From Deltaproteobacteria bacterium (lineage in GTDB: Bacteria > UBA10199 > JADFYH01), in assembly GCA_015233135.1 (NCBI GenBank), contig JADFYH010000015.1, positions 1 through 61,982 of the forward strand: a stretch of DNA of 61,982 bases. The letters are read 5' to 3'. This document shows positions 1 to 61,982 of the stretch, in pieces. Position 1 is the first letter of the stretch. The number at the start of each line of letters is the position of its first letter. The position numbers and the translations under genes were made by a program. The notes below the pieces were generated by a model. It was not told the origin of the DNA. It did no database searches and saw only the letters and a list, made by a program, of their open reading frames with translations.

Positions 1-127
1 ATCATAGGCGAGGCTCCTTTCTTGTCCTTTTCAAACCAAGAAATCCTCGCCTTCTTTTTATCTCTAAGCAAAATTAAACTTTCCTTACTTTTTGCTCTTT
101 TTTACCCCCAGTAATTAAATGCATCCT
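1..127. repeat. Left terminal inverted repeat of the window
   Basis: These bases are an exact reverse complement of the last 127 bases of the window; the identity breaks at base 128. Read outward on the minus strand the repeat ends in an AAAGGAG ribosome-binding site (near bases 13-19), an 8-base spacer and ATGAT at the very edge, so it looks like the 5' leader of a gene that continues outside the window. A partial, one-mismatch relative of a 19-base stretch in this repeat also occurs at 20460-20478. The likely meaning is a copy of a genomic repeat such as an insertion sequence. The exact length could instead reflect an assembly k-mer. Confidence 0.9.
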
Positions 128-142
128 AAGATAGAATTCTTA

Positions 143-169
143 GCAACTAATTTCAATGGTAACCGATAA
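143..169 (+). promoter_or_regulatory. Promoter-like motif GCAAC-N15-CCGATAA (site 1)
   Basis: GCAAC (143-147) and CCGATAA (163-169) are separated by exactly 15 bases, and the longer form TTAGCAACT-N14-CCGATAAG begins at 140. The same arrangement occurs upstream of three other genes in this window (29389 minus, 29563 plus, 61742 minus). The -10-like half matches the sigma-28 (FliA) extended -10. The AAC-containing -35 also fits ECF sigma factors. The site lies 61 bases before the lipoprotein start at 230. Confidence 0.7.
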
Positions 170-229
170 GTGCTGAGCCCTGTGAAATAAGCTATTTCCG
201 GCCTCAGAACTGTTAAAAGGAGTTAAAAA

Positions 230-931
230 ATGTTTAATCTTATTCAATTAAAAAAAATCTTATTACTCGTCATGTTAAGTGTTTCCTTGATCCATTGCGG
301 GGGCTCTTCTGCTCCCACTTCCAATAATTCTCCAGCTCCCTCGGCTGGAAGTAACCTCACTCCAGGAAAAAGTTTTCCTAATATCACTCCTCCTCGTTCC
401 ACTATTACCAGCCCAAATTCTACAAACCCTGGCACAAGTGTTCCAAATCCGGCAGATTCTCCAGCTGCTAATTCCCCCAGTGAAGCGGAGATTGATACCT
501 TCGCGACGGATTTCATTACGGCTGTTTGTGGAGTGGCCAACCGTTGTGATGCAAGAATACAAATTCAGGAATGTTCTCGCTATCTTCAAAACGAAGGTGG
601 AGATCAAATTTGGTGTAATTTAGGAATTAGCGTGAGCGATGTACAAGCCCTTGTGGATGCTTTAGAGACAGGAACCATTACGATTAGCGAAACCAATTTG
701 GAAACTTGTGTCACTCAATTTGCCAATCAATGTCAAAGTCCTAATCCCAATTTGATGGGTGGGAGCTATCAGAATATTGAAAATATAATTCCGGATACTC
801 GCGAGTGTAGCCATGTGTTTGTCCCGGCTTCTTCTGTTTCTTTTCATTTTTCTTCCCCAGTAAATCCGGGGGGGGCTGTTTCTCCAAATTCTGTATTGCC
901 TGCTTCTGATCCTATTTCAAATAATCCGTAA
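230..931 (+). CDS. Lipoprotein with a Cys-rich domain
   Basis: A 233-residue putative lipoprotein. A basic, hydrophobic signal sequence ends in a lipobox (L-I-H-C) at Cys23, followed by a long Pro/Ser/Asn-rich linker (about 25-90). The folded part (about 92-175) has six Cys residues around an RCD motif, a GDQIW motif and a GTITI motif. The same pattern (C..RCD..C..GNQIW..GTVTL..C..C) occurs in the lipoprotein at 1797-2750, so the two are paralogues flanking a TIGR02147 regulator. AGGAG precedes the ATG by 6 bases. The gene lies behind promoter-like site 1. I recognise no enzyme family; an envelope or surface role is inferred only from the lipobox. Confidence 0.85.
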   Translation: MFNLIQLKKILLLVMLSVSLIHCGGSSAPTSNNSPAPSAGSNLTPGKSFPNITPPRSTITSPNSTNPGTSVPNPADSPAANSPSEAEIDTFATDFITAVCGVANRCDARIQIQECSRYLQNEGGDQIWCNLGISVSDVQALVDALETGTITISETNLETCVTQFANQCQSPNPNLMGGSYQNIENIIPDTRECSHVFVPASSVSFHFSSPVNPGGAVSPNSVLPASDPISNNP

Positions 932-942
932 TTCAAAAAAAA

Positions 943-1779
943 ATGAGCACTCTTAGGCCCAATATTTATAGTTGTCTCGACTATAGAAAATTTTTGAAGG
1001 AACTTTTCGCCTTCAAAAAACAGGAGAGTGCTACCTTTTCTTTTCGAAATTTTTCAAGACTGGCAGGGCTTAAATCTTCCAACTTTCTGAAGTTGGTCAT
1101 GGATGGAAAGCGGAATTTAAGCCCCCAGTCTATTCACCAGGTGGCCAAGGCTTTTAAACTTCCAAAAGGTGAAGCCGATTTTTTTGAAACACTGGTTTTT
1201 TTTAATCAGGCCCAAAATATGGAAGAAAAGAAAAATTACTACGAACGCATTCAGAAGTTTCAGCGCTACAAAGAAGCCAAACCCCTGGATGCCTCGCAGT
1301 ATGTTTATTTCTCCAATTGGTATTTTGTGGCGCTTCGGGAATTGGTGCTGTTGATGGATTTTAAGGAAGACCCAAGATGGATTAATAAAAAGTTAGGCAC
1401 CCGCATTAATCCGGATGAGATCAAGCGGGCGATACGAATTTTGTTGGAAATCAAACTGCTCACGCGAGATAAACAGGGTCGCCTGCAACAATGCGAAGAA
1501 AAAATTTCTACCTCCCCCGAAATGGGGGCTTTGGCGATCATCAACTATCATCGGGAGATGATTGCCAAAGCGTCTGCTTCCATCGAAGAAAGCAAGACGG
1601 TACATCGTGATTTGTCGGCCCTTACCGTCGCCATCAGCAAAGAGCAGTACGATAAAATCCGACGCAAGATGGATGAACTCCGCGAGGAAATTCACGAACT
1701 CAGCACGCAAAGCAGTGCACGTCAGGCCATTTATCAAATCAATTTTCAGATTTTTAACCTAACGGAGGTTCCGTGGTAG
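943..1779 (+). CDS. TIGR02147-family regulator
   Basis: A 278-residue soluble protein resembling the TIGR02147 family, known mainly from Fibrobacter and Bdellovibrio-like genomes. Residues about 1-80 carry the family signature: an N-terminal Y-x-D-Y-R-K-F-L-K motif, then an HTH-like segment with FSFRNFSRLAGL, SSNFLKLVMDGKRNLS and the helix around IHQVAKAFKL. The rest is helical and ends in an E/K-rich stretch. It lies 11 bases after the upstream lipoprotein and overlaps or abuts the next lipoprotein, so the three are probably co-transcribed. No clear Shine-Dalgarno precedes the ATG; it sits in an A-run. DNA binding is inferred from family resemblance. Confidence 0.85.
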   Translation: MSTLRPNIYSCLDYRKFLKELFAFKKQESATFSFRNFSRLAGLKSSNFLKLVMDGKRNLSPQSIHQVAKAFKLPKGEADFFETLVFFNQAQNMEEKKNYYERIQKFQRYKEAKPLDASQYVYFSNWYFVALRELVLLMDFKEDPRWINKKLGTRINPDEIKRAIRILLEIKLLTRDKQGRLQQCEEKISTSPEMGALAIINYHREMIAKASASIEESKTVHRDLSALTVAISKEQYDKIRRKMDELREEIHELSTQSSARQAIYQINFQIFNLTEVPW

Positions 1780-1796
1780 AGCGGAGGCATTTTTTT

Positions 1797-2750
1797 ATGA
1801 AACAAAAACTTCTTCATATTTTTTTTATTTTTATATTATTTTCACTCACCCATTGTGGCGATGGAACTCAGGTCCTTAGTCCCGGTAACCCAGGCGAATC
1901 GGCTCCCACTGCCTTAAGGACGCGCATTGCAAATTATGAGTTAACGGGTACACTACCTCAAGCTTGGACATTTCAGCGTTTGCAAGCCAACGATGTGCTT
2001 CCCGCGGGGACCTATAACGACACAGACAGCGCTACAAATTTGGAGGCTTTTTTCCGTCGTGGAAGCAATCAGTTCAGTTTTTTCAGTTTTCTGGTGGATA
2101 TGACTGTGCCTCTCGATCTGGGCCTTGCCCGCTTTATTCGCGCGGAACATCCTGGCACTGGTTTTACGGTAGAACGAGATGCTGCTAATCCTATCTCCGC
2201 TTATATCTCAGTAATCGTCGACCCAACTTCTAGCTCCACCCATCTTATTTTAGATGCCTATTATGCCGTGGAAGGCCTGGGGCTTTTATTGCATATGGAT
2301 GTTTCGGGATCTTCTACTGAAATCGAACAGATTATGAACGAGTTTCAACAACTCCTGGACAGCCTCGATTTAGAACGAACTGCGGGTTATGTGGAAAATA
2401 ATTCGGTCGATCGTTTGTTGATTGGCTTGTGCAGTGCGGTTCAGCGCTGCGATGGTAACTTGAGTGCGGTGACCTGTTTGGACGCCATGGATGCTGCTGC
2501 TGGAAACCAGATTTGGGATCAGTTTGGTGCCACTTGGCCGCTGAATTCAGTCAGTTCAAACGAAGTAAGACAGCGCGTGAATGGAGGCACTGTTACGCTT
2601 CAAACTCCTGCTTATGACAATTGCCTGAGTGAATTGGGTCTGCTTTGTAGTGATAGCTTTAGAGTGAGTGCTGGAGCGGATTATATGAATGCATCAAATT
2701 TGTTTTCGGCCACCCGTACTCCGAGTTGTAATGGGGTGCTGAGAAATTGA
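1797..2750 (+). CDS. Lipoprotein paralogous to the one at 230
   Basis: A 317-residue putative lipoprotein. The ATG at 1797 was chosen because GGAGG lies at 1783-1787 and the product then starts with a short basic signal sequence and a lipobox (L-T-H-C) at Cys20. A GTG at 1773, overlapping the regulator stop, is a weaker alternative. The middle (about 35-190) is an alpha/beta segment that might be PsbP/DUF1795-like, which is uncertain. The C-terminal part (about 200-315) repeats the Cys-rich domain of the first lipoprotein (C..RCD..C, GNQIW, GTVTL). The lipoprotein-regulator-lipoprotein order suggests one operon for an envelope function. Confidence 0.8.
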   Translation: MKQKLLHIFFIFILFSLTHCGDGTQVLSPGNPGESAPTALRTRIANYELTGTLPQAWTFQRLQANDVLPAGTYNDTDSATNLEAFFRRGSNQFSFFSFLVDMTVPLDLGLARFIRAEHPGTGFTVERDAANPISAYISVIVDPTSSSTHLILDAYYAVEGLGLLLHMDVSGSSTEIEQIMNEFQQLLDSLDLERTAGYVENNSVDRLLIGLCSAVQRCDGNLSAVTCLDAMDAAAGNQIWDQFGATWPLNSVSSNEVRQRVNGGTVTLQTPAYDNCLSELGLLCSDSFRVSAGADYMNASNLFSATRTPSCNGVLRN

Positions 2751-2848
2751 TTTTTCTTCATTTGACAGCTCCCTTCCATCAGTCTTAAGTTTTCAGCCGC
2801 TATCACAATAACAACCAGGCGAATTTGAAAAATGGGAGAAAGAAAAAA

Positions 2849-3358
2849 ATGAATAAAATAAAAGTACTCGCGGTTTTTTTTATCACGCTGATGCTCTCGT
2901 TCAACAGCTACGCCCAGGAAATGGCCTCTCGAAAATCGGTCGAGAAATTCATAGAATTGAGTGAAGTACAAAAAATGATGGACGCGATCTATTCGCAAAT
3001 CGACCGTTCTTTTAAAGGAATGGCCGACCAAATAGGAATATCGGAAAAAGAAAAACCAGCTTTTGACAAGTATACGAAAAAAGTTTCCGCTCTGGTAAAG
3101 AAGGAAGTCAGTTGGGAAAAACTGAAAGAACCTACCCTGGATATTTACAGCAAACATTTTACAGAAGTAGAAATTCAGGGCCTGATCGCTTTTTACAGCT
3201 CCGATGTGGGTAAAAGCATGGTCAAAAAAATGCCTTTGGTGATGCAAGATACGATGATAATGACGCAGGACATGATGAAAAGTATTTATCCAAAAATTCA
3301 AGATCTGGCTTTGGAAATGAAGACTGAAGTTGAGAAGCTTCGTAAGGGTAAAAAATAA
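2849..3358 (+). CDS. Exported DUF2059 family protein
   Basis: A 169-residue protein with a signal peptide (about 1-22, likely cleaved after S-Y-A). Its mature part is helical and of DUF2059 type, with the typical IQGLIAFYSSDVGKSMV-like segment in the middle. The start at 2849 is preferred over an upstream TTG because GGGAG lies 10 bases before it and it gives a clean signal peptide. Proteins of this family are periplasmic and of unknown function. It stands alone between the lipoprotein group and a convergent toxin-antitoxin pair. Confidence 0.85.
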   Translation: MNKIKVLAVFFITLMLSFNSYAQEMASRKSVEKFIELSEVQKMMDAIYSQIDRSFKGMADQIGISEKEKPAFDKYTKKVSALVKKEVSWEKLKEPTLDIYSKHFTEVEIQGLIAFYSSDVGKSMVKKMPLVMQDTMIMTQDMMKSIYPKIQDLALEMKTEVEKLRKGKK

Positions 3359-3372
3359 ATAAGGCAGAGTGA

Positions 3373-3789
3373 TTAAAACCCTTTGGCGGTGAGTCCCATA
3401 AAGAGAGCGGCTTTACCAAGTTGGGTGTCATGGGTTAAAAAAGTAATTTCTTTCTGATTGTGTTCTTTCCAAAGTAAGGCCGTGATCAGATGAATAGAAT
3501 CCAAGGTGGAAACAACACTGGGGAGTGGCTGGGAAGCCCTTTTAAAAATGAGTGGGCTCATTTCTACTAAATGGATTCGTTCCGTAAATGCATGAAGATC
3601 TTTCATGTAAGCAAGTAATGCAATTTCGGGAAGTTTTGAGACGATTCTTTCTCGATCGATGCTTCGATAAGCTTCAAGCAGGGTAAGATTGCTACTCAAT
3701 AAAATGGAGAATTCTTTCAGGTTTTGTAAGGCATTTTTTTGTCGGAAGAGTTTCCTGAGCAATACGGAAGATTCAAGGTAGGCAATCAT
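3373..3789 (-). CDS. vapC: PIN-domain toxin (VapC-like)
   Basis: A 138-residue PIN-domain protein, the likely ribonuclease toxin of a type II pair. The acidic residues expected at a PIN active site are visible: Glu6 (in place of the usual Asp, in Y-L-E-S-S), Glu39, Asp97 (TLDSIHL) and Asp121 (FLTHD). Its ATG overlaps the antitoxin stop as ATGA, so the two are translationally coupled. The Asp-to-Glu change at the first position is unusual and could lower or alter metal binding. Toxin activity is inferred from the family and the coupling. Confidence 0.85.
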   Translation of the reverse strand: MIAYLESSVLLRKLFRQKNALQNLKEFSILLSSNLTLLEAYRSIDRERIVSKLPEIALLAYMKDLHAFTERIHLVEMSPLIFKRASQPLPSVVSTLDSIHLITALLWKEHNQKEITFLTHDTQLGKAALFMGLTAKGF

Positions 3790-4046
3790 ATTTTGTCTTC
3801 TCTTAATTCGTGCAGGAGTTTGACTACATCGGTCTTTAATCGAGGGCCTGTAAATTTAAACCCTTTTAAAGCTCCCTTAATTTTGGGAGGGATGACAATC
3901 AATCTGTTATCGTCGTTTTTATTAAAGGGAATAAGTTTAGCAATGGGTTCATCTCTATCGAGTACAATAATTTCTTCGCCTATTTTTACTTTTTTAAGAT
4001 GAGCCGATAAGTGAGTTTTTAATTCTCCAATTTTTACTTTTTTCAT
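3786..4046 (-). CDS. Phd/YefM-type antitoxin
   Basis: An antitoxin of about 86 residues with a Phd-like N-terminal DNA-binding part (VKIGELKTHLSAHLKKV, GEEIIVL, PIAKLIPF) and a C-terminal tail expected to wrap the PIN toxin. ATG at 4046 gives the usual family N-terminus; ATG at 4058 and TTG at 4067 are in-frame alternatives. A 20-base perfect palindrome directly upstream (4059-4078) is the likely autoregulatory operator. That palindrome is shared with the divergent cysteine desulfurase start at 4098. Confidence 0.85.
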   Translation of the reverse strand: MKKVKIGELKTHLSAHLKKVKIGEEIIVLDRDEPIAKLIPFNKNDDNRLIVIPPKIKGALKGFKFTGPRLKTDVVKLLHELREDKI

Positions 4047-4058
4047 AAGCAGTTTCAT

Positions 4059-4078
4059 CTTGACCAAGTTTGGTCAAG
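4059..4078. promoter_or_regulatory. Palindromic operator of the Phd/VapC pair
   Basis: CTTGACCAA-gt-TTGGTCAAG is a perfect inverted repeat with 9-base arms, lying just upstream of the antitoxin gene and only 20 bases before the divergent cysteine desulfurase start. Phd-family antitoxins bind such palindromes, so this is very probably the autoregulatory site. Its position could also let it affect the neighbouring gene. Confidence 0.7.
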
Positions 4079-4097
4079 TTGTCAAGTTTACGCCTCC

Positions 4098-5231
4098 ATG
4101 AAGAAAATCTACCTCGACAACAACGCCACCACAGCGCTCGATCCTCAAGTCAAACAAGCTATGATTGAAATGCTGGAAGTCTTCGGAAATCCTTCCAGCA
4201 TCCATTGGGCGGGGCAGCAGGCCAAACGATATTTGAATGAAAGTCGTGAATCGATTGCTTTGCTTTTGGGAATTTCCGAGCAGGGACTTCTTTTTACAAG
4301 TGGCGGCAGTGAGAGTGTTAACACGGCTTTGCAGGGAGTGTTTGGAGCAAGCGCTAAACGAATCAAAGTCCTTTCTTCTCCTATTGAGCATCACGCCACG
4401 CTTCGATGTTTAGATTTTTTAAAAACCCAAGGGGCCCAAATTGAATATCTCTCTGTCGATGCTTGCGGTCGTATCGATCTGGCAGAACTGGAAGAAAAAA
4501 TTGACGAGCAGACTTTGCTGGTTTCGCTGTTATGGGTGAATAACGAATTGGGAAATATCTATCCGATAGAAAAAATAGGAGAGATTTGTCGATCCAAAGG
4601 GGCTTTGTTTCATGTGGATGGAGTGCAGGGAGTGGGGAAGATCTTGTTGTCATTGCGAGGAGGGAATATCGATTTTTTCTCTTTCTCCGCCCATAAATTT
4701 CATGGTCCTAAAGGAGTCGGGGGCTTGTTCATTCGTCAGGGGGTCCAGTTGCATCCTTTGATCTATGGAGGGAGACAAGAGCATAGTCGACGGGCGGGGA
4801 CAGAAAATTTGATGGGCATTTGGGGGATGAAGAGGGCATTGGAGATCGCGAGTGGAGAAAGTGCTGGGCGAGTGAGGTCTCTCCGCGATACCTTTGAACA
4901 AAAACTCCTGCAAAAAATTCCCCATCTCCAAATCAATGGAGATCTCGAAAATCGTCTTTACAATACCTCAAACATCCTTTTTAAAGAGATTGACGGAGAG
5001 AGCCTTTTGCTGAATTTAGACCTGCAAGGTGTGGCAGCGGCAGCGGGCTCGGCTTGTGAATCGGGCTCCATCGACCCCTCTCGTGTCTTGCTTGCCTTGG
5101 GATATTCCGCTAAGGAGGCGAAGGCTTCTTTGCGTTTCAGTTTTTCAAAGTTTAATACGCTGGAAGAGGTGGAGAAAACTGTGGAGATAATAGAAAGAGT
5201 TGTTTCGAGACTGAGGCTCCAAACTGATTGA
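4098..5231 (+). CDS. nifS: Cysteine desulfurase (NifS/IscS type)
   Basis: A 377-residue PLP-dependent cysteine desulfurase that releases sulfur from L-cysteine for Fe-S clusters and thiolation. Visible family features are the N-terminal Y-L-D-N-N-A-T-T motif, the T-S-G-G-S-E-S phosphate-binding loop, I-E-H-H before the helix, the PLP lysine in SAHKFHGPKG (about residue 200) and the catalytic Cys in GSACESGS (about residue 320). Length is normal. There is no evident Shine-Dalgarno before the ATG, and the 5' region is squeezed against the antitoxin operator. It is followed 18 bases later by trpE. No IscU or NifU gene is nearby. Confidence 0.93.
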   Translation: MKKIYLDNNATTALDPQVKQAMIEMLEVFGNPSSIHWAGQQAKRYLNESRESIALLLGISEQGLLFTSGGSESVNTALQGVFGASAKRIKVLSSPIEHHATLRCLDFLKTQGAQIEYLSVDACGRIDLAELEEKIDEQTLLVSLLWVNNELGNIYPIEKIGEICRSKGALFHVDGVQGVGKILLSLRGGNIDFFSFSAHKFHGPKGVGGLFIRQGVQLHPLIYGGRQEHSRRAGTENLMGIWGMKRALEIASGESAGRVRSLRDTFEQKLLQKIPHLQINGDLENRLYNTSNILFKEIDGESLLLNLDLQGVAAAAGSACESGSIDPSRVLLALGYSAKEAKASLRFSFSKFNTLEEVEKTVEIIERVVSRLRLQTD

Positions 5232-5249
5232 GTGAGTAAGAGAAAATAA

Positions 5250-6737
5250 ATGTCTATCCTTAATTTTAAGCAATTCAGCGCAGCGGCTAAAAAAGGCAAC
5301 CTGGTCACCCTGGTGCAAGATCTGCCTAGCGATTTGCACACTCCCGTTTCTGTCTTATTACAGTTTCAAAACGAGAAAGATTGCTTCCTCTTTGAAAGCC
5401 TGGAAGGTGGAGAAAAGTGGGGGCGTTACTGCTTTCTAGGATTTTCACCGCGTCTGCTTTTGACTTCTGTTCAAGATCAATGGACGCTGATTGCCCGCAA
5501 AGATCTCAGACAAAAAAATCTAAATGGGAAAGGGGATCCCTTAGAAATTATCAAACAACAATTGTCTCAATATCATCTGGTGGCTGATCCGCGCCTGCCC
5601 AAGTTGTGTGGTGGGGCCGTGGGCTTTTTGAGTTACGATCTCGCTCGGCTCTATGAAAAATTGCCCGATGCCAAAACAAAGGCTTCTGTTTTTGCCGATT
5701 GTTATTTTGGTATTTACGACCAAATGATTATTTTTGATCACCTGCGGCATCAGCTTTTTTTAGTGCTGAATGTCTTTGTTGATCCATCGACTCCCCTGAA
5801 GAAGCTTTATGCAAAGGCGCTGCAACAATTAAAGGAGATGCAAACGCGTGTTCAGAAACCTCTTTCTATAAAAAATAAAAAAGCGCTTTCAGTTAAAAAA
5901 ATAAATTGGAAAACCCTGATGGAGGACAAAAAGTTTTCCAAAGCCGTATTGCAGGCCAAAGAATATATTAATGCCGGAGATATTTTTCAGGTACAGATTT
6001 CCAGGCAATGGACAGCAAAAGCAAAGCTGGATTCTGTGACCCTCTATCGAAGTTTGCGGGCACTCAATCCTTCGCCTTATCTTTTTTATCTCAAGATGGG
6101 AGACTCTGCGCTGATCGGTTCTTCCCCAGAAATTATGGTGCGTTTAGAAGACCGCAAAGCCACTCTGCGCCCTATTGCGGGGACACGTCGTCGGGGGCAT
6201 AACCCCGCAGACGATGTGTATATGGAAGAAGATTTGATGAAAGATCCCAAAGAGCGTGCCGAACACATCATGCTGGTGGATTTGGGGCGCAACGATTTGG
6301 GCAGGGTTTGTACGGCAGGCACCGTGAAGGTGACTGAATTAATGGAGGTAGAACGCTACTCCCATGTGATGCACCTGGTTTCTAACGTAGAAGGGGAGCT
6401 GGCTGCAGGACAAGATGCCTTTGATCTCATTCGAGCTTCTTTTCCGGCCGGCACACTCACGGGTGCCCCTAAAATTAGAGCGATGGAAATTATAGAAGAA
6501 TTAGAGCCCATACGCCGCGGGCCTTATGGCGGTTGCGTCGGCTACATCGATTTTTCAGGCAATTCAGATTTAGCCATTACGATCAGAACCATAGCCCAAC
6601 ATAAAGATCAGCTCTACATACAATCTGCGGGAGGTGTGGTTTACGACTCCACTCCAGAGCTGGAATTGAAAGAAACAGAGAATAAATCCCGTGCCGTTAA
6701 ACTTGCGGTGGAACGCGTTGCAAGGGGGGAAATCTAA
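5250..6737 (+). CDS. trpE: Anthranilate synthase component I
   Basis: A 495-residue chorismate-utilising subunit that makes anthranilate with ammonia from TrpG, the first committed step of tryptophan synthesis. The tryptophan feedback site is recognisable near the N-terminus ([15 protein letters not shown]). The C-terminal catalytic part has [19 protein letters not shown] and [11 protein letters not shown]. Length is typical. It starts the trp cluster 18 bases after the cysteine desulfurase and ends 2 bases before trpG. No leader peptide or attenuator was seen upstream, so the regulation is unclear. Confidence 0.97.
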
Positions 6738-6739
6738 TT

Positions 6740-7303
6740 ATGCTTTTAATGCTCGATAATTATGATTCCTTCACCTACAACCTGGTGCAGTATTTGGCCG
6801 AATTGGGCGAAAGTGTGGAGGTTCGGCGTAACGATCAAATCACCCTGGCCGAAATAGAAAAATTGGCACCCCAAAAAATTGTCATTTCGCCTGGCCCCTG
6901 TACACCCAATGAAGCCGGCATTTCCCTGGATCTCATCAAATACTTTGCCGGAAAGATTCCCATTTTAGGCGTGTGTTTAGGTCATCAAAGCATAGGACAG
7001 GCCTTTGGCGGAAAAATTGTGCGCGCCGCTAAAATTATGCATGGAAAAGTTTCTCTCATTCATCACGATGAAAGAACTATTTTTAAAGATTTGATGAATC
7101 CCTTTGAGGCCACACGTTATCATTCGTTAGTGATAGAACCTTCAAGTATGCCTGACTGCTTAGAGGTGAGCGCCTGGACGGATGAAAAAGAGATCATGGC
7201 CGTGCGGCACAAAACCTTGAAAGTAGAAGGGGTGCAGTTTCACCCGGAGTCCATTTTGACTTTGGAGGGGAAGAAGTTGTTGAGGAATTTTTTGGGTGTT
7301 TGA
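6740..7303 (+). CDS. trpG: Anthranilate synthase glutamine amidotransferase
   Basis: A 187-residue class I glutamine amidotransferase that supplies ammonia to TrpE. It shows the N-terminal [13 protein letters not shown] motif, the oxyanion segment [11 protein letters not shown], the nucleophile Cys in [15 protein letters not shown], and the His/Glu pair in GVQFHPESI. It is a stand-alone TrpG of normal length, not fused to TrpD. Its 3' end overlaps the start of the inserted nucleotidyltransferase gene if the GTG at 7296 is used. Confidence 0.97.
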
Positions 7304-7712
7304 GGATATGCAAAATAAAATTGAAAAAATTAGACAATGGGCCGAGCAAAATAATAATGAGCTGATTGCCTTGTATGGCTTTGGCTCTTATTTTGAAGGC
7401 ATGTCCAATTCCGAAAGCGATATTGATTTGGCTTGGTTGGGTAAAGAAAAACTAGCCGATTTAGAACGTTGGAAGATGCAGGAAGAACTGGCTTCGCTAC
7501 TCGGCAAAAATGTTGATTTGATAGATTTAAAAAGCACAACAACAGTTTTTCGTTTTGAAATTATTTCTCATGCTCAATTAATTTTTTGTAGCAATTCTGA
7601 CACCGCTGCATTTTTTGAGACTTACGTTTACTCTTCGTATTTACGATTTCAAGAAGAGCGGAAGGCTATTTTATCCGATGTTCTGAAAAGAGGTTCAGTT
7701 TATGGCGGATAA
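7296..7712 (+). CDS. mntA: MNT-type nucleotidyltransferase antitoxin
   Basis: A protein of about 138 residues with the minimal nucleotidyltransferase signature GFGSYFEG followed by [10 protein letters not shown]. In MntA/HepT pairs this enzyme AMPylates a tyrosine near the HEPN active site and so silences the toxin. The GTG at 7296 overlaps the trpG stop and has GAGG 10 bases upstream; ATG at 7308 is an alternative. It overlaps the HEPN gene by 11 bases. The pair sits inside the trp operon between trpG and trpD, which is not part of tryptophan synthesis and suggests insertion. Confidence 0.85.
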
Positions 7713-8112
7713 TGTTCTACTCAATAAAGCGGCAATTATTGAACGCTGCATTCAGCGCATCCAAGAGGAATATCAGAATAACGATGAGAATTTAGCGAAC
7801 TTTACCAAACAAGATTCCATCATTCTTAATTTAGAACGAGCTTGCGAAGCTGCAGTAGATATCGCCTCGCGGATTATTCGATTGAAGAAACTTGGAATTC
7901 CTCAGGACTCCCGACAAGCTTTTGAGATTTTAGAACAAGCAAAAATTATTTCTACCGACTTGGCTTTAAAAATGAAGCATATGGTGGGATTCAGAAATAT
8001 TGCTGTGCATGATTATCAAGGCTTAAATTTAGAGATTATAAAATCCATTTTAAAACAGCACCTCAGTGACTTGTCTGACTTAGCAAACATTGCCATACAT
8101 TGGGCTTCATGA
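7702..8112 (+). CDS. hepT: HEPN-domain toxin (HepT-like)
   Basis: A 136-residue helical HEPN protein with the catalytic R-x4-H-x-Y motif at Arg98-His103-Tyr105. HepT enzymes are ribonucleases neutralised by AMPylation of that tyrosine by MntA. It is coupled upstream to mntA (11-base overlap), and its TGA overlaps the trpD ATG as ATGA. Insertion into the trp operon has therefore preserved tight translational coupling on both sides. Confidence 0.87.
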   Translation: MADNVLLNKAAIIERCIQRIQEEYQNNDENLANFTKQDSIILNLERACEAAVDIASRIIRLKKLGIPQDSRQAFEILEQAKIISTDLALKMKHMVGFRNIAVHDYQGLNLEIIKSILKQHLSDLSDLANIAIHWAS

Positions 8113-9098
8113 TTCATTCCATTTTAAAAAAACTGGCTCAAAAACAAAATCTTTCAGAAAAAGAAGTTCTTTTTTTTCTAGAAAAAAGTGTTTCTCAAAA
8201 AATAAGTCCTGCTCAAATAGGGGCTTTTTTGATGGGTTTGCAGCTTAAAGGGGAAACAGCCGAAGAAATTGCGGCGATGGTTTGTTTCTTAAGAAAAAAA
8301 GCAGTGCCTTTTAAGCATTCGTTTAAGAACGCAGTCGACAATTGTGGGACAGGTGGAGATGCTTCGGGAACTTTTAATATTTCTACCTCTGCGGCTTTGT
8401 TAGCGGCAAAACTAGGGGCCGTGGTTATTAAGCATGGAAATCGGGCCGTGAGTTCAAGTTGTGGAAGTGCCGATGTACTGGAGGCCTTGGATTATCCTCT
8501 TTTGGAAAGTCCTCGGCAAACCTTGAAGATACTCCAAAAAGATTCCTTCTGTTTTTTGTTTGCCCCCCAGTATCACCCCATCTTGAAAAAATTGGCGCCG
8601 ATACGTAAAGAACTAGGCTTTCGAAGCCTGTTTAATCTGGCGGCTCCTTTGGCAAATCCCGCCCATGTAAAACGTCAGCTCTTGGGAGTGAGTGATGCTC
8701 CCTTGCTAAAAACCTACGCTGAAGTATTGCAAAAGCTGGGATGCGAGCACGCCTTGGTGGTTTGCGGTAAGGAAGGTTTGGATGAAATTAGTTTGAGTGG
8801 TCCCACTCAAGTTTGCGAACTGAAAGCGGGTAAAATTCGTTCCTATTCTATACAACCCGAAGACTTCGGTTTTAAACGCTGTAGTTTAGAAGACCTAAAA
8901 GGTGGATCCGCCACCAAAAATGCGCAGATTCTTCGGGCTCTATTTAAAGGTAAAAAAGGTCCAAAGTTAGATGTGGCTATTTTAAATGCAGCAGCAGTTT
9001 TATATGTGGCTGGTAAAGCAAAAACTTTGCAAGAAGGCGTGAAGCAGCTTCAACAATTTTTTTTAAAGTTTGATACCCATGAAAAACCTCGAAAATAG
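8109..9098 (+). CDS. trpD: Anthranilate phosphoribosyltransferase
   Basis: A 329-residue enzyme transferring phosphoribose from PRPP to anthranilate. It carries the PRPP and magnesium signatures DNCGTGGDASGTFNIST and KHGNRAVSS followed by CGSADVLEAL. ATG at 8109 overlaps the hepT stop as ATGA and gives the normal family N-terminus; a TTG at 8100 would add three residues. It overlaps trpC by 20 bases, consistent with a compact operon. Confidence 0.96.
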   Translation: MIHSILKKLAQKQNLSEKEVLFFLEKSVSQKISPAQIGAFLMGLQLKGETAEEIAAMVCFLRKKAVPFKHSFKNAVDNCGTGGDASGTFNISTSAALLAAKLGAVVIKHGNRAVSSSCGSADVLEALDYPLLESPRQTLKILQKDSFCFLFAPQYHPILKKLAPIRKELGFRSLFNLAAPLANPAHVKRQLLGVSDAPLLKTYAEVLQKLGCEHALVVCGKEGLDEISLSGPTQVCELKAGKIRSYSIQPEDFGFKRCSLEDLKGGSATKNAQILRALFKGKKGPKLDVAILNAAAVLYVAGKAKTLQEGVKQLQQFFLKFDTHEKPRK

Positions 9099-9900
9099 CA
9101 TCCTCGAAAAAATTATTTACGAAAAAGCAAACGAGGTTTCTACCCACAAATATCGTGAAAATATTTCGACTCTGAAAGCTAAAATTTTAGATGCCGATAA
9201 CACTTTATCCTTCAAAGATTTTTTAAATTCAAACTTACATCCTGAACTTCCCAAAACCCGCATTATTGCTGAAATAAAAAAAGCCTCTCCTTCAGTAGGA
9301 TTGATTCGAGAAAATTTTGATCCGAAGGCCATTGCAAAAGATTATCTCGAAGCGGGCGCTGCCGCCATTTCGGTTTTGACGGATGTCACTTTTTTTCAGG
9401 GGAGTCTGCAAGATTTGCAGGACGTGAGAAGCGTTTGCCATCGTCCTATCTTAAGAAAAGATTTCATGATTGATCCCTATCAAATCTATCAAGCGCGGGC
9501 CTATGGAGCGGATTGTATTTTAGGGATTGTGGCCGTCTTGGAAAAACAGCAGATGGAAGACTTTTGCGGCCTGGCTCGAGAGTTGGGGATGCATACCCTC
9601 GTAGAAGTGCATAACCAGGAAGAGTTGATAGAAGCATTGCAAATTAAAAATGATTCACTCATTTTAGGAATTAATAATCGCAATCTTAAAACCTTGAAGA
9701 TGGATCTTAAAATCAGTGAACGATTAAAAACTTTTATCCCCTCCGATCTCCCAGTGATTTGCGAAAGCGGAATTTCTCAGCGTAGTCAAATTGAGTATTT
9801 TGAAAAATTGGGTTTTAGTGGATTTTTAATTGGAGAGCATTTACTGAAGAAAAGAGATATTCAGAAAAAATTGAAAGAATTGTTATGCCCGAAACTTTAG
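9079..9900 (+). CDS. trpC: Indole-3-glycerol phosphate synthase
   Basis: A 273-residue TIM-barrel enzyme converting CdRP to indole-3-glycerol phosphate. Recognisable elements are the N-terminal ILEKIIYEKANEV helix, IIAEIKKASPSVG (catalytic Lys), AAAISVLTDVTFFQG, PILRKDFMIDPYQIYQARAYGA (split here over adjoining motifs), LGINNRNLKT and ICESGIS. ATG at 9079 lies within the trpD 3' end; a TTG at 9070 is an alternative. It overlaps trpF by 16 bases. It is monofunctional, not fused to TrpF. Confidence 0.96.
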   Translation: MKNLENSILEKIIYEKANEVSTHKYRENISTLKAKILDADNTLSFKDFLNSNLHPELPKTRIIAEIKKASPSVGLIRENFDPKAIAKDYLEAGAAAISVLTDVTFFQGSLQDLQDVRSVCHRPILRKDFMIDPYQIYQARAYGADCILGIVAVLEKQQMEDFCGLARELGMHTLVEVHNQEELIEALQIKNDSLILGINNRNLKTLKMDLKISERLKTFIPSDLPVICESGISQRSQIEYFEKLGFSGFLIGEHLLKKRDIQKKLKELLCPKL

Positions 9901-10529
9901 TCAAAATTTGTGGATTAACTAACCTGGAAGACACACTGACCGCTATTGAGATGGGAGCAGATCTTTTGGGTTTTAATTTCTACCCCGAATCTCCGCGATT
10001 TATGGATTACCCTTTGGCCAAAACTATCTTTCAGGAAATTCCGCCGAGCATTCCTAAAGTGGGGGTCTTCGTCAACGAGTACTATCAAAATATTATCGAC
10101 TTGGTGCAGGATCTGGAGTTGGATTATATCCAATTTCACGGAGATGAATCTCCTGAGTTTTGTAATCAAATGGGGCACCCCTGGTTTAAGGCCTTGCGAC
10201 TTGAGTTGGAGGGTAGCCTGGATCATTTGGATCAATACGAATGCGAATGGATTCTAGCCGATGCCTTTGTGGCTGGTCAGTATGGGGGAACGGGGGAGAA
10301 ACCCGATTGGCAGTTGGCTAAAAAAATTGAGCAGAGCAGAAAAAAACTCATCTTGGCTGGGGGCTTAAATCCTCAAAATGTTCAGTTGGCAATAGCCACC
10401 GTGAAGCCTTTTGCGGTGGATGTCGCCAGTGGCGTTGAAGCGCATGTAGGTAAAAAGGATTTGGCAAAGATGGAAGAGTTTATTAACAAGGCTAAGAAAG
10501 CGCGATTACATATGATTTCCCCCTCTTAA
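9885..10529 (+). CDS. trpF: Phosphoribosylanthranilate isomerase
   Basis: A 214-residue TIM-barrel isomerase acting between TrpD and TrpC. It has the VKICGLTN start with the catalytic Cys, the Q-F-H-G-D-E strand, an Asp at the end of ILADAF, the YGGTGEKPDW loop and the AGGLNPQNV phosphate-binding segment. The last codons and the TAA stop (10527-10529) lie inside the palindromic repeat that begins at 10519, so the repeat defines the C-terminus (I-S-P-S). A few original terminal residues may have been replaced. Confidence 0.95.
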   Translation: MPETLVKICGLTNLEDTLTAIEMGADLLGFNFYPESPRFMDYPLAKTIFQEIPPSIPKVGVFVNEYYQNIIDLVQDLELDYIQFHGDESPEFCNQMGHPWFKALRLELEGSLDHLDQYECEWILADAFVAGQYGGTGEKPDWQLAKKIEQSRKKLILAGGLNPQNVQLAIATVKPFAVDVASGVEAHVGKKDLAKMEEFINKAKKARLHMISPS

Positions 10530-10615
10530 GCTAAGAGGGGGTTAGGGGGCGTTATGGCAATTGGATGCAATTGAACATAACTCCTCCCGACCTCCTCTTA
10601 GCTTAAGAGGAGGAG
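10519..10615. repeat. Palindromic MITE-like element, short copy
   Basis: Two imperfect inverted arms (10519-10556 and 10576-10615) surround a core of about 20 bases. Each arm contains its own palindrome around CTTAAGCTAAG flanked by C-rich and G-rich runs, followed inward by GTTATG. The same arms occur at 27142-27263 and 43523-43642 with longer cores, so this is a dispersed family. It lies between trpF and trpB and supplies the trpF stop codon. It can form a strong hairpin in the trp transcript. Confidence 0.85.
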
Positions 10616-10631
10616 TATAAGTAGAATAACG

Positions 10632-11822
10632 ATGAATTTACCTGATAAAAATGGTCACTTTGGAATCTTCGGCGGTCGCTATGTCGCCGAAACTTTAATG
10701 CCTGCCTTGCTTGAATTGGAAAAAGCCTATTTTAAAATTTCAAAAGACAAAACTTTTAAAAAAGATTTTGATGCCTTGGCCAAAGATTATATTGGCCGAC
10801 CGACGCCGCTTTACCTTGCCCGACGACTCTCTGAAAAACTCAAAAAATTAAAAGTCTATTTGAAGCGCGAAGACCTTTGTCACACGGGTGCGCATAAGGT
10901 GAATAATACCTTGGGGCAAATCCTCTTGGCCAAGCGCATGGGTAAAACGCGCGTGATCGCCGAGACAGGGGCAGGACAGCATGGCGTAGCTACTGCCACG
11001 ATGTGTGCCTTGTTTGATATAAAATGTGAAATTTTTATGGGGGAAGAAGACATTCAAAGGCAGGCCCCTAATGTTTTTCGCATGAAGCTTTTGGGGGCTC
11101 GTGTGAATCCTGTGAGTGCTGGTTCTAAAACCCTCAAAGACGCGATGAATGAGGCCTTGCGCGATTGGATCAGCAATATTCGTCACACTTTTTATTGTAT
11201 CGGCTCGGTCGCTGGGCCGCATCCTTATCCGATGATGGTGCGAGATTTTCAGTCGGTGATTGGAAAAGAAGCACGCAAACAAATTTTACAAAAAGAAGGC
11301 CGCCTTCCTCATACCCTCGTAGCCTGTGTGGGCGGGGGGTCCAATGCGATGGGACTTTTTCATCCTTTCATGAAAGATAAAAAGGTGGCCTTGTTGGGAG
11401 TAGAAGCAGGGGGCTCTGGAATTGAAACGGGTAAGCATGCCTCCACTCTTACGGCAGGCTCTGTGGGGGTGTTGCATGGCTCCAGATCGTACGTCTTGCA
11501 AGATGCGCAGGGGCAGGTGATTGAAACCCACTCGATTTCGGCAGGTCTGGATTATCCGGGCGTTGGCCCCGAACACAGTTGGCTGCACGAAAACAAAAGA
11601 GCCGCCTATTTTTCGGTGACGGATGACGAAACCATGGAAGGTTTTGACCTGCTCACTCAATGTGAAGGCATCCTTCCAGCCTTGGAATCTGCCCATGCCA
11701 TTGGATTCCTAAAAAAATGGGCCCCTCAACAAAGTTCCAAAAAAATTGTGATTGTGAATCTCTCGGGTCGGGGAGACAAGGATTTGGGAACCTTGGCTAG
11801 GGTGAAAGGGGTTCAATTGTGA
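10632..11822 (+). CDS. trpB: Tryptophan synthase beta chain
   Basis: A 396-residue PLP enzyme condensing indole with serine. It shows the N-terminal [19 protein letters not shown] segment, the PLP lysine in [22 protein letters not shown], the phosphate-binding GGGSNAMG and the [13 protein letters not shown] loop. Length is normal for TrpB1. It is separated from trpF by the palindromic element. The GGAGGAG at the element edge is 16 or more bases from the ATG, probably too far to serve as the ribosome-binding site. The stop overlaps the trpA GTG. Confidence 0.97.
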
Positions 11823-12631
11823 ACCGCATTGATTCAAAATTTGCAGAACTCAAAACCAAAAATGAAAAAGCCCTCATTGCTTTTATTACTGCAGGGGATC
11901 CCAATTTGGAAGACACAGAATCTTTTTTTCATAGCTTAGAAGAAACGGGGGCTGATTTGATTGAGTTGGGTATTCCTTTTTCAGATCCCAGTGCCGATGG
12001 GCCGGTAATTCAACGTTCTTCGGAACGAGCCTTAAGAGCAGAGACGAATTTAGAGAGTGTTTTGGAGCTGGTTGAAAAAATACGCATTCGATCTCAAACC
12101 CCCATTATTTTGATGGGCTATTACAATCCCGTTTTACAATTTGGCGTTGAAAAATTTTGTATAAGAGCTGCTCAGGCCGGTGTAGATGGCTTAATCGTGG
12201 TGGATCTTCCCCCTGAAGAATCCGACGAACTAGCACTCCCCGCAGCAAAACAAGGTCTCCATTTCATTTACTTGCTCACTCCTACGGCGGATGACTCTCG
12301 TATCCAAAAAGTGAAAAGCAAGGCCAGTGGTTTTATTTATTTTGTCTCGGTAACAGGCATTACGGGTTCAAAATTGCCAGATGAAAAAAATATTAAAAAT
12401 CAAATTTTAAAAATTAAAAAAAATATCCCTTTACCTTTATGCGTGGGTTTTGGAATTCAAAGCGCCGAACAAGCAAAACTCTTTTCCTCTTTTTCGGACG
12501 GAGTGGTGGTGGGTTCTGCCTTGGTGTCCATTATTGAAGAAAATAACTCTGTCTTAGCCTGTCAGAAGCTAAGGGGGAAAATACGGGAAATTAAATCTTC
12601 ATTGTCCTTATTGCTAAGGCAGGAAGCCTAA
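11819..12631 (+). CDS. trpA: Tryptophan synthase alpha chain
   Basis: A 270-residue TIM barrel that cleaves indole-3-glycerol phosphate and channels indole to TrpB. Catalytic Glu and Asp lie in [19 protein letters not shown]. Other family segments are [19 protein letters not shown] and the C-terminal [10 protein letters not shown]. It starts with GTG overlapping the trpB TGA (GTGA). It ends 3 bases before the ECF sigma gene, so sigma-factor transcription may be linked to the trp operon. Confidence 0.96.
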
Positions 12632-12634
12632 TTC

Positions 12635-13246
12635 ATGGCAATTCATTCCCAAACTAGCGATGAAGAACTCATGCGTTTCTACAAAAATGGGGACTCCAAG
12701 GTTTTTTCGGAGATTTTCAAGCGTCACAAACGCTCTGTCTACAATTACATTTTGCGGTTTACAAATCAAAAAGAGGAAAGCGAGGAGATTTTTCAGGAGG
12801 TCTTTATTCGCATCCATCGTGCCGCGGCACTTTACGAACCCACGGCCAAATTTAAGACCTGGATGTTTACCATCGTGAGGAATTTGTGCATCGATTTTTA
12901 CCGCAAAAAAAAGCTTCGTAAGCAAGAATCGCTGGATGCCCCTTTGAAAGCGGGGGATGAGAGCAGCTCTAACCGCTATGAAATCTATAAAGATGAAAAG
13001 CCCAATCAGGAAGCAAAAAATTCAGATGTTCAAATTGCTCAAATGATTGACAATGCCCTACAGCAAATCAATGAAGATCAACGGGAAGTCTTTTTAATGC
13101 GCGAAAAGGGGGGCTTAAAATTTGAGGAGATTGCCGAAGTTTTAGGGGTCTCTGTAAATACTGTTAAAAGTCGCATGCGTTATGCGATGGAAGCTTTAAG
13201 AAAAATTATTGAAAGTTCACGCTTTAAAGATCTTTCTGAACAATAA
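12635..13246 (+). CDS. ECF RNA polymerase sigma factor
   Basis: A 203-residue extracytoplasmic-function sigma factor. Region 2 covers about 20-95, with the -10-binding segment around EIFQEVFIRIHRAA and FKTWMFTIVRNLCIDFYR. A charged linker (about 96-135) leads to region 4 (about 140-190), with a helix-turn-helix in FEEIAEVLGVSVNTVKSRM. It follows trpA by 3 bases with AGGAAG upstream. The next gene encodes a zinc-finger anti-sigma protein, the normal partner. Its own target promoters are unknown; the motif GCAAC-N15-YCGATAA in this window is one candidate, by inference. Confidence 0.93.
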   Translation: MAIHSQTSDEELMRFYKNGDSKVFSEIFKRHKRSVYNYILRFTNQKEESEEIFQEVFIRIHRAAALYEPTAKFKTWMFTIVRNLCIDFYRKKKLRKQESLDAPLKAGDESSSNRYEIYKDEKPNQEAKNSDVQIAQMIDNALQQINEDQREVFLMREKGGLKFEEIAEVLGVSVNTVKSRMRYAMEALRKIIESSRFKDLSEQ

Positions 13247-13285
13247 AGCGTTGGGCGCGCTATATAGCAAATCTTGGGATTTTTT

Positions 13286-14101
13286 ATGAATGAATGTCTT
13301 CAATATCAAAATGAACTTGTTACTCTTCTTTATGAAGATGAGGGATTAAAACCTGATCTCAAAAATCATCTCAAAGACTGTGCCCCCTGCCAGCTAGAAC
13401 TTGAAAATCTTAAACAAACTCAGAGCTTTTTTTCGCTGAAGCAAGATGTCTTTCCTCCCGCTCAATTAGAACAAAAAATATTTGAACAAATCGCACAGAA
13501 AAATAAATCCAACTGGTCTTTTTTTAGGCTGTTTCTATTGCACCCTGCTACTGTTGCTGTTTCAGTCTTTCTTCTGACTTTAGGAGGGACTCTCACCTTA
13601 AAGAAAAATTATTTAGCCCCCCAACAAATTGCCAGACAAGAACTTGTGTCTGCCCCTGTTATTCAAGGGGCTCAGAAGAGTATCGTGTCTTCCGAACTAG
13701 AAGCACCTGATTTAGATTCCAATTTTGCTAAGGTTTCTTACCGAATGCTCGATTGGAATCCTCTGCCTCGCCTTACTCCCGATTTGGACCGTCCTGTTTT
13801 GAAATACACCAGTTTGGGAAGCCTGGAACAAAGTAGCCTCGAAGCAGTTTCCACTTTTCAACACCAGATAGCCATGCGTCACATCTTGGATGGGGATTAT
13901 CAGCAGGCCTCCCAGGCCCTGCTCCAAGTGATTGATCGAGATGAACGTTATTCTCAATGGGAACAGGCGATGATGCTACATCTGCTCTTAATGAAGCGCA
14001 TGGGGCAACAACAGGAGATTCAACGGGATTTGAACCGACTCAAGGCCTATGCTTATGCTCGACCGGAGTTGCTTCAGAAAGCAGAAGAGATTTTGCGGTA
14101 G
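13286..14101 (+). CDS. Zinc-finger anti-sigma factor
   Basis: A membrane protein of about 271 residues. The N-terminal ZAS zinc motif H-x3-C-x2-C is at His28-Cys32-Cys35. One membrane segment lies at about 89-110, and the C-terminal domain (about 120-271), probably periplasmic, ends in helical repeats possibly of TPR type. ATG at 13286 is preferred to a TTG at 13274 because it gives the usual ZAS start. Position directly after the ECF gene supports the anti-sigma role. It is convergent with the lytic transglycosylase gene, with 7 bases between them. Confidence 0.88.
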   Translation: MNECLQYQNELVTLLYEDEGLKPDLKNHLKDCAPCQLELENLKQTQSFFSLKQDVFPPAQLEQKIFEQIAQKNKSNWSFFRLFLLHPATVAVSVFLLTLGGTLTLKKNYLAPQQIARQELVSAPVIQGAQKSIVSSELEAPDLDSNFAKVSYRMLDWNPLPRLTPDLDRPVLKYTSLGSLEQSSLEAVSTFQHQIAMRHILDGDYQQASQALLQVIDRDERYSQWEQAMMLHLLLMKRMGQQQEIQRDLNRLKAYAYARPELLQKAEEILR

Positions 14102-14108
14102 ATTAAGA

Positions 14109-14783
14109 TTAAGCCCGCATCGTTGTTGTCGATTCAATAAACAATCCGGAGGCCTTAAAATTATCGGCGTAGCCTAGTACTTTAGGGACGTAATCTTGAG
14201 TTTCTTTAAAGGGCGGGATTTTGTAGCCGTGCTTAATTACATTTCCAGGTCCTGCATTGTAGGCGGCTACGGCCAGTTCTACCTTTCCGCTGAATTTGTC
14301 CAACATCTGACGTATGTATTTTGCCCCCCCATTGATATTGTCGGCTGGATCAAAAGGGTTTTTTACCCCCAGACGTGAGGCAGTTTCTGGCATGAGTTGC
14401 ATCAGCCCCATTGCGCCACAATGAGATTGTGCTTTGGGGTTTCCTCGAGATTCTTGCCAGATAATCCCTGCAATCAGTTCAGGGGGCAGATTATATTGAG
14501 AAGCCGCTTGCTTAATGTAGGGGCTGTATTGAGTCATTTTGGGGGAGAGTTGATCGGTGGGGAGATTGTCCCCCTCAATGAGGGCTTTTTGAGCAGCAAG
14601 TTCGCTTGTTTTCTTTCCGGGCGCTTTATCGGTTTTTTCCGCAAGTTCAGGGGCGGGGGGTCGGGTTACTTTGGTCAATTGAGCATCAAACCCCTTTGTT
14701 TGTTCCGTTTGGTGTCGATAGTCGACATATTTATTTTTAAAACTGGAGACGTCGGATTCTGGATTTTTTTTGTTATCAATCAT
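14109..14783 (-). CDS. Lytic transglycosylase (SLT domain)
   Basis: A 224-residue protein with a C-terminal goose-lysozyme-like SLT domain (about 95-215): the catalytic Glu in IIWQESRGNPKAQS, GAMGLMQLMPETA, and AVAAYNAGPGNV. The first 90 residues are polar and disordered-looking. No signal peptide is visible, so export would need a non-classical route or another start. The upstream region carries a near-match to the shared promoter motif (14848-14875), with spacing one base longer than at the four perfect sites. Confidence 0.9.
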   Translation of the reverse strand: MIDNKKNPESDVSSFKNKYVDYRHQTEQTKGFDAQLTKVTRPPAPELAEKTDKAPGKKTSELAAQKALIEGDNLPTDQLSPKMTQYSPYIKQAASQYNLPPELIAGIIWQESRGNPKAQSHCGAMGLMQLMPETASRLGVKNPFDPADNINGGAKYIRQMLDKFSGKVELAVAAYNAGPGNVIKHGYKIPPFKETQDYVPKVLGYADNFKASGLFIESTTTMRA

Positions 14784-14847
14784 AGACGAGGTCCATCTTA
14801 AGCTTTTTTAATTTATCTCGCAAGGCGGAGAATTGTCCCTGTATGTC

Positions 14848-14875
14848 TTATCGGTGACTCCTCCTTAAGAATTGC
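14848..14875 (-). promoter_or_regulatory. Near-match to the shared promoter motif
   Basis: On the minus strand GCAA (14872-14875) precedes CCGATAA (14848-14854) by 17 bases, versus 16 at the four main sites. It lies 64 bases before the lytic transglycosylase start. The -10-like half is perfect but the -35-like half reads GCAAT and the spacing is off by one, so membership in the regulon is tentative. Confidence 0.35.
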
Positions 14876-14980
14876 TTCAAAAAGGGGCTGTTCAAAAAAA
14901 AAGATCAAATTGTTAAAAAATGCTTAAACGTGGGGCTTTTTTTAGTTAGGCTTTTGTAAGGCTACGGTGGAAAAAATTTT

Positions 14981-15418
14981 ATGGGAATTATAAGAAAATG
15001 TTATGTGAATGCGAGCGCAAAAACCGATTGCCTTCCTATCACTTTTGAGGTGAAGAAGGCGGTGGCTGAGTCGGGTTGTGCGTTTGGTTGTGTTCAGGTA
15101 TTTTCGGCCCATGCGACGACCGCGCTGGTTATTTTAGAGAACGATCCTAAAATTTGCGACGAATATAAAAATCTTCTGGAAAAACTGGTGCCTGAATCTG
15201 CGGAAAAACGCCCAGCCAGGCGTTCAGGGAGTGGAAAGAATAGTGCCCATTTAAGAGCTGCCTTGGTAGGAAACAGCTTGAGCCTCCCTATTGCTGAGTC
15301 TAAATTGCAGCTGGGTGCCTGGCAGGAGATTATGGTGGTAGATTGTGATGATAAGGTTTGTCGGCGAGAAATTTTAATTGTGGTGAGTGGTGAATCGGTT
15401 GCCGCTGGAGGAAAATAA
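14981..15418 (+). CDS. yjbQ: YjbQ/UPF0047 family protein
   Basis: A 145-residue protein of the YjbQ (secondary thiamine-phosphate synthase-like, UPF0047) family. Family landmarks are FSAHATTALVILEND near residue 45, the NSAHLRAALVGNS segment and the LGAWQEIMVVDCDDKVCRREI-type C-terminus. The usual H-T-T is H-A-T-T here. In vivo function is poorly defined. It precedes pgpH by 5 bases and is probably co-transcribed with pgpH, ybeY and lnt. Confidence 0.85.
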   Translation: MGIIRKCYVNASAKTDCLPITFEVKKAVAESGCAFGCVQVFSAHATTALVILENDPKICDEYKNLLEKLVPESAEKRPARRSGSGKNSAHLRAALVGNSLSLPIAESKLQLGAWQEIMVVDCDDKVCRREILIVVSGESVAAGGK

Positions 15419-15423
15419 AATCT

Positions 15424-17763
15424 ATGGACAATTCGCAACCGCGTCCTGTTCGGGATAGCGTTTTTGGTGTTTGGAAAAAAGAAGATTTTAGATCTTGGAA
15501 AGGGTTTTTTAACTCTCCCTTTCTAGGTTGGTTGGCCTTTTTGATAGGCTGTTTTTTGGTGACCTTACTGCTTTCTTTTCAGATTCAACACCTTCCTTCT
15601 AATGCGCGGGTGGGTTTGGTCGCCCAAAAGGATATTAAAGCCGATCAAAGTTATGAAATCATCGATGAGCGTTCCACTGAAAAAAATCGAGAAGAGGCCC
15701 AGCGTAGTGTCCTTCCGGTCTACGATTTTAACCCTTCCGTAGGGGCAGGTCTTGATTTAAAAATTCAAGAAGCCTTTGAAAAGTCACGTCAGATTTTATC
15801 TCAAAAAACACATGTCAGTCGGTCAGATTTCAAGGAAGTTTTTTCTAAAATCTTGGGTTTTGATTTGAGTGAGGAGGAAATCTCATTTTTGGAACAAAAT
15901 CGTTTCAAATCTGAATTGGAAGATTTTTTTCATAATATTATTCGTCAGGCTTTTTTGGCCTACATTGTCGACGATACCAACTCCCTTGAACAAAACGATA
16001 CTCACTTTGGAATTGTGATTCGCAAAATAGTTTCTACCGAAGAAAATCAGGAGTTCATTGAGAAGAAAGTTGAGTCTATAATTTCGACAGAGGATGTCCA
16101 AAAGAAGATTCGAGAGCAGGTGAAAAACTTGCTTTGGGATGAGCCTTTTAAGGGCGCGAGCAGTGAACAAGTAGAAAAATTTTTATTGCGTTTTATTCGT
16201 TCTAATCTTTCTTACAATGCCGCAGAGACTCAAGCCAGACGTGATAAGGCGGCAGCAACGGTCAAGCCAGTAATCATTAAAATTCAGGTGGGAGAATCCA
16301 TTATACGAAGTGGAGACCGTTTTGAGGCCTGGCATTTAGTAGTGTTGGAGGGAATTCAGGATCAAAAACGCCAGACCAATATGCCCTTGAAGTTTGTGGG
16401 GACCTTCCTTTTTGTGGCCTTATTGCTCTTGGTGACTTACTCCTTTGCAGCGCGATTTATTCGCAAGTTTCAGCCTAGTAAAATTGATTTAATCTTTTTG
16501 GGGTCTAATCTTATTTTAAGCCTGGTTTTTGTACGTCTGGTGGCGGTTTTCGCTGGGCCGATCCGTGAAACATTAAACATAGAACTCGATTTACAGACTC
16601 TCTACTACACCATCCCTTTGGCGGCGGGGGCCATGCTGACACGTTTGGTTTTAAATTCGGAGACGGCTATTATTTTTGCGCTCATCAGTTCTACCTTAGC
16701 AGGTTTTTTCTTGAAATCGGACATTGATCTTTCCATTTTTTTTCTTATTTCCTCCATCGCGGGTGCAGGATCCATCGTCCATGTCGATCGTCGTAGCACC
16801 ATTTTGAAAGCAGGGCTCTATACAGGAATCATCAATGCCTTTGCCATTTTTACCATTAAAATGGTCCAAGTGGTTTCTGTGATGGAACATTGGACGATGA
16901 GTGAATTGACGGGAGGGATGCTCGCCGGATTTTTGGGCGGAACCAACAGCGCCCTGTATGTCTTGTTTTATATGCCTTTGGTAGAAATGATCTTTGGCTA
17001 TACCACGGATATCAAACTGCTTGAACTTGGAAGTCTAAATCATCCCTTGATGCGGGAAATGATTGTGAAGGCACCGGGGACTTACCATCACAGCCAGCTC
17101 GTGGCCGTATTGGCAGAGGCAGCCGCCCAGGCTATTGGTGCAAATCCCATCCTTGCAAGGGTGGGGGCTTATTTTCATGACATTGGAAAAATAGTAAAGC
17201 CCCTTTATTTTATTGAAAACCAAATGGGGGGAACTAATCGCCACGAAGGCCTTAAGCCTTCCATGAGCGCTCTCATCCTCTGCTCGCACGTGAAAGAAGG
17301 TTTGGAACTGGCCCGACAATACAAGTTACCCAAGGTGGTTGCAGACATGATTCCTCAGCATCAGGGCACCAAGGTGATCCGCTATTTTTATAATAAGGCG
17401 AAAGAACAGGAGCAAAGTGATCTGCATGTGGTGGAACAGGAAGACTACCGTTATCCGGGTCCCAGGCCCCAATCGCGTGAAGCGGGAATTCTTTTGCTGG
17501 CAGATGGTGTGGAAGCAGCAGTTCGCTCTTTGTCCGACAAGAGTCCGGCCAAAATCCAGGACATGGTTCAAAAAATTATCAACAAAGGCTTTGCAGAAGA
17601 ACAGTTGGATGAGTGCGATTTAACCCTCAATGACTTGCGAAATATTGCGAATACCTTTGTGAGGACTTTGGTGGGAATCTACCACCAACGCGTTGTTTAT
17701 CCGAACATGGAAGAGAATAATACAATTCCCCTTCCCCTCAAAAGAGTGGAATCGGCGAGATGA
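15424..17763 (+). CDS. pgpH: 7TMR-HD phosphohydrolase, PgpH-like
   Basis: A 779-residue membrane protein matching the PgpH layout. There is an N-terminal membrane segment (about 35-56), a large extracytoplasmic 7TMR-HDED domain (about 57-320), a block of seven membrane helices (about 325-525) and a cytosolic HD domain (about 550-750). The HD metal site is visible as YHHSQL, the HD pair in YFHDIGKI (about 584-585) and HVKEGLEL/PQHQGT. In Listeria the family hydrolyses c-di-AMP; that substrate here is inferred. It overlaps ybeY by 4 bases (ATGA). Confidence 0.92.
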   Translation: MDNSQPRPVRDSVFGVWKKEDFRSWKGFFNSPFLGWLAFLIGCFLVTLLLSFQIQHLPSNARVGLVAQKDIKADQSYEIIDERSTEKNREEAQRSVLPVYDFNPSVGAGLDLKIQEAFEKSRQILSQKTHVSRSDFKEVFSKILGFDLSEEEISFLEQNRFKSELEDFFHNIIRQAFLAYIVDDTNSLEQNDTHFGIVIRKIVSTEENQEFIEKKVESIISTEDVQKKIREQVKNLLWDEPFKGASSEQVEKFLLRFIRSNLSYNAAETQARRDKAAATVKPVIIKIQVGESIIRSGDRFEAWHLVVLEGIQDQKRQTNMPLKFVGTFLFVALLLLVTYSFAARFIRKFQPSKIDLIFLGSNLILSLVFVRLVAVFAGPIRETLNIELDLQTLYYTIPLAAGAMLTRLVLNSETAIIFALISSTLAGFFLKSDIDLSIFFLISSIAGAGSIVHVDRRSTILKAGLYTGIINAFAIFTIKMVQVVSVMEHWTMSELTGGMLAGFLGGTNSALYVLFYMPLVEMIFGYTTDIKLLELGSLNHPLMREMIVKAPGTYHHSQLVAVLAEAAAQAIGANPILARVGAYFHDIGKIVKPLYFIENQMGGTNRHEGLKPSMSALILCSHVKEGLELARQYKLPKVVADMIPQHQGTKVIRYFYNKAKEQEQSDLHVVEQEDYRYPGPRPQSREAGILLLADGVEAAVRSLSDKSPAKIQDMVQKIINKGFAEEQLDECDLTLNDLRNIANTFVRTLVGIYHQRVVYPNMEENNTIPLPLKRVESAR

Positions 17764-18197
17764 GAGTCGAAAACAAAACCGCTTATCGTATTTCGGCTGC
17801 TCGTCTCCAAAGAATGAGTCTGCTTTTATTTTCTTTAATGAAAATTCCAGACTCGGATTTTGATTTAACCTTTGTTACCCCCGTAGAAATAAAAAAACTC
17901 AACCGTAAATATCGTCAAAAAAACAAGGTGACCGATGTTTTATCTTTTCCCCTGCAGACGGGAAAAACAGTACGAAAGAACGGTGTCTTTTTGGGAGATG
18001 TCGTCATCTGTGTCGAGAAGGCTTATGCCCAGGCGAAAGAGTTTTGGAAAAATAATTTTGAAGAAATTTGTTTTCTCATGATTCACGGTTTTTTGCATTT
18101 GCTGGATTATGATCATGAACGGGGAGTGAAGGAGGAAGCCGCGATGCAGCGTTTGGAGAGGAAGTTGATGGGGAAGATAGGAGAGGAGTTTTTCTGA
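17760..18197 (+). CDS. ybeY: Endoribonuclease YbeY
   Basis: A 145-residue zinc endoribonuclease involved in 16S rRNA maturation and ribosome quality control. The metal-binding H-x3-H-x5-H motif is complete at His109, His113 and His119 (IHGFLHLLDYDHE). The VTDVLSFPL segment is also typical. Start and stop are coupled to neighbours: ATGA overlap with pgpH, and a TGA overlapping a likely CTG start of lnt. The pgpH-ybeY order is common in bacteria. Confidence 0.95.
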   Translation: MRVENKTAYRISAARLQRMSLLLFSLMKIPDSDFDLTFVTPVEIKKLNRKYRQKNKVTDVLSFPLQTGKTVRKNGVFLGDVVICVEKAYAQAKEFWKNNFEEICFLMIHGFLHLLDYDHERGVKEEAAMQRLERKLMGKIGEEFF

Positions 18198-19780
18198 CTT
18201 ACCTACTACTCACATTTTTTGCCCTGCTCAGCATCCTCTCTCACCCCACCTTAATTGCTGGGGAAACCTTCCCTAATCTGGGTTTCTTGGCTTTCATTTC
18301 CTATATTCCTCTCGTGTGGATTGCAAAAACGCAATCGATAAAAAAACTTTTTTATCAGGGTTTGTTTTTTGGGGTTTTATTCAACTTGGGTTCTTTGTAC
18401 TGGCTCTATACCGCTCTCAACAGTTTTGGAGGGCTGCACCCAGCCATTTCCATTTTTGTTCAAATTTTACTGTCTTTCATCTTAGCTTTTTATTTTGTTT
18501 TGCCCTGGTGTTTGGCGAAATGGGTTTCTCAAAAAAACAAAATTGATTTTTATTTTGTCCTTCCCATTTTTTTTATCGCTGCGGAGTGGTGCAGATGCCG
18601 CTGGCCCATGGGCGGCTTTCCTTGGGGGCAGATTGGATATTCTCAAGCACGTACTCTTTCTTTGATTCAAATTGCGGATATTTTTGGTGTGTATGGGGTG
18701 ACGACCTTGGTGTTGTGGGGAAATTTGTGGTGTTTTGAAATTGTGAAAAAAATATTCCCCTCTCCCTTGAGGGGAGGGGGCAGGAAAAGAGGAAGGGGAG
18801 TAAAACTCCTCTTCTTCCCCCTCCTTCTCCTTTGCACCTTTCTTTACGGCAAACATCAAATTCAGCAGCTCCAATCCCTCGAAGAAAAAAGTGCTGTTCT
18901 CAAAGCTGCTTTTATCCAAGGCAATATCCAGCAAGATGAAAAATGGGATACGACTTCAGCAAAAAAAATTATGGGTCGTTATGAACAACTTACTCAGCAA
19001 GCTGCTGAAGAGGGGGCTCAGTTTATCTTTTGGCCCGAGTCTTCCTATCCTTACGATGTCATCCTGAACGAAAAGGCTGTTCTCCTGAGCACAGCGAAGA
19101 ATCTGCTTGGAAAGAATGAGGACAGAGCGCTTATCTTGGGAGCGATCACTGAAGATCATCCCCATTCCGATCTCTTTCACAACTCGGCCCTCTTAATCGA
19201 TTCGAAAAAACTTTCTGTTTACCACAAACAAAAATTAGTTCCTTACGGGGAGTACGTCCCGCTCAAAGAATATCTTCCTTTTTTAGATAAATTAACGGTG
19301 CAAGTTGGAAATTTTTATCCGGGGCAAAAATTCAGTTTACTGGAAAGCCAGGGGGCAAAAATAGGTTCTCTCATTTGTTACGAGGATATTTTTCCAGAAG
19401 TAGCTCGCGGGCATGCCTTTGCAGGAGCGAACTTGCTGGCGAATCTCACAAATGATGCCTGGTATGGCCCTTCTTCAGCCTTGCCTCAGCATTTAAATTT
19501 CTCCATCTTTCGTGCGGTAGAAAACCGCCGTATGCTGGTTCGAGTCACCAATACGGGGGCCAGTGCCTTCATTCATTCTTGGGGGGCTTTAGAAAGTGAA
19601 TTGCCTTATTGGAAAGAAGCCGTCGGAAAAGGGGAAATAAAGCTTTTGGAAGTAAAAAGTTTTTATACCCGCTATGGAGACGTGTTTGCGTATTTCTGTT
19701 TGTTATCCAGCTTGTTTGGGATCTTGTTGTCGCTATTGAAGCGGAATCCTTATTCCGTTAACAGGCCAAGGTGTAATTGA
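18194..19780 (+). CDS. lnt: Apolipoprotein N-acyltransferase (probable CTG start)
   Basis: This enzyme adds the third acyl chain to lipoproteins at the inner membrane. The nitrilase domain has the complete triad Glu282 (WPESSYP), Lys345 (YHKQKLVPYGEY) and Cys395 (LICYED). Several membrane helices precede it. Homology clearly extends upstream of the first ATG/GTG/TTG candidate (TTG at 18287) through a hydrophobic first helix. The only sensible start is CTG at 18194, with AGGAG 5 bases before it and a CTGA overlap with the ybeY stop. An in-frame palindromic repeat (18757-18800) adds a Gly/Arg-rich segment between membrane helices. The 3' end overlaps mazF by 31 bases. Confidence 0.88.
   Translation: MTYLLLTFFALLSILSHPTLIAGETFPNLGFLAFISYIPLVWIAKTQSIKKLFYQGLFFGVLFNLGSLYWLYTALNSFGGLHPAISIFVQILLSFILAFYFVLPWCLAKWVSQKNKIDFYFVLPIFFIAAEWCRCRWPMGGFPWGQIGYSQARTLSLIQIADIFGVYGVTTLVLWGNLWCFEIVKKIFPSPLRGGGRKRGRGVKLLFFPLLLLCTFLYGKHQIQQLQSLEEKSAVLKAAFIQGNIQQDEKWDTTSAKKIMGRYEQLTQQAAEEGAQFIFWPESSYPYDVILNEKAVLLSTAKNLLGKNEDRALILGAITEDHPHSDLFHNSALLIDSKKLSVYHKQKLVPYGEYVPLKEYLPFLDKLTVQVGNFYPGQKFSLLESQGAKIGSLICYEDIFPEVARGHAFAGANLLANLTNDAWYGPSSALPQHLNFSIFRAVENRRMLVRVTNTGASAFIHSWGALESELPYWKEAVGKGEIKLLEVKSFYTRYGDVFAYFCLLSSLFGILLSLLKRNPYSVNRPRCN
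18757..18800. repeat. REP-like palindrome inside lnt
   Basis: CCCTCTCCCTTGAGGGGAGGG plus a G-rich tail lies in frame in lnt and encodes S-P-L-R-G-G-G-R-K-R-G-R-G between two hydrophobic stretches. Similar CCCTCTCC...GGAGAGGG palindromes occur at 23912, 24629, 43737 and 59338, so this is one member of a dispersed family. No frameshift results. Confidence 0.75.
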
Positions 19781-20100
19781 ATCGCACTGGCAATTTTTTG
19801 CAAGGTTTCCTCATCTTGAATCAGCCCACTTCTTTTGCCTAATCTTTCTTTGGAAACAGTTCTGATCTGTTGGGCAAGGGCCTTGCCGTTTTTAGGGAGG
19901 CCCGTTTTTTCCTTCAGGAGTAACACTTCAAAGGGATGCGTCTTGCTCAGGTGCTGAGTGGTGATGGGGAGTACGGTAATTTGATAATAATTTTGATTGG
20001 CGATATTGTTAGACACCACCACGCAAGGTCGAGTCTTTTTAATCTCTGTCCCTAAAGTGGGGTCCAGGTTCACCCAATAAATTTCACCTCTTAAAATCAT
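19750..20100 (-). CDS. mazF: MazF/PemK-type mRNA interferase toxin
   Basis: A 116-residue MazF-fold protein: RGEIYWVNLDPTLGTEIKKTRP, CVVVSNN, ITVLPITT and the C-terminal LGKRSGLIQDEE segment are all typical of the toxic endoribonuclease. Its ATG overlaps the antitoxin stop (ATGA). The 3' end overlaps the last 31 bases of lnt on the opposite strand, so the C-terminal codons of both genes share DNA. Toxin action is inferred from the family. Confidence 0.92.
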   Translation of the reverse strand: MILRGEIYWVNLDPTLGTEIKKTRPCVVVSNNIANQNYYQITVLPITTQHLSKTHPFEVLLLKEKTGLPKNGKALAQQIRTVSKERLGKRSGLIQDEETLQKIASAIQLHLGLLTE

Positions 20101-20324
20101 TCGGGCCAGTCCTCAATATCGATAAGGTCAAAGTTATTGTCAGGATCTTCCTCTTTTGAAGCTTGATGGTAAGCCGCTGCCAAGGCTTCGCGTTGTTTTT
20201 TCTTGTTCTCCAATTCATAGTGTTCGCGAATGCAGAGGTCGATAAATTGGGAAAGTTTTTTTTGCTGGATATGACTTTTGATTTTTTTTGTTAAGTCTTC
20301 TTGTATGACAATTGTGGTTCGCAT
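20097..20324 (-). CDS. Ribbon-helix-helix antitoxin partner of MazF
   Basis: A small protein (about 75 residues) beginning MRTTIVIQEDL with the spacing of a ribbon-helix-helix DNA-binding fold, followed by an acidic C-terminal tail (EEDPDNNFDLIDIEDWPE-like) suited to blocking MazF. ATG at 20324 is the natural family start; ATGs at 20330 and 20342 are in frame. It is translationally coupled to the toxin. Confidence 0.85.
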   Translation of the reverse strand: MRTTIVIQEDLTKKIKSHIQQKKLSQFIDLCIREHYELENKKKQREALAAAYHQASKEEDPDNNFDLIDIEDWPE

Positions 20325-20459
20325 TATCATCTTATAAAGCATCTAAAATTGAGGGTCAAGAGACTTTCTCAATAGATTGAACATTTCTTAAAAGTTATTA
20401 ACTCCTCTTGCCCGAATGCTAGCAATGGCAAATAATAAGTCCTTAAAATTACTTTTTTA

Positions 20460-20478
20460 GATGCATTTAGTTACTGGG
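20460..20478. repeat. Fragment related to the window-end repeat
   Basis: GATGCATTTAGTTACTGGG here differs at one base from the inner edge of the terminal repeat (61858-61876, and its complement at 107-125). It lies in the 240-base gap between the MazEF and YefM/RelE pairs. It may be a remnant of the same mobile element. Confidence 0.5.
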
Positions 20479-20564
20479 TGAAGTTATGTTGCCTGAAAGT
20501 ATTTCCATTGACGCCAGTTTTAATTTGGCACGATAAATACGAATGTACATACCTAGGAAAAATT

Positions 20565-20825
20565 ATGAAATTTGCGAGCGTGAAAGATTTTAGCCAAAGT
20601 CCTTCCAAATTTTTTCAGCTGAAAGATACAGTGATTTTAACCAAAAACGGGAAACCTATCCGTGCGATTGTATCGATGAGCGAAGAGGAGCTTGAAGATT
20701 TTATTTTGGCGCAACATTTAAATCTTGAGCAGGATGCCAAGAAAGCTTTGAAATTCTCGGCACAAAATAAAAATATTTCTTCAGAAAAATTGAGGGCTAA
20801 ATTTATCAAAAAGGCTGAGTTGTAA
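20565..20825 (+). CDS. Phd/YefM-family antitoxin
   Basis: An 86-residue antitoxin: MKFASVKDFSQSPSKFFQ, TVILTKNGKPIRAIVS and SEEELEDFILA match the Phd/YefM fold, with a helical C-terminal tail. ATG at 20565 has AGGA about 6 bases upstream and is preferred over longer in-frame starts from 20478. Its TAA overlaps the toxin ATG as TAATG. Confidence 0.87.
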   Translation: MKFASVKDFSQSPSKFFQLKDTVILTKNGKPIRAIVSMSEEELEDFILAQHLNLEQDAKKALKFSAQNKNISSEKLRAKFIKKAEL

Positions 20826-21127
20826 TGTCTTCTTTTCAGCTCGAATATTATTCAAAAGCGGAGAAGGATCTTGAAAAATTGAGAGATGCCAAAGAGGTGA
20901 TAGTCATCCTCGACCAGATTCAGAGGCATCTTGAAAAAAAACCATTTCCCTATCCTCCTTTGAAAAAGAGAATCCAGGGTTTTTCCTGGCCTCTTTTTCG
21001 TCTCAGAATTGATACCAAGAAAGAGAGTTATAGAGTTTTCTATATTTTTAAAGAATTAAAAATAACCATTTTGAGAATTGTGAAGAAGAAAGATGCGGAT
21101 AAAACCATTCGATCGTTGCGTAAATAA
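20825..21127 (+). CDS. RelE/ParE-family toxin
   Basis: A 100-residue protein with the RelE/ParE layout: FQLEYYSKAEKDLEKL at the N-terminus, PPLKKRIQG, LFRLRI, YRVFYIF and a C-terminal ITILRIVKKKDA strand. It probably cleaves mRNA at the ribosome (RelE) or targets gyrase (ParE); sequence alone does not decide. It is coupled to the upstream antitoxin and ends only 11 bases before prfB, so release-factor expression may receive read-through from this pair. Confidence 0.87.
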   Translation: MSSFQLEYYSKAEKDLEKLRDAKEVIVILDQIQRHLEKKPFPYPPLKKRIQGFSWPLFRLRIDTKKESYRVFYIFKELKITILRIVKKKDADKTIRSLRK

Positions 21128-21138
21128 AGAGTTAGCTT

Positions 21139-22228
21139 ATGTCCAAAGAATACCAATCCAAAATTGAAGCCCTGAAAGATCGTGCAAATGCGGTCGGGAG
21201 GTGGCTTTGACCTGGAGCATCTCAGTGCTCGAGTTCAAGAGTTGACGGCCCTGAGCCAGGAAGCCTCTTTTTGGGAAGATTCTCAAAAAGCTCAGAAACT
21301 CTCCAAAGAACTTTCCGAAAAAGAAGAAGTGATCAAAAAACATCAGCTGCTTTTTTCTGCCCTTGAAGACCTCGAAGTGCTGCTCGAGTTGAATAGTGCA
21401 GAGGACAGTGAGGTGGTCTGGAATGAGGTCGACGCAGAATATGCCCAACTTGTTACGCGTGTAGAAGAAGCCGAAGTGGCTACCATGCTCACCGAAGAAG
21501 AAGATCATTGCTCGGCCATTCTTTCTATCAATGCCGGCGCGGGTGGTACCGAAAGTTGCGACTGGGTGGCCATGTTGCTGCGCATGTATTTGCGTTACTG
21601 TGAAAAGCAAGGGTGGAAAAATGAGATTGTGGATTTCACCGAAGGAGACGGTGCGGGTTATCGCAGTGTGACTGTGACTATTGAAGGAAAAGAGGCCTTT
21701 GGTTATTTGAAGGCCGAAATTGGAGTGCATCGCCTGGTCCGTATTTCTCCTTTTGATGCCAACAAACGCCGCCACACCTCATTTGCCTCGGTATTTGTTC
21801 ATCCGCTCATCGATGATACGATTGTTATTGAGGTCAATCCTGCCGATATCAAGTTCGAAAGCTTTCGAGCCGGAGGCGCAGGAGGTCAGCATGTGCAAAA
21901 AAACGAGACTGCCGTACGGCTGACACACATTCCTTCCGGCATTGTGGTGCAGTGCCAAAATGAGCGCAGCCAAAATCAGAATCGCGAATTTGCGATGAAG
22001 ATGATCCGCTCCCGTCTCTACGAAATTGAAGTAGAAAAAAAACGGGCGAAACAAAAAGAAATTGAAGCAGGAAAACTCGACAATACCTGGGGCAGCCAAA
22101 TTCGTTCCTATGTGCTACAGCCTTATAAGATGGTGAAGGATCATCGAACTAATTTTGAAATGAATGACACGGATCGTGTTTTGGATGGAGACATAAAAGG
22201 ATTTATTAAGGCTTATTTATTGGTTTAA
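21139..22228 (+). CDS. prfB: Peptide chain release factor 2 (programmed +1 frameshift)
   Basis: RF2 releases peptides at UGA and UAA. Frame 0 starts at ATG 21139 and runs 23 codons to CTT followed by an in-frame TGA (21208-21210). Shifting +1 at CTT-T-GAC continues in the main frame to 22228, giving about 362 residues. An internal Shine-Dalgarno (GGGAGG, 21196-21201) lies 3 bases before CTT, exactly the arrangement of the conserved autoregulatory frameshift. The product has the SPF stop-recognition motif (RISPFDANKRR) and GGQ (AGGAGGQHVQKNE). The disrupted frame is programmed and does not mark a pseudogene. Confidence 0.96.
21196..21211 (+). promoter_or_regulatory. RF2 programmed frameshift site
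   Basis: GGGAGG-TGG-CTT-TGA-C combines an internal Shine-Dalgarno, a 3-base spacer, the slippery CTT codon, an in-frame TGA and a following C, as at the E. coli prfB site. Low RF2 slows termination at the TGA and favours the +1 shift, giving feedback control. Confidence 0.95.
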
Positions 22229-22273
22229 CATTCAGATTGCCACCCCAAAATTCGAATGCTAGCTCAACCCTCT

Positions 22274-23911
22274 ATGAAAAAAATATTTTATCTTTCATTT
22301 TTAGTTTTCATTTTACTCTTTTCTTATGAAGTAAAAGCCCAAAGTGTGGGGATAGGGGACTATGAATTGATGAGCAATGAAAAACTCGATTATCTCAAAC
22401 CCTTGGTGCAAGAGGCCTTGCAGGCTGCATTCATCGAAGCGGGGATTAAACAGGTAAAAACTGTTTCCGTTTCGGAAAAAGAGATTCAAAAAGCAGGTTA
22501 TCGAAAAGTCCTGCAGACTCAAAAAGTGGAGGCGCTATTAACGGGATCTCTTCTGAAGGCTGGAGCGCCTATTCAGATCAATTCCCGTTTATTTATCGGT
22601 GGCCAGACTGCTCCCAAAACCTTTAGCGATCAGGCCGAGAATGCGGATCAACTTTTGCCCGTCTTAAAAAAACACGCGGCCAAAATTAGCGAATCTTTAA
22701 AAAAAGATTATGCGGTCATTGGCTCGAATACCTCGGCTGCAGCAGTCGTATTGCCAAACCCCGCCTTACCGCCTCTCACTCAAATTGTTTCCAAAAAGAA
22801 AACGGCCACGGTGCTGATGTCTCCCCTGACGAGAAAGCCGCCTGTGACCGAGACTGCAAAGGCTCAGAACTCAAATTTTATTGAATTTCCCGATTATAAA
22901 TGGATGAGCGAGCGTTTAAATTTCGAGGCCAGGGGAATAGCCGTGGCGAATTTTCAAGGCGACCCCAATCCAGCCCTGGTGTTTATCGATTTGAATCATG
23001 TGTATGTGTATGCGTTCGCCAATCAAACCCTGAAGTTGCTTGCAAAGTATGATGCCAAAAATTCCGATCAATTTGTACGGGTGTACGCCCAAGATCTAGA
23101 TGGAGATGGGCGGGCGGAAATCTTAATTTCGAATGTCAGCTATGGCCAGGCCTCTTCGCTGATTTTAAAATACAAGGCGAATGGTGAGTTTCAAGTGTTG
23201 GCCGATAAAATTCCCTGGTTGTTGAAATCCATTACTTATCAAGGCGGCCCCCTGCTCTTGGGAGAGGTATTTTATGGCAAAGAGCAGGCGCGGCACAAAC
23301 TCAAGAAGTTGAAATTTCAAGATGGCAAGATTCAGGAAGATGGCGATTGGAATATCCCGGGAGATTTAGGCTTGTACGGTGTGCAGGGTGTGAGTGGCGA
23401 AAAGCAAAATCCGGATTTGATCTATTTGACTCCTTCTGGAACTCTCAAAACTTATAGTAGTCAATCTGGTCATTTTGAAAAGAATTGGAGCAGTTCGGAA
23501 AGCTACGGAGGATCTGCAAATTATATCCAGCAGCCGGTTAAAAATGTCCTCAATCAGGAGGAAGAAAATAATACCTTCTTTAATCTGGATCCCATCGCCT
23601 GGACGAACAGGGCAGGGGAACTGGAGGTGTTGGTGGCCAAAAATGATACGTTTTTAAAGAACATTGTGGGCACCCGTCCCATTTTTAAGAATAGCTGGCT
23701 GGTAAAGCTTAAAAACAGCAGCATGGGTTTGAGAGAACAATGGAACAGCAAAAAAGTGGATGGAGCCATCCTGGATCTGATTCCCTACAGCGCTGAAAAG
23801 GGCCCAAGACAAATCCTTGCACTTTTCTGGTTACGTGATAGGGGGTTCGCCGCATCGTTTAAGCGGTATCCATCCGTGTTAGCGGTTTATGATGTGGAGA
23901 CCTCACCCTAA
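22274..23911 (+). CDS. Exported FG-GAP/VCBS-like protein
   Basis: A protein of about 545 residues with a signal peptide (about 1-23, ending V-K-A-Q). The region up to about 150 looks like the nucleotide-binding-like domain of CsgG/TolB/LpoB-type envelope proteins (LMSNEKLDYLKPLVQEAL, VEALLTGSLL). A Pro/Thr-rich linker and a beta-propeller-like C-terminal half follow, with calcium-loop-like D-x-D-G-D-G-R-A-E-I (about residue 282). ATG at 22274 is preferred to 22256 for the signal peptide. The TAA stop lies at the edge of a REP palindrome (23912-23934). Function unknown; periplasmic or surface location inferred. Confidence 0.75.
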   Translation: MKKIFYLSFLVFILLFSYEVKAQSVGIGDYELMSNEKLDYLKPLVQEALQAAFIEAGIKQVKTVSVSEKEIQKAGYRKVLQTQKVEALLTGSLLKAGAPIQINSRLFIGGQTAPKTFSDQAENADQLLPVLKKHAAKISESLKKDYAVIGSNTSAAAVVLPNPALPPLTQIVSKKKTATVLMSPLTRKPPVTETAKAQNSNFIEFPDYKWMSERLNFEARGIAVANFQGDPNPALVFIDLNHVYVYAFANQTLKLLAKYDAKNSDQFVRVYAQDLDGDGRAEILISNVSYGQASSLILKYKANGEFQVLADKIPWLLKSITYQGGPLLLGEVFYGKEQARHKLKKLKFQDGKIQEDGDWNIPGDLGLYGVQGVSGEKQNPDLIYLTPSGTLKTYSSQSGHFEKNWSSSESYGGSANYIQQPVKNVLNQEEENNTFFNLDPIAWTNRAGELEVLVAKNDTFLKNIVGTRPIFKNSWLVKLKNSSMGLREQWNSKKVDGAILDLIPYSAEKGPRQILALFWLRDRGFAASFKRYPSVLAVYDVETSP

Positions 23912-23934
23912 CCCTCTCCTTCGTAAGGAGAGGG
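23912..23934. repeat. REP-like palindrome after the FG-GAP-like gene
   Basis: CCCTCTCCTT-cgt-AAGGAGAGGG has perfect 10-base arms. The preceding CACCCTAA gives the stop codon of the upstream gene. It belongs to the same family as the copies at 18757, 24629, 43737 and 59338. It can form a hairpin but lacks a U-tract. Confidence 0.8.
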
Positions 23935-23982
23935 AATAAAATGGACTCTGCTTACAGAAATGTTTTTATGGAAGCAGACACT

Positions 23983-24056
23983 GGCGGTGTAGCTCAGTTG
24001 GTTAGAGCAAACGGCTCATATCCGTTGTGTCCGGGGTTCGATTCCCTGCACCGCCA
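23983..24056 (+). tRNA. tRNA with CAU anticodon (probably elongator Met)
   Basis: A complete cloverleaf: acceptor GGCGGTG pairs with CACCGCC, the D-arm is GCTCAGTTGGTTAGAGC, the anticodon stem AACGG/CCGTT encloses CTCATAT (anticodon CAT at 24017-24019), and the T-arm is CGGGG-TTCGATT-CCCTG with one wobble pair. The discriminator base is A and the CCA end is not encoded. The first base pair is G-C, so it is not an initiator. Elongator Met is likely, but tRNA-Ile with lysidine at C34 cannot be excluded. Confidence 0.93.
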
Positions 24057-24057
24057 T

Positions 24058-24118
24058 AAAAATGGCTTATAATCTACTGCGCAGTTCAATTATTGCGTCA
24101 CGGTTATAAGCCATTTTT
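24058..24118 (+). terminator. Long-loop hairpin after the tRNA
   Basis: AAAAATGGCTTATAA (24058-24072) and TTATAAGCCATTTTT (24104-24118) are perfect 15-base arms around a 31-base loop, ending in a T-run. It directly follows the tRNA and is a plausible terminator or processing structure. The loop is longer than in classical rho-independent terminators. Confidence 0.55.
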
Positions 24119-24135
24119 AATTTAAGAGAACATTT

Positions 24136-25503
24136 ATGCCACTCCCCAAAATTGCCATTGTCGGTCGACCCAACGTCGGAAAATCTACCTTTTTTAATCG
24201 GCTCATCGGAAAAAAAGAAGCCATTGTTTATGATCTGCCGGGGGTGACTCGCGATCGGCATTATGGAATCTGCGATTGGGATGGCTCGCGCTTTGAGGTG
24301 ATTGACACGGGTGGCTATGATCTGAACCCTGCCACCTCGCTGCTGGAGCAGATGCGTAAGCAGGTGGAAGAAGGTATCCGCGAGGCGGACCTTATTTTAT
24401 GGGTGGTGGATGGCAAGAGCGCACTCACGAATGAAGATTATGAAGTGGCTAAAAAACTTCGAAAAGTTTCCAAGAAAACTTTTTTAGTGGTGAATAAAAT
24501 TGACAATGCCTCACAAGAAAATGACTTAAGTGATTTTTATGCCTTGGGTTTTTCGGAGGTGTTTCCCATTTCGTCCGAACATGGAAGGCGCGTGTCGGAG
24601 GTGCTTGTGGCGGCCAAGAAATTCTTAAGCCCCTCTCCCTCGACGGGAGAGTCGCAGATCTCGGGCACGGGAGCTAGGGGAGAGGGTGAAAACCCACAGC
24701 CCCGAATAAAAGTGGCCTTGCTGGGCAGGCCCAATGTCGGGAAATCCACTTTATTGAATACCTTGTATGGCGCTCCGCGCGCGGTGGTGCACGATGTGCC
24801 CGGCACCACACGAGATCCCCTGGATATTGAAGTGGAAGAAGAGGGTTGTGTTTACCAGTTCGTGGATACAGCGGGCATCCGCAAAAAATCGCACAGCGAG
24901 GGCAAAATAGAAAAAGTGTCGGTGCTGAAGACGCTGGAACAAGTGGCGCATTGTGATGTGGCCTTGTTGCTTTTGGATGCTACCGACGTGATGACCACCC
25001 AAGATGCCAAAGTGCTGCAGATGATTACGAGCCGTTTCAGGCCGATGCTGATTTTGGTGAATAAATGGGATTTGGTGCCAGGAGAAGATTGGGCGAAGTT
25101 TCAAAAAGAGATTTTGGATCGTTTTGGATTTACCGAAAATTATCCCCTTCAAAAAATCAGTGCTAAAAAGGGGACTGGGCTTTCCAAAATCTACCCCTTG
25201 ATTCAAAGGGTCTATCAAGAATCGTCTAAAAAACTTTCTACCTCCGAAATCAACGAACTGCTGCAAGACTTGCTACAAAAGCATCCGCCGCCTATGGTTT
25301 CTGGAAGAAGCCTCAATTTGTTTTACATGACCCAAATAGGAATCCGCCCGCCGCATTTTGTGATTTTGGCCAATCATCCCAAACTGGTTCCGGAATCTTA
25401 CAAGCGCTATTTATTGCGCGGCATCCGCAACCAGTTTTCCTTTCTAGGAACTCCGCTCAAGTTTACTTTTAAGCCCCGTCGAAAGAAGCAGTTTCATAGA
25501 TAG
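24136..25503 (+). CDS. der: GTPase Der (EngA)
   Basis: A 455-residue ribosome-assembly GTPase with two tandem G domains. G1 has GRPNVGKSTFFN, DLPGVTRD, DTGGYD and NKID. G2 (from about 193) has GRPNVGKSTLLN, DVPGTTRD, DTAGIRKK and NKWDLV. A C-terminal KH-like domain (about 375-445) follows. The linker between the G domains (about 165-185) contains an in-frame REP-like insertion encoding S-P-S-P-S-T-G-E and related residues. The linker is a permissive site, so activity is probably intact. It is convergent with the gene at 25507, only 3 bases away. Confidence 0.96.
   Translation: MPLPKIAIVGRPNVGKSTFFNRLIGKKEAIVYDLPGVTRDRHYGICDWDGSRFEVIDTGGYDLNPATSLLEQMRKQVEEGIREADLILWVVDGKSALTNEDYEVAKKLRKVSKKTFLVVNKIDNASQENDLSDFYALGFSEVFPISSEHGRRVSEVLVAAKKFLSPSPSTGESQISGTGARGEGENPQPRIKVALLGRPNVGKSTLLNTLYGAPRAVVHDVPGTTRDPLDIEVEEEGCVYQFVDTAGIRKKSHSEGKIEKVSVLKTLEQVAHCDVALLLLDATDVMTTQDAKVLQMITSRFRPMLILVNKWDLVPGEDWAKFQKEILDRFGFTENYPLQKISAKKGTGLSKIYPLIQRVYQESSKKLSTSEINELLQDLLQKHPPPMVSGRSLNLFYMTQIGIRPPHFVILANHPKLVPESYKRYLLRGIRNQFSFLGTPLKFTFKPRRKKQFHR
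24629..24689. repeat. REP-like palindrome inside der
   Basis: CCCCTCTCCC...GGGAGAG followed by a second G-rich arm GGGGAGAGGGTGA lies in frame in der, encoding about 20 residues of the inter-domain linker. Composition and motif match the other CCCTCTCC palindromes of the window. Confidence 0.75.
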
Positions 25504-25506
25504 TCT

Positions 25507-27015
25507 TTATCGATGAGTACGATCAGTAGGAATCTCACCAGAAGAAGGTGCTCCCATCACTGTTTGGGCTCCTGGGCGTGCCTGCATTGGTCTAGCCAGA
25601 CTTCGAAGTGCTCCAGCAGCTCCTGCGGACTCAGTCGCAACACGGGGCCGCGCCGGCGGAGAGAAAGCAGGGGCTCGTGATGGTCCTGGTAAAGGAGATA
25701 ATCCGCTGGGCATGCCTGTATTTGTTGCAGGCCGGGTCATTGGCGTTGTTGGCGGGGTAACCTGTCCTGTAGGTGCGGCTTCCTCTAAGGCCCGTCGGCC
25801 AGCCCTCGTTTCATCAGTAAAGTTTGCTGGCTCCGTTACTCCCAATCTTTGCAGCTCACCTCTAATATAGTCGAGTTCTCCCTGGAGGGCAGGGACATCA
25901 GTGGAAACTGCCCTTGATAGCATGCCTTCTATCTCATTTCTCCTTTCCACTAAATGCTGCATTGCTAAATTCTCTGCTGCAGCTGTTACATTTTCATTTC
26001 TTGCTCTATTGTATCCATCTACTTCCCTTGCCCCTTCACGCGCAGTGACAAGGTCAGTCAGTGCAGTATCACGAATCATTTGGGTACGAGGATCGTCTGG
26101 AAAACAAGCACACATCTCATTCCTAGCGGCAGTTCTACCCCTAGTTTCCGCTGCCCGTAAAAGAGGCCCCACACGATTACCCACTGCAGGATCAGTTATG
26201 GAGGCACTAGGATCTAGTGGAATAGACGTCAGTACGTTTTGTTCCCCTGCTTCTATTCCCTCTCTTCGGGTAGCCTCAGCTGCTCTTCTAGCCAGCCTCA
26301 CCCCCACCAGTGTTCCTAACCCCACCGTCACCAAAGCGCCTATCACTGCCCCGAGGGCTCTGTCTCTCCAGGTGTTGACGCTGGAGACCAGGGGATGAAT
26401 TACAGGTTGGTTCCCACCAATAACATTTATATCGGTATTTGAATAACGAACAAAAAGCAGCAGAGAGGGGAACACGGTCCTGGCATTTCGTACGGCCTCT
26501 GCGCGGGCTCGATAGCTCGCAGATTGTACGGTTTCTCCTGTATCTAACTGTTGGTAATGCTCAAGTTCCTCGTTGGTTAAAATCCCATCGTGATTTGCAT
26601 CAACATTATCAGCAAAAAACCGTAAGGCTCTCGAATTGCCCACAAATGATTCTAAACGGTTGGCGAGTGGTGAACCTGGAGCGACACGAATTTGTAAGCC
26701 AGTATTTCCTCCATAGGTATTTAGAAGATCGTCTCCTGTGTTCCTGCTAGCTATGGTAACTAGACTAGGATCCAGGTTCTGTACGGCATGTTGGAACGCC
26801 TCTTGATGATTTTCAAAAATGTCTACTCCTTGACGGTTAGCCCCTGTGAATACCCTCAAATTAAGTCCCTGTGCGGGCCAGGCGGGTAAAGTAAACGGGC
26901 CGCCGGGGTTCGTTTGGGTATCACGCAAACGAAGCGCCGCTTCTACGGCCCGAACATTTGAGGCTGGATCCATCAGGCTTCGTTCTGTAGCATCGAGAGT
27001 TCTTAGGGTAACCAT
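25507..27015 (-). CDS. Unknown protein with EF-hand-like loop and proline-rich tail
   Basis: A 502-residue protein I do not recognise. It has no signal peptide. One EF-hand-like loop is visible (D-A-N-H-D-G-I-L-T-N-E-E, about residues 138-149). A hydrophobic, glycine-rich segment (about 217-240) could cross a membrane, followed by a basic, then helical part (about 240-400), and a Pro/Thr/Ala-rich low-complexity tail (about 405-502). It lies downstream of the OmpA-like gene on the same strand, separated by a nested repeat. A weak TCGATAG at 27050-27056 lacks a convincing -35 partner. Context suggests the same accessory programme as the OmpA-like and giant proteins. Confidence 0.65.
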   Translation of the reverse strand: MVTLRTLDATERSLMDPASNVRAVEAALRLRDTQTNPGGPFTLPAWPAQGLNLRVFTGANRQGVDIFENHQEAFQHAVQNLDPSLVTIASRNTGDDLLNTYGGNTGLQIRVAPGSPLANRLESFVGNSRALRFFADNVDANHDGILTNEELEHYQQLDTGETVQSASYRARAEAVRNARTVFPSLLLFVRYSNTDINVIGGNQPVIHPLVSSVNTWRDRALGAVIGALVTVGLGTLVGVRLARRAAEATRREGIEAGEQNVLTSIPLDPSASITDPAVGNRVGPLLRAAETRGRTAARNEMCACFPDDPRTQMIRDTALTDLVTAREGAREVDGYNRARNENVTAAAENLAMQHLVERRNEIEGMLSRAVSTDVPALQGELDYIRGELQRLGVTEPANFTDETRAGRRALEEAAPTGQVTPPTTPMTRPATNTGMPSGLSPLPGPSRAPAFSPPARPRVATESAGAAGALRSLARPMQARPGAQTVMGAPSSGEIPTDRTHR

Positions 27016-27472
27016 AAAATGCTTCCAATCTTAAAAAAGGTCCTTCACGCTATCGAGTGGGTAAAATAATATACTTTAACTGTTCACTCATTTATTCCCC
27101 TCCCCCTTGAGGCATAGGTATCTACACATCTTTTCATATTTCCCCCTCTTAAGCTAAGAGGGGGTTGGGGGAGTTATGGAAAACCTTGCAAAATTCAGGG
27201 CTTCTCTAATTTGCAAAATCTTTCATAACCCCTCCTAACCTCCCCTTAGCTTAAGGGGAGGGATCAGCAAGAGTAACAAAATTAGTATCTTGCTGACTTG
27301 TGTAGATACCTATGCCCCTTGGGGGAGAGGGGAATATCCTTGCTGCCTATTTCTAATTTTTAATTGTGATACAAGTTCTTCATCCTACTCAATTCTCTTC
27401 CTATCCACTACTCGCACGCATTTCCTGCCCTTAAATACCTCAAATTTACCCACTCGCTTCCGGGATGAGCCT
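27016..27472. other. 457-base intergenic region with nested repeat
   Basis: Between the EF-hand-like gene and the 3' end of the OmpA-like gene lie a short promoter/leader zone (27016-27096), the nested palindromic element (27097-27332), and about 140 bases of T-rich sequence (27333-27472) in which I see no gene. Confidence 0.7.
27097..27332. repeat. Nested palindromic element, copy A
   Basis: Outer arms (27097-27130 and 27299-27332) share GGCATAGGTATCTACACA in inverted orientation, flanked by C-rich/G-rich runs. Inside them sits the MITE-like unit with arms 27142-27179 and 27224-27263 (CTTAAGCTAAG palindromes plus GTTATGGA). The second copy (43455-43687) has the same outer arms and nearly the same length, but its inner unit is in the opposite orientation. 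This suggests separate insertion or inversion of the inner unit. Confidence 0.85.
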
Positions 27473-29389
27473 TTAGTGCTCTTGAGGCGTTGGTGGCGCT
27501 GGTGTCGTTGTTGGTGTCGTTGTTGGTGCCGTTGGCGGTGTCGGTGCTTGTGGTAGTGACAGCTGTTGTTGTTGTTGTTGTTGTTGTTGAGGTTGAGATG
27601 GTCTTACTGCTGGCACTTCAGCTGTAGAAGGCGTAAAATTGGGGCTACAGCGTTCAGCGGTACTTCCTGCCACACAGGTGGTGATTTCAAAACGACGATT
27701 AAGTATTCTCGCTGTCCCGGGTGCACTTCCTATCAATGGACGAGTTTGCCCAGAACTATGCGGGATATAGTTCTCTGCTGGAGTATTGGTAGCGAAAGAG
27801 AGTAAGGCTACGATGATGTGTCCACGATATCCGGCAAGATCAAAGTTGGTTCGCATTCTAGTAGCAAGATTTCCCCTACCACTTTCGTCGGTATGGGCAT
27901 CAATCGCGATTCTTGAACCCGAGGCAATTACGTCTCTGAAATATTCGGTTATATGTGGTAGCACGGTCAGTAAGGGAATCGTTACGCTACGCCCCACTCT
28001 TGAAGGGATAAACATATTGGCCGGCCTTGAAGGATGGCTAAATCTGGAACCTAGCAAGCGTTGCTGTAATAAAGCAAGGCGTTGTGTAGGGGTCATGGTT
28101 GTGTAAGCTGTATCACTTCTTAACGTCCCGAGTAAGGCCGTAAAATCGGTGTAATCCTGGCGTCCACCTCGGTTACTCGCAAACTGCATGACATTTTGCA
28201 CTGTACTTATGTTGACAAGGGTCTCCTCAGAAATTTCAACACGTATTGAAGGTCTGGGGGCATGCAATCTGGCTAGCATATTTCTCATGGCTGCTTCTGC
28301 AAGCCGACCTTGCAGGGCAGTGAGTCGATCGTGTTCATCCTGCAGGCGCATGTAAATTCTTTCGCGATTTCTGCAAACCTGCTGAACTTGACTCGTATAA
28401 TTCGTTGCGCGCTCATCGGAAGGAAGCGTGCCTAAATTATCTGTTGAAACAGTTGGAATACCATCGGGTAAGTAGTTAGAAACCCAGCGGGTTCTTAGAG
28501 CTAGATGGGGCGCTTCTTCTGCAGCATTATTAGAATGAGGATTTTCCAGCAAAGCCACTGCCTCCAATATCTGCCTTCGAGTTTGGGTATCGTTGCTATA
28601 GGGAACAGCCTGATCCAGCAGGCTTTCAATTTCAGCCCTGAGGGTTGAATTTTGTGCGGCAAAGCCGGTAATGGCAGCATCACTCACATAGGCAGTGCTA
28701 GCCCCAGCACAGAGCGCATCCGCACTGGGTCTTGTGGTTGGGGCCGATCGGGTGCTGGGTGACCAAGTGAGTGAGGCGACCCAGTTGTCAAAAACACCAG
28801 TAGGATTATTCAGTTCAAAATCTCCGCTGGCTCCGTTTGCTGCAGCGGCCACTCCATTGGCAAAAACCCTTCTCCACAACGGCCCTACAAGAAGGGTGAA
28901 ATCACCCCAACGCGCCCCTGCACCCACGCTTGCTTGAACATGATAACCCAGGCCCGCATTCCTAATGATGGCATCGGTGAGAGGGTCATTGGTTGCGGTT
29001 CCGTTTACGTAAGTGCCGCCTGCACAACCCTCTGCCTGAGCCACAAATGCCACAGAGGCTTGCTGAGAGCTTTGATACTGCGCAGCAAGACAGGCTCCAA
29101 AATCAAACGCAGTCATGGCTGTCGGTGCAGTAAGAGGGTTTCCTTGTGTGTGGTTCAGGGCGGCGCGCACTTGTGCAAGGAATCGGAAGTGTGGACTTGC
29201 AGGGTTTAGCAGCATGCCTGCTCGAACTCCTCCGCCGGCCACGATATAAGAATCAAGTTCGGGATAATTTGTTGCCGTAGTGGCTTCGGTGGCCCGACCC
29301 AGAGTGCCTTCAATAGTGAGGGCAAAAGGCCCACGACGAGTGACAGAACCAGCAGGGGGAGTTTGTTGTAAACGCAATCGATAAAACAT
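27473..29389 (-). CDS. OmpA-like protein with polyglutamine and Thr/Pro tail
   Basis: A 638-residue protein. Residues about 1-215 are rich in small and aromatic residues and may form beta-strands (barrel-like, uncertain). The middle is helical. About 455-585 resembles an OmpA C-terminal peptidoglycan-binding domain, with IAIDAHTDESGRGNLATRM and LNRRFEIT. The tail has nine consecutive Gln and then Thr/Pro repeats, coded by trinucleotide repeats. No signal peptide is visible at the ATG, odd for an envelope protein. AAGGAG lies 7 bases upstream, and promoter-like site 3 (29437-29463) lies 48 bases before the start, divergent from the next gene. Confidence 0.7.
   Translation of the reverse strand: MFYRLRLQQTPPAGSVTRRGPFALTIEGTLGRATEATTATNYPELDSYIVAGGGVRAGMLLNPASPHFRFLAQVRAALNHTQGNPLTAPTAMTAFDFGACLAAQYQSSQQASVAFVAQAEGCAGGTYVNGTATNDPLTDAIIRNAGLGYHVQASVGAGARWGDFTLLVGPLWRRVFANGVAAAANGASGDFELNNPTGVFDNWVASLTWSPSTRSAPTTRPSADALCAGASTAYVSDAAITGFAAQNSTLRAEIESLLDQAVPYSNDTQTRRQILEAVALLENPHSNNAAEEAPHLALRTRWVSNYLPDGIPTVSTDNLGTLPSDERATNYTSQVQQVCRNRERIYMRLQDEHDRLTALQGRLAEAAMRNMLARLHAPRPSIRVEISEETLVNISTVQNVMQFASNRGGRQDYTDFTALLGTLRSDTAYTTMTPTQRLALLQQRLLGSRFSHPSRPANMFIPSRVGRSVTIPLLTVLPHITEYFRDVIASGSRIAIDAHTDESGRGNLATRMRTNFDLAGYRGHIIVALLSFATNTPAENYIPHSSGQTRPLIGSAPGTARILNRRFEITTCVAGSTAERCSPNFTPSTAEVPAVRPSQPQQQQQQQQQLSLPQAPTPPTAPTTTPTTTPAPPTPQEH
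27485..27589. repeat. Trinucleotide and Thr/Pro coding repeats
   Basis: On the plus strand (TTG)n at about 27564-27589 encodes polyGln on the minus strand. The preceding GGTGTCGTTGTTGGTGT-type repeats (27485-27546) encode Thr/Pro units. Such tracts may vary in length by slippage. Confidence 0.8.
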
Positions 29390-29436
29390 GGGGGGTCTCC
29401 TTATGATCTTATGGCGAAATTTGAATCACAGTTTAC

Positions 29437-29463
29437 TTATCGACCCTATTTCAAAATAGTTGC
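29437..29463 (-). promoter_or_regulatory. Promoter-like motif GCAAC-N15-TCGATAA (site 3)
   Basis: On the minus strand GCAAC (29459-29463) precedes TCGATAA (29437-29443) by exactly 15 bases; the extended form TTAGCAACT-N14-TCGATAAG is present. It lies 48 bases before the OmpA-like start. The -35 half is arranged as an inverted repeat with that of the divergent site 2. Confidence 0.7.
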
Positions 29464-29489
29464 TAAAAAAGTGAAAAAAAAATTAGTTA

Positions 29490-29516
29490 GCAACTTTTTT
29501 GAGGATTTGCCGATAA
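29490..29516 (+). promoter_or_regulatory. Promoter-like motif GCAAC-N15-CCGATAA (site 2)
   Basis: GCAAC (29490-29494) and CCGATAA (29510-29516) are 15 bases apart, within TTAGCAACT-N14-CCGATAAG. It lies 47 bases before the GTG start at 29563 and is divergent from site 3, with AGTTGCTAA and TTAGCAACT as mirror-image -35 regions 20 bases apart. Confidence 0.7.
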
Positions 29517-29562
29517 GCCTTGTAGACGTCGAACCTTAACCTAACTTTATAAGGAGCCTCCC

Positions 29563-30756
29563 GTGATTTCTCTTTTAAGATTGCAGTTAAGAGATATTCA
29601 ATCCCAATGCTTTGATGCCTGGAGGGAGATTGCCGGCCCAAGTCTCCCACAGACTGTTACTGCCCAACATTATAGATCCTGGCAACAGGCGGTGGGAATA
29701 AGGAGCCCAGCCCCCGGGGACGGTAATCCCAATTTGGATCTATTGAGGCAAAACCCTCAAGCCTTGCGGGGTTTCGGAACCGTCCTCAGCTACCTGGGGC
29801 GCTACATGGGGCCTTATGGCATCGATCATCCCCTTGTCACTAGCGAAGATTTCAATCCCTTTCGATCGGCTTGGAGAGATTTTCACAGTCTGGCAGCTAC
29901 ATTGGACTCTTTGTTTTCAACCTTTCAGGCCAATGTCCAAGGCGTAGTCGGTCGTATGCATACCTCAGCCCTGTGCCAAGGGCATCCGGAATATATTTGT
30001 TGTGCAAACGCAAGGGCATTTTCGGATGAGATGATAGGGACTCCGAATATGGCAGCACCGGTAGCGGATGCGGGCCTTGTGGTTCCGGTGGTGGATGCAA
30101 GTGTGAATCGTGGTTTTGGGAATATTCACCCCTGTGATCTTTCGGGCGATTGTCCTGATGCGGGGGATGCAGGGGTGCAAACGATGGAGGACGCTGTCTC
30201 CTCATCAACTGAGAGTCTGTTTGCCCGAAGGAATCGGGTAGATCCCCCAACTTTTAGAACTCCCGGAGGAGCTGCCTTTAGCCCAGGAACAGGCAGAGAA
30301 CTAGCAGAGCAAGGCCCTACGGCGCCACTTACAGTTTGGGATGCAGGAGGAGGGGGGGCACCTGTTGTCAGTGCTTCAACCGGCCCATGGACAAGCGGTG
30401 ATATTGTCCAACCTTTTAATGTATCGAACTGGAGTTTCAGACAAAACTCGCAAGAGATGGTGGGGGGCTTTATTTCCAGTTCGATGGGCAGAGGAGTGAG
30501 AGCAGATCCAGCCTTTACAAGCCTTGCCCATAACTTTGGTTTTCAGATGAGGGTTCATGTTCGGTATGACTCTGAAAGTACTGGCTACATTACCGGTGTG
30601 GACTACAACCGTAGCCACGATGCCGTTTGTGATGGCATTGTGACCAGGGCTGTGGGTCATCTGCAAATGCCTGTTTTTGTACTAGCCGCAGATGCGGGGC
30701 AGCATTTTCCACAGAGCTGGGATTTTGTCGTAAGGGTGGATGGGACTTCGCACTGA
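29563..30756 (+). CDS. Unknown protein with Cys-rich middle and AgmX/TonB-like end
   Basis: A 397-residue protein starting at GTG with AAGGAG 6 bases upstream. I recognise no family with confidence. Residues about 1-125 are helical. A Cys-containing stretch (about 137-150, CQGHPEYICC) and a Gly/Asp/Ala-rich low-complexity region follow. The last 100 residues, with a V-x-V-x-Y-D-S-x-S-x-G-x-I pattern, a later C-D-G-I-V and FPQSWDFVVRV, recall TonB/AgmX-type C-terminal domains; this is weak. No signal peptide is visible. It is controlled by site 2 and divergent from the OmpA-like gene, which suggests a shared function. Confidence 0.6.
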   Translation: MISLLRLQLRDIQSQCFDAWREIAGPSLPQTVTAQHYRSWQQAVGIRSPAPGDGNPNLDLLRQNPQALRGFGTVLSYLGRYMGPYGIDHPLVTSEDFNPFRSAWRDFHSLAATLDSLFSTFQANVQGVVGRMHTSALCQGHPEYICCANARAFSDEMIGTPNMAAPVADAGLVVPVVDASVNRGFGNIHPCDLSGDCPDAGDAGVQTMEDAVSSSTESLFARRNRVDPPTFRTPGGAAFSPGTGRELAEQGPTAPLTVWDAGGGGAPVVSASTGPWTSGDIVQPFNVSNWSFRQNSQEMVGGFISSSMGRGVRADPAFTSLAHNFGFQMRVHVRYDSESTGYITGVDYNRSHDAVCDGIVTRAVGHLQMPVFVLAADAGQHFPQSWDFVVRVDGTSH

Positions 30757-30817
30757 TTGCTCGATGAGTGTATTTTTTTAGTGCGTAATATTTACGAATG
30801 AGAGATGGGCTCTAATT

Positions 30818-33800
30818 ATGAAAAAAACATTCTTCCTCTTTTTCTTTTTTTTGATTTTTGGATTATCCACTTTCGCCCAGGCGGAGTGTCATCTGGGTTC
30901 CAGTCCTGCAGAGGCGGATTGTCGGGTGCTTAACAATCAGGATGGCCCGCTCAATTCTGCGGGGCGGTATCCGGCGCATTCTCTGCGAGAGAGGATTCGA
31001 AGTGCCTGTGTGATTGCAGGGACCGATTCTTTGAGCTTTGACTCTATTGTGGCGGGAAGGGGAATGAGAACTATTCATCTGAGTGCCGGCCCTCTGGATA
31101 TTCCTGCCGATTGCCAGGGAACAGTGGAAATTGTGGGCCCTACTGATACCGATCCTATAGTGATTGATGGCAGTGACTTGCCTGTGGGGACAAATATCCA
31201 CGAAGGTTGCGCAATTGTCTCTCACGGAAATTTACATTTGTTTAATGTTGTCATCCAGAATGCGCGCAATGGGGTTTGTCTCGAGTCGAGCGGCAACATC
31301 GTGCGCAACAATACCCTGGTTGAAAATCGGGGTGCGGGGATTCTGATCAGTGGGCAAAACAACCAAATTCAGGGCAATTTTATTGGCGTGCGTTCGGGTG
31401 CTTTGAGCACCGATGCGGGCAATAAAGGCCCGGGGGTTTTGCTGGATACGGGGGCACGAAACAACACGGTTGGCGGCTTAAACCCGGCAGATGCCAATGT
31501 CATCAAGTTTAATGGTCGCGATATTTCTTTTAATGAAGGAGCGGGAGGCATTAACCTGATTGGTCGCGAGATTTATCAAAATTATTTTTTTGGCAATCAG
31601 ATCGAACTCAACCAGGGCTATGGCATCAACATCCTGGGAGATGTGGAATCGGATTTTAACACGGATAATTTCCCACCCAATGGAACTTCCCACGATTATT
31701 ATCCTCAGCATGGCATCCCTGTGTTTGCCCTGCATGCGAGTCCCGATAGCACCGACAGCCCCACTGCCTGGACGCTGAGTTCCAGTAGCGTGCGCCCCAA
31801 TGCCCTCCTTCAATTTTTTAGAGCCACTCCGTCTCCGGGCATCCCCTACGGACAAGGGGCTTTGCTTGTGTGGGGGGCAGTTGCGGATACCAGTGGAAGT
31901 TTTTCTACCACACTTCGCAGTCATGATGCCATTACGGTGGCGACAGGAGATTGGATTACCGCCACTCAAACCACCACAGCGGATGGCACCTCGGAGTTTG
32001 TCCACAATCTGCGCCTGTCTAATCACGACACCAGCAATGTGCTTCCCGGCCTCACTCCCATTGATTTTGGAACCATTACCATAAACCCTGGAATGTTTCC
32101 GCGTTGTGGAGACGGTGTTTGCAATGGAACGGAAACAGCCCTTTCTTGCCCGATGGATTGTCCTCTGATTCTTCCTCCTTTGCCTTATTGCGGAGATGGT
32201 GTTTGCAATGGAAGCGAAACCCCAAGGACTTGTCCGGCCGATTGTGGGCCACCAACGCCTGTTTGCGGCGATGGAATTTGCGAGGGATCGGAAACCCCTC
32301 TCACTTGTCCTGCGGATTGCACTCCACGAGTAGTGACGCTCGATCCCCCCACGGCCTTGAGTGCCTCTCAGGTGAGTCATGAGTTGCGCGTGAATCTTTC
32401 TTTCAAAGACAATTCCACCAATGAAGAGGGTTTTGTGGTGGAGCGGGCCGAACAGCCTGCTGGCGGCACTTGCCTCGATTTGGGCGATGCTGCTTATGCC
32501 CAACGCCTTGTTCCCGACTCTGCCGAAGAACGTGTCTTGAGTGGGGTATACCTTACTCAAAGCGATGTGGAGGCTTTGGCGTACAATCATACCTATTGCT
32601 ATCGCGTGAGGGCTTATTTGGGAGTAACGCTCAGTGTTCCCAGCAATGTTGTGGCGGTGACCCTGACGGCTGATGTAGTGGTGAGTTGTGGGGATGGAAT
32701 TTGTAATGGAACGGAAACCCCCGATACCTGTCCTGCAGATTGTGGCCCCCCGGCTCCTCGTTGTGGTGACGGAATCTGCAATGGAAGCGAAACCCCCAGA
32801 ACTTGTCCGTCCGATTGTGGCCTGCCAACCCCTGTTTGCGGGGATGGAATTTGTGAGGGATCAGAAACCGTTGCGACTTGTCCCGCAGATTGTGGCCCAG
32901 TATCGCCTACACTCCATGCCCCAGCCAATCTGAGTGCGTCTCAAGTAGGGAGTGAATTACGTGTGAGCCTTTCTTTTAAAGACGATTCTAACAACGAAGA
33001 GGGATTTGTGGTGGAGAGGGCCGAAGAGCCTGCCGCTAGTACTTGTTCTGCCCTGGGGGATAGCGCTTATATCGAAACCCCTTTCCCTAGTTCTCCCGAA
33101 CAACGCACGCTTGCAGGGGTTTATCTGACCGTGATGGATACAGAGAGTTTGGTGTATGGTCATCCCTATTGTTATCGTGTGAGGGCTTATTTGGGAACCC
33201 TCCTCAGTGTCTCTACCAATGTTGTAGAAGTAACTTTAACGGCTGCTACGACGGTGAGCTGTGGCGATGGAGTCTGCAATGGCAGTGAAACCGCAACAAC
33301 CTGTCCTGTGGATTGTGCGCCACCTGCTCCTCGTTGCGGAGATGGAATTTGTAATGGGACAGAGACTTCTGCTTCCTGTGCGATCGATTGTCCTGTGATT
33401 CCCATTTGCGGTGATAGAATTTGTAATGGCGGTGAAACGACGCTTACTTGCCCTGCAGATTGTCCCCCACCTGCTCCTCGTTGCGGGGACGGAATTTGCA
33501 ATGGGACGGAAACCCATGACACTTGTGCGGCCGATTGCCTCTCACCCCCTGCATCCCCTCCGTCTTCTTCTGTTTCCGGTGGATCTTGTGGAGATGGGGT
33601 GTGTGCGGCCACAGAAACCCCTGCCACTTGTCCCGCAGATTGCCCTGAAATCAGCCCCCCTCCTGTTGTTCCAGGTGGCAACACCAGTGATGTAAATCCC
33701 AGTCCTCCTTCTACGCAGGAAGGTACTCCTCAAGGGGGAGGTTGCGCTTTAAACGCCGGTACTTCCGGAAGGCTAGATCTATCCTGTTGGTTGATGCTGC

Positions 33801-33862
33801 TGGGGTTATTCTGCTGGGGAGTTCTCAGAGGAAAATTGAATGGCTCTGCTCAAACCTTGTGA
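30818..33862 (+). CDS. Secreted beta-helix/CGDG-repeat/FN3 protein with C-terminal sorting signal
   Basis: A 1,014-residue surface protein. Signal peptide about 1-22. A right-handed beta-helix region (about 70-330) has repeated short strands (NNTLVENRGAGILIS, NQIQGNFIGV). Then come eleven 20-residue Cys repeats of the form C-G-D-G-x-C-x-G-x-E-T-x-x-T-C-P-x-D-C, arranged as 3, FN3-like domain, 3, FN3-like domain, 5. Calcium binding is plausible from the D-G-x-C-N-G-x-E loop. The end (GGCALNAG, then a hydrophobic helix with WLMLLGLFCWGVL and R-G-K) resembles MYXO-CTERM-type sorting tails. The last 38 bases overlap leuD. Confidence 0.82.
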   Translation: MKKTFFLFFFFLIFGLSTFAQAECHLGSSPAEADCRVLNNQDGPLNSAGRYPAHSLRERIRSACVIAGTDSLSFDSIVAGRGMRTIHLSAGPLDIPADCQGTVEIVGPTDTDPIVIDGSDLPVGTNIHEGCAIVSHGNLHLFNVVIQNARNGVCLESSGNIVRNNTLVENRGAGILISGQNNQIQGNFIGVRSGALSTDAGNKGPGVLLDTGARNNTVGGLNPADANVIKFNGRDISFNEGAGGINLIGREIYQNYFFGNQIELNQGYGINILGDVESDFNTDNFPPNGTSHDYYPQHGIPVFALHASPDSTDSPTAWTLSSSSVRPNALLQFFRATPSPGIPYGQGALLVWGAVADTSGSFSTTLRSHDAITVATGDWITATQTTTADGTSEFVHNLRLSNHDTSNVLPGLTPIDFGTITINPGMFPRCGDGVCNGTETALSCPMDCPLILPPLPYCGDGVCNGSETPRTCPADCGPPTPVCGDGICEGSETPLTCPADCTPRVVTLDPPTALSASQVSHELRVNLSFKDNSTNEEGFVVERAEQPAGGTCLDLGDAAYAQRLVPDSAEERVLSGVYLTQSDVEALAYNHTYCYRVRAYLGVTLSVPSNVVAVTLTADVVVSCGDGICNGTETPDTCPADCGPPAPRCGDGICNGSETPRTCPSDCGLPTPVCGDGICEGSETVATCPADCGPVSPTLHAPANLSASQVGSELRVSLSFKDDSNNEEGFVVERAEEPAASTCSALGDSAYIETPFPSSPEQRTLAGVYLTVMDTESLVYGHPYCYRVRAYLGTLLSVSTNVVEVTLTAATTVSCGDGVCNGSETATTCPVDCAPPAPRCGDGICNGTETSASCAIDCPVIPICGDRICNGGETTLTCPADCPPPAPRCGDGICNGTETHDTCAADCLSPPASPPSSSVSGGSCGDGVCAATETPATCPADCPEISPPPVVPGGNTSDVNPSPPSTQEGTPQGGGCALNAGTSGRLDLSCWLMLLGLFCWGVLRGKLNGSAQTL
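32103..33650. repeat. Eleven CGDG-type coding repeats in 3+3+5 order
   Basis: Each unit is about 60 bases and encodes one six-Cys-type module. Units cluster at 32103-32325, 32685-32903 and 33259-33650. The clusters are separated by two near-identical FN3-like segments (about 32335-32670 and 32905-33240), so the block [3 units + FN3] was probably duplicated as a whole. Confidence 0.85.
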
Positions 33863-34448
33863 GGTCGGCTTCGTGCTGTAGGCTTAGACCAATGTCGTCC
33901 AGGCCTCGCAGCAGGTGGGTTTTTACAGCAGGGTCGATCTGGAAAGAAAAAATTTTTTCGGCTGCTTTTGAATGAAGTTTAATCTTCTGATTTTCCAGAT
34001 CCACACTGGCTTCCAGGCCCTCTTCGCCTTCCACCGCCTTCACGATTTCTGCCACTTCCTTTTCACTCAAAGGAATGCAGAGCAGGCCATTTTTGCTGCT
34101 GTTATTATAGAAGATGTCGGCAAAGGCCGGAATATCGCCTTGTCTGGGGGCAATCACCACCTTGAATCCATATTGCACAACGGCCCACACCGCATGTTCA
34201 CGCGAAGAGCCACAACCAAAATTGTTTCCTGCCACCAAAATTGTAGAATTCCTAAAACGGGGTCTATTCAATTCAAAAGTGGGATTGTCTCTGCCATCCG
34301 GAAGATAACGCCAGTCGAAAAATAAACTTTCTCCATAGCCTGTACGCTTGATGGATTTTAGAAACTGTTTGGCAATAATTTGATCGGTATCAATGTTGGC
34401 GCGGTTGATGACGGCGATTTTTCCGGTGTGTGTGGTGAAAGATTGCAT
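33825..34448 (-). CDS. leuD: 3-isopropylmalate dehydratase small subunit
   Basis: A 207-residue swivelling-domain subunit of isopropylmalate isomerase (leucine synthesis). It has NIDTDQIIAKQFLKSI, GNNFGCGSSREHAVWAV and the DIFYNNSSKNGLL segment. Length is normal for the bacterial LeuD. It is the last gene of the leu cluster and is separated from leuC by a four-helix-bundle element. Its 3' end overlaps the convergent surface-protein gene by 38 bases. Confidence 0.96.
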   Translation of the reverse strand: MQSFTTHTGKIAVINRANIDTDQIIAKQFLKSIKRTGYGESLFFDWRYLPDGRDNPTFELNRPRFRNSTILVAGNNFGCGSSREHAVWAVVQYGFKVVIAPRQGDIPAFADIFYNNSSKNGLLCIPLSEKEVAEIVKAVEGEEGLEASVDLENQKIKLHSKAAEKIFSFQIDPAVKTHLLRGLDDIGLSLQHEADLTRFEQSHSIFL

Positions 34449-34452
34449 GGGT

Positions 34453-34981
34453 TGTAAACTGGTAAACTGGTAAACTGGTAGACTGGTAAAAAATTAACAG
34501 TGGACCATTAGCTTACTTTTTTTCTCTGAGTTTTTTTATCAAACCTGTAATTATTTTTGCTGTTTTTTGACATTGGCTAATTAGTTCATTTAATTTATTT
34601 TCATCGATATATTTCAAATCGTAACTGATGAATAAATGGCTTTGTGTCTCTGCGGAAGAGGCTCGCGCTATATCCAGAAATCGAATAAATTCCAAATTAG
34701 ATTGCCTGCCAAATCCTTCCGCAATATTTGCCATAATCGACAAAGAAGATCGTCTAATTTGATCTTGTAGTCCAAAATCTCTGGAAAAATTTATGCCATA
34801 AATCCGATTAGTAAGGATTCGAGCTTCTTTCCAACAATCCAATTCCCAAAAATTTTTAACCCACATATTTTTTTATATTGTAGATTCATAGATTCGTAAA
34901 CTTGTAAACTGGTTTTTGGATTGGGCTGTTAACAGCCAATACCAGTTTACGAGTTTACCAGTCTACCAGTCTACCAGTTTA
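34453..34981. mobile_element. Four-helix-bundle gene flanked by 8-base repeat arrays
   Basis: The gene at 34513-34866 is bordered on the left by about four GTAAACTG units (34453-34490). On the right are TAGATTCA/TCGTAAACTTGTAAACTGG units (34881-34912), a GGCTGTTAACAGCC palindrome (34924-34937) and inverted (CAGTYTAC)n units (34942-34981). The left array and the far right array are inverted with respect to each other. The block splits leuC from leuD and supplies the leuC stop codon. This gene-plus-repeats structure suggests an inserted element, but no transposase is present. Confidence 0.65.
34513..34866 (-). CDS. Four-helix-bundle protein (TIGR02436 / 23S rRNA IVS type)
   Basis: A 117-residue helical protein of the four-helix-bundle family (S23/IVS protein, TIGR02436). 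Typical segments are FWELDCWKEARILTNRIY, FGLQDQIRRSSLSIMANIAEG and FIRFLDIARASSAETQSHL. Relatives are encoded by intervening sequences of 23S rRNA genes and, as Avd, in diversity-generating retroelements; the biochemical role is unclear. Here it stands between leuC and leuD inside inverted arrays of 8-base repeats, with no reverse transcriptase nearby. Confidence 0.88.
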   Translation of the reverse strand: MWVKNFWELDCWKEARILTNRIYGINFSRDFGLQDQIRRSSLSIMANIAEGFGRQSNLEFIRFLDIARASSAETQSHLFISYDLKYIDENKLNELISQCQKTAKIITGLIKKLREKK

Positions 34982-36376
34982 CACTTCCCTAATATCCACA
35001 AACCGCCCCGCAACAGCAGCAGCCGCGGCCATTTGCGGGCTAACCAAATGAGTGCGCCCCCCTTTTCCTTGTCTGCCTTCAAAATTTCGATTGCTCGTGG
35101 CCGCGGCGCGTTGGCCGGGTTTGAGTTGATCGGGATTCATGGCCAAGCACATACTGCAGCCTGATTCTCTCCACTCCGCGCCCGCTGCAGAAAATATTTT
35201 GTCCAGACCTTCGGCTTCGGCTTGTTTCTTGACCTTCTGTGAGCCAGGGACAATGAGGGCTTGCACATGGGAAGAAACTTTTTTACCGCGCAGCACTTGG
35301 GCTGCCGCGCGTAAATCCTCAATACGACCGTTGGTGCAGCTGCCGATGAAGACGACATCCACATTCACATCCGTCAACCTTTGACCGGCTCGAAGTCCCA
35401 TATACTCCAATGCGAGCTCTGCATCTTTTTGAGAAAGTCCTGGGACTTTGTCGGTTGCGGGGATAGGCTGACTGATATCGATCACCATGCCTGGAGAAGT
35501 TCCCCAGGTCACTTGAGGGGCAATCGTGCTGGCATCAATCGTAAGGGTTTTATCGAAAACAGCTTCTTCATCCGATTTTAACGTCTTCCAATATTCAATC
35601 GCTTCATCCAAGGCCTTTCCTTGGGGAGCGTATTTGCGATTTTCTGAAGAGATGTAGTCTATCGTCATTTCATCGGGTGCTATCAAACCCGCGCGGGCCC
35701 CCGCTTCAATGGACATATTGCAAATCGTCATGCGGGCTTCCATCGAGAGATTACGAAGGGTGTTGCCACAATATTCCAAAACAAAACCGGTTCCACCGGC
35801 AGTTCCGATGAGGCCAATCAATTTTAAAATCATGTCTTTGGCCGTCACGCCTTTTCCCAATTTACCCTTGAATTCCACCTTGTAATTTTTAGGGCGACGT
35901 TGACGCAAGGTCTGAGTGGCCAGCACGTGTTCCACTTCGGAGGTTCCAATTCCAAAGGCCAGGGCCCCGAAAGCCCCGTGGGTGGCGGTATGGCTGTCTC
36001 CGCAAACAATGGTGGTTCCGGGTAAGGTGATGCCCAATTCCGGACCAATGATGTGCACCACCCCCTGATTGTCACTCTTCAAATCAAAAAGAGTGATGCC
36101 AAATTCTTTGCAATTTTGGGTGAGGGCATCAATTTGGGCCTTGGCAATTTCGTCTTTAATGTGGAATCGATCTACGGTGGGGACGTTGTGATCCAGGGTG
36201 GCAAAGGTCAGCTCGGGTCGACGGACTTTTCGCCCACTGAGACGAAGCCCCTCAAAGGCTTGCGGGCTGGTCACTTCGTGCACGAGGTGGCGATCGATGT
36301 AGAGGAGGGTGTCTCCTTCGGGTAAGGTCTTTACAACGTGTTTTTCCCAGATTTTATCGAAGAGCGTTTGGGGCAT
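34979..36376 (-). CDS. leuC: 3-isopropylmalate dehydratase large subunit
   Basis: A 465-residue aconitase-family subunit. It has [12 protein letters not shown] at the N-terminus, [46 protein letters not shown] (in parts), the cluster Cys in [12 protein letters not shown] and [12 protein letters not shown], and [19 protein letters not shown] (in parts). ATG at 36376 is chosen because GGAG precedes it and it gives the family start; ATG at 36409 would add 11 residues. The TAA stop is formed by the edge of the (CAGTYTAC)n repeat array. Confidence 0.96.
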
Positions 36377-36405
36377 AAATTCAAACTCCAGTTCATTTCC
36401 CAGGT

Positions 36406-36825
36406 TCATTTCATAGACCGTTTCGGAATATAAGGCGCTTCAGGATTAACAATTAATTTTTGATGATGAGGATCAACCAACACATCTAATCCTTCCATGG
36501 GAATAGCGCCCAAAAGGATCTCATTATTGCCTGGTAGAACAAAAGCATCTGCAATAGTTCTTCGATTTTCAAATTTGATTTCTACCGGACCTACAATATC
36601 AAGTTCTTTCTGAGATCCATCCGCGAAAGTTGCAATTTGCTTATCTACCAGATCAAACTTTAACTGCCCTTGAATTTCTTCATTGATAGCCAGCATTAAG
36701 GCTCCACTATCCACTAAAGCTTTTATTTTCATACTTCTGGGTTGCGAATAAGGCACCAAGCCTTTTTTGATCAACACCTTATCGTCGTGTCTTACTAATT
36801 CTATCTCCGCATAAACTAAGCCCAT
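36406..36825 (-). CDS. Retropepsin-like (clan AA) aspartic protease-fold protein
   Basis: A 139-residue protein with a single clan AA half-site: hydrophobic-hydrophobic-D-S-G in [12 protein letters not shown] (about residues 36-47) and a downstream [16 protein letters not shown] segment equivalent to the I-L-G-x-x-x-L family motif. As in retropepsins it would need to dimerise to make an active site. It shares the fold with the neighbouring gene at 36843 but is divergent in sequence. It sits between leuB and leuC in the leu operon, with its stop close to leuC. Substrate unknown. Confidence 0.82.
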
Positions 36826-36842
36826 AAAATTGTCCTCCTTCG

Positions 36843-37205
36843 TTATTTGAGAGGCCTTGCGTTCATTTTCCTCAATGTTTTAGTGATAGGATCCACTCCG
36901 TAACCTGTATTTTCAAGGGCCACGACGCCTAGCAATGGCTCACAATCATCGGGACCAAAAACAACCTGTGTCACTGTTTCTTCTCCCATAAATTCTATTC
37001 TTGCAAAACCAACCGGATATTTATGCAGAGACCCATCTGCCATTTCATATTCGAGTGTTTTTGCGACGGGGATTCCCAATTTTTTTAAAATTTTTCCAGG
37101 GATCAAACAATCGATAGCCCCTGTATCCACCATAAACTCATCCGAAAATTTTGGTTTATTTTTATGAAGCGCTTTGACTTCCACGGTGACATAGGTAAAT
37201 CCCAT
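36843..37205 (-). CDS. Retropepsin-like (clan AA) aspartic protease-fold protein
   Basis: A 120-residue protein with D-T-G in FMVDTGAIDCLIPGKILKKLG (in parts, about residues 27-40) and the C-terminal EPLLGVVALENTGYGVDP motif. ATG at 37205 has GGAG about 7 bases upstream and gives the usual MGFTYVTVEV start. It begins 11 bases after the leuB stop and is followed by a second such gene. Pairs of these small proteases inside metabolic operons are seen in some bacteria, but no role is established. Confidence 0.82.
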   Translation of the reverse strand: MGFTYVTVEVKALHKNKPKFSDEFMVDTGAIDCLIPGKILKKLGIPVAKTLEYEMADGSLHKYPVGFARIEFMGEETVTQVVFGPDDCEPLLGVVALENTGYGVDPITKTLRKMNARPLK

Positions 37206-37215
37206 AAAGACTCCA

Positions 37216-38370
37216 TTATAATTGCCGAATAATATGAGCAGCCATCTCATCGGTGCTCAGAACCTTATACTCCTGCAAAATCTTTTGTACTGCAATTTTA
37301 TCCTTTGCGGCAAGAGGCAGCCTCACTTTTTCGAATACCTCTTTTTTCCCACAAATATCAATGGTCCGTGCACCACCCTCCAAGGCTTGTTTTACTGCAG
37401 TCTCAATCGCCTGAGCCTCCTTTTCCATTTTAAAACTGTAAGAAAGCATCATTGCTGCAGAGCGAATTTGAGCGATGGGATTGACGATACCTAGCCCTGC
37501 AAGGTCCGGCGCGGTTCCTCCGGAGGGTTCATACATACCAAAACCCTTTTCATTCAAAGAAGCTGAGGGAAGAAGGCCTAGCGACCCGGTAATGGCGGCA
37601 GAAAGATCACTCAAAATATCTCCAAATAAATTTTCAGTAACAATGACATCGAACTGCCTGGGCCAGGTGGCAATCTGCATGGCGGCGTTGTCGACATATT
37701 GGTGGATGAGTTTTACATCGGGATATTCCGGGGCGAGCTCGTTGGCAATACTACGCCAAAGTTTGGAGGAATCGAGCACGTTGGCTTTATCGATGGAATG
37801 CAAAACTTTTTTGCGTTTGCGAGCCACTTCAAACCCTACTTTCAGGATGCGGACAATTTCTTCACGGCTGTATTTCATGTTGTCCGCGGCGTATTTTCCG
37901 CCGGTATCTTCCATGCGGATTCTATCCCCAAAATAGGCGCCGCCACCCAGTTCGCGAACCGTTAAAATTTCAAAACCGGTATCTCCCTTTTCATCCGCGA
38001 GTCGTTCTGTTTTTAATGAGGAGGAAACCGCCAAGGGCGCGTAAATAGTGGCAGGTCGCAGATTAGCGAAAAGACCATAATATTTTCGGAGGGCCAGCAG
38101 CCCTTCTTTTTCGACCAAGCCTTGAGGCAAGTCGTCGCGTCCCACCGACCCAAAAAGAATGGCCTCGCAGCTATCGGTGATTTTCAGGGTTTTGGGAGGA
38201 AGAGGGTGTTTGTATTTGTCGTAAGCAGCACCTCCAACGAGGGCCTCGTGATAGTCCAATTTGAAAGAAAATTTTTGAGCTGCTGCCTCCAATACTTTTA
38301 GGGCTGCAGCCATAAACTCAGGAGCGGAGCCGTCACCCGCCAGTACGGCGATTTTGTGTGCTTGTGTCAT
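37216..38370 (-). CDS. leuB: 3-isopropylmalate dehydrogenase
   Basis: A 384-residue NAD-dependent decarboxylating dehydrogenase. The family signature is complete (VTENLFGDILSDLSAAITGS split over 20), with RELGGGAYFGD, HSIDKANVLDSSKLWR and EPSGGTAPDLAG. The N-terminal G-D-G-I-G-P motif of most LeuB proteins reads G-D-G-S-A-P here. It has a C-terminal extension of about 25 residues. ATG at 38370 gives the normal N-terminus. It is first in the leuB-protease-protease-leuC-leuD cluster and lies 54 bases after higA. Confidence 0.94.
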   Translation of the reverse strand: MTQAHKIAVLAGDGSAPEFMAAALKVLEAAAQKFSFKLDYHEALVGGAAYDKYKHPLPPKTLKITDSCEAILFGSVGRDDLPQGLVEKEGLLALRKYYGLFANLRPATIYAPLAVSSSLKTERLADEKGDTGFEILTVRELGGGAYFGDRIRMEDTGGKYAADNMKYSREEIVRILKVGFEVARKRKKVLHSIDKANVLDSSKLWRSIANELAPEYPDVKLIHQYVDNAAMQIATWPRQFDVIVTENLFGDILSDLSAAITGSLGLLPSASLNEKGFGMYEPSGGTAPDLAGLGIVNPIAQIRSAAMMLSYSFKMEKEAQAIETAVKQALEGGARTIDICGKKEVFEKVRLPLAAKDKIAVQKILQEYKVLSTDEMAAHIIRQL

Positions 38371-38407
38371 AGTGAAGCGGCCGATAGCAGGATTGATTTG
38401 TGCAGGC

Positions 38408-38422
38408 AAGAATTGAATTCTT
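38408..38422. promoter_or_regulatory. Palindrome upstream of leuB
   Basis: AAGAATT-g-AATTCTT is a perfect 15-base palindrome in the 54-base gap between higA and leuB. It could be an operator for the leu genes or part of a weak hairpin. Nothing else supports a function. Confidence 0.3.
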
Positions 38423-38424
38423 CT

Positions 38425-38733
38425 TTAGGCATAAGAGAGATGTCCATCGGTTATAAGAGCTCGAGGAAGCTTTCCAATATTTTTAGAGGCTTCATAAATA
38501 TCGATAGCTTTTTGAGCATTTAACCAGAATTCGGGACTGGTATTCAGGGCCGCTGCAAGTTTCAAGGCGAGAGGGGCATTTATTCTAGTTCGACCATTAA
38601 TTAATCGGTTGATCACCTTGACATCGTAGTCGATATGATCCGCTAATTGTTTTTGAGTAAGACCTAAGGGGGTTAGGTATTCTTCTTGCAAGATTTCTCC
38701 AGGACTTGTTGGTTTTCTTTTTGATTTAAACAT
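38425..38733 (-). CDS. higA: HigA-type antitoxin
   Basis: A 102-residue HTH antitoxin of the HigA family: PTSPGEILQEEYLTPLGLTQ, LADHIDYDVKVINRLINGRTR and ALKLAAALNTSPEFWLN are classical. It follows the toxin gene by 16 bases, the typical reversed order (toxin first) of HigBA. It likely binds the palindrome upstream of higB (39051-39073). Confidence 0.93.
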   Translation of the reverse strand: MFKSKRKPTSPGEILQEEYLTPLGLTQKQLADHIDYDVKVINRLINGRTRINAPLALKLAAALNTSPEFWLNAQKAIDIYEASKNIGKLPRALITDGHLSYA

Positions 38734-38749
38734 TTTTTGTCTCCATTTT

Positions 38750-39040
38750 TTAATGATAATCGATCACTCGAACTTTTGCCGGGCCTTGCAGTGTCCATTC
38801 AAAAACGATTCTCCATTGATCATTTACCCGAATACTGTGTAATCCCGTTAAATCGTTTTTTAATGCTTCTAATTTGTTTCCCGGAGGTGATCTCAAGTCT
38901 TCAAGGACATGGGCATAATCCAGCATGTCAAATTTTCTTGCTACAATCTTCTTGATTTTTTGCCATTCCGCTTTTTTAGGAACTTTTCCAGTTTCGTAAA
39001 ATTCTTGGAGTTCAGACGTTGTAAATGATTGTATGGGCAT
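38750..39040 (-). CDS. higB: HigB-type toxin
   Basis: A 96-residue RelE-superfamily toxin. The C-terminal half (LEDLRSPPGNKLEALKNDLTG, HSIRVNDQWRIVFEW) is diagnostic of HigB ribosome-dependent ribonucleases. The N-terminal 30 residues are less conserved. Toxin and antitoxin are adjacent and share the promoter with a perfect palindrome 11 bases upstream of the ATG. Confidence 0.9.
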   Translation of the reverse strand: MPIQSFTTSELQEFYETGKVPKKAEWQKIKKIVARKFDMLDYAHVLEDLRSPPGNKLEALKNDLTGLHSIRVNDQWRIVFEWTLQGPAKVRVIDYH

Positions 39041-39050
39041 CGGATTTGAT

Positions 39051-39073
39051 TATATACCTAATTGAGGTATATA
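39051..39073. promoter_or_regulatory. Palindromic operator upstream of higBA
   Basis: TATATACCT-aattg-AGGTATATA has perfect 9-base arms and lies just upstream of higB. Position and symmetry fit autoregulation by HigA. It also lies 33 bases upstream of the divergent methyltransferase start. Confidence 0.7.
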
Positions 39074-39105
39074 AGGCAAGTTTTTATCGGGCAAAGGATA
39101 TTATT

Positions 39106-40041
39106 TTGGAACTCCTCCATAAAATTACTAAAGCCTATTCACTTCGCAAGAAAGAGGTGACACGTTATAAGCTCCAGGCCTTTCGCCTTATCCACGGTGT
39201 GGCTGATGGATTCCCGGGACTAACGATTGAGGTCTATCCTCAGGCCTTTCATGGAATTATTAAAGAGAAACAATATTTCAAACAAATCCCATTTTTTGAA
39301 TCCGCCTTAAAAAATATCGCCCAAGAACTTTGGCAAAATGACACGGTAGATTTCTATTGGTGGGATTATTCGGGAAGGCAGGTACGGGCAATTCATAAAT
39401 TGCCCCTACAAAGATACGAAATTTTCGAAAACAATCTAAAATATGAAATTCATCTGGGAGAAGACAATCACACGGGGCTTTTTCTGGATCAGCGTAACAA
39501 TCGAAGACTCATTCAATCGCTTGCTTCAGATAAAAAAGTACTCAATTTATTCTGCTACACGGGATCTTTCTCCATTGCTGCACTGGCCGGTGGGGCGTCT
39601 AATGCCGTCTCTGTCGATCTTTCCAAAAAAACTTTGGAGTGGGCGAAGAGAAATATTATTTTGAACAATCTGGATTTGAATCGATCTCAGCTCATTGCCT
39701 TCGATGCAGTGAGTTGTCTAAAACGACTGGAAAAGAAGAACGAATTATTCGATCTTATTATTTGTGATCCTCCTACCTTTTCGCGTTCTAAAAATGGGTT
39801 TTTTTCCATGGAGAAAAATTTGGAAGATCTACTTGGAGCTTGTCTGAGTATTTTATCCTCAAAAGGGAAACTTCTTTTTTCTTTGAATGCCCAAAAGATG
39901 AATTTTAGAGATTTTTCTCTTCGAGTTGAAAATGTTTTGCGGGAAGAAAAACTGCAAAAACCTACTTATCTAGGCCCATCTTTTGATTTTCCTCTCTATC
40001 AAAAAGAGCCCCATTTGAAAGCTTGTTTGATCGGAAAATAA
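39106..40041 (+). CDS. Class I SAM-dependent rRNA methyltransferase (RlmI-like)
   Basis: A protein of about 311 residues resembling the C-terminal part of RlmI/YccW-type methyltransferases: HLGEDNHTGLFLDQRNNR, the SAM motif NLFCYTGSFSIAAL, SVDLSKKTLEWAKRN and DPPTFSRSKNG. TTG at 39106 is proposed as start because AAAGGA lies 6 bases before it; an ATG at 39025 would put the higBA operator inside the gene. The usual N-terminal PUA domain is reduced or absent, so the exact rRNA target is uncertain. The 3' end overlaps the next, opposite-strand gene by 43 bases. Confidence 0.82.
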   Translation: MELLHKITKAYSLRKKEVTRYKLQAFRLIHGVADGFPGLTIEVYPQAFHGIIKEKQYFKQIPFFESALKNIAQELWQNDTVDFYWWDYSGRQVRAIHKLPLQRYEIFENNLKYEIHLGEDNHTGLFLDQRNNRRLIQSLASDKKVLNLFCYTGSFSIAALAGGASNAVSVDLSKKTLEWAKRNIILNNLDLNRSQLIAFDAVSCLKRLEKKNELFDLIICDPPTFSRSKNGFFSMEKNLEDLLGACLSILSSKGKLLFSLNAQKMNFRDFSLRVENVLREEKLQKPTYLGPSFDFPLYQKEPHLKACLIGK

Positions 40042-40712
40042 CGATTCGTACGCTTGAGATAATCCTCATATTCCGGAAAAGTTTTGACTAGTTTTTGCTC
40101 TTCTATTTTTGCACGAATATTTTGGAGAAAAATAAATAAGAAGGTGAAAAGTAGATTGAAAATAGAGGGGGCAGTCATCATAAAACCTATGGTTGCCAAA
40201 AACTCTCCCAGATAGAGAGGATGACGTATCCCGCGGTAAGGGCCGCTTTGCACCACGTTTCGCGCTTGAACCAGAATGCTAAAAGATTTTCTCAAATGAA
40301 GGAGGGAGTAAATATTCAGGGCATTGCCCAGTAAAATGACACCATTGGCGAAAATAAAAAGCAGGGAATCTGTCCTCAGAAAAATCAGAGGCTTTAATAA
40401 ACTGGGATAAAGCGAAATGTAGTGAATGGATTCATAAACAAGAATGGGAATAAAAATAAGTAGGGGGGGAAAGCAGACTTCTTTAAATCCCTTCGCCTTA
40501 GAAATTGCCGGGCCGCGGAATGCATAGATAAAGGCAAAAATAACGAAGGTGAAAATAACCAAGATCCAGTTTGCCCAATTGAAAAAATCGAAGGGGATGG
40601 ATTGCTTTTGGCAAAGATCAATGCGTTGAATAATTTTATGAAGGATATAAATTGAAAAAAATAAGCTTATAGAAATTTGAAAAAATTCTTCTTTTATATC
40701 TTGCTGGGGCAT
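39999..40712 (-). CDS. Membrane methyltransferase, ICMT/PEMT-like
   Basis: A 237-residue protein with five or six membrane helices. The C-terminal isoprenylcysteine-methyltransferase-like signature is visible: VVQSGPYRGIRHPLYLGE, and near the end EEQKLVKTFPEYEDYLKRT. The family methylates lipids, prenyl-cysteine or other membrane substrates with SAM; the substrate here is unknown. It overlaps the MBL hydrolase gene by 19 bases on the same strand, so the two are probably co-translated. Confidence 0.8.
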   Translation of the reverse strand: MPQQDIKEEFFQISISLFFSIYILHKIIQRIDLCQKQSIPFDFFNWANWILVIFTFVIFAFIYAFRGPAISKAKGFKEVCFPPLLIFIPILVYESIHYISLYPSLLKPLIFLRTDSLLFIFANGVILLGNALNIYSLLHLRKSFSILVQARNVVQSGPYRGIRHPLYLGEFLATIGFMMTAPSIFNLLFTFLFIFLQNIRAKIEEQKLVKTFPEYEDYLKRTNRYFPIKQAFKWGSF

Positions 40713-41455
40713 TCAAACCTTTCACCAGGTTTCAATACATGAATGGCATTTTCGCTCTCATTCTTGCAGAGTTTTTCAAAATGATAAAGAGGTTCCTCCA
40801 AGGCTTCGGTTGAAATGCGAAAGGCCCCAAAATGATAAGGGATAAAATATTTTGCCTTGAGATCCTGAAAGGCCTTGAGTGCATCGGATGGATTCATGTG
40901 GCGATTTTTCATAATCCAACGGGGTTCATAAGCGCCAATGGGAAGCAGGGCGACGTCAATTTGGTGCAGATTGGCAATTTGTTTGAAATGATCGCCGTAG
41001 GCGGTGTCGCCGGGGAAAAGAATTTTATAGCCATTTTTTTCGATAACATATCCCGTGATGTCTCTCCAGGCAAGCCCCGAGAGGCGGAAACTTCGATGTT
41101 TGACAGGGATGCTGAAAATTCTTAAATCTCCCACTTGAACTTCCCCCCAAGTGGGAATTTCAATCACCGGATTGGGGAGATGCTTTTTAATAAACTTGCC
41201 TAGACCCAGCGGAACAATCAGGGGGGTTTTGAGCGAGAAATATTTATAACTGAACAAGTCTAGATGGTCGTAGTGAGCATGGGTGATGAACATAGCATCC
41301 AAATCCGGCAACTCTCGTGGATTTATGCCAGGCTCTTGTTGACGAGGAACAAAAAGAACTTTTTTCGAAAAATTGGCATCGGTCAAAAAGCGGGCACCAA
41401 AGAAATCGATTAAAAAGGTGGCATGGCCGACAAAGGTGATGTTTAGCTTTGACAT
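40694..41455 (-). CDS. MBL-fold metal-dependent hydrolase
   Basis: A 253-residue metallo-beta-lactamase-fold protein close to the UlaG/NAPE-PLD-like group. It begins with the family segment ITFVGHATFLID, carries the metal motif THAHYDHLD, a later H in IPVKHRSFR, the D in LFPGDTAYGD and a C-terminal H in IPYHFGAF. Substrate is not evident; N-acyl phospholipids or a phosphoester are possible. It is co-directional with and overlaps the ICMT-like gene, suggesting linked lipid chemistry, and is divergent from alr. Confidence 0.85.
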   Translation of the reverse strand: MSKLNITFVGHATFLIDFFGARFLTDANFSKKVLFVPRQQEPGINPRELPDLDAMFITHAHYDHLDLFSYKYFSLKTPLIVPLGLGKFIKKHLPNPVIEIPTWGEVQVGDLRIFSIPVKHRSFRLSGLAWRDITGYVIEKNGYKILFPGDTAYGDHFKQIANLHQIDVALLPIGAYEPRWIMKNRHMNPSDALKAFQDLKAKYFIPYHFGAFRISTEALEEPLYHFEKLCKNESENAIHVLKPGERFECPSKI

Positions 41456-41525
41456 GAGACTTGTGCTCCTTTACTTCCTATTCATTACAACACAACGTTA
41501 ATTTTCCAATTCCCTCAACAAAAAA

Positions 41526-42632
41526 ATGAATTCCTACCGACCCAGTTATTGCGAAATTAATCTTGCTGCCCTCCGGCACAATCTCAGGGAACTCCAAAAG
41601 AAGGCAGGGATCGCCAGTTTGCTTCCTATGATTAAGGCCAATGCTTATGGTCATGGGGCTGTTAACGTCGCACAAGCTTTGATGGAAGAAAAAGTAAAAG
41701 GATTAGGTGTGGCGCTTTTTGAAGAGGCCCTTCAACTTCGAGAGGCTGGAATCAAGTGTGAGCTTTTTTGTTTTGGGGGGCTGTTAGGGGCTAGTCCCCA
41801 GGATTTTTTTCATCATCAAATAACTCCTGTTATTTTTCAACCAAAAGACCTGAAGATTCTGATTCAGGAAAAAGTAGAGCTTTCCTTCCAGCTCAAGGTA
41901 GATACAGGGATGGGGCGTCTGGGATTTTTTTCGGATGAAATACCCGCAATTTTAGCTCAAATCGAGAAAGCCCCCCATTTAAAATTACAGGGCCTACTCA
42001 CTCATTTGGCGCGTGCGGATGAAAACGATCCTCAGCCTTCTCAAAATCAAATTGAGAATTTTTTATCTTTAAAAAAACTTTTAAGGCAAAAGGGTAAAAA
42101 TATTCCTTGCTACCATTTGGCCAATTCTGCAGCGCTGATTGAAAAACGTCTGAATCAAACCGATTGGGCCAGGCCTGGAATTGCTCTTTATGGTGCTTAC
42201 CCCCATGAGAGGCTTCAAAAAAATATCCAACTCCAACCGCTTCTTGCTTGGAAAAGCCAGATTATTTCTCTAAAAGATTTTCCAAGTGGATCCCCTCTCT
42301 CTTATGGGGCAACCTTCATTTGCCCACGGCCCAGTCGAATTGCAGTCATGGCCCTGGGTTACGCCGATGGTTATAGTCGCCAATTTTCCAATTGTGGAAA
42401 GGTGCTCGTTTGTGGGCAAAAGGCACCAGTGGTGGGTAGGGTTTGTATGGATCTCACCCTAATCGATGTTACGGATATCCCTCAGGCGCAGTTAGGAAGC
42501 GAGGTTGTTGTCTTGGGAAAACAGCAAGGGGAAGAGTTGAAAGCCGAAGAGCTGGCGCAAAAAATCAACACGATTAGTTATGAAATTTTTTGTGGAATTT
42601 CGGCCAGGGTGCCGAGGGTGTATTTAAAATAA
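41526..42632 (+). CDS. alr: Alanine racemase
   Basis: A 368-residue fold-type III PLP enzyme making D-alanine for peptidoglycan. The PLP lysine is in LPMIKANAYGHG (about residue 39), with VDTGMGRLG, HLANSAAL, WARPGIALYG and the catalytic Tyr region PLSYGATF, plus GRVCMDL. Length is standard. The stop overlaps the mlaE ATG as TAATG. Confidence 0.96.
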   Translation: MNSYRPSYCEINLAALRHNLRELQKKAGIASLLPMIKANAYGHGAVNVAQALMEEKVKGLGVALFEEALQLREAGIKCELFCFGGLLGASPQDFFHHQITPVIFQPKDLKILIQEKVELSFQLKVDTGMGRLGFFSDEIPAILAQIEKAPHLKLQGLLTHLARADENDPQPSQNQIENFLSLKKLLRQKGKNIPCYHLANSAALIEKRLNQTDWARPGIALYGAYPHERLQKNIQLQPLLAWKSQIISLKDFPSGSPLSYGATFICPRPSRIAVMALGYADGYSRQFSNCGKVLVCGQKAPVVGRVCMDLTLIDVTDIPQAQLGSEVVVLGKQQGEELKAEELAQKINTISYEIFCGISARVPRVYLK

Positions 42633-43393
42633 TGACTTTCCAATCTATTCTCCAATCCATCGGTGAATTCTTTGTTTTTTTAGGTCAGGCCTTTGCCTGG
42701 TTGTTTAGGCGCCCTTTTCGCTTTTCTGTTTTTTTGAAACAGATGGAAGTGATTGGGGTAAAATCAACATGGATTGTAGTTTTGGTGGCCGTTTTTTCAG
42801 GAGGGGTTTTTGCCCTGCAAACCGGCTATGCCTTTGGATTGTTTGGTGCTCAAACCCTGGTGGGGGCTACGGTTGGAATTGCCCTGGCGCGTGAATTAGC
42901 TCCTGTGTTTACAGCACTCATGGTCATCGCCCGCTCCGGTTCTGCAATGGCGGCCGAGATTGGAACGATGCAGGTGAACGAAGAAGTAGAAGCGCTCGTC
43001 ACGATGGCGGTGAATCCCATACAGTATTTGGTGACTCCACGTCTGATCGCAGGCATTTTCATGTTGCCCTTGCTGACGGGCTTATTCAACGTGGTAGGAC
43101 TTCTGGGTGCCTACTGGGTGGGCGTGAGTTATCTGGAAATTCCAGAAGGCCCTTTTTTAAGTCGTTTGGATTATTATTTAGATGCCTCGGATATCGTTCA
43201 AGGTCTTATTAAAGCCGCTCTTTTTGGCTTGGTGCTCACAGCCGTTTCCACTTATCAAGGTTTTCATACAAAAAATGGTGCCGAAGGGGTTGGCCGCTCC
43301 ACCACGCGTGCCGTGGTGATTTCATCGGTGGCGATATTGGTGCTGGACTATTTTTTAACAACCTGGATGCTAGAGTTGTTCCCAAAGTTTTAA
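42632..43393 (+). CDS. mlaE: MlaE-family ABC permease
   Basis: A 253-residue inner-membrane permease of the MlaE/YrbE family, part of phospholipid transport between membranes. Characteristic segments are RPFRFSVFLKQMEVIGV, ELAPVFTALMVIARSGSAMAAEIGTM (in parts), MQVNEEVEAL and the C-terminal GVGRSTTRAVV. ATG at 42632 overlaps the alr stop. The partners mlaF (ATPase) and mlaD usually follow directly but are absent; instead there is a 537-base repeat-filled gap and the nor cluster. Confidence 0.93.
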   Translation: MTFQSILQSIGEFFVFLGQAFAWLFRRPFRFSVFLKQMEVIGVKSTWIVVLVAVFSGGVFALQTGYAFGLFGAQTLVGATVGIALARELAPVFTALMVIARSGSAMAAEIGTMQVNEEVEALVTMAVNPIQYLVTPRLIAGIFMLPLLTGLFNVVGLLGAYWVGVSYLEIPEGPFLSRLDYYLDASDIVQGLIKAALFGLVLTAVSTYQGFHTKNGAEGVGRSTTRAVVISSVAILVLDYFLTTWMLELFPKF

Positions 43394-43454
43394 ACCCTCC
43401 TCACATTAATAACTTGAGTTCCGCAGATTTTAGTAAGAAGCCACTCTGAAAAGT

Positions 43455-43687
43455 CCTCTCTCCCTTGAGGCATAGGTATCTACACATCTCAGCAAACTAT
43501 GGGTTTTATTGACTCTGCTGTTCCTCCCCTTAAGCTAAGGGGAGGTTAGGAGGGGTTATGGAAGATCTTGCTGAACTCAAAAATACTGTAATTTGCACGG
43601 TTTTTCATAACTCCCCCAACCCCCTCTTAGCTTAAGAGGGGGCAATACCAAAAGATGTGTAGATACCTATGCCCTTGAGGGGAGAGA
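43455..43687. repeat. Nested palindromic element, copy B
   Basis: Outer arms (43455-43489 and 43653-43687) carry GGCATAGGTATCTACACATCT in inverted orientation. The inner unit has arms at 43523-43561 and 43606-43642 with CTTAAGCTAAG palindromes and GTTATGGA. Relative to copy A the inner unit is inverted. Total length is within 3 bases of copy A. Confidence 0.85.
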
Positions 43688-43736
43688 GTCAGAGAGAGGG
43701 TGATCCTGAGTGCACTAGAAATACCCCTCACCCTGA

Positions 43737-43760
43737 CCCTCTCCCTCAAGGGGAGAGGGG
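43737..43760. repeat. REP-like palindrome upstream of norC
   Basis: CCCTCTCCCTCAAGGGGAGA plus GGGG forms a strong hairpin. The preceding CACCCTGACCC matches the flank of the copy at 23912. It is a member of the dispersed CCCTCTCC family. Confidence 0.75.
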
Positions 43761-43930
43761 AAATGCTTTATAGATGGGTACTTGCCAAAAATGAGCAAAA
43801 AATGATTCTTAAAATCTGCGGAACTCAAGTTAATAATGTTTGTTGCGCTTACGCAAAGATAAAAAAGCTTATTCAGTCTATTTGACCAAAGCATCAAATA
43901 CCGCGCACTTTATTTAAATAAGGAGCAAGC

Positions 43931-44638
43931 ATGCTTTCGAAATCTCAAGCTAGAATTTTTTTCTTAATCGGCACTTTGATCTTTGTCGGTTTTTTTATTG
44001 CACTCACTGTAGACACCCTTCGAAGGGTGCCCGAGCAAACTAAACAAGCACAAATGACCAACCAGGTTATGCTGGGAAAAGAACTCTGGGACAAAAATAA
44101 CTGCATGGGTTGTCACACCCTATTGGGTGAAGGGGCTTACTATGCTCCGGAACTCACCAAGGTTTATGAACGACGTGGTGCTGCTTGGATGAAGATGTTC
44201 ATTAAAGATCCCCAGGCGATGTTCCCGGGTGAGAGAAGGATGGTGAAGTACAATTTCAGTGATGCCGAAATAGACGCCCTCATCGCTTTTTTTAAATGGA
44301 TTGGAGGAATGGATCTCAATGGATTTCCTCCGAAGCCAAATATTCTCACGGCTCCTCAGGGACAAGCTTCTGGTCAAGCCTCTGCTCAGGCCTCTCTTGC
44401 GAGGACTAAAGCCCCCGAAAAATTTACTCAAATTTGCATTGCCTGTCATTCGCTGGGAGGACAAGGCGGAAAGATAGGCCCAGCGCTCGATGGCGTAGCT
44501 TCGCGTCGTGATTCAAAATATGTCAACGCCTGGTTACACGATCCTCAGGCCATTAAACCCGGAACACTCATGCCAAAATTGCCTTTGAGTGAAGGGGAGA
44601 TTGAGGAATTGGTAAAGTTTTTATCCGAGTTAAAATAA
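43931..44638 (+). CDS. norC: Nitric oxide reductase cytochrome c subunit, diheme NorC
   Basis: A 235-residue membrane-anchored cytochrome c that feeds electrons to NorB. One membrane anchor (about 8-30) precedes the classical NorC domain with heme motif C-M-G-C-H at 58-62 and MVKYNFSDAEIDALIAFF (in parts). An Ala/Gln/Ser-rich linker (about 138-158) leads to a second cytochrome c domain with C-I-A-C-H at 169-173 and a late Met ligand candidate (LMPKLPLS). Usual NorC has one heme and about 150 residues, so the second domain is a fusion. It is first in the norCBQD cluster. Confidence 0.9.
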   Translation: MLSKSQARIFFLIGTLIFVGFFIALTVDTLRRVPEQTKQAQMTNQVMLGKELWDKNNCMGCHTLLGEGAYYAPELTKVYERRGAAWMKMFIKDPQAMFPGERRMVKYNFSDAEIDALIAFFKWIGGMDLNGFPPKPNILTAPQGQASGQASAQASLARTKAPEKFTQICIACHSLGGQGGKIGPALDGVASRRDSKYVNAWLHDPQAIKPGTLMPKLPLSEGEIEELVKFLSELK

Positions 44639-44657
44639 GAAATATGAAAGGGATACT

Positions 44658-45995
44658 ATGAAATTTAAATCTCAAAAACTAGCCTACTGGTTTTTCGCTA
44701 CCTGCATGCTTTTGCTGAGCTTGCAAATACTCTACGGCTTCATCATGGCCTTTGACCGAATTGGTTTTGATGTGTTGCATCGCTGGATTCCCTTTAATGT
44801 TGCCCGAGCCACGCACACGAATCTGTTGGTAGTGTGGCTGCTGACCGGCTTCATGGGGGCGGCTTATTTTATTATTCCCGATGAGGCTGATCGTGAAATC
44901 TACTCTCTCCGTCTCGGAGTGCTGCAGCTTGTCTCACTCATCGTGGTGGGAGTCACTGCCATCATTGGTTTTCATTTCAACTGGTGGGAAGGACGAAAAT
45001 TTTTAGAGATTCCGAGACCTCTTGATTATCTGGTAGTCGTCAATGTCTTGATGTTTATTTTCAATATTGGAATGACGGTGTGGAAAGGGAAGCGTCATTC
45101 CACGACAAGCCTGGTGCTCTTCTTCGGCCTGCTTTCCGCCGCTCTTCTTTATCTGCCAGGAATGATCTATTTTACCAACCAAACCTTCGATTCCTACTTT
45201 CGTTGGTGGGTGGTGCACTTGTGGGTAGAAGGGGTGTGGGAGCTCATCCTGGGTTCCATCTTGTCTTACCTCTTGATCAAGCTCACGGGAGTGGATCGAG
45301 AAGTGATCGAAAAATGGCTGTATGTGATTATCGGACTCACTTTTCTTTCAGGAATTTTAGGGACGGGGCATCATTATTATTTCATCGGAACCCCCCGCTA
45401 TTGGTTATGGGTGGGTGGTTTTTTCTCAGCCCTTGAACCTTTGGCATTTTTGGGGATGGCCCTCTTTGCCATTTCGATGTACCGAAAAAGTGGGCGCAAT
45501 CATCCCAATAAAATTTCCCTCTATTGGACTATAGGCTGTGCCATCATGTCCTTTGTCGGCGCAGGTTTTCTGGGCTTCGCCCACACTTTGCCACAAGTAA
45601 ATCAATGGACGCATGGCACCCTCATCACCGCGATGCATGCTCATATGGCCTTCTGGGGCGCTTATGCCATGGTGGTTTTTGCCATCATCACTTACACCCT
45701 GCCTTTGCTGACGGGAAGAAAACTTTGGAACACCATGTCCGGACTTCTGGGTTTCTGGCTGAGTAACATCGGTATGCTGGGGATGACCGCTGCCTTTGCG
45801 GTGGCCGGCATTGCCCAAGTTTATCTGGAACGCAAAGAAGGTCTCGATTTTTTGCTCGTACAAAAAGAGATCTCCGTGCACTTTGTGGGGCTTTTGCTTG
45901 CCGCAAGCTTGTTCACGCTGGGGATCATTTGCTTTATCATCAATTTTATCCGTTACAGAACACCGAAAGACGAAGCCCTTGGAATGGAGCTTTAA
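44658..45995 (+). CDS. norB: Nitric oxide reductase large subunit NorB
   Basis: A 445-residue heme-copper-oxidase-superfamily membrane protein reducing NO to N2O. It has about twelve membrane helices and the expected ligands: the first heme b His in ARATHTNLL; the His and Glu of the non-heme iron site in VVHLWVEGVWE; the His pair in GTGHHYYFIG; Glu in FSALEPLAF; and His in THGTLITAMHAHMAFWG. Length fits the cytochrome-c-type cNOR, not the quinol-fused qNOR. It follows norC by 19 bases with AAAGGG upstream. Confidence 0.95.
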   Translation: MKFKSQKLAYWFFATCMLLLSLQILYGFIMAFDRIGFDVLHRWIPFNVARATHTNLLVVWLLTGFMGAAYFIIPDEADREIYSLRLGVLQLVSLIVVGVTAIIGFHFNWWEGRKFLEIPRPLDYLVVVNVLMFIFNIGMTVWKGKRHSTTSLVLFFGLLSAALLYLPGMIYFTNQTFDSYFRWWVVHLWVEGVWELILGSILSYLLIKLTGVDREVIEKWLYVIIGLTFLSGILGTGHHYYFIGTPRYWLWVGGFFSALEPLAFLGMALFAISMYRKSGRNHPNKISLYWTIGCAIMSFVGAGFLGFAHTLPQVNQWTHGTLITAMHAHMAFWGAYAMVVFAIITYTLPLLTGRKLWNTMSGLLGFWLSNIGMLGMTAAFAVAGIAQVYLERKEGLDFLLVQKEISVHFVGLLLAASLFTLGIICFIINFIRYRTPKDEALGMEL

Positions 45996-45996
45996 G

Positions 45997-46809
45997 ATGC
46001 GTCATGCTGCGCTGAAAGAACTTAATCCTCAGGAAGTTTTTCTGCCTTATTACCGTGCCATCAAAAAGGAATGCGAGGTATTTGAGCATGCTTTTCGACA
46101 CAAGCTTCCTTTGTTGCTCAAAGGGCCTACGGGTACTGGGAAATCACGCTTTGTGGAACACATGGCTGCAAAGCTAGGTGTGGGGCTGATCACCGTCTCC
46201 TGTCACGATGAAACCTCTGCGGTGGATTTATTAGGGCGTTATCTGTTGAAAGATCAGGAAACTCTTTGGCAAGATGGCCCGCTGACCCGCGCGGTACGGG
46301 AAGGAAAGATGATTTACCTGGACGAAATCGCTGAAGCGCGTCCCGATACCCTTGTGGTACTGCACTCGCTGACCGATTACCGACGTGAACTTTATCTGGA
46401 GCGCCACAATGAAACCTTGAAAGCCTCTGATTCTTTCATGCTCATTGCTTCTTTCAATCCGGGTTATCAGCGAGGCTTCAAAGAACTGAAACCCTCTACA
46501 CGACAACGCTTTGTGAGTTTGCACTTTGATACCCCTCAGGCGGAAATTGAGACGGAAATTATTCAGCAGGAAAGTGGCATTGAAAATGTTCGAGCGAAAT
46601 TCCTGGTGCAAATCGCGGGCAAAATCAGAAATCTGGTGGAGCTGGGGTTGACAGAATCTGTCTCCACTCGTCTTTTGGTCGATGCAGCCAAACTAATAAA
46701 ATCGGGTTTGTCACCCCGACTGGCTTGTGAAGTAGCAATTCTGGAGCCTCTCACGGATGATCGAGAGACGGTGAAGGCTTTAAAGGATTTGGTGGCCTTT
46801 GTGTTTTGA
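45997..46809 (+). CDS. norQ: MoxR-family AAA+ ATPase NorQ
   Basis: A 270-residue NorQ/CbbQ-type AAA+ protein that, with NorD, activates NorBC by helping metal-cofactor insertion. Walker A is GPTGTGKS, Walker B is MIYLDEIAEA, sensor 1 lies around LIASFNPGYQ, and STRQRFVSL contains the arginine finger region. ATG at 45997 is 1 base after the norB stop, and an upstream in-frame extension inside norB is not needed. It overlaps nothing and precedes norD by 8 bases. Confidence 0.95.
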   Translation: MRHAALKELNPQEVFLPYYRAIKKECEVFEHAFRHKLPLLLKGPTGTGKSRFVEHMAAKLGVGLITVSCHDETSAVDLLGRYLLKDQETLWQDGPLTRAVREGKMIYLDEIAEARPDTLVVLHSLTDYRRELYLERHNETLKASDSFMLIASFNPGYQRGFKELKPSTRQRFVSLHFDTPQAEIETEIIQQESGIENVRAKFLVQIAGKIRNLVELGLTESVSTRLLVDAAKLIKSGLSPRLACEVAILEPLTDDRETVKALKDLVAFVF

Positions 46810-46817
46810 GATTTCTT

Positions 46818-48557
46818 ATGGAACTCGACCAACTTCTTTTCAGCAAAATTTCCTCCTTCTACCGGCGTCTTCGTGCGCCCAAAGTTGAGGCGAAACTTGA
46901 GGCTCAAACAGTGAGATTGGAAGAACTGAGAGCTCCGCTTTGTCTCTTGAGCAAAGTGCTGACTGGGAGACCTATTGAAATTACGGCCGCGGAGGAAGAA
47001 GGAGGATGGCGAGACGATGTATTTTTTCTTCCTTGCAGTTTTTCATTGGGCTCTTCTCGGGAAGAGAATGAAAGCTATTACCTGTTTCGCGTGGCTTATT
47101 TAGCCATGCAAAAACAATTGGCTTACAATTTTCCAGATCATCAATCCTTTTCCCTCGAAGAAGCTCGCCGGCAGGCGCAGGCAACGAGCGGCTTTGTGCT
47201 ACAACAACTTTTTAAGGAATACCCTTCCCTTAAAAACATTTATCAAGCTCTCCAGACTGCACTTCAAGATAATCTCCATTATTTATGGGGGCACTGGATG
47301 AGTTCTAAGGCTGTTTCTAGCGCCGTAGAAAAAAAAGAACCCCCCGCAGAAAAGATTTCTTTCCCAACTGAAATTTTGACCGAATTGAAATCCAAACCTC
47401 GAGAAGAAGTGGAAGTTTTGGAACTGAATCAAAAAGCAATGGAAGATTACAGCCTAGGGCACAGCTTCGAAAAAGTGGAAACCTTGGAAGAATTCAAAGG
47501 CAATTGGAGAGATTGCGATGGAAGTGATGATTTGCAAGCTCACGCCGAGGCCTTGAATGAGCTTGATCTGCGCCAGCTGCTTCGTGTGGATCAGACCACT
47601 CACTCTATGCTCCAGGCCGATTTTTTATCGCTAGGGGCCCTGAGTGAAAGCAAGGAAATATCCAGGGAGGCTTACTTTGAAACTTATGACGAATGGAATT
47701 ATCAAAAACGAGAATATCGTAAAAATTTCTGTAAAGTTTTCCCTCAAAAATTTACAAAAACTAATCCGCCTCTCAGAGAAAAAGTCTTGCAAGATTATGG
47801 GATAACCCTGAAACAACTCAAAAAAAAATTTTCATCCCTTTGGACGGAACGCGAACTGCACAAGCGTCAGAGTGAGGGAGTGGAAATTGATTTGGATGCC
47901 CTCGTTGAAAATTATGCAGACCGGGCGGCAGGGAAAACGCCCTCTGAAAAAGTGTATCTGAATTCTCGCAAAACCCAGCGGGACATTGCTCTTATTCTTT
48001 TGATAGACCGCAGTTTGTCCACCGATTCTTTTACCCAGAATCAGCGCATTCTGGAGGTGGAAAAAAACTCCGTTTTTTTATTTTCTGAACTTTTGTACGA
48101 AGCGGGGGACCCTTTTCAAATAGATGCCTTTTCTTCACAAACCCGAAATCACTGTGACTACCTCACCCTCAAGTCTTTTCAAGATTCCTGGAATCAAGCT
48201 CAGGGTCGTTTGGCGGCACTGGATACTTTAGGCTATACCCGGATTGGGCCCGCCCTTCGTCATGCCAGTAAAATTCTTCAAGGTTTGAAGGCCAAACGAA
48301 AATGGATCCTCCTGCTTTCGGATGCTAAACCCAATGACTACGATAGGTACGAAGGAGAGTATGGGATCCAAGATGTACGCCAGGCCATTCGCGAGATGAA
48401 TCAGAAAAGTATTCAGCTTTATGCCTTGGCGGTTGAGTCTCAAGCCAGACATTATCTGCCTCGTATGTTGGGGCAAAATAATTTTAAAATTTTACCAAGA
48501 CCCGAATTACTGCCTCGGGCATTAGGTGAGTTTTATTGCCGATTGAAAGTCTGTTAA
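46818..48557 (+). CDS. norD: NorD-like VWA protein
   Basis: A 579-residue partner of NorQ. The N-terminal 350 residues are helical. The C-terminal VWA domain (about 385-575) has the metal-ion-dependent adhesion site D-R-S-L-S in ILLIDRSLST, a later Thr in LGYTRIGPAL and Asp in LLLSDAKPND. ATG at 46818 is preferred to TTG at 46806, which overlaps norQ. With NorQ it forms a MoxR-VWA chaperone pair; a fused, much larger version of this logic is found at 52359-61742. Confidence 0.92.
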   Translation: MELDQLLFSKISSFYRRLRAPKVEAKLEAQTVRLEELRAPLCLLSKVLTGRPIEITAAEEEGGWRDDVFFLPCSFSLGSSREENESYYLFRVAYLAMQKQLAYNFPDHQSFSLEEARRQAQATSGFVLQQLFKEYPSLKNIYQALQTALQDNLHYLWGHWMSSKAVSSAVEKKEPPAEKISFPTEILTELKSKPREEVEVLELNQKAMEDYSLGHSFEKVETLEEFKGNWRDCDGSDDLQAHAEALNELDLRQLLRVDQTTHSMLQADFLSLGALSESKEISREAYFETYDEWNYQKREYRKNFCKVFPQKFTKTNPPLREKVLQDYGITLKQLKKKFSSLWTERELHKRQSEGVEIDLDALVENYADRAAGKTPSEKVYLNSRKTQRDIALILLIDRSLSTDSFTQNQRILEVEKNSVFLFSELLYEAGDPFQIDAFSSQTRNHCDYLTLKSFQDSWNQAQGRLAALDTLGYTRIGPALRHASKILQGLKAKRKWILLLSDAKPNDYDRYEGEYGIQDVRQAIREMNQKSIQLYALAVESQARHYLPRMLGQNNFKILPRPELLPRALGEFYCRLKVC

Positions 48558-48570
48558 GCAGAGCCTCTGC

Positions 48571-49758
48571 TCAATCCAAAAGTGGAATTGGAAAATTCAC
48601 TTCTTCTGCCGAAATACCATCAATATATTTTTTACGAAACTCTGCGTCCTGCATCCGACAGCTCTTTGCGCGATTGCAATAAGGCTCGCTTTGAATCATT
48701 TTATTCCAGAGAGTTTCAATGGATTCTTCGGGGAATTTTCCCACGCTCAAGGGCGTGAAATCGCAGGGGCACATTTCTCCGTGGGCCGTTAAGTAGAATT
48801 GCGTGTTTCCTGCAAAACAAAAGGCCGAACCGGATTTGCTGGTGAGGGTGGATTGGGCCGAGATTCCCGGATAAGTGGGCTGTTTTCGATAGTAGAGCAC
48901 TCGGTTTAAAATTATTTGGCGATCTTTCTCTTGAAGCAGCTGCTCGGTGTGGTGCAGCCACTTTCCGCTGGGGATGGCGTCAAAAAAAGTCAGTTCGTGC
49001 ACGCCCAGCTTTTTGCCCAGTTCCATCATTTCATCCAAAATGCCTTCTTGGACCCGTGCCGGGCTGAGATAAGAAGAAATCGCGACCAGCAGGCCTTCCC
49101 GTAAGAGATTTTCTATCCCCTGCAGGGCCTTTTGAAACAAGCCCGCGCGACGTCTCAACGCATCGTGAGTGTCTGCCTGCGGGGAATCGATGGAAATAAA
49201 GACCCCCATCAGACCCGCTTGCTGTAAGGCTTTCGCTCGGTCATTATCTATGAATTCCCCATTGCTGAATAGGGTCACCACCGATTTTTGTGCATCCACT
49301 TTCTCAATCAAATGAATTAAATCTTTTCTCAGTAAAGGTTCTCCTCCTAGTAAGATGAGATTTGTCACCCCCAAGTGTACCGCCTGATGAAGTGCTGTCT
49401 GGAGCTGATCCAGCGGGAGATCCGATTTGGAGGCTTGATTGTAAAAAAGGGCCGAGCAGTGTTCGCAAAGGCATTGGCAATGGCGATTCACCGCCACGGT
49501 GGCGGTAGCCGGGATGCGTTTATTCTCAAAACGTCGTTTTGCCCTCATCCACAGCGCACGCGCTCCCACTGGGCTTGCCAGAGGAGCTTGGTAAAGGGAA
49601 AGGACAGGGGAGTTTTGAAAAGAGCCGATGCGTTTATACAGGCTTGCCCGATCCAGATAATGTTGCAGGTAGCTTTGCACTTTAGCATCAATAAAGACTT
49701 TGGGTTCCAGTAGAAACTGATTGTTTTTGAAAGTAATTTTAAAAGGGAGGGGGGCCAT
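48571..49758 (-). CDS. Radical SAM protein with C-terminal Cys cluster
   Basis: A 395-residue radical SAM enzyme. The C-x3-C-x2-C cluster motif is CQCLCEHC (about residue 95), followed by LILLGGEPLLRKDLIHLI and a SPASM-like Cys-rich end (FCFAGNTQFYL, GEMCPCDFTPLSVG, later C-N-R-A-K-S-C). ATG at 49758 has AAGGA upstream; a longer start at 49800 runs further into the upstream gene. It overlaps the FMN-binding gene by 20 bases, implying co-expression. Family members modify peptides or tetrapyrroles; which applies here is unknown. It is convergent with norD. Confidence 0.85.
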   Translation of the reverse strand: MAPLPFKITFKNNQFLLEPKVFIDAKVQSYLQHYLDRASLYKRIGSFQNSPVLSLYQAPLASPVGARALWMRAKRRFENKRIPATATVAVNRHCQCLCEHCSALFYNQASKSDLPLDQLQTALHQAVHLGVTNLILLGGEPLLRKDLIHLIEKVDAQKSVVTLFSNGEFIDNDRAKALQQAGLMGVFISIDSPQADTHDALRRRAGLFQKALQGIENLLREGLLVAISSYLSPARVQEGILDEMMELGKKLGVHELTFFDAIPSGKWLHHTEQLLQEKDRQIILNRVLYYRKQPTYPGISAQSTLTSKSGSAFCFAGNTQFYLTAHGEMCPCDFTPLSVGKFPEESIETLWNKMIQSEPYCNRAKSCRMQDAEFRKKYIDGISAEEVNFPIPLLD

Positions 49759-50200
49759 CTTCTTTTCCTTCTTCAAAACTCCATTCCATTTTTTTTCCAA
49801 AACCCAGTTTGTTGTCGATCAAACGGGCCCTTCTCATTTGGAGGGTGTAGAACTGATGGGCAGGTTTTGCCAGCAAAAAGGCGCGGCTGAAAGGAAAACG
49901 TTTGAAATAGATTTCTCTTGTCTCCTGAGTTTTATCCAGATTCACCCGGCCCCAGATTTGAGCACCTTGTATCAGTCCTATCTCTTCGGTTTCCAGGTAG
50001 ATGCTTGCGGCAACAGAGGGAGAGACGGCAATTTCCTGAATATGACGTGTGCTGGATTCGGAGCTAAAAATGAATCGCCGCGTTTCAGCATCAAAGGCAT
50101 AAAAAAGTGGGGTGGCATGAGGCCCTGCCGTTCCCTGACTGGCAAGACAGAACACATGGTGTTTTTGAATCAATTGAATGAGGGGGAGGGTGGAGTTCAT
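49739..50200 (-). CDS. Pyridoxamine 5'-phosphate oxidase-like FMN-binding protein
   Basis: A 153-residue split-barrel flavoprotein candidate. The N-terminal KHHVFCLASQGTAGPHATPLFYAFD pattern (in parts), FIFSSESSTRHIQEI and AASIYL are typical of the PNPOx-like superfamily. The substrate is not clear and true PNPOx residues are not evident. It is transcribed ahead of, and overlaps, the radical SAM gene. Confidence 0.8.
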   Translation of the reverse strand: MNSTLPLIQLIQKHHVFCLASQGTAGPHATPLFYAFDAETRRFIFSSESSTRHIQEIAVSPSVAASIYLETEEIGLIQGAQIWGRVNLDKTQETREIYFKRFPFSRAFLLAKPAHQFYTLQMRRARLIDNKLGFGKKMEWSFEEGKEDGPPPF

Positions 50201-50294
50201 AGCGTCTTAGCAACCCTGTCAAAAATTTGCCCCCCTGTCATCCAATGAACACAATTTCTGACTCTATTCAACTTCAAATCCCCTACAGGGCTTA

Positions 50295-50321
50295 ACAACT
50301 CCAGGCATTTTTTATCAATAC
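50295..50321 (+). promoter_or_regulatory. Weak match to the shared promoter motif
   Basis: ACAAC (50295-50299) and TCAATAC (50315-50321) are 15 bases apart, the same spacing as the four main sites, 74 bases before the ATG at 50395. The -35 half matches 4 of 5 bases and the -10 half 5 of 7, so this may be chance. Confidence 0.25.
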
Positions 50322-50394
50322 AAACTGGAACCGAATTTGCTTCAAAATAATGAGGGCTTGAGCTCTTTGAGCCCTATTAAATCGGGAGAGTGAA

Positions 50395-52386
50395 ATGGGA
50401 TATTTGTGTAAAGCAATTCGGTCGAGCAAAACTTTTTTTGTCTTATTAGCAGTATTATTTTTCGATGTTGGCAATCCTTCTTTGCTTCGGGCTGGCCCTT
50501 CTAAAGCACACGGCGAAGCTCCTCCCGCTGAGGAAAGTTCTTCGTCCGATTTTTATGTAAGCCCTGCGGGCAATGACTCGAATCATTGCCTCAGTGCCGA
50601 TTCGCCCTGCCTGAGTATTGGTGCTGCCCTCTCAAAAACCAGGGGGGGGTCTGGTGCAAAGACCATCCATCTCGCAGTGGGAAATTATTCCAGAGTTAAT
50701 GGCAGTTTTGCTGGTGAGAGGATGCCTATCACAATTCAGGGGCATAATGCCTTGGACACCCGTATCGATGCACGCGGTGAAGGGGGAGCCGTCAATTTGT
50801 CCGATTCAGCATCGGTGTTTACTTTGCAGGATTTGGCTATAGTGAATGGACATGGGGCCGAAACTTACACTCTTGGAGGGGGCATTTATAACAATGGGAC
50901 CCTCAACCTGATCCGTGTTGCCCTCATGAACAATCGGGCAAATAACGGAGGAGGAATTTATAATACTTCTTCAGGCCGGCTGAAAGTAGAAGATTCCAGC
51001 ATTAGCTCAAACGTTGCTGAAACAGATGATTTGGGCAATGGCAATGGGGCCGGCATTTATAATGCTGGATTTTTAAGTTTGTTAAATACCACCCTTTCTT
51101 TTAATTGGGCCGCTGGAGGGGGCGGTGGGCTTTATGCGGTAGCCGGTTCTCGCAATAAACTGGCCTTTACCACGGTGAGCGTGAATGCTGCCAATGCCCA
51201 GCGCACCACCACTGGAAGAGGAGCCGGAATTTATTTGGAGAGGGAGGCTTCTCTGGATTTGAAAAATTCTCTGGTCGCTAGCAATGCGAATGGAACGGGT
51301 TCGCCGACCACTCCTACTACCGAATGGGGAGATTGCAATATTGCACCTTTGCTGGCAGCAGGCCCCAGCCAAACTGAAATTATTAATTTGGGTACCAATT
51401 TTATTGCAGCGGATGCCTGTCATTTTCCTCCCGAAGCAGGAATTGTAGGCAGCCCAACCTCGCCCGAAGACGCCAAGCTGGGCCTGCTTTTCTACAATGG
51501 CGGCTCCACCATCACACAGGCACTTCTGGCAGAGAGTCGGGTCAACACACAAGTGAGTGGAGAAGATTGCAACGATCTTTCAGCGCCTCCCATCCCCGTA
51601 ACCCATGACCAACGCGGTGTTGCACGTCCGTTGGGATTTTCTTGCAGTTCAGGGGCCTTGCAGGCCTCGCCCCTGTTGATTCCTATTTATTTGGCAGGGA
51701 CACCCCCTGTCGAACAGCCTTTGGCAACTCTCAATTTTGGGGATGTGCTTGTGGGGACCACGAGTTCACAATTAGTACGAATCAAAAATATGGGCCAGTT
51801 TCCTTTAACTCTGACCCCTGTTCTGACCCCTGCCGGCATGTTTAGTGCAAGTGCTGTCCCTCTGGATCCTGCGCACCCGGGCAGTGCGGGTGTAGAGGCG
51901 TGTAACAATGTATTACCCACTCATTCCTGTTTTATTCGTCTTGATTTTAGTCCCAGCGCGGTGGGGGCCGCCATCACCCGTTTGACCTTTACGGGAAATA
52001 ATCCCGCAGCTTTTGACTCCATCACCGCTGTCAACATCAGCGCAAATGCCGTTGCGACAGCAGATCATCTTGCTCCTGCTTCCGCTTCGAGTGGCGATGA
52101 AACTGGAGGAGGCGCAGGGGCTGCTGCTCCCACTCCCACTGCTGCTACTCCCAGTTCTGGTTCAGATCTTGCTCCTACTGTTGCCCCGGCGCATCCTGCA
52201 CAAAATTCGAATACTGCCGCAGAGGTTGGAACCACTCCCCCTGAAAGTACTGACAAGAGCAGCAGTTGCAGCCTGGCCCTAGCCTCCTCCAACTCGGCCA
52301 GCGTTGTTTGGATATTTTCGCCTTTGCTTTTGCTGGGATTGAGATTAAGAGGCTTCGCTTATCGATTTCTTAATCTTTCTTCCTGA
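50395..52386 (+). CDS. Secreted beta-helix protein with choice-of-anchor domains and sorting tail
   Basis: A 663-residue surface protein. Signal sequence about 1-33. A right-handed beta-helix (about 50-300) carries GGGIYNNGTLNL, NNGGGIYNTSSG and GAGIYNAGFLSL repeats like Pmp/choice-of-anchor Q proteins, then DQRGVARPLG...CSSGALQ. An ASH/choice-of-anchor-D-like beta-domain (about 442-555, LNFGDVLVGTTSSQLVRIKN) follows, then an Ala/Pro/Thr-rich stalk. The C-terminus (CSLALASSNS, hydrophobic helix, LRLRG) parallels the tail of the protein at 30818. GGGAG precedes the ATG. The 3' end overlaps the giant gene by 28 bases. Confidence 0.82.
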   Translation: MGYLCKAIRSSKTFFVLLAVLFFDVGNPSLLRAGPSKAHGEAPPAEESSSSDFYVSPAGNDSNHCLSADSPCLSIGAALSKTRGGSGAKTIHLAVGNYSRVNGSFAGERMPITIQGHNALDTRIDARGEGGAVNLSDSASVFTLQDLAIVNGHGAETYTLGGGIYNNGTLNLIRVALMNNRANNGGGIYNTSSGRLKVEDSSISSNVAETDDLGNGNGAGIYNAGFLSLLNTTLSFNWAAGGGGGLYAVAGSRNKLAFTTVSVNAANAQRTTTGRGAGIYLEREASLDLKNSLVASNANGTGSPTTPTTEWGDCNIAPLLAAGPSQTEIINLGTNFIAADACHFPPEAGIVGSPTSPEDAKLGLLFYNGGSTITQALLAESRVNTQVSGEDCNDLSAPPIPVTHDQRGVARPLGFSCSSGALQASPLLIPIYLAGTPPVEQPLATLNFGDVLVGTTSSQLVRIKNMGQFPLTLTPVLTPAGMFSASAVPLDPAHPGSAGVEACNNVLPTHSCFIRLDFSPSAVGAAITRLTFTGNNPAAFDSITAVNISANAVATADHLAPASASSGDETGGGAGAAAPTPTAATPSSGSDLAPTVAPAHPAQNSNTAAEVGTTPPESTDKSSSCSLALASSNSASVVWIFSPLLLLGLRLRGFAYRFLNLSS

Positions 52387-55300
52387 GCCTTTTTAATCAG
52401 GGCGATGATGCTCGATACAATATCCGAACCATCTTGTTTAATGATTTTGCGATTCATGCCCTTGAAGTTTCTATCCAAACTTTGCTCGGTGACATAAGCC
52501 CCCATGGCAAGCATCATGATCTGTACACCGGTCGCTTTGGCGTCGGCCTGAATTTGCTCCATGCTTCGATGATGGTCAGACCCATCGTCTCCATCTGAAA
52601 TGACGATGATCATCTTGGTGCCAGAGTTGTTGCCTTTCATGGCCTCCAAGGCCTTGTCGATGGCCTTTCTAATGTCGGTACCGCCTCCCATAGCATGGAA
52701 GGCTTCTTGCTTTTTATTCAGTACCTTGTTTTTTTCTTGATAAGACCCAGTGGGTGCCCCCAGGGGTTTTGTCCATTCTGCGCCATTTGCAAACACAATT
52801 TCTCCATAGTCGATACCCAGAGTTTCGCAAAAGAAAATGAGCGTGGCAGACCCCGCCAGGGCCTGATTGAGGGCAGGGGCCATCGAACCCGAAACGTCGG
52901 AAACCAGGATGATTTGGGCCTCGTATTGTCCGGGCTCCGCATTGTTCTGAAAGACACGGCCTGTGGGCACTGCTCTCATTTCGTCTTGCGCCGCGGCCTT
53001 TACATCCATTTGAGGGCCTCGAGCGACCGGGCCATCTCGCTCACTGGGATTGTCCGGAGGAATGAGGCGATGCAATTCTGCCAAGGCATTACTTGTTTCT
53101 GTATCTTTAGGGCGATGCTTCTCAAAAAGTCCCAGGTCTTGTGTTGCAGCGGCTTCAACTTGCTGCATTGCATTCTTTAGGGCCTCTAAATCCTGAGGGC
53201 TCATGACAATATCGGGAGGAGGGGCTGCTTCCTCTGCGGCTTCCGCTTCGTCTGCCTCTGCTACCTCTGCCTGTTTATCCGCATGAGCGGCTCTGTCTTT
53301 TTCTCTTTCTGCTTCGCCTCTTGCCCCTTTATTTTGTTTATCCAGGGCTGCTGGTCCTGCTTTTCCGGGCTTTCCAGGCCTTCCGGGCTTTCCCGGTTTT
53401 GCTGCCCCGGGTTTTGCTTGGCCTTCGGCTGCATCCCCCGCAGCGTCTCCCTCTTCGGCCTCATCGCTGTCTTGCTCTTGCTGTGCGGCTCGTGCCTTTG
53501 CCACCTCTTCATTATTCATTCTTTTAAGGGCAGGAGAATGCGGTTCAAACTCTTCGGCCATTTTTTCGGCACGATTTTCTAGCACTTGCTGGGCAATTTC
53601 TTTTGCTTCCTCGGATACACGAGGATTTGTTTCTGAGTCTCCCTCGGCCTCGGATTCTTGTCCTTCTCCTTGTCGCTGGCCTTGCCCCTGTTGTTGCTGG
53701 GCCATTTGTTCCAACATCTCTTCTAAATGCTCTAAGAGCTGTTCTACAATTTCTTGAGGGGTTTTTCCTTCGTTCAACATTTGTTGAATCAGGTTTTGAA
53801 CGTAGTTCATTCCTTTGGGTAATAATTGTTCAAAAATAGGATAAGCAGATTCTAAATGGCGGCAGAATTCGTCCAGGCAATCCTGGCGTTCCTGGGCATT
53901 AATTTCTTGAGGAAAGGCCTCAAACGCCGGCTTTAGCAGAGGGCAGGCTTTTTCCAGGGCCTCATACACATCCGGGTCCGTAACCCACAAAGGGATATTC
54001 CCATGGTAGGCATAATAGGCCAGGGCGTAGCAGAATTGCTCGTGGGGAAGATAGCGGCCCATTTTATGGTAATATTCATCCGTATAGGCTTTCGGTTGCG
54101 AAGTGCCTTCAAAGGCGGTCATCTGTTCTTCAAATTCGCTTTTTGCCATGAGCTTTTCACCCATGCGTCGCACAAAATTATTCATGCGTCTTTCTCCCGC
54201 CGCATTGAATAAAAAGCCATCGATGGCATTGCGATGCCAACGTGGCACCACTCCATCAATCACTAGATGGGCCCACTCGTGCTTGCCAATGCCCAGCGCG
54301 GCTTTCAGGGGCCGGGTGAGGAGATCGCTCAAGCCTATGGTGATTTCTTTCGATTGAGGGTTGGCAAAATTTTCCTCGCCCAAGTTGAAATTAATTTTAA
54401 AAGCTTTGCCGGTGGCCAACATAATTTCCCGCTGAGTTCTCTCTGTGAGATAGCGAATAACTCTCTCCAGCTTTTTTCTTGTGGCAGCAGAAATGGGGAC
54501 CAAGGCCCCGCGGGCATCTCTTTCGGCATAAACCCATTGCCCTTGTTGTTGAACCACTACCAACCTTGCAGGCAGTTGAAACTGCTGAGTTTGAAAATCG
54601 GGATGGATATTCAGCGTTACCGCTTGAGCTTCTGGGCCTGGATCTTGTGCCGTGATATTTTTAAACACGGCAGGCCCCACGGGGTTGGTTGTTGCCTCCT
54701 CATCCACAGCAGGCGCTGCAGTAGTTGACACTCTTTCTTGATAAGCAATGCCTGCACCTGCCAGAGGAGCGGGTTGGTTCATCATGTGCTTCACAATTTC
54801 AGCCCGGTCTCCGGTGCTCATTCCAAAATCGTCCATCAGATACATCACCGCCACACGACTCATGGCCGCGCCCGATTGCTGATTGCGGCCGGCATATTTT
54901 CCAAAGGGGGGATTGGAACTCATGACGATGAGTGATTTTTTGTCTCTCTCAATACGGGCATAAGGATTTTTTAAGTAGAGGGCCTTATCGCTATCCAGCA
55001 AAGGGTTGAAGATGCCTTCCACTTTGGGAGGATCAGCCAGCAAAAATTCATCCAAGAGCAGCACAGAGGGTCTCGTGACCGCTCGGTGTACTTTTCCTGG
55101 CGAAAAATTGTATTCGCCTGTGAGGGGATTTTTTCTCAAGCCTCCCACCAGTTCGGTTTCATCGCTATTGGCGCTGAGGGTGTGGTCGATAAATTCATAG
55201 CCCAAAAGTTTGGCCAGTTGTTCAGGGATTGTGCTTTTTCCTTCACCAGCTTCGCCCAACAACATTACGTCGACACCCAGGGAGTGATTCCATAAAATTT

Positions 55301-58300
55301 CATCCACGACATTGAGCGCTTGGCGAGTCCACACAAAACTCTTTGCAGCGAGGGCCCTGCCAGGAAGATAATTTTTGTAAATTTCTTCGAGAGTGGGTTG
55401 AGGAATGTTTTGAGGGCCTATCGCCTCTGCATGCCAGTGCATGGCCGTGGCATAATCTTTAAAGGTGGTTTTGATTACCTCCCAAACACGGTCTCTATCG
55501 GCCTTGTCGGCCAGGGGCAGGATATATTCTGCGCGCAAGGCCCTGTTTAAAACCGCAGGGGTGATTTGCGGGCTCGCCGCCAGACGTTGAGACAGGCGCA
55601 AAATGGAGCGCGGGGTAAATTCCACTTTTTGTTCCACCCCACTTCCCAGGGGAGTGATAGGCGGCGCCCCTTGGGCAGCTTTGATCATGTGCTCGTGAAA
55701 AACAACCAGGCGTTGAGAGAGATCCTGGCTCCATCTTCTCTTCCCTTTGTTGTGGCATGCAAACAGTTTTTCAACCACTTCCAGGGTTTCCTCGAAGGTC
55801 CAGGGGCCTACATACATCGATACAAAACGCCTGAGAAAATCGGGGCCATGGTCATGGCGTCCCAACTGACCGGTACCGTTTTCGGTGGCATAGACGCGGA
55901 AGGCCGGATGAACAGGTTTTCTTACCAGCTCTCCTTTTTCGTCATAAGTCCAAAAATAATCGGAGTGCTGGATGATATTATTCAAGGCCGCCAGGGTCCC
56001 CGGTTTTGCCGTATCGGGTTCATCCAACACTGCATGAAAGCCATGTTCCATGGCGACGGTCAAAGGCCCGGGAATGAAGACGGGGGCCAAAACAGCTCCC
56101 ACTTTCTTCATACCCCAAACACCCACGAGTTCATCGGAATCCGTTCGTTTTGAGAAGGGCACGCGAAGCAAGGGCACACCCATAGCAGAGGCGATGATTT
56201 CAGGGAGCGTGGTTTTGGCGGTTCCTGGCGGGCCAAATAAACGGATAGCGACCGCTTTGTTCAAATTAATGAGCGAGGCAATTTCATCCAGCATTCCCAA
56301 AAAACGCGCAAAGAGCACGACCTTGGGCATTTGAGGAATCAGCCCGCGATATTCTTTGGGAATGCTATGCAGCGGGCGGCGGGGGAGTTCCTTGTAATAA
56401 TTTTTGGGGGCCTTAAAGGCCTGTGGATTGCTCAGGGCTGGGTCTTTCTTTACGCTGCGAATCATCCAGCAATTGGCTCGGTTAGGATCTTTTAGGAAGG
56501 CCATTTGATAATCTGGCCCTGTGTGCGTGATTTGATTAGTGAGATAATTGTTTCCGTTAATGATTAAACCATCCCCCTTGGCCAGAGTTTGGGTGCCTGT
56601 GAAGTCTACGGGAGGTTGAGTTCCTGCCAAATTGGCAGAGCGTGTGATTTGAATGACATTGAAAGAATCACCACCAAGTATCCTGCCATTCATAACCATT
56701 ACATTTCTACCACCATTGATGGGATTTTTTAAACGTGTGATTTCCAAATTCCCCTGGGCATCCATTTTAAAACTGATTTCTGCCTCATTGTTGCTCTCAT
56801 TCATACTTAGAGCTGCAGACTCAATATTCATAAAGTAAGGCTTGTTCGCAACCAGCTCTTTGGCGCCGCTGGGTATTCCGATGAGCTTGGAGCTGACACT
56901 GTCACTGGTCGTGCCGGAACTTTTAGCGATTGCTTTATTTTGAATATACCAGCTCTGTAGATCGGCAGCATCTTGTACGAGCTCTGCAGCAGCATGAATG
57001 TCTAAACGAATATCCTGAATGGTGCTGTGTCCAATTCGAATACAATTTGCCCGCTTGTGAGTGGGGTTAAAAACAGGTTTAAAATAGGGGATTTTTATTT
57101 TTGTTTTTCTTCGTATTTGTTCGGTAGTTCCATTGTGAGCAAGGTAAAGCTGAGTGCCATTGCTAGAATGGTCGTCCTCAATGTTAAGGAGTCCGTCTTT
57201 ATCAATTTGGAGCGTTAAATGCTCGCCACTGACCATGGCATCTGCAATGGAAATATCACAGGCAAAATGACGTCCAATGCTAAAAACTTTTTCGGGTGTA
57301 AGTTCGAAACGTTGAGCGGGGCTAATAATAAAGGGATTGGCTTCTTCTTTGGGCGCCTCCATTTTTTCTACATTTCTTAAAATCCATATATTTTCTTGCC
57401 CCTCTTCTTCCGAAGCGACAATTTCTGCTGCAGCGCTGTAGTTTTTTCGTCTATCTTCCAAATACTGTCGGCCAAAAGACAGGGTGGCTCCAGGCGGGAT
57501 AACTTGAGAGCGATTTGCTGGCAACCTGCTATAGTCAGAGTCAGGTGCCCCCTTGTTTTTAAAATAAGTTCCATTACTGGAATCCCTGTCTACAATGTCC
57601 AAGGTACCGTCAGGCCGCAGCGTCAGCCTAAAATGCTTGCGACTGACTCGGTCGTCCTGGGGTGTAAGGATATGATTGTCTCCTTCTCGGCCAAAAGAGA
57701 TTACTTGTCGGGGGATTACAGAAACAGGCCCGCAGTAACACTCCAGATTAGTCAGGGTGTAAAGGTTGGGATTGCTGGAATTGCGGACCAAAACAAAAGG
57801 ACCCTTTTTATTTTTGATATTGTTGACAAGGGTAAAATCCACGGAGGCAGTAAAAGAAATAGGAGTAGGAGAAGGCTCTAAAACTTTTTCTACACGGGTT
57901 AGGCTTCCGCTGTTTTCATCATAAACGGGGTAGAACACTTTTATCTGGTCTTGGCCCTCCGGAATTTCCAAACTGATCATCTGCCCCATGCTATAGTCGA
58001 GTTCAATTTTGAAATTTTGAGCGAGTTGATAACGTTGCCCCGCTTTTAAAACGTGTGATTCTGGAGGAAGCCGACGCAAACGACCCACGGCTTCTATCCC
58101 GGACAATTCCGAGGGCAGGTTGCCATCCAAGGGGAGGGCCTCCACAATTTTTTTCAAATGATGAATTCCGGCGATGGCTTCCTTCAAATCTTCTTGAGCG
58201 GCAAATCTCAAGAAGAGGGGTTCGATGGTGTTATTCACATCTTTATATTTTTGGGCCAGGGCATCTGCCTTCAGGCTTTCGGCTATAGCAGCCAGTGAAT

Positions 58301-61300
58301 CGGGGGCCGGAGCTTCGGCAACACTCACCTCGGGATCTGTCAGATCCGATTCTATTGCAAAACCAAACTCAAAATTCTTTTCTTTCAATTGAGCCAGAAA
58401 GTCCGTGACAATTTCAGGATCATGAACCTGGCGCAAAACCAGTAAAACAGCCTCTTTCCCAAGGGCGTCTAAATCTGTTGTGGCAAGAAGAATTCTATCC
58501 AGCACCGGTTTCCACCAGAGTGCGGGGCTGGGAAGAGTAACTTTGGTTTGAACCTCCTCTTTTTCCACCATTCTTTCCAGGGCTCGTTTCACCTTAAGGC
58601 GTTCTTCTTTGGTCTTTTGAAAACGGCCAAAAAGCAATTCGCCACCCCAGACGACCGCACGGGTTCCCAGTTCGATGGAGTCTCGCTTAATCATTTCCAG
58701 CCACCAGCCAATATGGTTAAAACCAAAATGGATGGGATCGAGCCGTTCGCCTTTTCCTGCCTCTTCGTAATCTTCTTTGACGGTATTGGGAAAGACATTC
58801 ATCTGTCGGATCAAATTTTCTGAAAGGGCCATGCCTACCTGCAAGAGAGGCACTTCAATGGGGGTGGAGACGGCAGAGTCATCCTCTGTTTCACTTGCAA
58901 GCTCACTTGCCTTGGGTGCAGCGGCTACTATTCCTATAATTGCACTAAAAGCGGCACCTAAGGCCCACCAAAAACCCTGGCCCATGTGTTGTACTGCCTG
59001 TGTGTGGCAGCATCGGGCCATTTGGCTTCCCAACAAGGTAGCCAGCCCCATCGTGACCGCAATGGGGAGCACTGCTGCGGAACCAGGGAGTAGAGATTCT
59101 TTTTTTGAACTGCTGAAGTTTTCAGCAATCCTTGTACGCCTGCAGTCGGCGCTTCTTGTTCTGCCTCCTGTTGCTGTTGCTCGTGCCTGCTGTGCCCCTT
59201 GTCCCCAGGGAGCCGCGTTGTCATTCTCTGCATTTTCGGAAGGAAGGCTGAAGTTCGCTGGAGTGCTACTGGGCAAAGGAGTGGGGGAGTACAAGGGGGC
59301 TGCGGGAGGAGTTGCCTCATGAAGTGGAGCTAAGGTGGACCCCTCTCCCGAAAATGCTCTCGCATTTTCCTCTCCCGCAAGGGGCGAGGGAGTATTGGGA
59401 AAGGAAACTTCTTGAGTTGGATGTTCGGCTAATTCTCTCCTCACGCGCTTTTGCACGGCACGGGATAAATTTCTGCGCGAGATATTTTCGGTCTCAAGCA
59501 GATAGCGCAATCGTTGGGTTGCAAGCTCTACAGGCGCATGCACTTTTGCCAGGGCTCGATCAATAATCCGTAAGCGTCTCTTTGCTTCGCTCAGATAAGT
59601 GTGCTGCTCCTCGTGTTCGTAACGGGAAACGAGGTTTAAGAGGAAGGGGCTGTATCCTCTGTCATTGGTTTTGTCGTTCTGGCGAATGCCAGAATCTTCA
59701 TGGATTGAATTTGTTGCCCCTGTATCCAGTGAAATCCCCGTGAAGATTCCGGCCTGCGCCGGGATGACAGAGGATGCCAGATAATTTGCAATAGCAGAGA
59801 CACTCACCCTTTTCTCAGTGTTTGAATTCACAATCGCCTGAATGAGCAGATGGGTGCCAATTGCAGCGGCTTCGGGACTTGTCCGTTCTATCTGTAGCTG
59901 TTCCAGCGCCTGGGTAATTTCTAATCTTGTGTTTTCAGAAATGTGCTGTTGCAGTTGCTCCAGGGTTCCGCCACTGTGATGAAATTGAAGCAGCCAGGGG
60001 AGGAAAATGTTTTGATCGAGCTGCCAGTTTATTTTGTCATCTCGAGCGATGGCGAGAGATCCAGTGGATTCACTTGAAAGGAGACTCACTGGATCTCCCA
60101 TTGCCACTGCGTCTTCATTCGAGAGGGCCTGATTTTCTTCTAATTGCTGGCTACTAAATTCCGACAAATGCTGCAAAACCTCCCCAAACTCCTCTTGCAA
60201 GGTTTGCAGTTGAAGCTGGGTGACTCGGGTTTCTATTCGGGTGGTAAAGTGTCTTCCAAATTCTCCCTGAGGATCTGCGGCCAATTCTCCGGTGGCGTTG
60301 TTTCCTATTTGCCACCACCACTGGGCAGTGAGGTTGTTTGATTCATTGACTCCCAAGAGATGCTTTACAATCTCGATGCTACCCATTCCACATTCTGTTA
60401 AAATATCGCTCCAGAAATGAAACTGATTGCCCAGCAGCCGAATCAGGCCTCTTCTTAATTCTCTCACTCCTGTTTCTGAGACTTCCCCCAAAACGGCGCT
60501 GCGTGCCACTCTCCCCGTTAAGCCCTCCATCTTCACCGCCACCACTCCGCACATGGCTCCGGTCACAAAGGCCTCTCCAAATTCTGCAATCACTTCCCGG
60601 GGGCTCTGGCTACGTCCCAGGTAGAACTCATGTCCCATTTGTACCACCACCTGGAAAAGCCCGTTGACTCCTCCGCTGCAGACTGCCACTCCTAGACTTC
60701 CCAATCCCATCCGGGTGGCGATTAAGGTTGCGATGCTACCCGCAATGGCTGCTCCCACGCCTATCAAAGGGGAGATGGCTTCAAAGCGAGTAGTGGCTAA
60801 AAAGGGAAGGGCGCTGCGAAGGGTTTGTCTGAACTCGAGGGCCCCGGCGGCCGATCGCAAATCGTTTTGCAATAAATGCTGAATTTCAGCGCGGTGGCTG
60901 CTTTCTCGGGGCAGGCCTTCCAGAATTCCCTGAATCGTATTTACCGAAATGACTCCGGCTCTTTCTCCCCGCGTCTGCCAGGCTCGGGTTCCAAAATCTC
61001 TCAGATTATGAAGGGTAGAAAAGAGGTCCAGTCTCAAGCGCTGCACGCTACGGTCAAAGGCCACTCGGTCGGCGTGACCTTCCACAAGCCTCATCACGCC
61101 TTCGGAGGTGATGGTTTCAAGATCAGACACAAAGCCACGATTTTCTTCGATCATCTTTTGACAAAAAGAAATCCCTCGGGCCTCTACTGCCGACGAAGAC
61201 AAAGACAAATCGGAGACCGAGTTCAGATAGGCGACTAGGGCCTGAGAGGTTTCATCCTGGGAGTGTAGTAAATCAGCGACGACTGCATCGTGGGATATTT

Positions 61301-61742
61301 GTTGAAGGGCATCCAGTAGGGGCGCCCCTCTGTGGTCGCCCGCAATGGGATCTTCAATTGACGGGCGGGCACTGAGGCCCGCCCCTACATAATGTTCAGC
61401 CAGGTGTTGCAACACCGTTTGCACTCTCGCCTGAAGCTCTCGCGAGCCTTCCTGGGGATATCTCAGCGCATAGCGTTCCATCAAGACGGGAGCAAGGACA
61501 GAGGTTACTTCTCCCAGCCGCCTTTCCTTGAGCAAATTCAATTCCAGACTTTGGGCATCGCTGCGTGAAATTTCTCTTCCCCGAATCATTTCTTCTAATC
61601 GAATGCGTAGATGTGCAGGATCCAGCCGGCGCAGGGCCTCTCCCTGGGGATCCGAAGGATTCGTATTGGCCGAAACCCTTGGGGTGGCTTCTGTGTGCAA
61701 GTCTGTGTGGAGGCTTGTTGCCAGGTTGACATGTTGAACCAT
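52359..61742 (-). CDS. Giant FHA - MoxR - MoxR - HExxH - VWA protein
   Basis: One uninterrupted 3,127-codon gene. Visible order: helical N-terminal region (1-640) with a glycine-rich hydrophobic stretch near 320-400; repeat-derived inserts near 119-143, 657-690 and 782-803; two hydrophobic helices (about 886-908 and 923-943); FHA-like domain 1 (GREGDNH at 1350, SSNGT at 1387); FHA-like domain 2 (SIGRHFACD, SSNGT at 1530); MoxR AAA+ 1 (GPPGTAKT, Lys1843; AVLDEPDTA); AAA+ 2 (GEAGEGKS, Lys2169; SVLLLDEFLLA); HEWAH at 2488-2492 with Glu2517; acidic and collagen-like linker (about 2650-2860); VWA with D-V-S-G-S at Asp2949. AAGGGG precedes the ATG. It resembles fused MoxR/VWA systems and, in layout, eukaryotic midasin. 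Function is unknown. Confidence 0.85.
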   Translation of the reverse strand: MVQHVNLATSLHTDLHTEATPRVSANTNPSDPQGEALRRLDPAHLRIRLEEMIRGREISRSDAQSLELNLLKERRLGEVTSVLAPVLMERYALRYPQEGSRELQARVQTVLQHLAEHYVGAGLSARPSIEDPIAGDHRGAPLLDALQQISHDAVVADLLHSQDETSQALVAYLNSVSDLSLSSSAVEARGISFCQKMIEENRGFVSDLETITSEGVMRLVEGHADRVAFDRSVQRLRLDLFSTLHNLRDFGTRAWQTRGERAGVISVNTIQGILEGLPRESSHRAEIQHLLQNDLRSAAGALEFRQTLRSALPFLATTRFEAISPLIGVGAAIAGSIATLIATRMGLGSLGVAVCSGGVNGLFQVVVQMGHEFYLGRSQSPREVIAEFGEAFVTGAMCGVVAVKMEGLTGRVARSAVLGEVSETGVRELRRGLIRLLGNQFHFWSDILTECGMGSIEIVKHLLGVNESNNLTAQWWWQIGNNATGELAADPQGEFGRHFTTRIETRVTQLQLQTLQEEFGEVLQHLSEFSSQQLEENQALSNEDAVAMGDPVSLLSSESTGSLAIARDDKINWQLDQNIFLPWLLQFHHSGGTLEQLQQHISENTRLEITQALEQLQIERTSPEAAAIGTHLLIQAIVNSNTEKRVSVSAIANYLASSVIPAQAGIFTGISLDTGATNSIHEDSGIRQNDKTNDRGYSPFLLNLVSRYEHEEQHTYLSEAKRRLRIIDRALAKVHAPVELATQRLRYLLETENISRRNLSRAVQKRVRRELAEHPTQEVSFPNTPSPLAGEENARAFSGEGSTLAPLHEATPPAAPLYSPTPLPSSTPANFSLPSENAENDNAAPWGQGAQQARATATGGRTRSADCRRTRIAENFSSSKKESLLPGSAAVLPIAVTMGLATLLGSQMARCCHTQAVQHMGQGFWWALGAAFSAIIGIVAAAPKASELASETEDDSAVSTPIEVPLLQVGMALSENLIRQMNVFPNTVKEDYEEAGKGERLDPIHFGFNHIGWWLEMIKRDSIELGTRAVVWGGELLFGRFQKTKEERLKVKRALERMVEKEEVQTKVTLPSPALWWKPVLDRILLATTDLDALGKEAVLLVLRQVHDPEIVTDFLAQLKEKNFEFGFAIESDLTDPEVSVAEAPAPDSLAAIAESLKADALAQKYKDVNNTIEPLFLRFAAQEDLKEAIAGIHHLKKIVEALPLDGNLPSELSGIEAVGRLRRLPPESHVLKAGQRYQLAQNFKIELDYSMGQMISLEIPEGQDQIKVFYPVYDENSGSLTRVEKVLEPSPTPISFTASVDFTLVNNIKNKKGPFVLVRNSSNPNLYTLTNLECYCGPVSVIPRQVISFGREGDNHILTPQDDRVSRKHFRLTLRPDGTLDIVDRDSSNGTYFKNKGAPDSDYSRLPANRSQVIPPGATLSFGRQYLEDRRKNYSAAAEIVASEEEGQENIWILRNVEKMEAPKEEANPFIISPAQRFELTPEKVFSIGRHFACDISIADAMVSGEHLTLQIDKDGLLNIEDDHSSNGTQLYLAHNGTTEQIRRKTKIKIPYFKPVFNPTHKRANCIRIGHSTIQDIRLDIHAAAELVQDAADLQSWYIQNKAIAKSSGTTSDSVSSKLIGIPSGAKELVANKPYFMNIESAALSMNESNNEAEISFKMDAQGNLEITRLKNPINGGRNVMVMNGRILGGDSFNVIQITRSANLAGTQPPVDFTGTQTLAKGDGLIINGNNYLTNQITHTGPDYQMAFLKDPNRANCWMIRSVKKDPALSNPQAFKAPKNYYKELPRRPLHSIPKEYRGLIPQMPKVVLFARFLGMLDEIASLINLNKAVAIRLFGPPGTAKTTLPEIIASAMGVPLLRVPFSKRTDSDELVGVWGMKKVGAVLAPVFIPGPLTVAMEHGFHAVLDEPDTAKPGTLAALNNIIQHSDYFWTYDEKGELVRKPVHPAFRVYATENGTGQLGRHDHGPDFLRRFVSMYVGPWTFEETLEVVEKLFACHNKGKRRWSQDLSQRLVVFHEHMIKAAQGAPPITPLGSGVEQKVEFTPRSILRLSQRLAASPQITPAVLNRALRAEYILPLADKADRDRVWEVIKTTFKDYATAMHWHAEAIGPQNIPQPTLEEIYKNYLPGRALAAKSFVWTRQALNVVDEILWNHSLGVDVMLLGEAGEGKSTIPEQLAKLLGYEFIDHTLSANSDETELVGGLRKNPLTGEYNFSPGKVHRAVTRPSVLLLDEFLLADPPKVEGIFNPLLDSDKALYLKNPYARIERDKKSLIVMSSNPPFGKYAGRNQQSGAAMSRVAVMYLMDDFGMSTGDRAEIVKHMMNQPAPLAGAGIAYQERVSTTAAPAVDEEATTNPVGPAVFKNITAQDPGPEAQAVTLNIHPDFQTQQFQLPARLVVVQQQGQWVYAERDARGALVPISAATRKKLERVIRYLTERTQREIMLATGKAFKINFNLGEENFANPQSKEITIGLSDLLTRPLKAALGIGKHEWAHLVIDGVVPRWHRNAIDGFLFNAAGERRMNNFVRRMGEKLMAKSEFEEQMTAFEGTSQPKAYTDEYYHKMGRYLPHEQFCYALAYYAYHGNIPLWVTDPDVYEALEKACPLLKPAFEAFPQEINAQERQDCLDEFCRHLESAYPIFEQLLPKGMNYVQNLIQQMLNEGKTPQEIVEQLLEHLEEMLEQMAQQQQGQGQRQGEGQESEAEGDSETNPRVSEEAKEIAQQVLENRAEKMAEEFEPHSPALKRMNNEEVAKARAAQQEQDSDEAEEGDAAGDAAEGQAKPGAAKPGKPGRPGKPGKAGPAALDKQNKGARGEAEREKDRAAHADKQAEVAEADEAEAAEEAAPPPDIVMSPQDLEALKNAMQQVEAAATQDLGLFEKHRPKDTETSNALAELHRLIPPDNPSERDGPVARGPQMDVKAAAQDEMRAVPTGRVFQNNAEPGQYEAQIILVSDVSGSMAPALNQALAGSATLIFFCETLGIDYGEIVFANGAEWTKPLGAPTGSYQEKNKVLNKKQEAFHAMGGGTDIRKAIDKALEAMKGNNSGTKMIIVISDGDDGSDHHRSMEQIQADAKATGVQIMMLAMGAYVTEQSLDRNFKGMNRKIIKQDGSDIVSSIIALIKKAQEERLRNR
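59338..59395. repeat. REP-like palindrome inside the giant gene
   Basis: CCCCTCTCCC...CCTCTCCCGCAAGGGGCGAGGG lies in frame and encodes T-P-S-P-L-A-G-E-E-N-A-R-A-F-S-G-E-G on the minus strand, near residues 782-803. It belongs to the CCCTCTCC family found in der and lnt. Confidence 0.75.
59672..59772. repeat. VIPAQAGI-type inverted repeat inside the giant gene
   Basis: Inverted arms GTCGTTCTGGCGAATGCCAG and its diverged complement (ending CCTGCGCCGGGATGAC) enclose about 60 bases. The minus-strand translation contains S-V-I-P-A-Q-A-G-I and S-G-I-R-Q-N-D, the familiar readout of a widespread intergenic repeat. It is in frame near residues 657-690. Confidence 0.85.
61316..61388. repeat. GTAGGGGCG-bounded hairpin repeat inside the giant gene
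   Basis: The 9-base ends GTAGGGGCG (61316-61324) and CGCCCCTAC (61380-61388) are perfect inverted repeats. Inside are two hairpins, including GGGCGGGC-actgag-GCCCGCCC. It resembles a common bacterial intergenic repeat and is read in frame as residues about 119-143. Confidence 0.75.
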
Positions 61743-61813
61743 AAAAAACCCCTTAAGATTTTAATTTTCCGCAGAGCCGCACCATACCCCCGCGTGTGCA
61801 GCTGTCTTAAGGG

Positions 61814-61840
61814 TTATCGGCATTAGGGATATAATGTTGC
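61814..61840 (-). promoter_or_regulatory. Promoter-like motif GCAAC-N15-CCGATAA (site 4)
   Basis: On the minus strand GCAAC (61836-61840) precedes CCGATAA (61814-61820) by exactly 15 bases, 72 bases before the giant gene start. It shares core and spacing with sites 1-3 but lacks the extra TTA and T around GCAAC. Confidence 0.68.
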
Positions 61841-61855
61841 GGAATATTTTAAAAA

Positions 61856-61982
61856 AGGATGCATTTAATTACTGGGGGTAAAAAAGAGCAAAAAGTAAGG
61901 AAAGTTTAATTTTGCTTAGAGATAAAAAGAAGGCGAGGATTTCTTGGTTTGAAAAGGACAAGAAAGGAGCCTCGCCTATGAT
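61856..61982. repeat. Right terminal inverted repeat of the window
   Basis: An exact reverse complement of bases 1-127. On the plus strand it ends with AAAGGAG (61964-61970), an 8-base spacer and ATG at 61978-61980, the apparent start of a gene cut off by the window edge. The same truncated start faces outward at the left end, as expected if two inverted copies of one element bound the segment. Confidence 0.9.

Follow-up and report, generated by a model that had tools for sequence, protein, structure and literature searches.

The window analysed here is the whole 61,982-nucleotide contig JADFYH010000015.1 of a Deltaproteobacteria bacterium (assembly GCA_015233135.1), and it contains one complete open frame encoding a protein of 3,127 amino acids, P0001 (Table 1). 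An earlier note on this DNA had described a single uninterrupted frame over the same interval; this was borne out, but on the minus strand; the forward strand of the interval is crowded with stops. The codon-position GC bias is steady along the frame except at about residues 801–1000, where the dip adjoins one of two palindromic-repeat-like inserts. A convergent gene (50395–52386, +), predicted to encode an exported beta-helix/choice-of-anchor protein, terminates inside P0001, the two gene ends sharing 28 bases. A few kb away, the nitric oxide reductase type genes comprise cytochrome c, a COX1/NorB-like gene, NorQ (45796–46809, +) and a NorD-like VWA gene (46806–48557, +), the last two forming an ordinary split pair. 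The domain order proposed for the frame, two FHA domains followed by two AAA+ modules, a HExxH motif, a linker and a MIDAS, was confirmed by Pfam and motif scans, and intact Walker A and Walker B motifs of both AAA modules, the HExxH and the MIDAS were each located by motif scan.

Table 1. Features of the P0001 locus in the window.
Feature	Residues	Window positions	Strand	Basis or remark
Complete open frame P0001	1–3127	52359..61742	-	Open-frame call, codon-position GC bias; ATG 61742, stop 52359
N-terminal half	1–1300	57843..61742	-	Without Pfam domain over cut-off
FHA domain 1	1348–1411	57510..57701	-	Pfam + canonical GR / SxxH / NG residues
FHA domain 2	1478–1533	57144..57311	-	Pfam + canonical GR / SxxH / NG residues
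AAA+ module 1 ('odd' type)	1805–2075	55518..56330	-	Walker A GPPGTAKT, Walker B VLDE
AAA+ module 2 ('even' type)	2133–2344	54711..55346	-	Walker A GEAGEGKS, Walker B LLLDE
HExxH domain	~2394–2531	54150..54563	-	HEWAH 2488–2492 + N-x3-(E/D)-x-R-x-N
Low-complexity linker	2660–2890	53073..53765	-	Gln/Gly/Pro/Ala rich
C-terminal VWA	2904–3090	52473..53033	-	Pfam + complete MIDAS
Nitric oxide reductase type genes (context outside the machine)		43931..48557	+	Pfam

The N-terminal half, in which the Pfam search gave no domain over the cut-off, contains two hydrophobic stretches (residues 322–355 and 883–945), and its residues 996–1167 are conserved in L042, a relative in genome G021. Two in-frame inserts in this half resemble palindromic repeats in translation: the first (window ~59640–59790, −) reads SVIPAQAGI...DSGIRQND and contains the palindrome TCATCCCGGCGCAGGCCGGAAT, and the second (window 59325–59393, −) reads TPSPLAGEENARAFSGEGS. 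The idea that the insert at residue 655 is a dispersed repeat was set aside, as the genome holds just one further, partial copy. The FHA pair (Pfam E 3e-17) carries the residues that would read phosphothreonine (GR, SxxH and NG) in both domains, with FGREGDN at 1350, SRKH at 1367 and NGT at ~1390 in the first, and IGRH at 1489, SGEH at 1505 and NGT at ~1528 in the second. Ser/Thr kinases, to which the earlier note had pointed, are present in the source genome as seven kinase domains over the cut-off, and these could be the phosphothreonine source for the FHA pair. Regulation by phosphopeptide binding was not borne out as a general rule, and FHA control as a family trait was rejected: L042, the sole relative with its N-terminal half available, gave no match to FHA, and in the remaining fused relatives that half carries HEAT repeats. 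Because the FHA domains are not conserved in the family, phosphopeptide regulation would be a local elaboration of the P0001 lineage.

Both AAA modules match AAA_5 over the cut-off (Pfam E 6e-31), with Walker A at 1837 (GPPGTAKT) and 2163 (GEAGEGKS) and Walker B at 1905 (VLDE) and 2228 (LLLDE). Structure prediction, which the earlier note had called for, returned AAA+ and VWA folds; the predicted AAA pair has a pLDDT of 78, and all 50 Foldseek matches listed for it were dynein or Rea1, spanning two consecutive AAA modules. In each of the two predicted modules, helix 2 is followed by paired strands; these represent the helix-2 beta-hairpin insert, which together with AAA_5 points to AAA modules of the MoxR type. 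The HExxH domain matches no Pfam family, peptidase families included, in a search at E<=10. The linker, described earlier as acidic and Gly-Pro rich, is indeed of low complexity with Gly and Pro, but it is only moderately acidic (23–27% D/E, less than the D/E-rich region of midasin) and holds much Gln and Ala. It is followed, in the same chain as the MoxR-type modules, by the VWA domain (VWA/VWA_CoxE, Pfam E 4e-8), whose MIDAS consists of DVSGS at 2949, the T in GGGTD (3019–3023) and the D in ISDGDD (3048–3053).

Relatives were surveyed in 385 genomes around the source genome (G000), about 45 of them in its class. A contig search with P0001 alone gave no match, and a search with a profile of the relatives gave matches. 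The full AAA-AAA-HExxH-linker-VWA core was observed in a minority of the class genomes, namely the source genome (twice), G010, G015 and G044, and in pieces in G021, G027 and G042; one genome outside the class, G305, also has the full core. The core of P0001 aligns end to end with the fused proteins of three genomes (G010, G015 and G044) and with the gene on contig C6 of the source genome at 22–23% identity. In G027 one frame holds the AAA-AAA-HExxH-linker part, and the VWA lies on a second contig, at its end. In L042 (2154 aa, running off the contig end) a single frame runs from an N-terminal half through both AAA modules to the start of the HExxH domain. The search for homologues of the same order, as proposed earlier, recovered the core, and the FHA-AAA junction was seen in P0001 alone. 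Further relatives were found in Candidatus Anammoxibacter, Planctomycetaceae and Gemmataceae MAGs; the planctomycete MAGs split the family parts over two adjacent genes, an AAA gene and a HExxH-VWA gene, and the AAA gene of Anammoxibacter encodes HEAT and two AAA modules. Since this split puts HExxH and VWA in one gene, the HExxH domain belongs to the VWA side, at the position that NorD fills with its N-terminal domain. We conclude that P0001 belongs to a bacterial family of midasin-like MoxR-VWA proteins, as a two-AAA member with FHA domains.

Some features of single members were also observed. The second fused gene of the source genome (L046 3763–8469, −; contig C6 95762–100468) has the order HEAT-AAA-AAA-HExxH-VWA and is followed by a gene for a Calx-beta repeat protein. 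Its first ~45 codons lie inside a ~130-base repeat, and because this repeat recurs at ~16 other contig ends, a mobile element is probably located at or in the 5′ end of the gene. The G027 relative at L043 690–2822 (+) has ~700 residues more after the VWA, without a Pfam match.

Six AAA modules in one chain were observed in two relatives of the same class as the source genome, L039 in G044 (4,347 aa) and L040 in G015 (5,347 aa), both complete frames. Each has its odd/even AAA pairs, exactly three in number, spaced by HEAT-containing stretches and followed by a single HExxH and a single MIDAS, giving six AAA per one VWA; no fourth or hidden pair was found by sensitive searches. L041 in G021 has five AAA modules up to the contig end, which falls within the third pair. 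The DNA identity of the repeated units is 87–92% in L039, 78–88% in L040 and 75–81% in L041, and the AAA copies of one protein group together in the tree. As the units differ in DNA (by 8–22%) and group by protein, the pairs probably represent lineage-specific triplications that occurred more than once, or concerted evolution. An assembly artefact as the origin of the six-AAA frames was rejected on the same DNA differences and on the unbroken 13–16 kb frames lying among ordinary bacterial genes. That these relatives end up with three pairs speaks for a six-AAA ring as the working unit, for which the two-AAA P0001 would need three chains. In L040, L044, L045 and L046 (the HEAT branch) the Walker motifs of the even modules are degenerate (GPPAxSKS, NEAN), so that not every AAA site in the family need be active; both sites of P0001 are intact.

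Since P0001 unites the parts of NorQD and Rea1 in one chain, the simplest reading is a remodeller with a tethered hand and FHA targeting, and we favour with moderate confidence an ATP-driven remodelling machine in which the ring motor and the substrate-holding hand belong to one chain. Sequence and model show its parts to be two consecutive MoxR-type AAA+ modules, then a HExxH domain and a flexible linker, and lastly a VWA with a MIDAS. A six-AAA ring would be built from the AAA pairs of three P0001 chains, and relatives with three pairs would form the same ring within one chain. The self-contained remodelling ATPase of the earlier note stands as far as AAA+ and VWA share a chain, but with just two AAA modules a P0001 monomer cannot close a six-AAA ring, and closure probably occurs as a trimer; against the trimer, three P0001 chains bring three VWA domains to one pore. 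In the NorQD cryo-EM structure, six NorQ surround one NorD finger in the pore and the NorD N-terminal domain is a second anchor, with the linker stretched (PMC13036017), and Rea1 has its MIDAS docked to the ring and exerts a pull on adaptors (PMC11603028). By analogy with these two systems, the VWA of P0001 may dock at the ring pore, either inside or on top of it. Its metal site may hold an acidic residue of the client or of an adaptor, and the client may be pulled or twisted via the linker as ATP is hydrolysed. The HExxH domain would be a second attachment point, as the N-terminal domain is in NorD, and in the P0001 lineage the FHA pair would recruit the machine to Thr-phosphorylated partners.

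The main rival to this remodelling machine is an ATP-dependent metalloprotease, in which the AAA ring would unfold clients captured by the MIDAS and the HExxH domain would cut them, much as FtsH unfolds and cuts with its AAA and M41 domains. The HExxH motif is kept in all aligned family members covering the region, planctomycetes included, an E/D 29 residues downstream is conserved across the family, and the predicted domain has a plausible zincin-like order of strands and helices; nevertheless, no Pfam peptidase family is matched, the conserved motif could be structural, and the MoxR-VWA systems described to date, to our knowledge, remodel and do not degrade, and we regard proteolysis as unlikely. 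The conserved HExxH domain is an undescribed one that falls outside the Pfam families. A single-chain counterpart of NorQD or CobST, acting as a chaperone for the insertion of a metal or cofactor, agrees with the presence of MoxR AAA+ and VWA and with CobT and NorD as the next-best MoxR-partner VWA matches, but it is improbable, as no metalloenzyme operon lies beside the members examined and a separate NorQ/NorD pair already stands beside the cNOR genes of the source genome. Neighbours of the members examined encode a beta-helix protein, PGI, FA desaturase, a mechanosensitive channel and peptidases; the conserved neighbours that the earlier note had proposed to look for were not found in these neighbourhoods, and no gene in them names a client. 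Very improbable is a component of a MoxR-vWA ternary conflict system, where MoxR, vWA and a further partner each have their own gene (Kaur et al. 2020, PMC7159879): MoxR plus vWA and a weak bpMoxR similarity are present, but the P0001 bpMoxR score is 18.3 bits against a cut-off of 27, and no VMAP, iSTAND, FtsH or beta-propeller partner was found in the neighbourhoods examined (the upstream side of P0001 ends at the contig end). The chimeric assembly of separate genes considered in the earlier note, or a read-through of them, is the least probable reading: planctomycete relatives have both halves as adjacent genes and the N-terminal half contains two repeat-like inserts, but the codon bias is largely even along P0001 and every core junction is found again in-frame in independent genomes and in the second fused gene of the source genome. 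The FHA-AAA junction is the only one without a second example.

Among known systems, midasin and dynein are the textbook six-AAA single chains and are treated as eukaryotic, and before this analysis we knew six AAA modules with an adhesion domain in one chain only from eukaryotic midasin (Rea1/Mdn1), the pre-60S remodelling ATPase of ribosome assembly. The order of parts supports the midasin-like layout suggested earlier, which was understated, as relatives carry six AAA and a MIDAS in one chain. A single-sequence phmmer search with L039 against all PDB chains gave midasin only at E<=1e-5 (E 3e-48). The odd and even module profiles scored 140 and 152 bits against midasin AAA3, and CobS, NorQ, CbbQ and dynein (whole) 60–78 bits, a comparison that may favour midasin, whose AAA3 is well conserved; the HExxH-VWA profile scored 74.5 bits against the midasin MIDAS, 58 against CobT and 35 against NorD. 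Midasin is thereby the top PDB match for both the AAA and the VWA profiles of the family. The midasin AAA lid PF17867 was detected in 2 of 241 genomes, both times in the family, and in 0 of 14 control genomes; L039, L040, L045 and L052 match it, and P0001 has no match in Pfam. In the reverse search with yeast Rea1 AAA3, the best family modules came first (114, 109, 106 and 100 bits), followed by two single-domain MoxR proteins (98 bits) and the NorQ of the window (87 bits), and the divergent AAA modules of P0001 scored 38–39 bits, under many ordinary MoxR proteins. The even modules group with Rea1 AAA2/3 with moderate support of 90/71 in a tree where dynein domains were not included, and Rea1 AAA1 is placed elsewhere, away from the family modules. 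A strong sisterhood with midasin was not accepted on these grounds, as single MoxR proteins score nearly equal to family modules and Rea1 AAA1 lies apart.

It is possible, though doubtful, that bacteria independently built single-chain six-AAA midasin-like machines by tripling a MIDAS-attached AAA pair, with split, two-AAA and six-AAA forms coexisting and the HEAT-bearing member as the closest prokaryotic relative of midasin, perhaps its source. Living bacteria hold the steps of two genes, fused pair and fused triple pair, with tripling to six apparently repeated, and the origin of concatenated AAA rings thereby becomes testable; the smaller bacterial proteins are also material for the study of a tethered MIDAS working with a ring. 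No description of a bacterial midasin-like chain was found in the open literature searched (subscription papers and preprints being outside its scope), nor any bacterial protein with the order of P0001, in agreement with the earlier note, and novelty is claimed provisionally.

The MoxR-vWA ternary systems share a MoxR AAA+ with a vWA co-chaperone (PMC7159879), but consist of separate genes plus a third component, and P0001 falls under the bpMoxR cut-off. NorQD resembles L039 and L040 in its six AAA to one VWA (PMC13036017), whereas NorQ/NorD and CobS/CobT are encoded by two genes with one AAA per chain, P0001 being one frame, and match the family more weakly in sequence than midasin does; no HExxH was found in the NorD of the window. 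The dynein heavy chain also concatenates AAA modules and stands at the top of the 50 listed Foldseek matches to the P0001 AAA pair, but it is without a VWA and its sequence match is far weaker than that of midasin. Differences from midasin are that P0001 has two AAA and not six, that the family has a HExxH domain with FHA or HEAT in contrast to the 1700-residue linker of midasin, and that the six-AAA bacterial relatives derive from young repeated pairs; we know of no pre-60S particle of the eukaryotic kind in bacteria. Shared with midasin are the same AAA class, a D/E-containing linker (moderately acidic in P0001) leading to a C-terminal MIDAS VWA, and the single chain, to which L039 and L040, though not P0001, add six AAA modules, as in midasin with its six AAA to one VWA (PMC11603028). 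The likeness to midasin is therefore claimed for layout and mechanism, not for descent.
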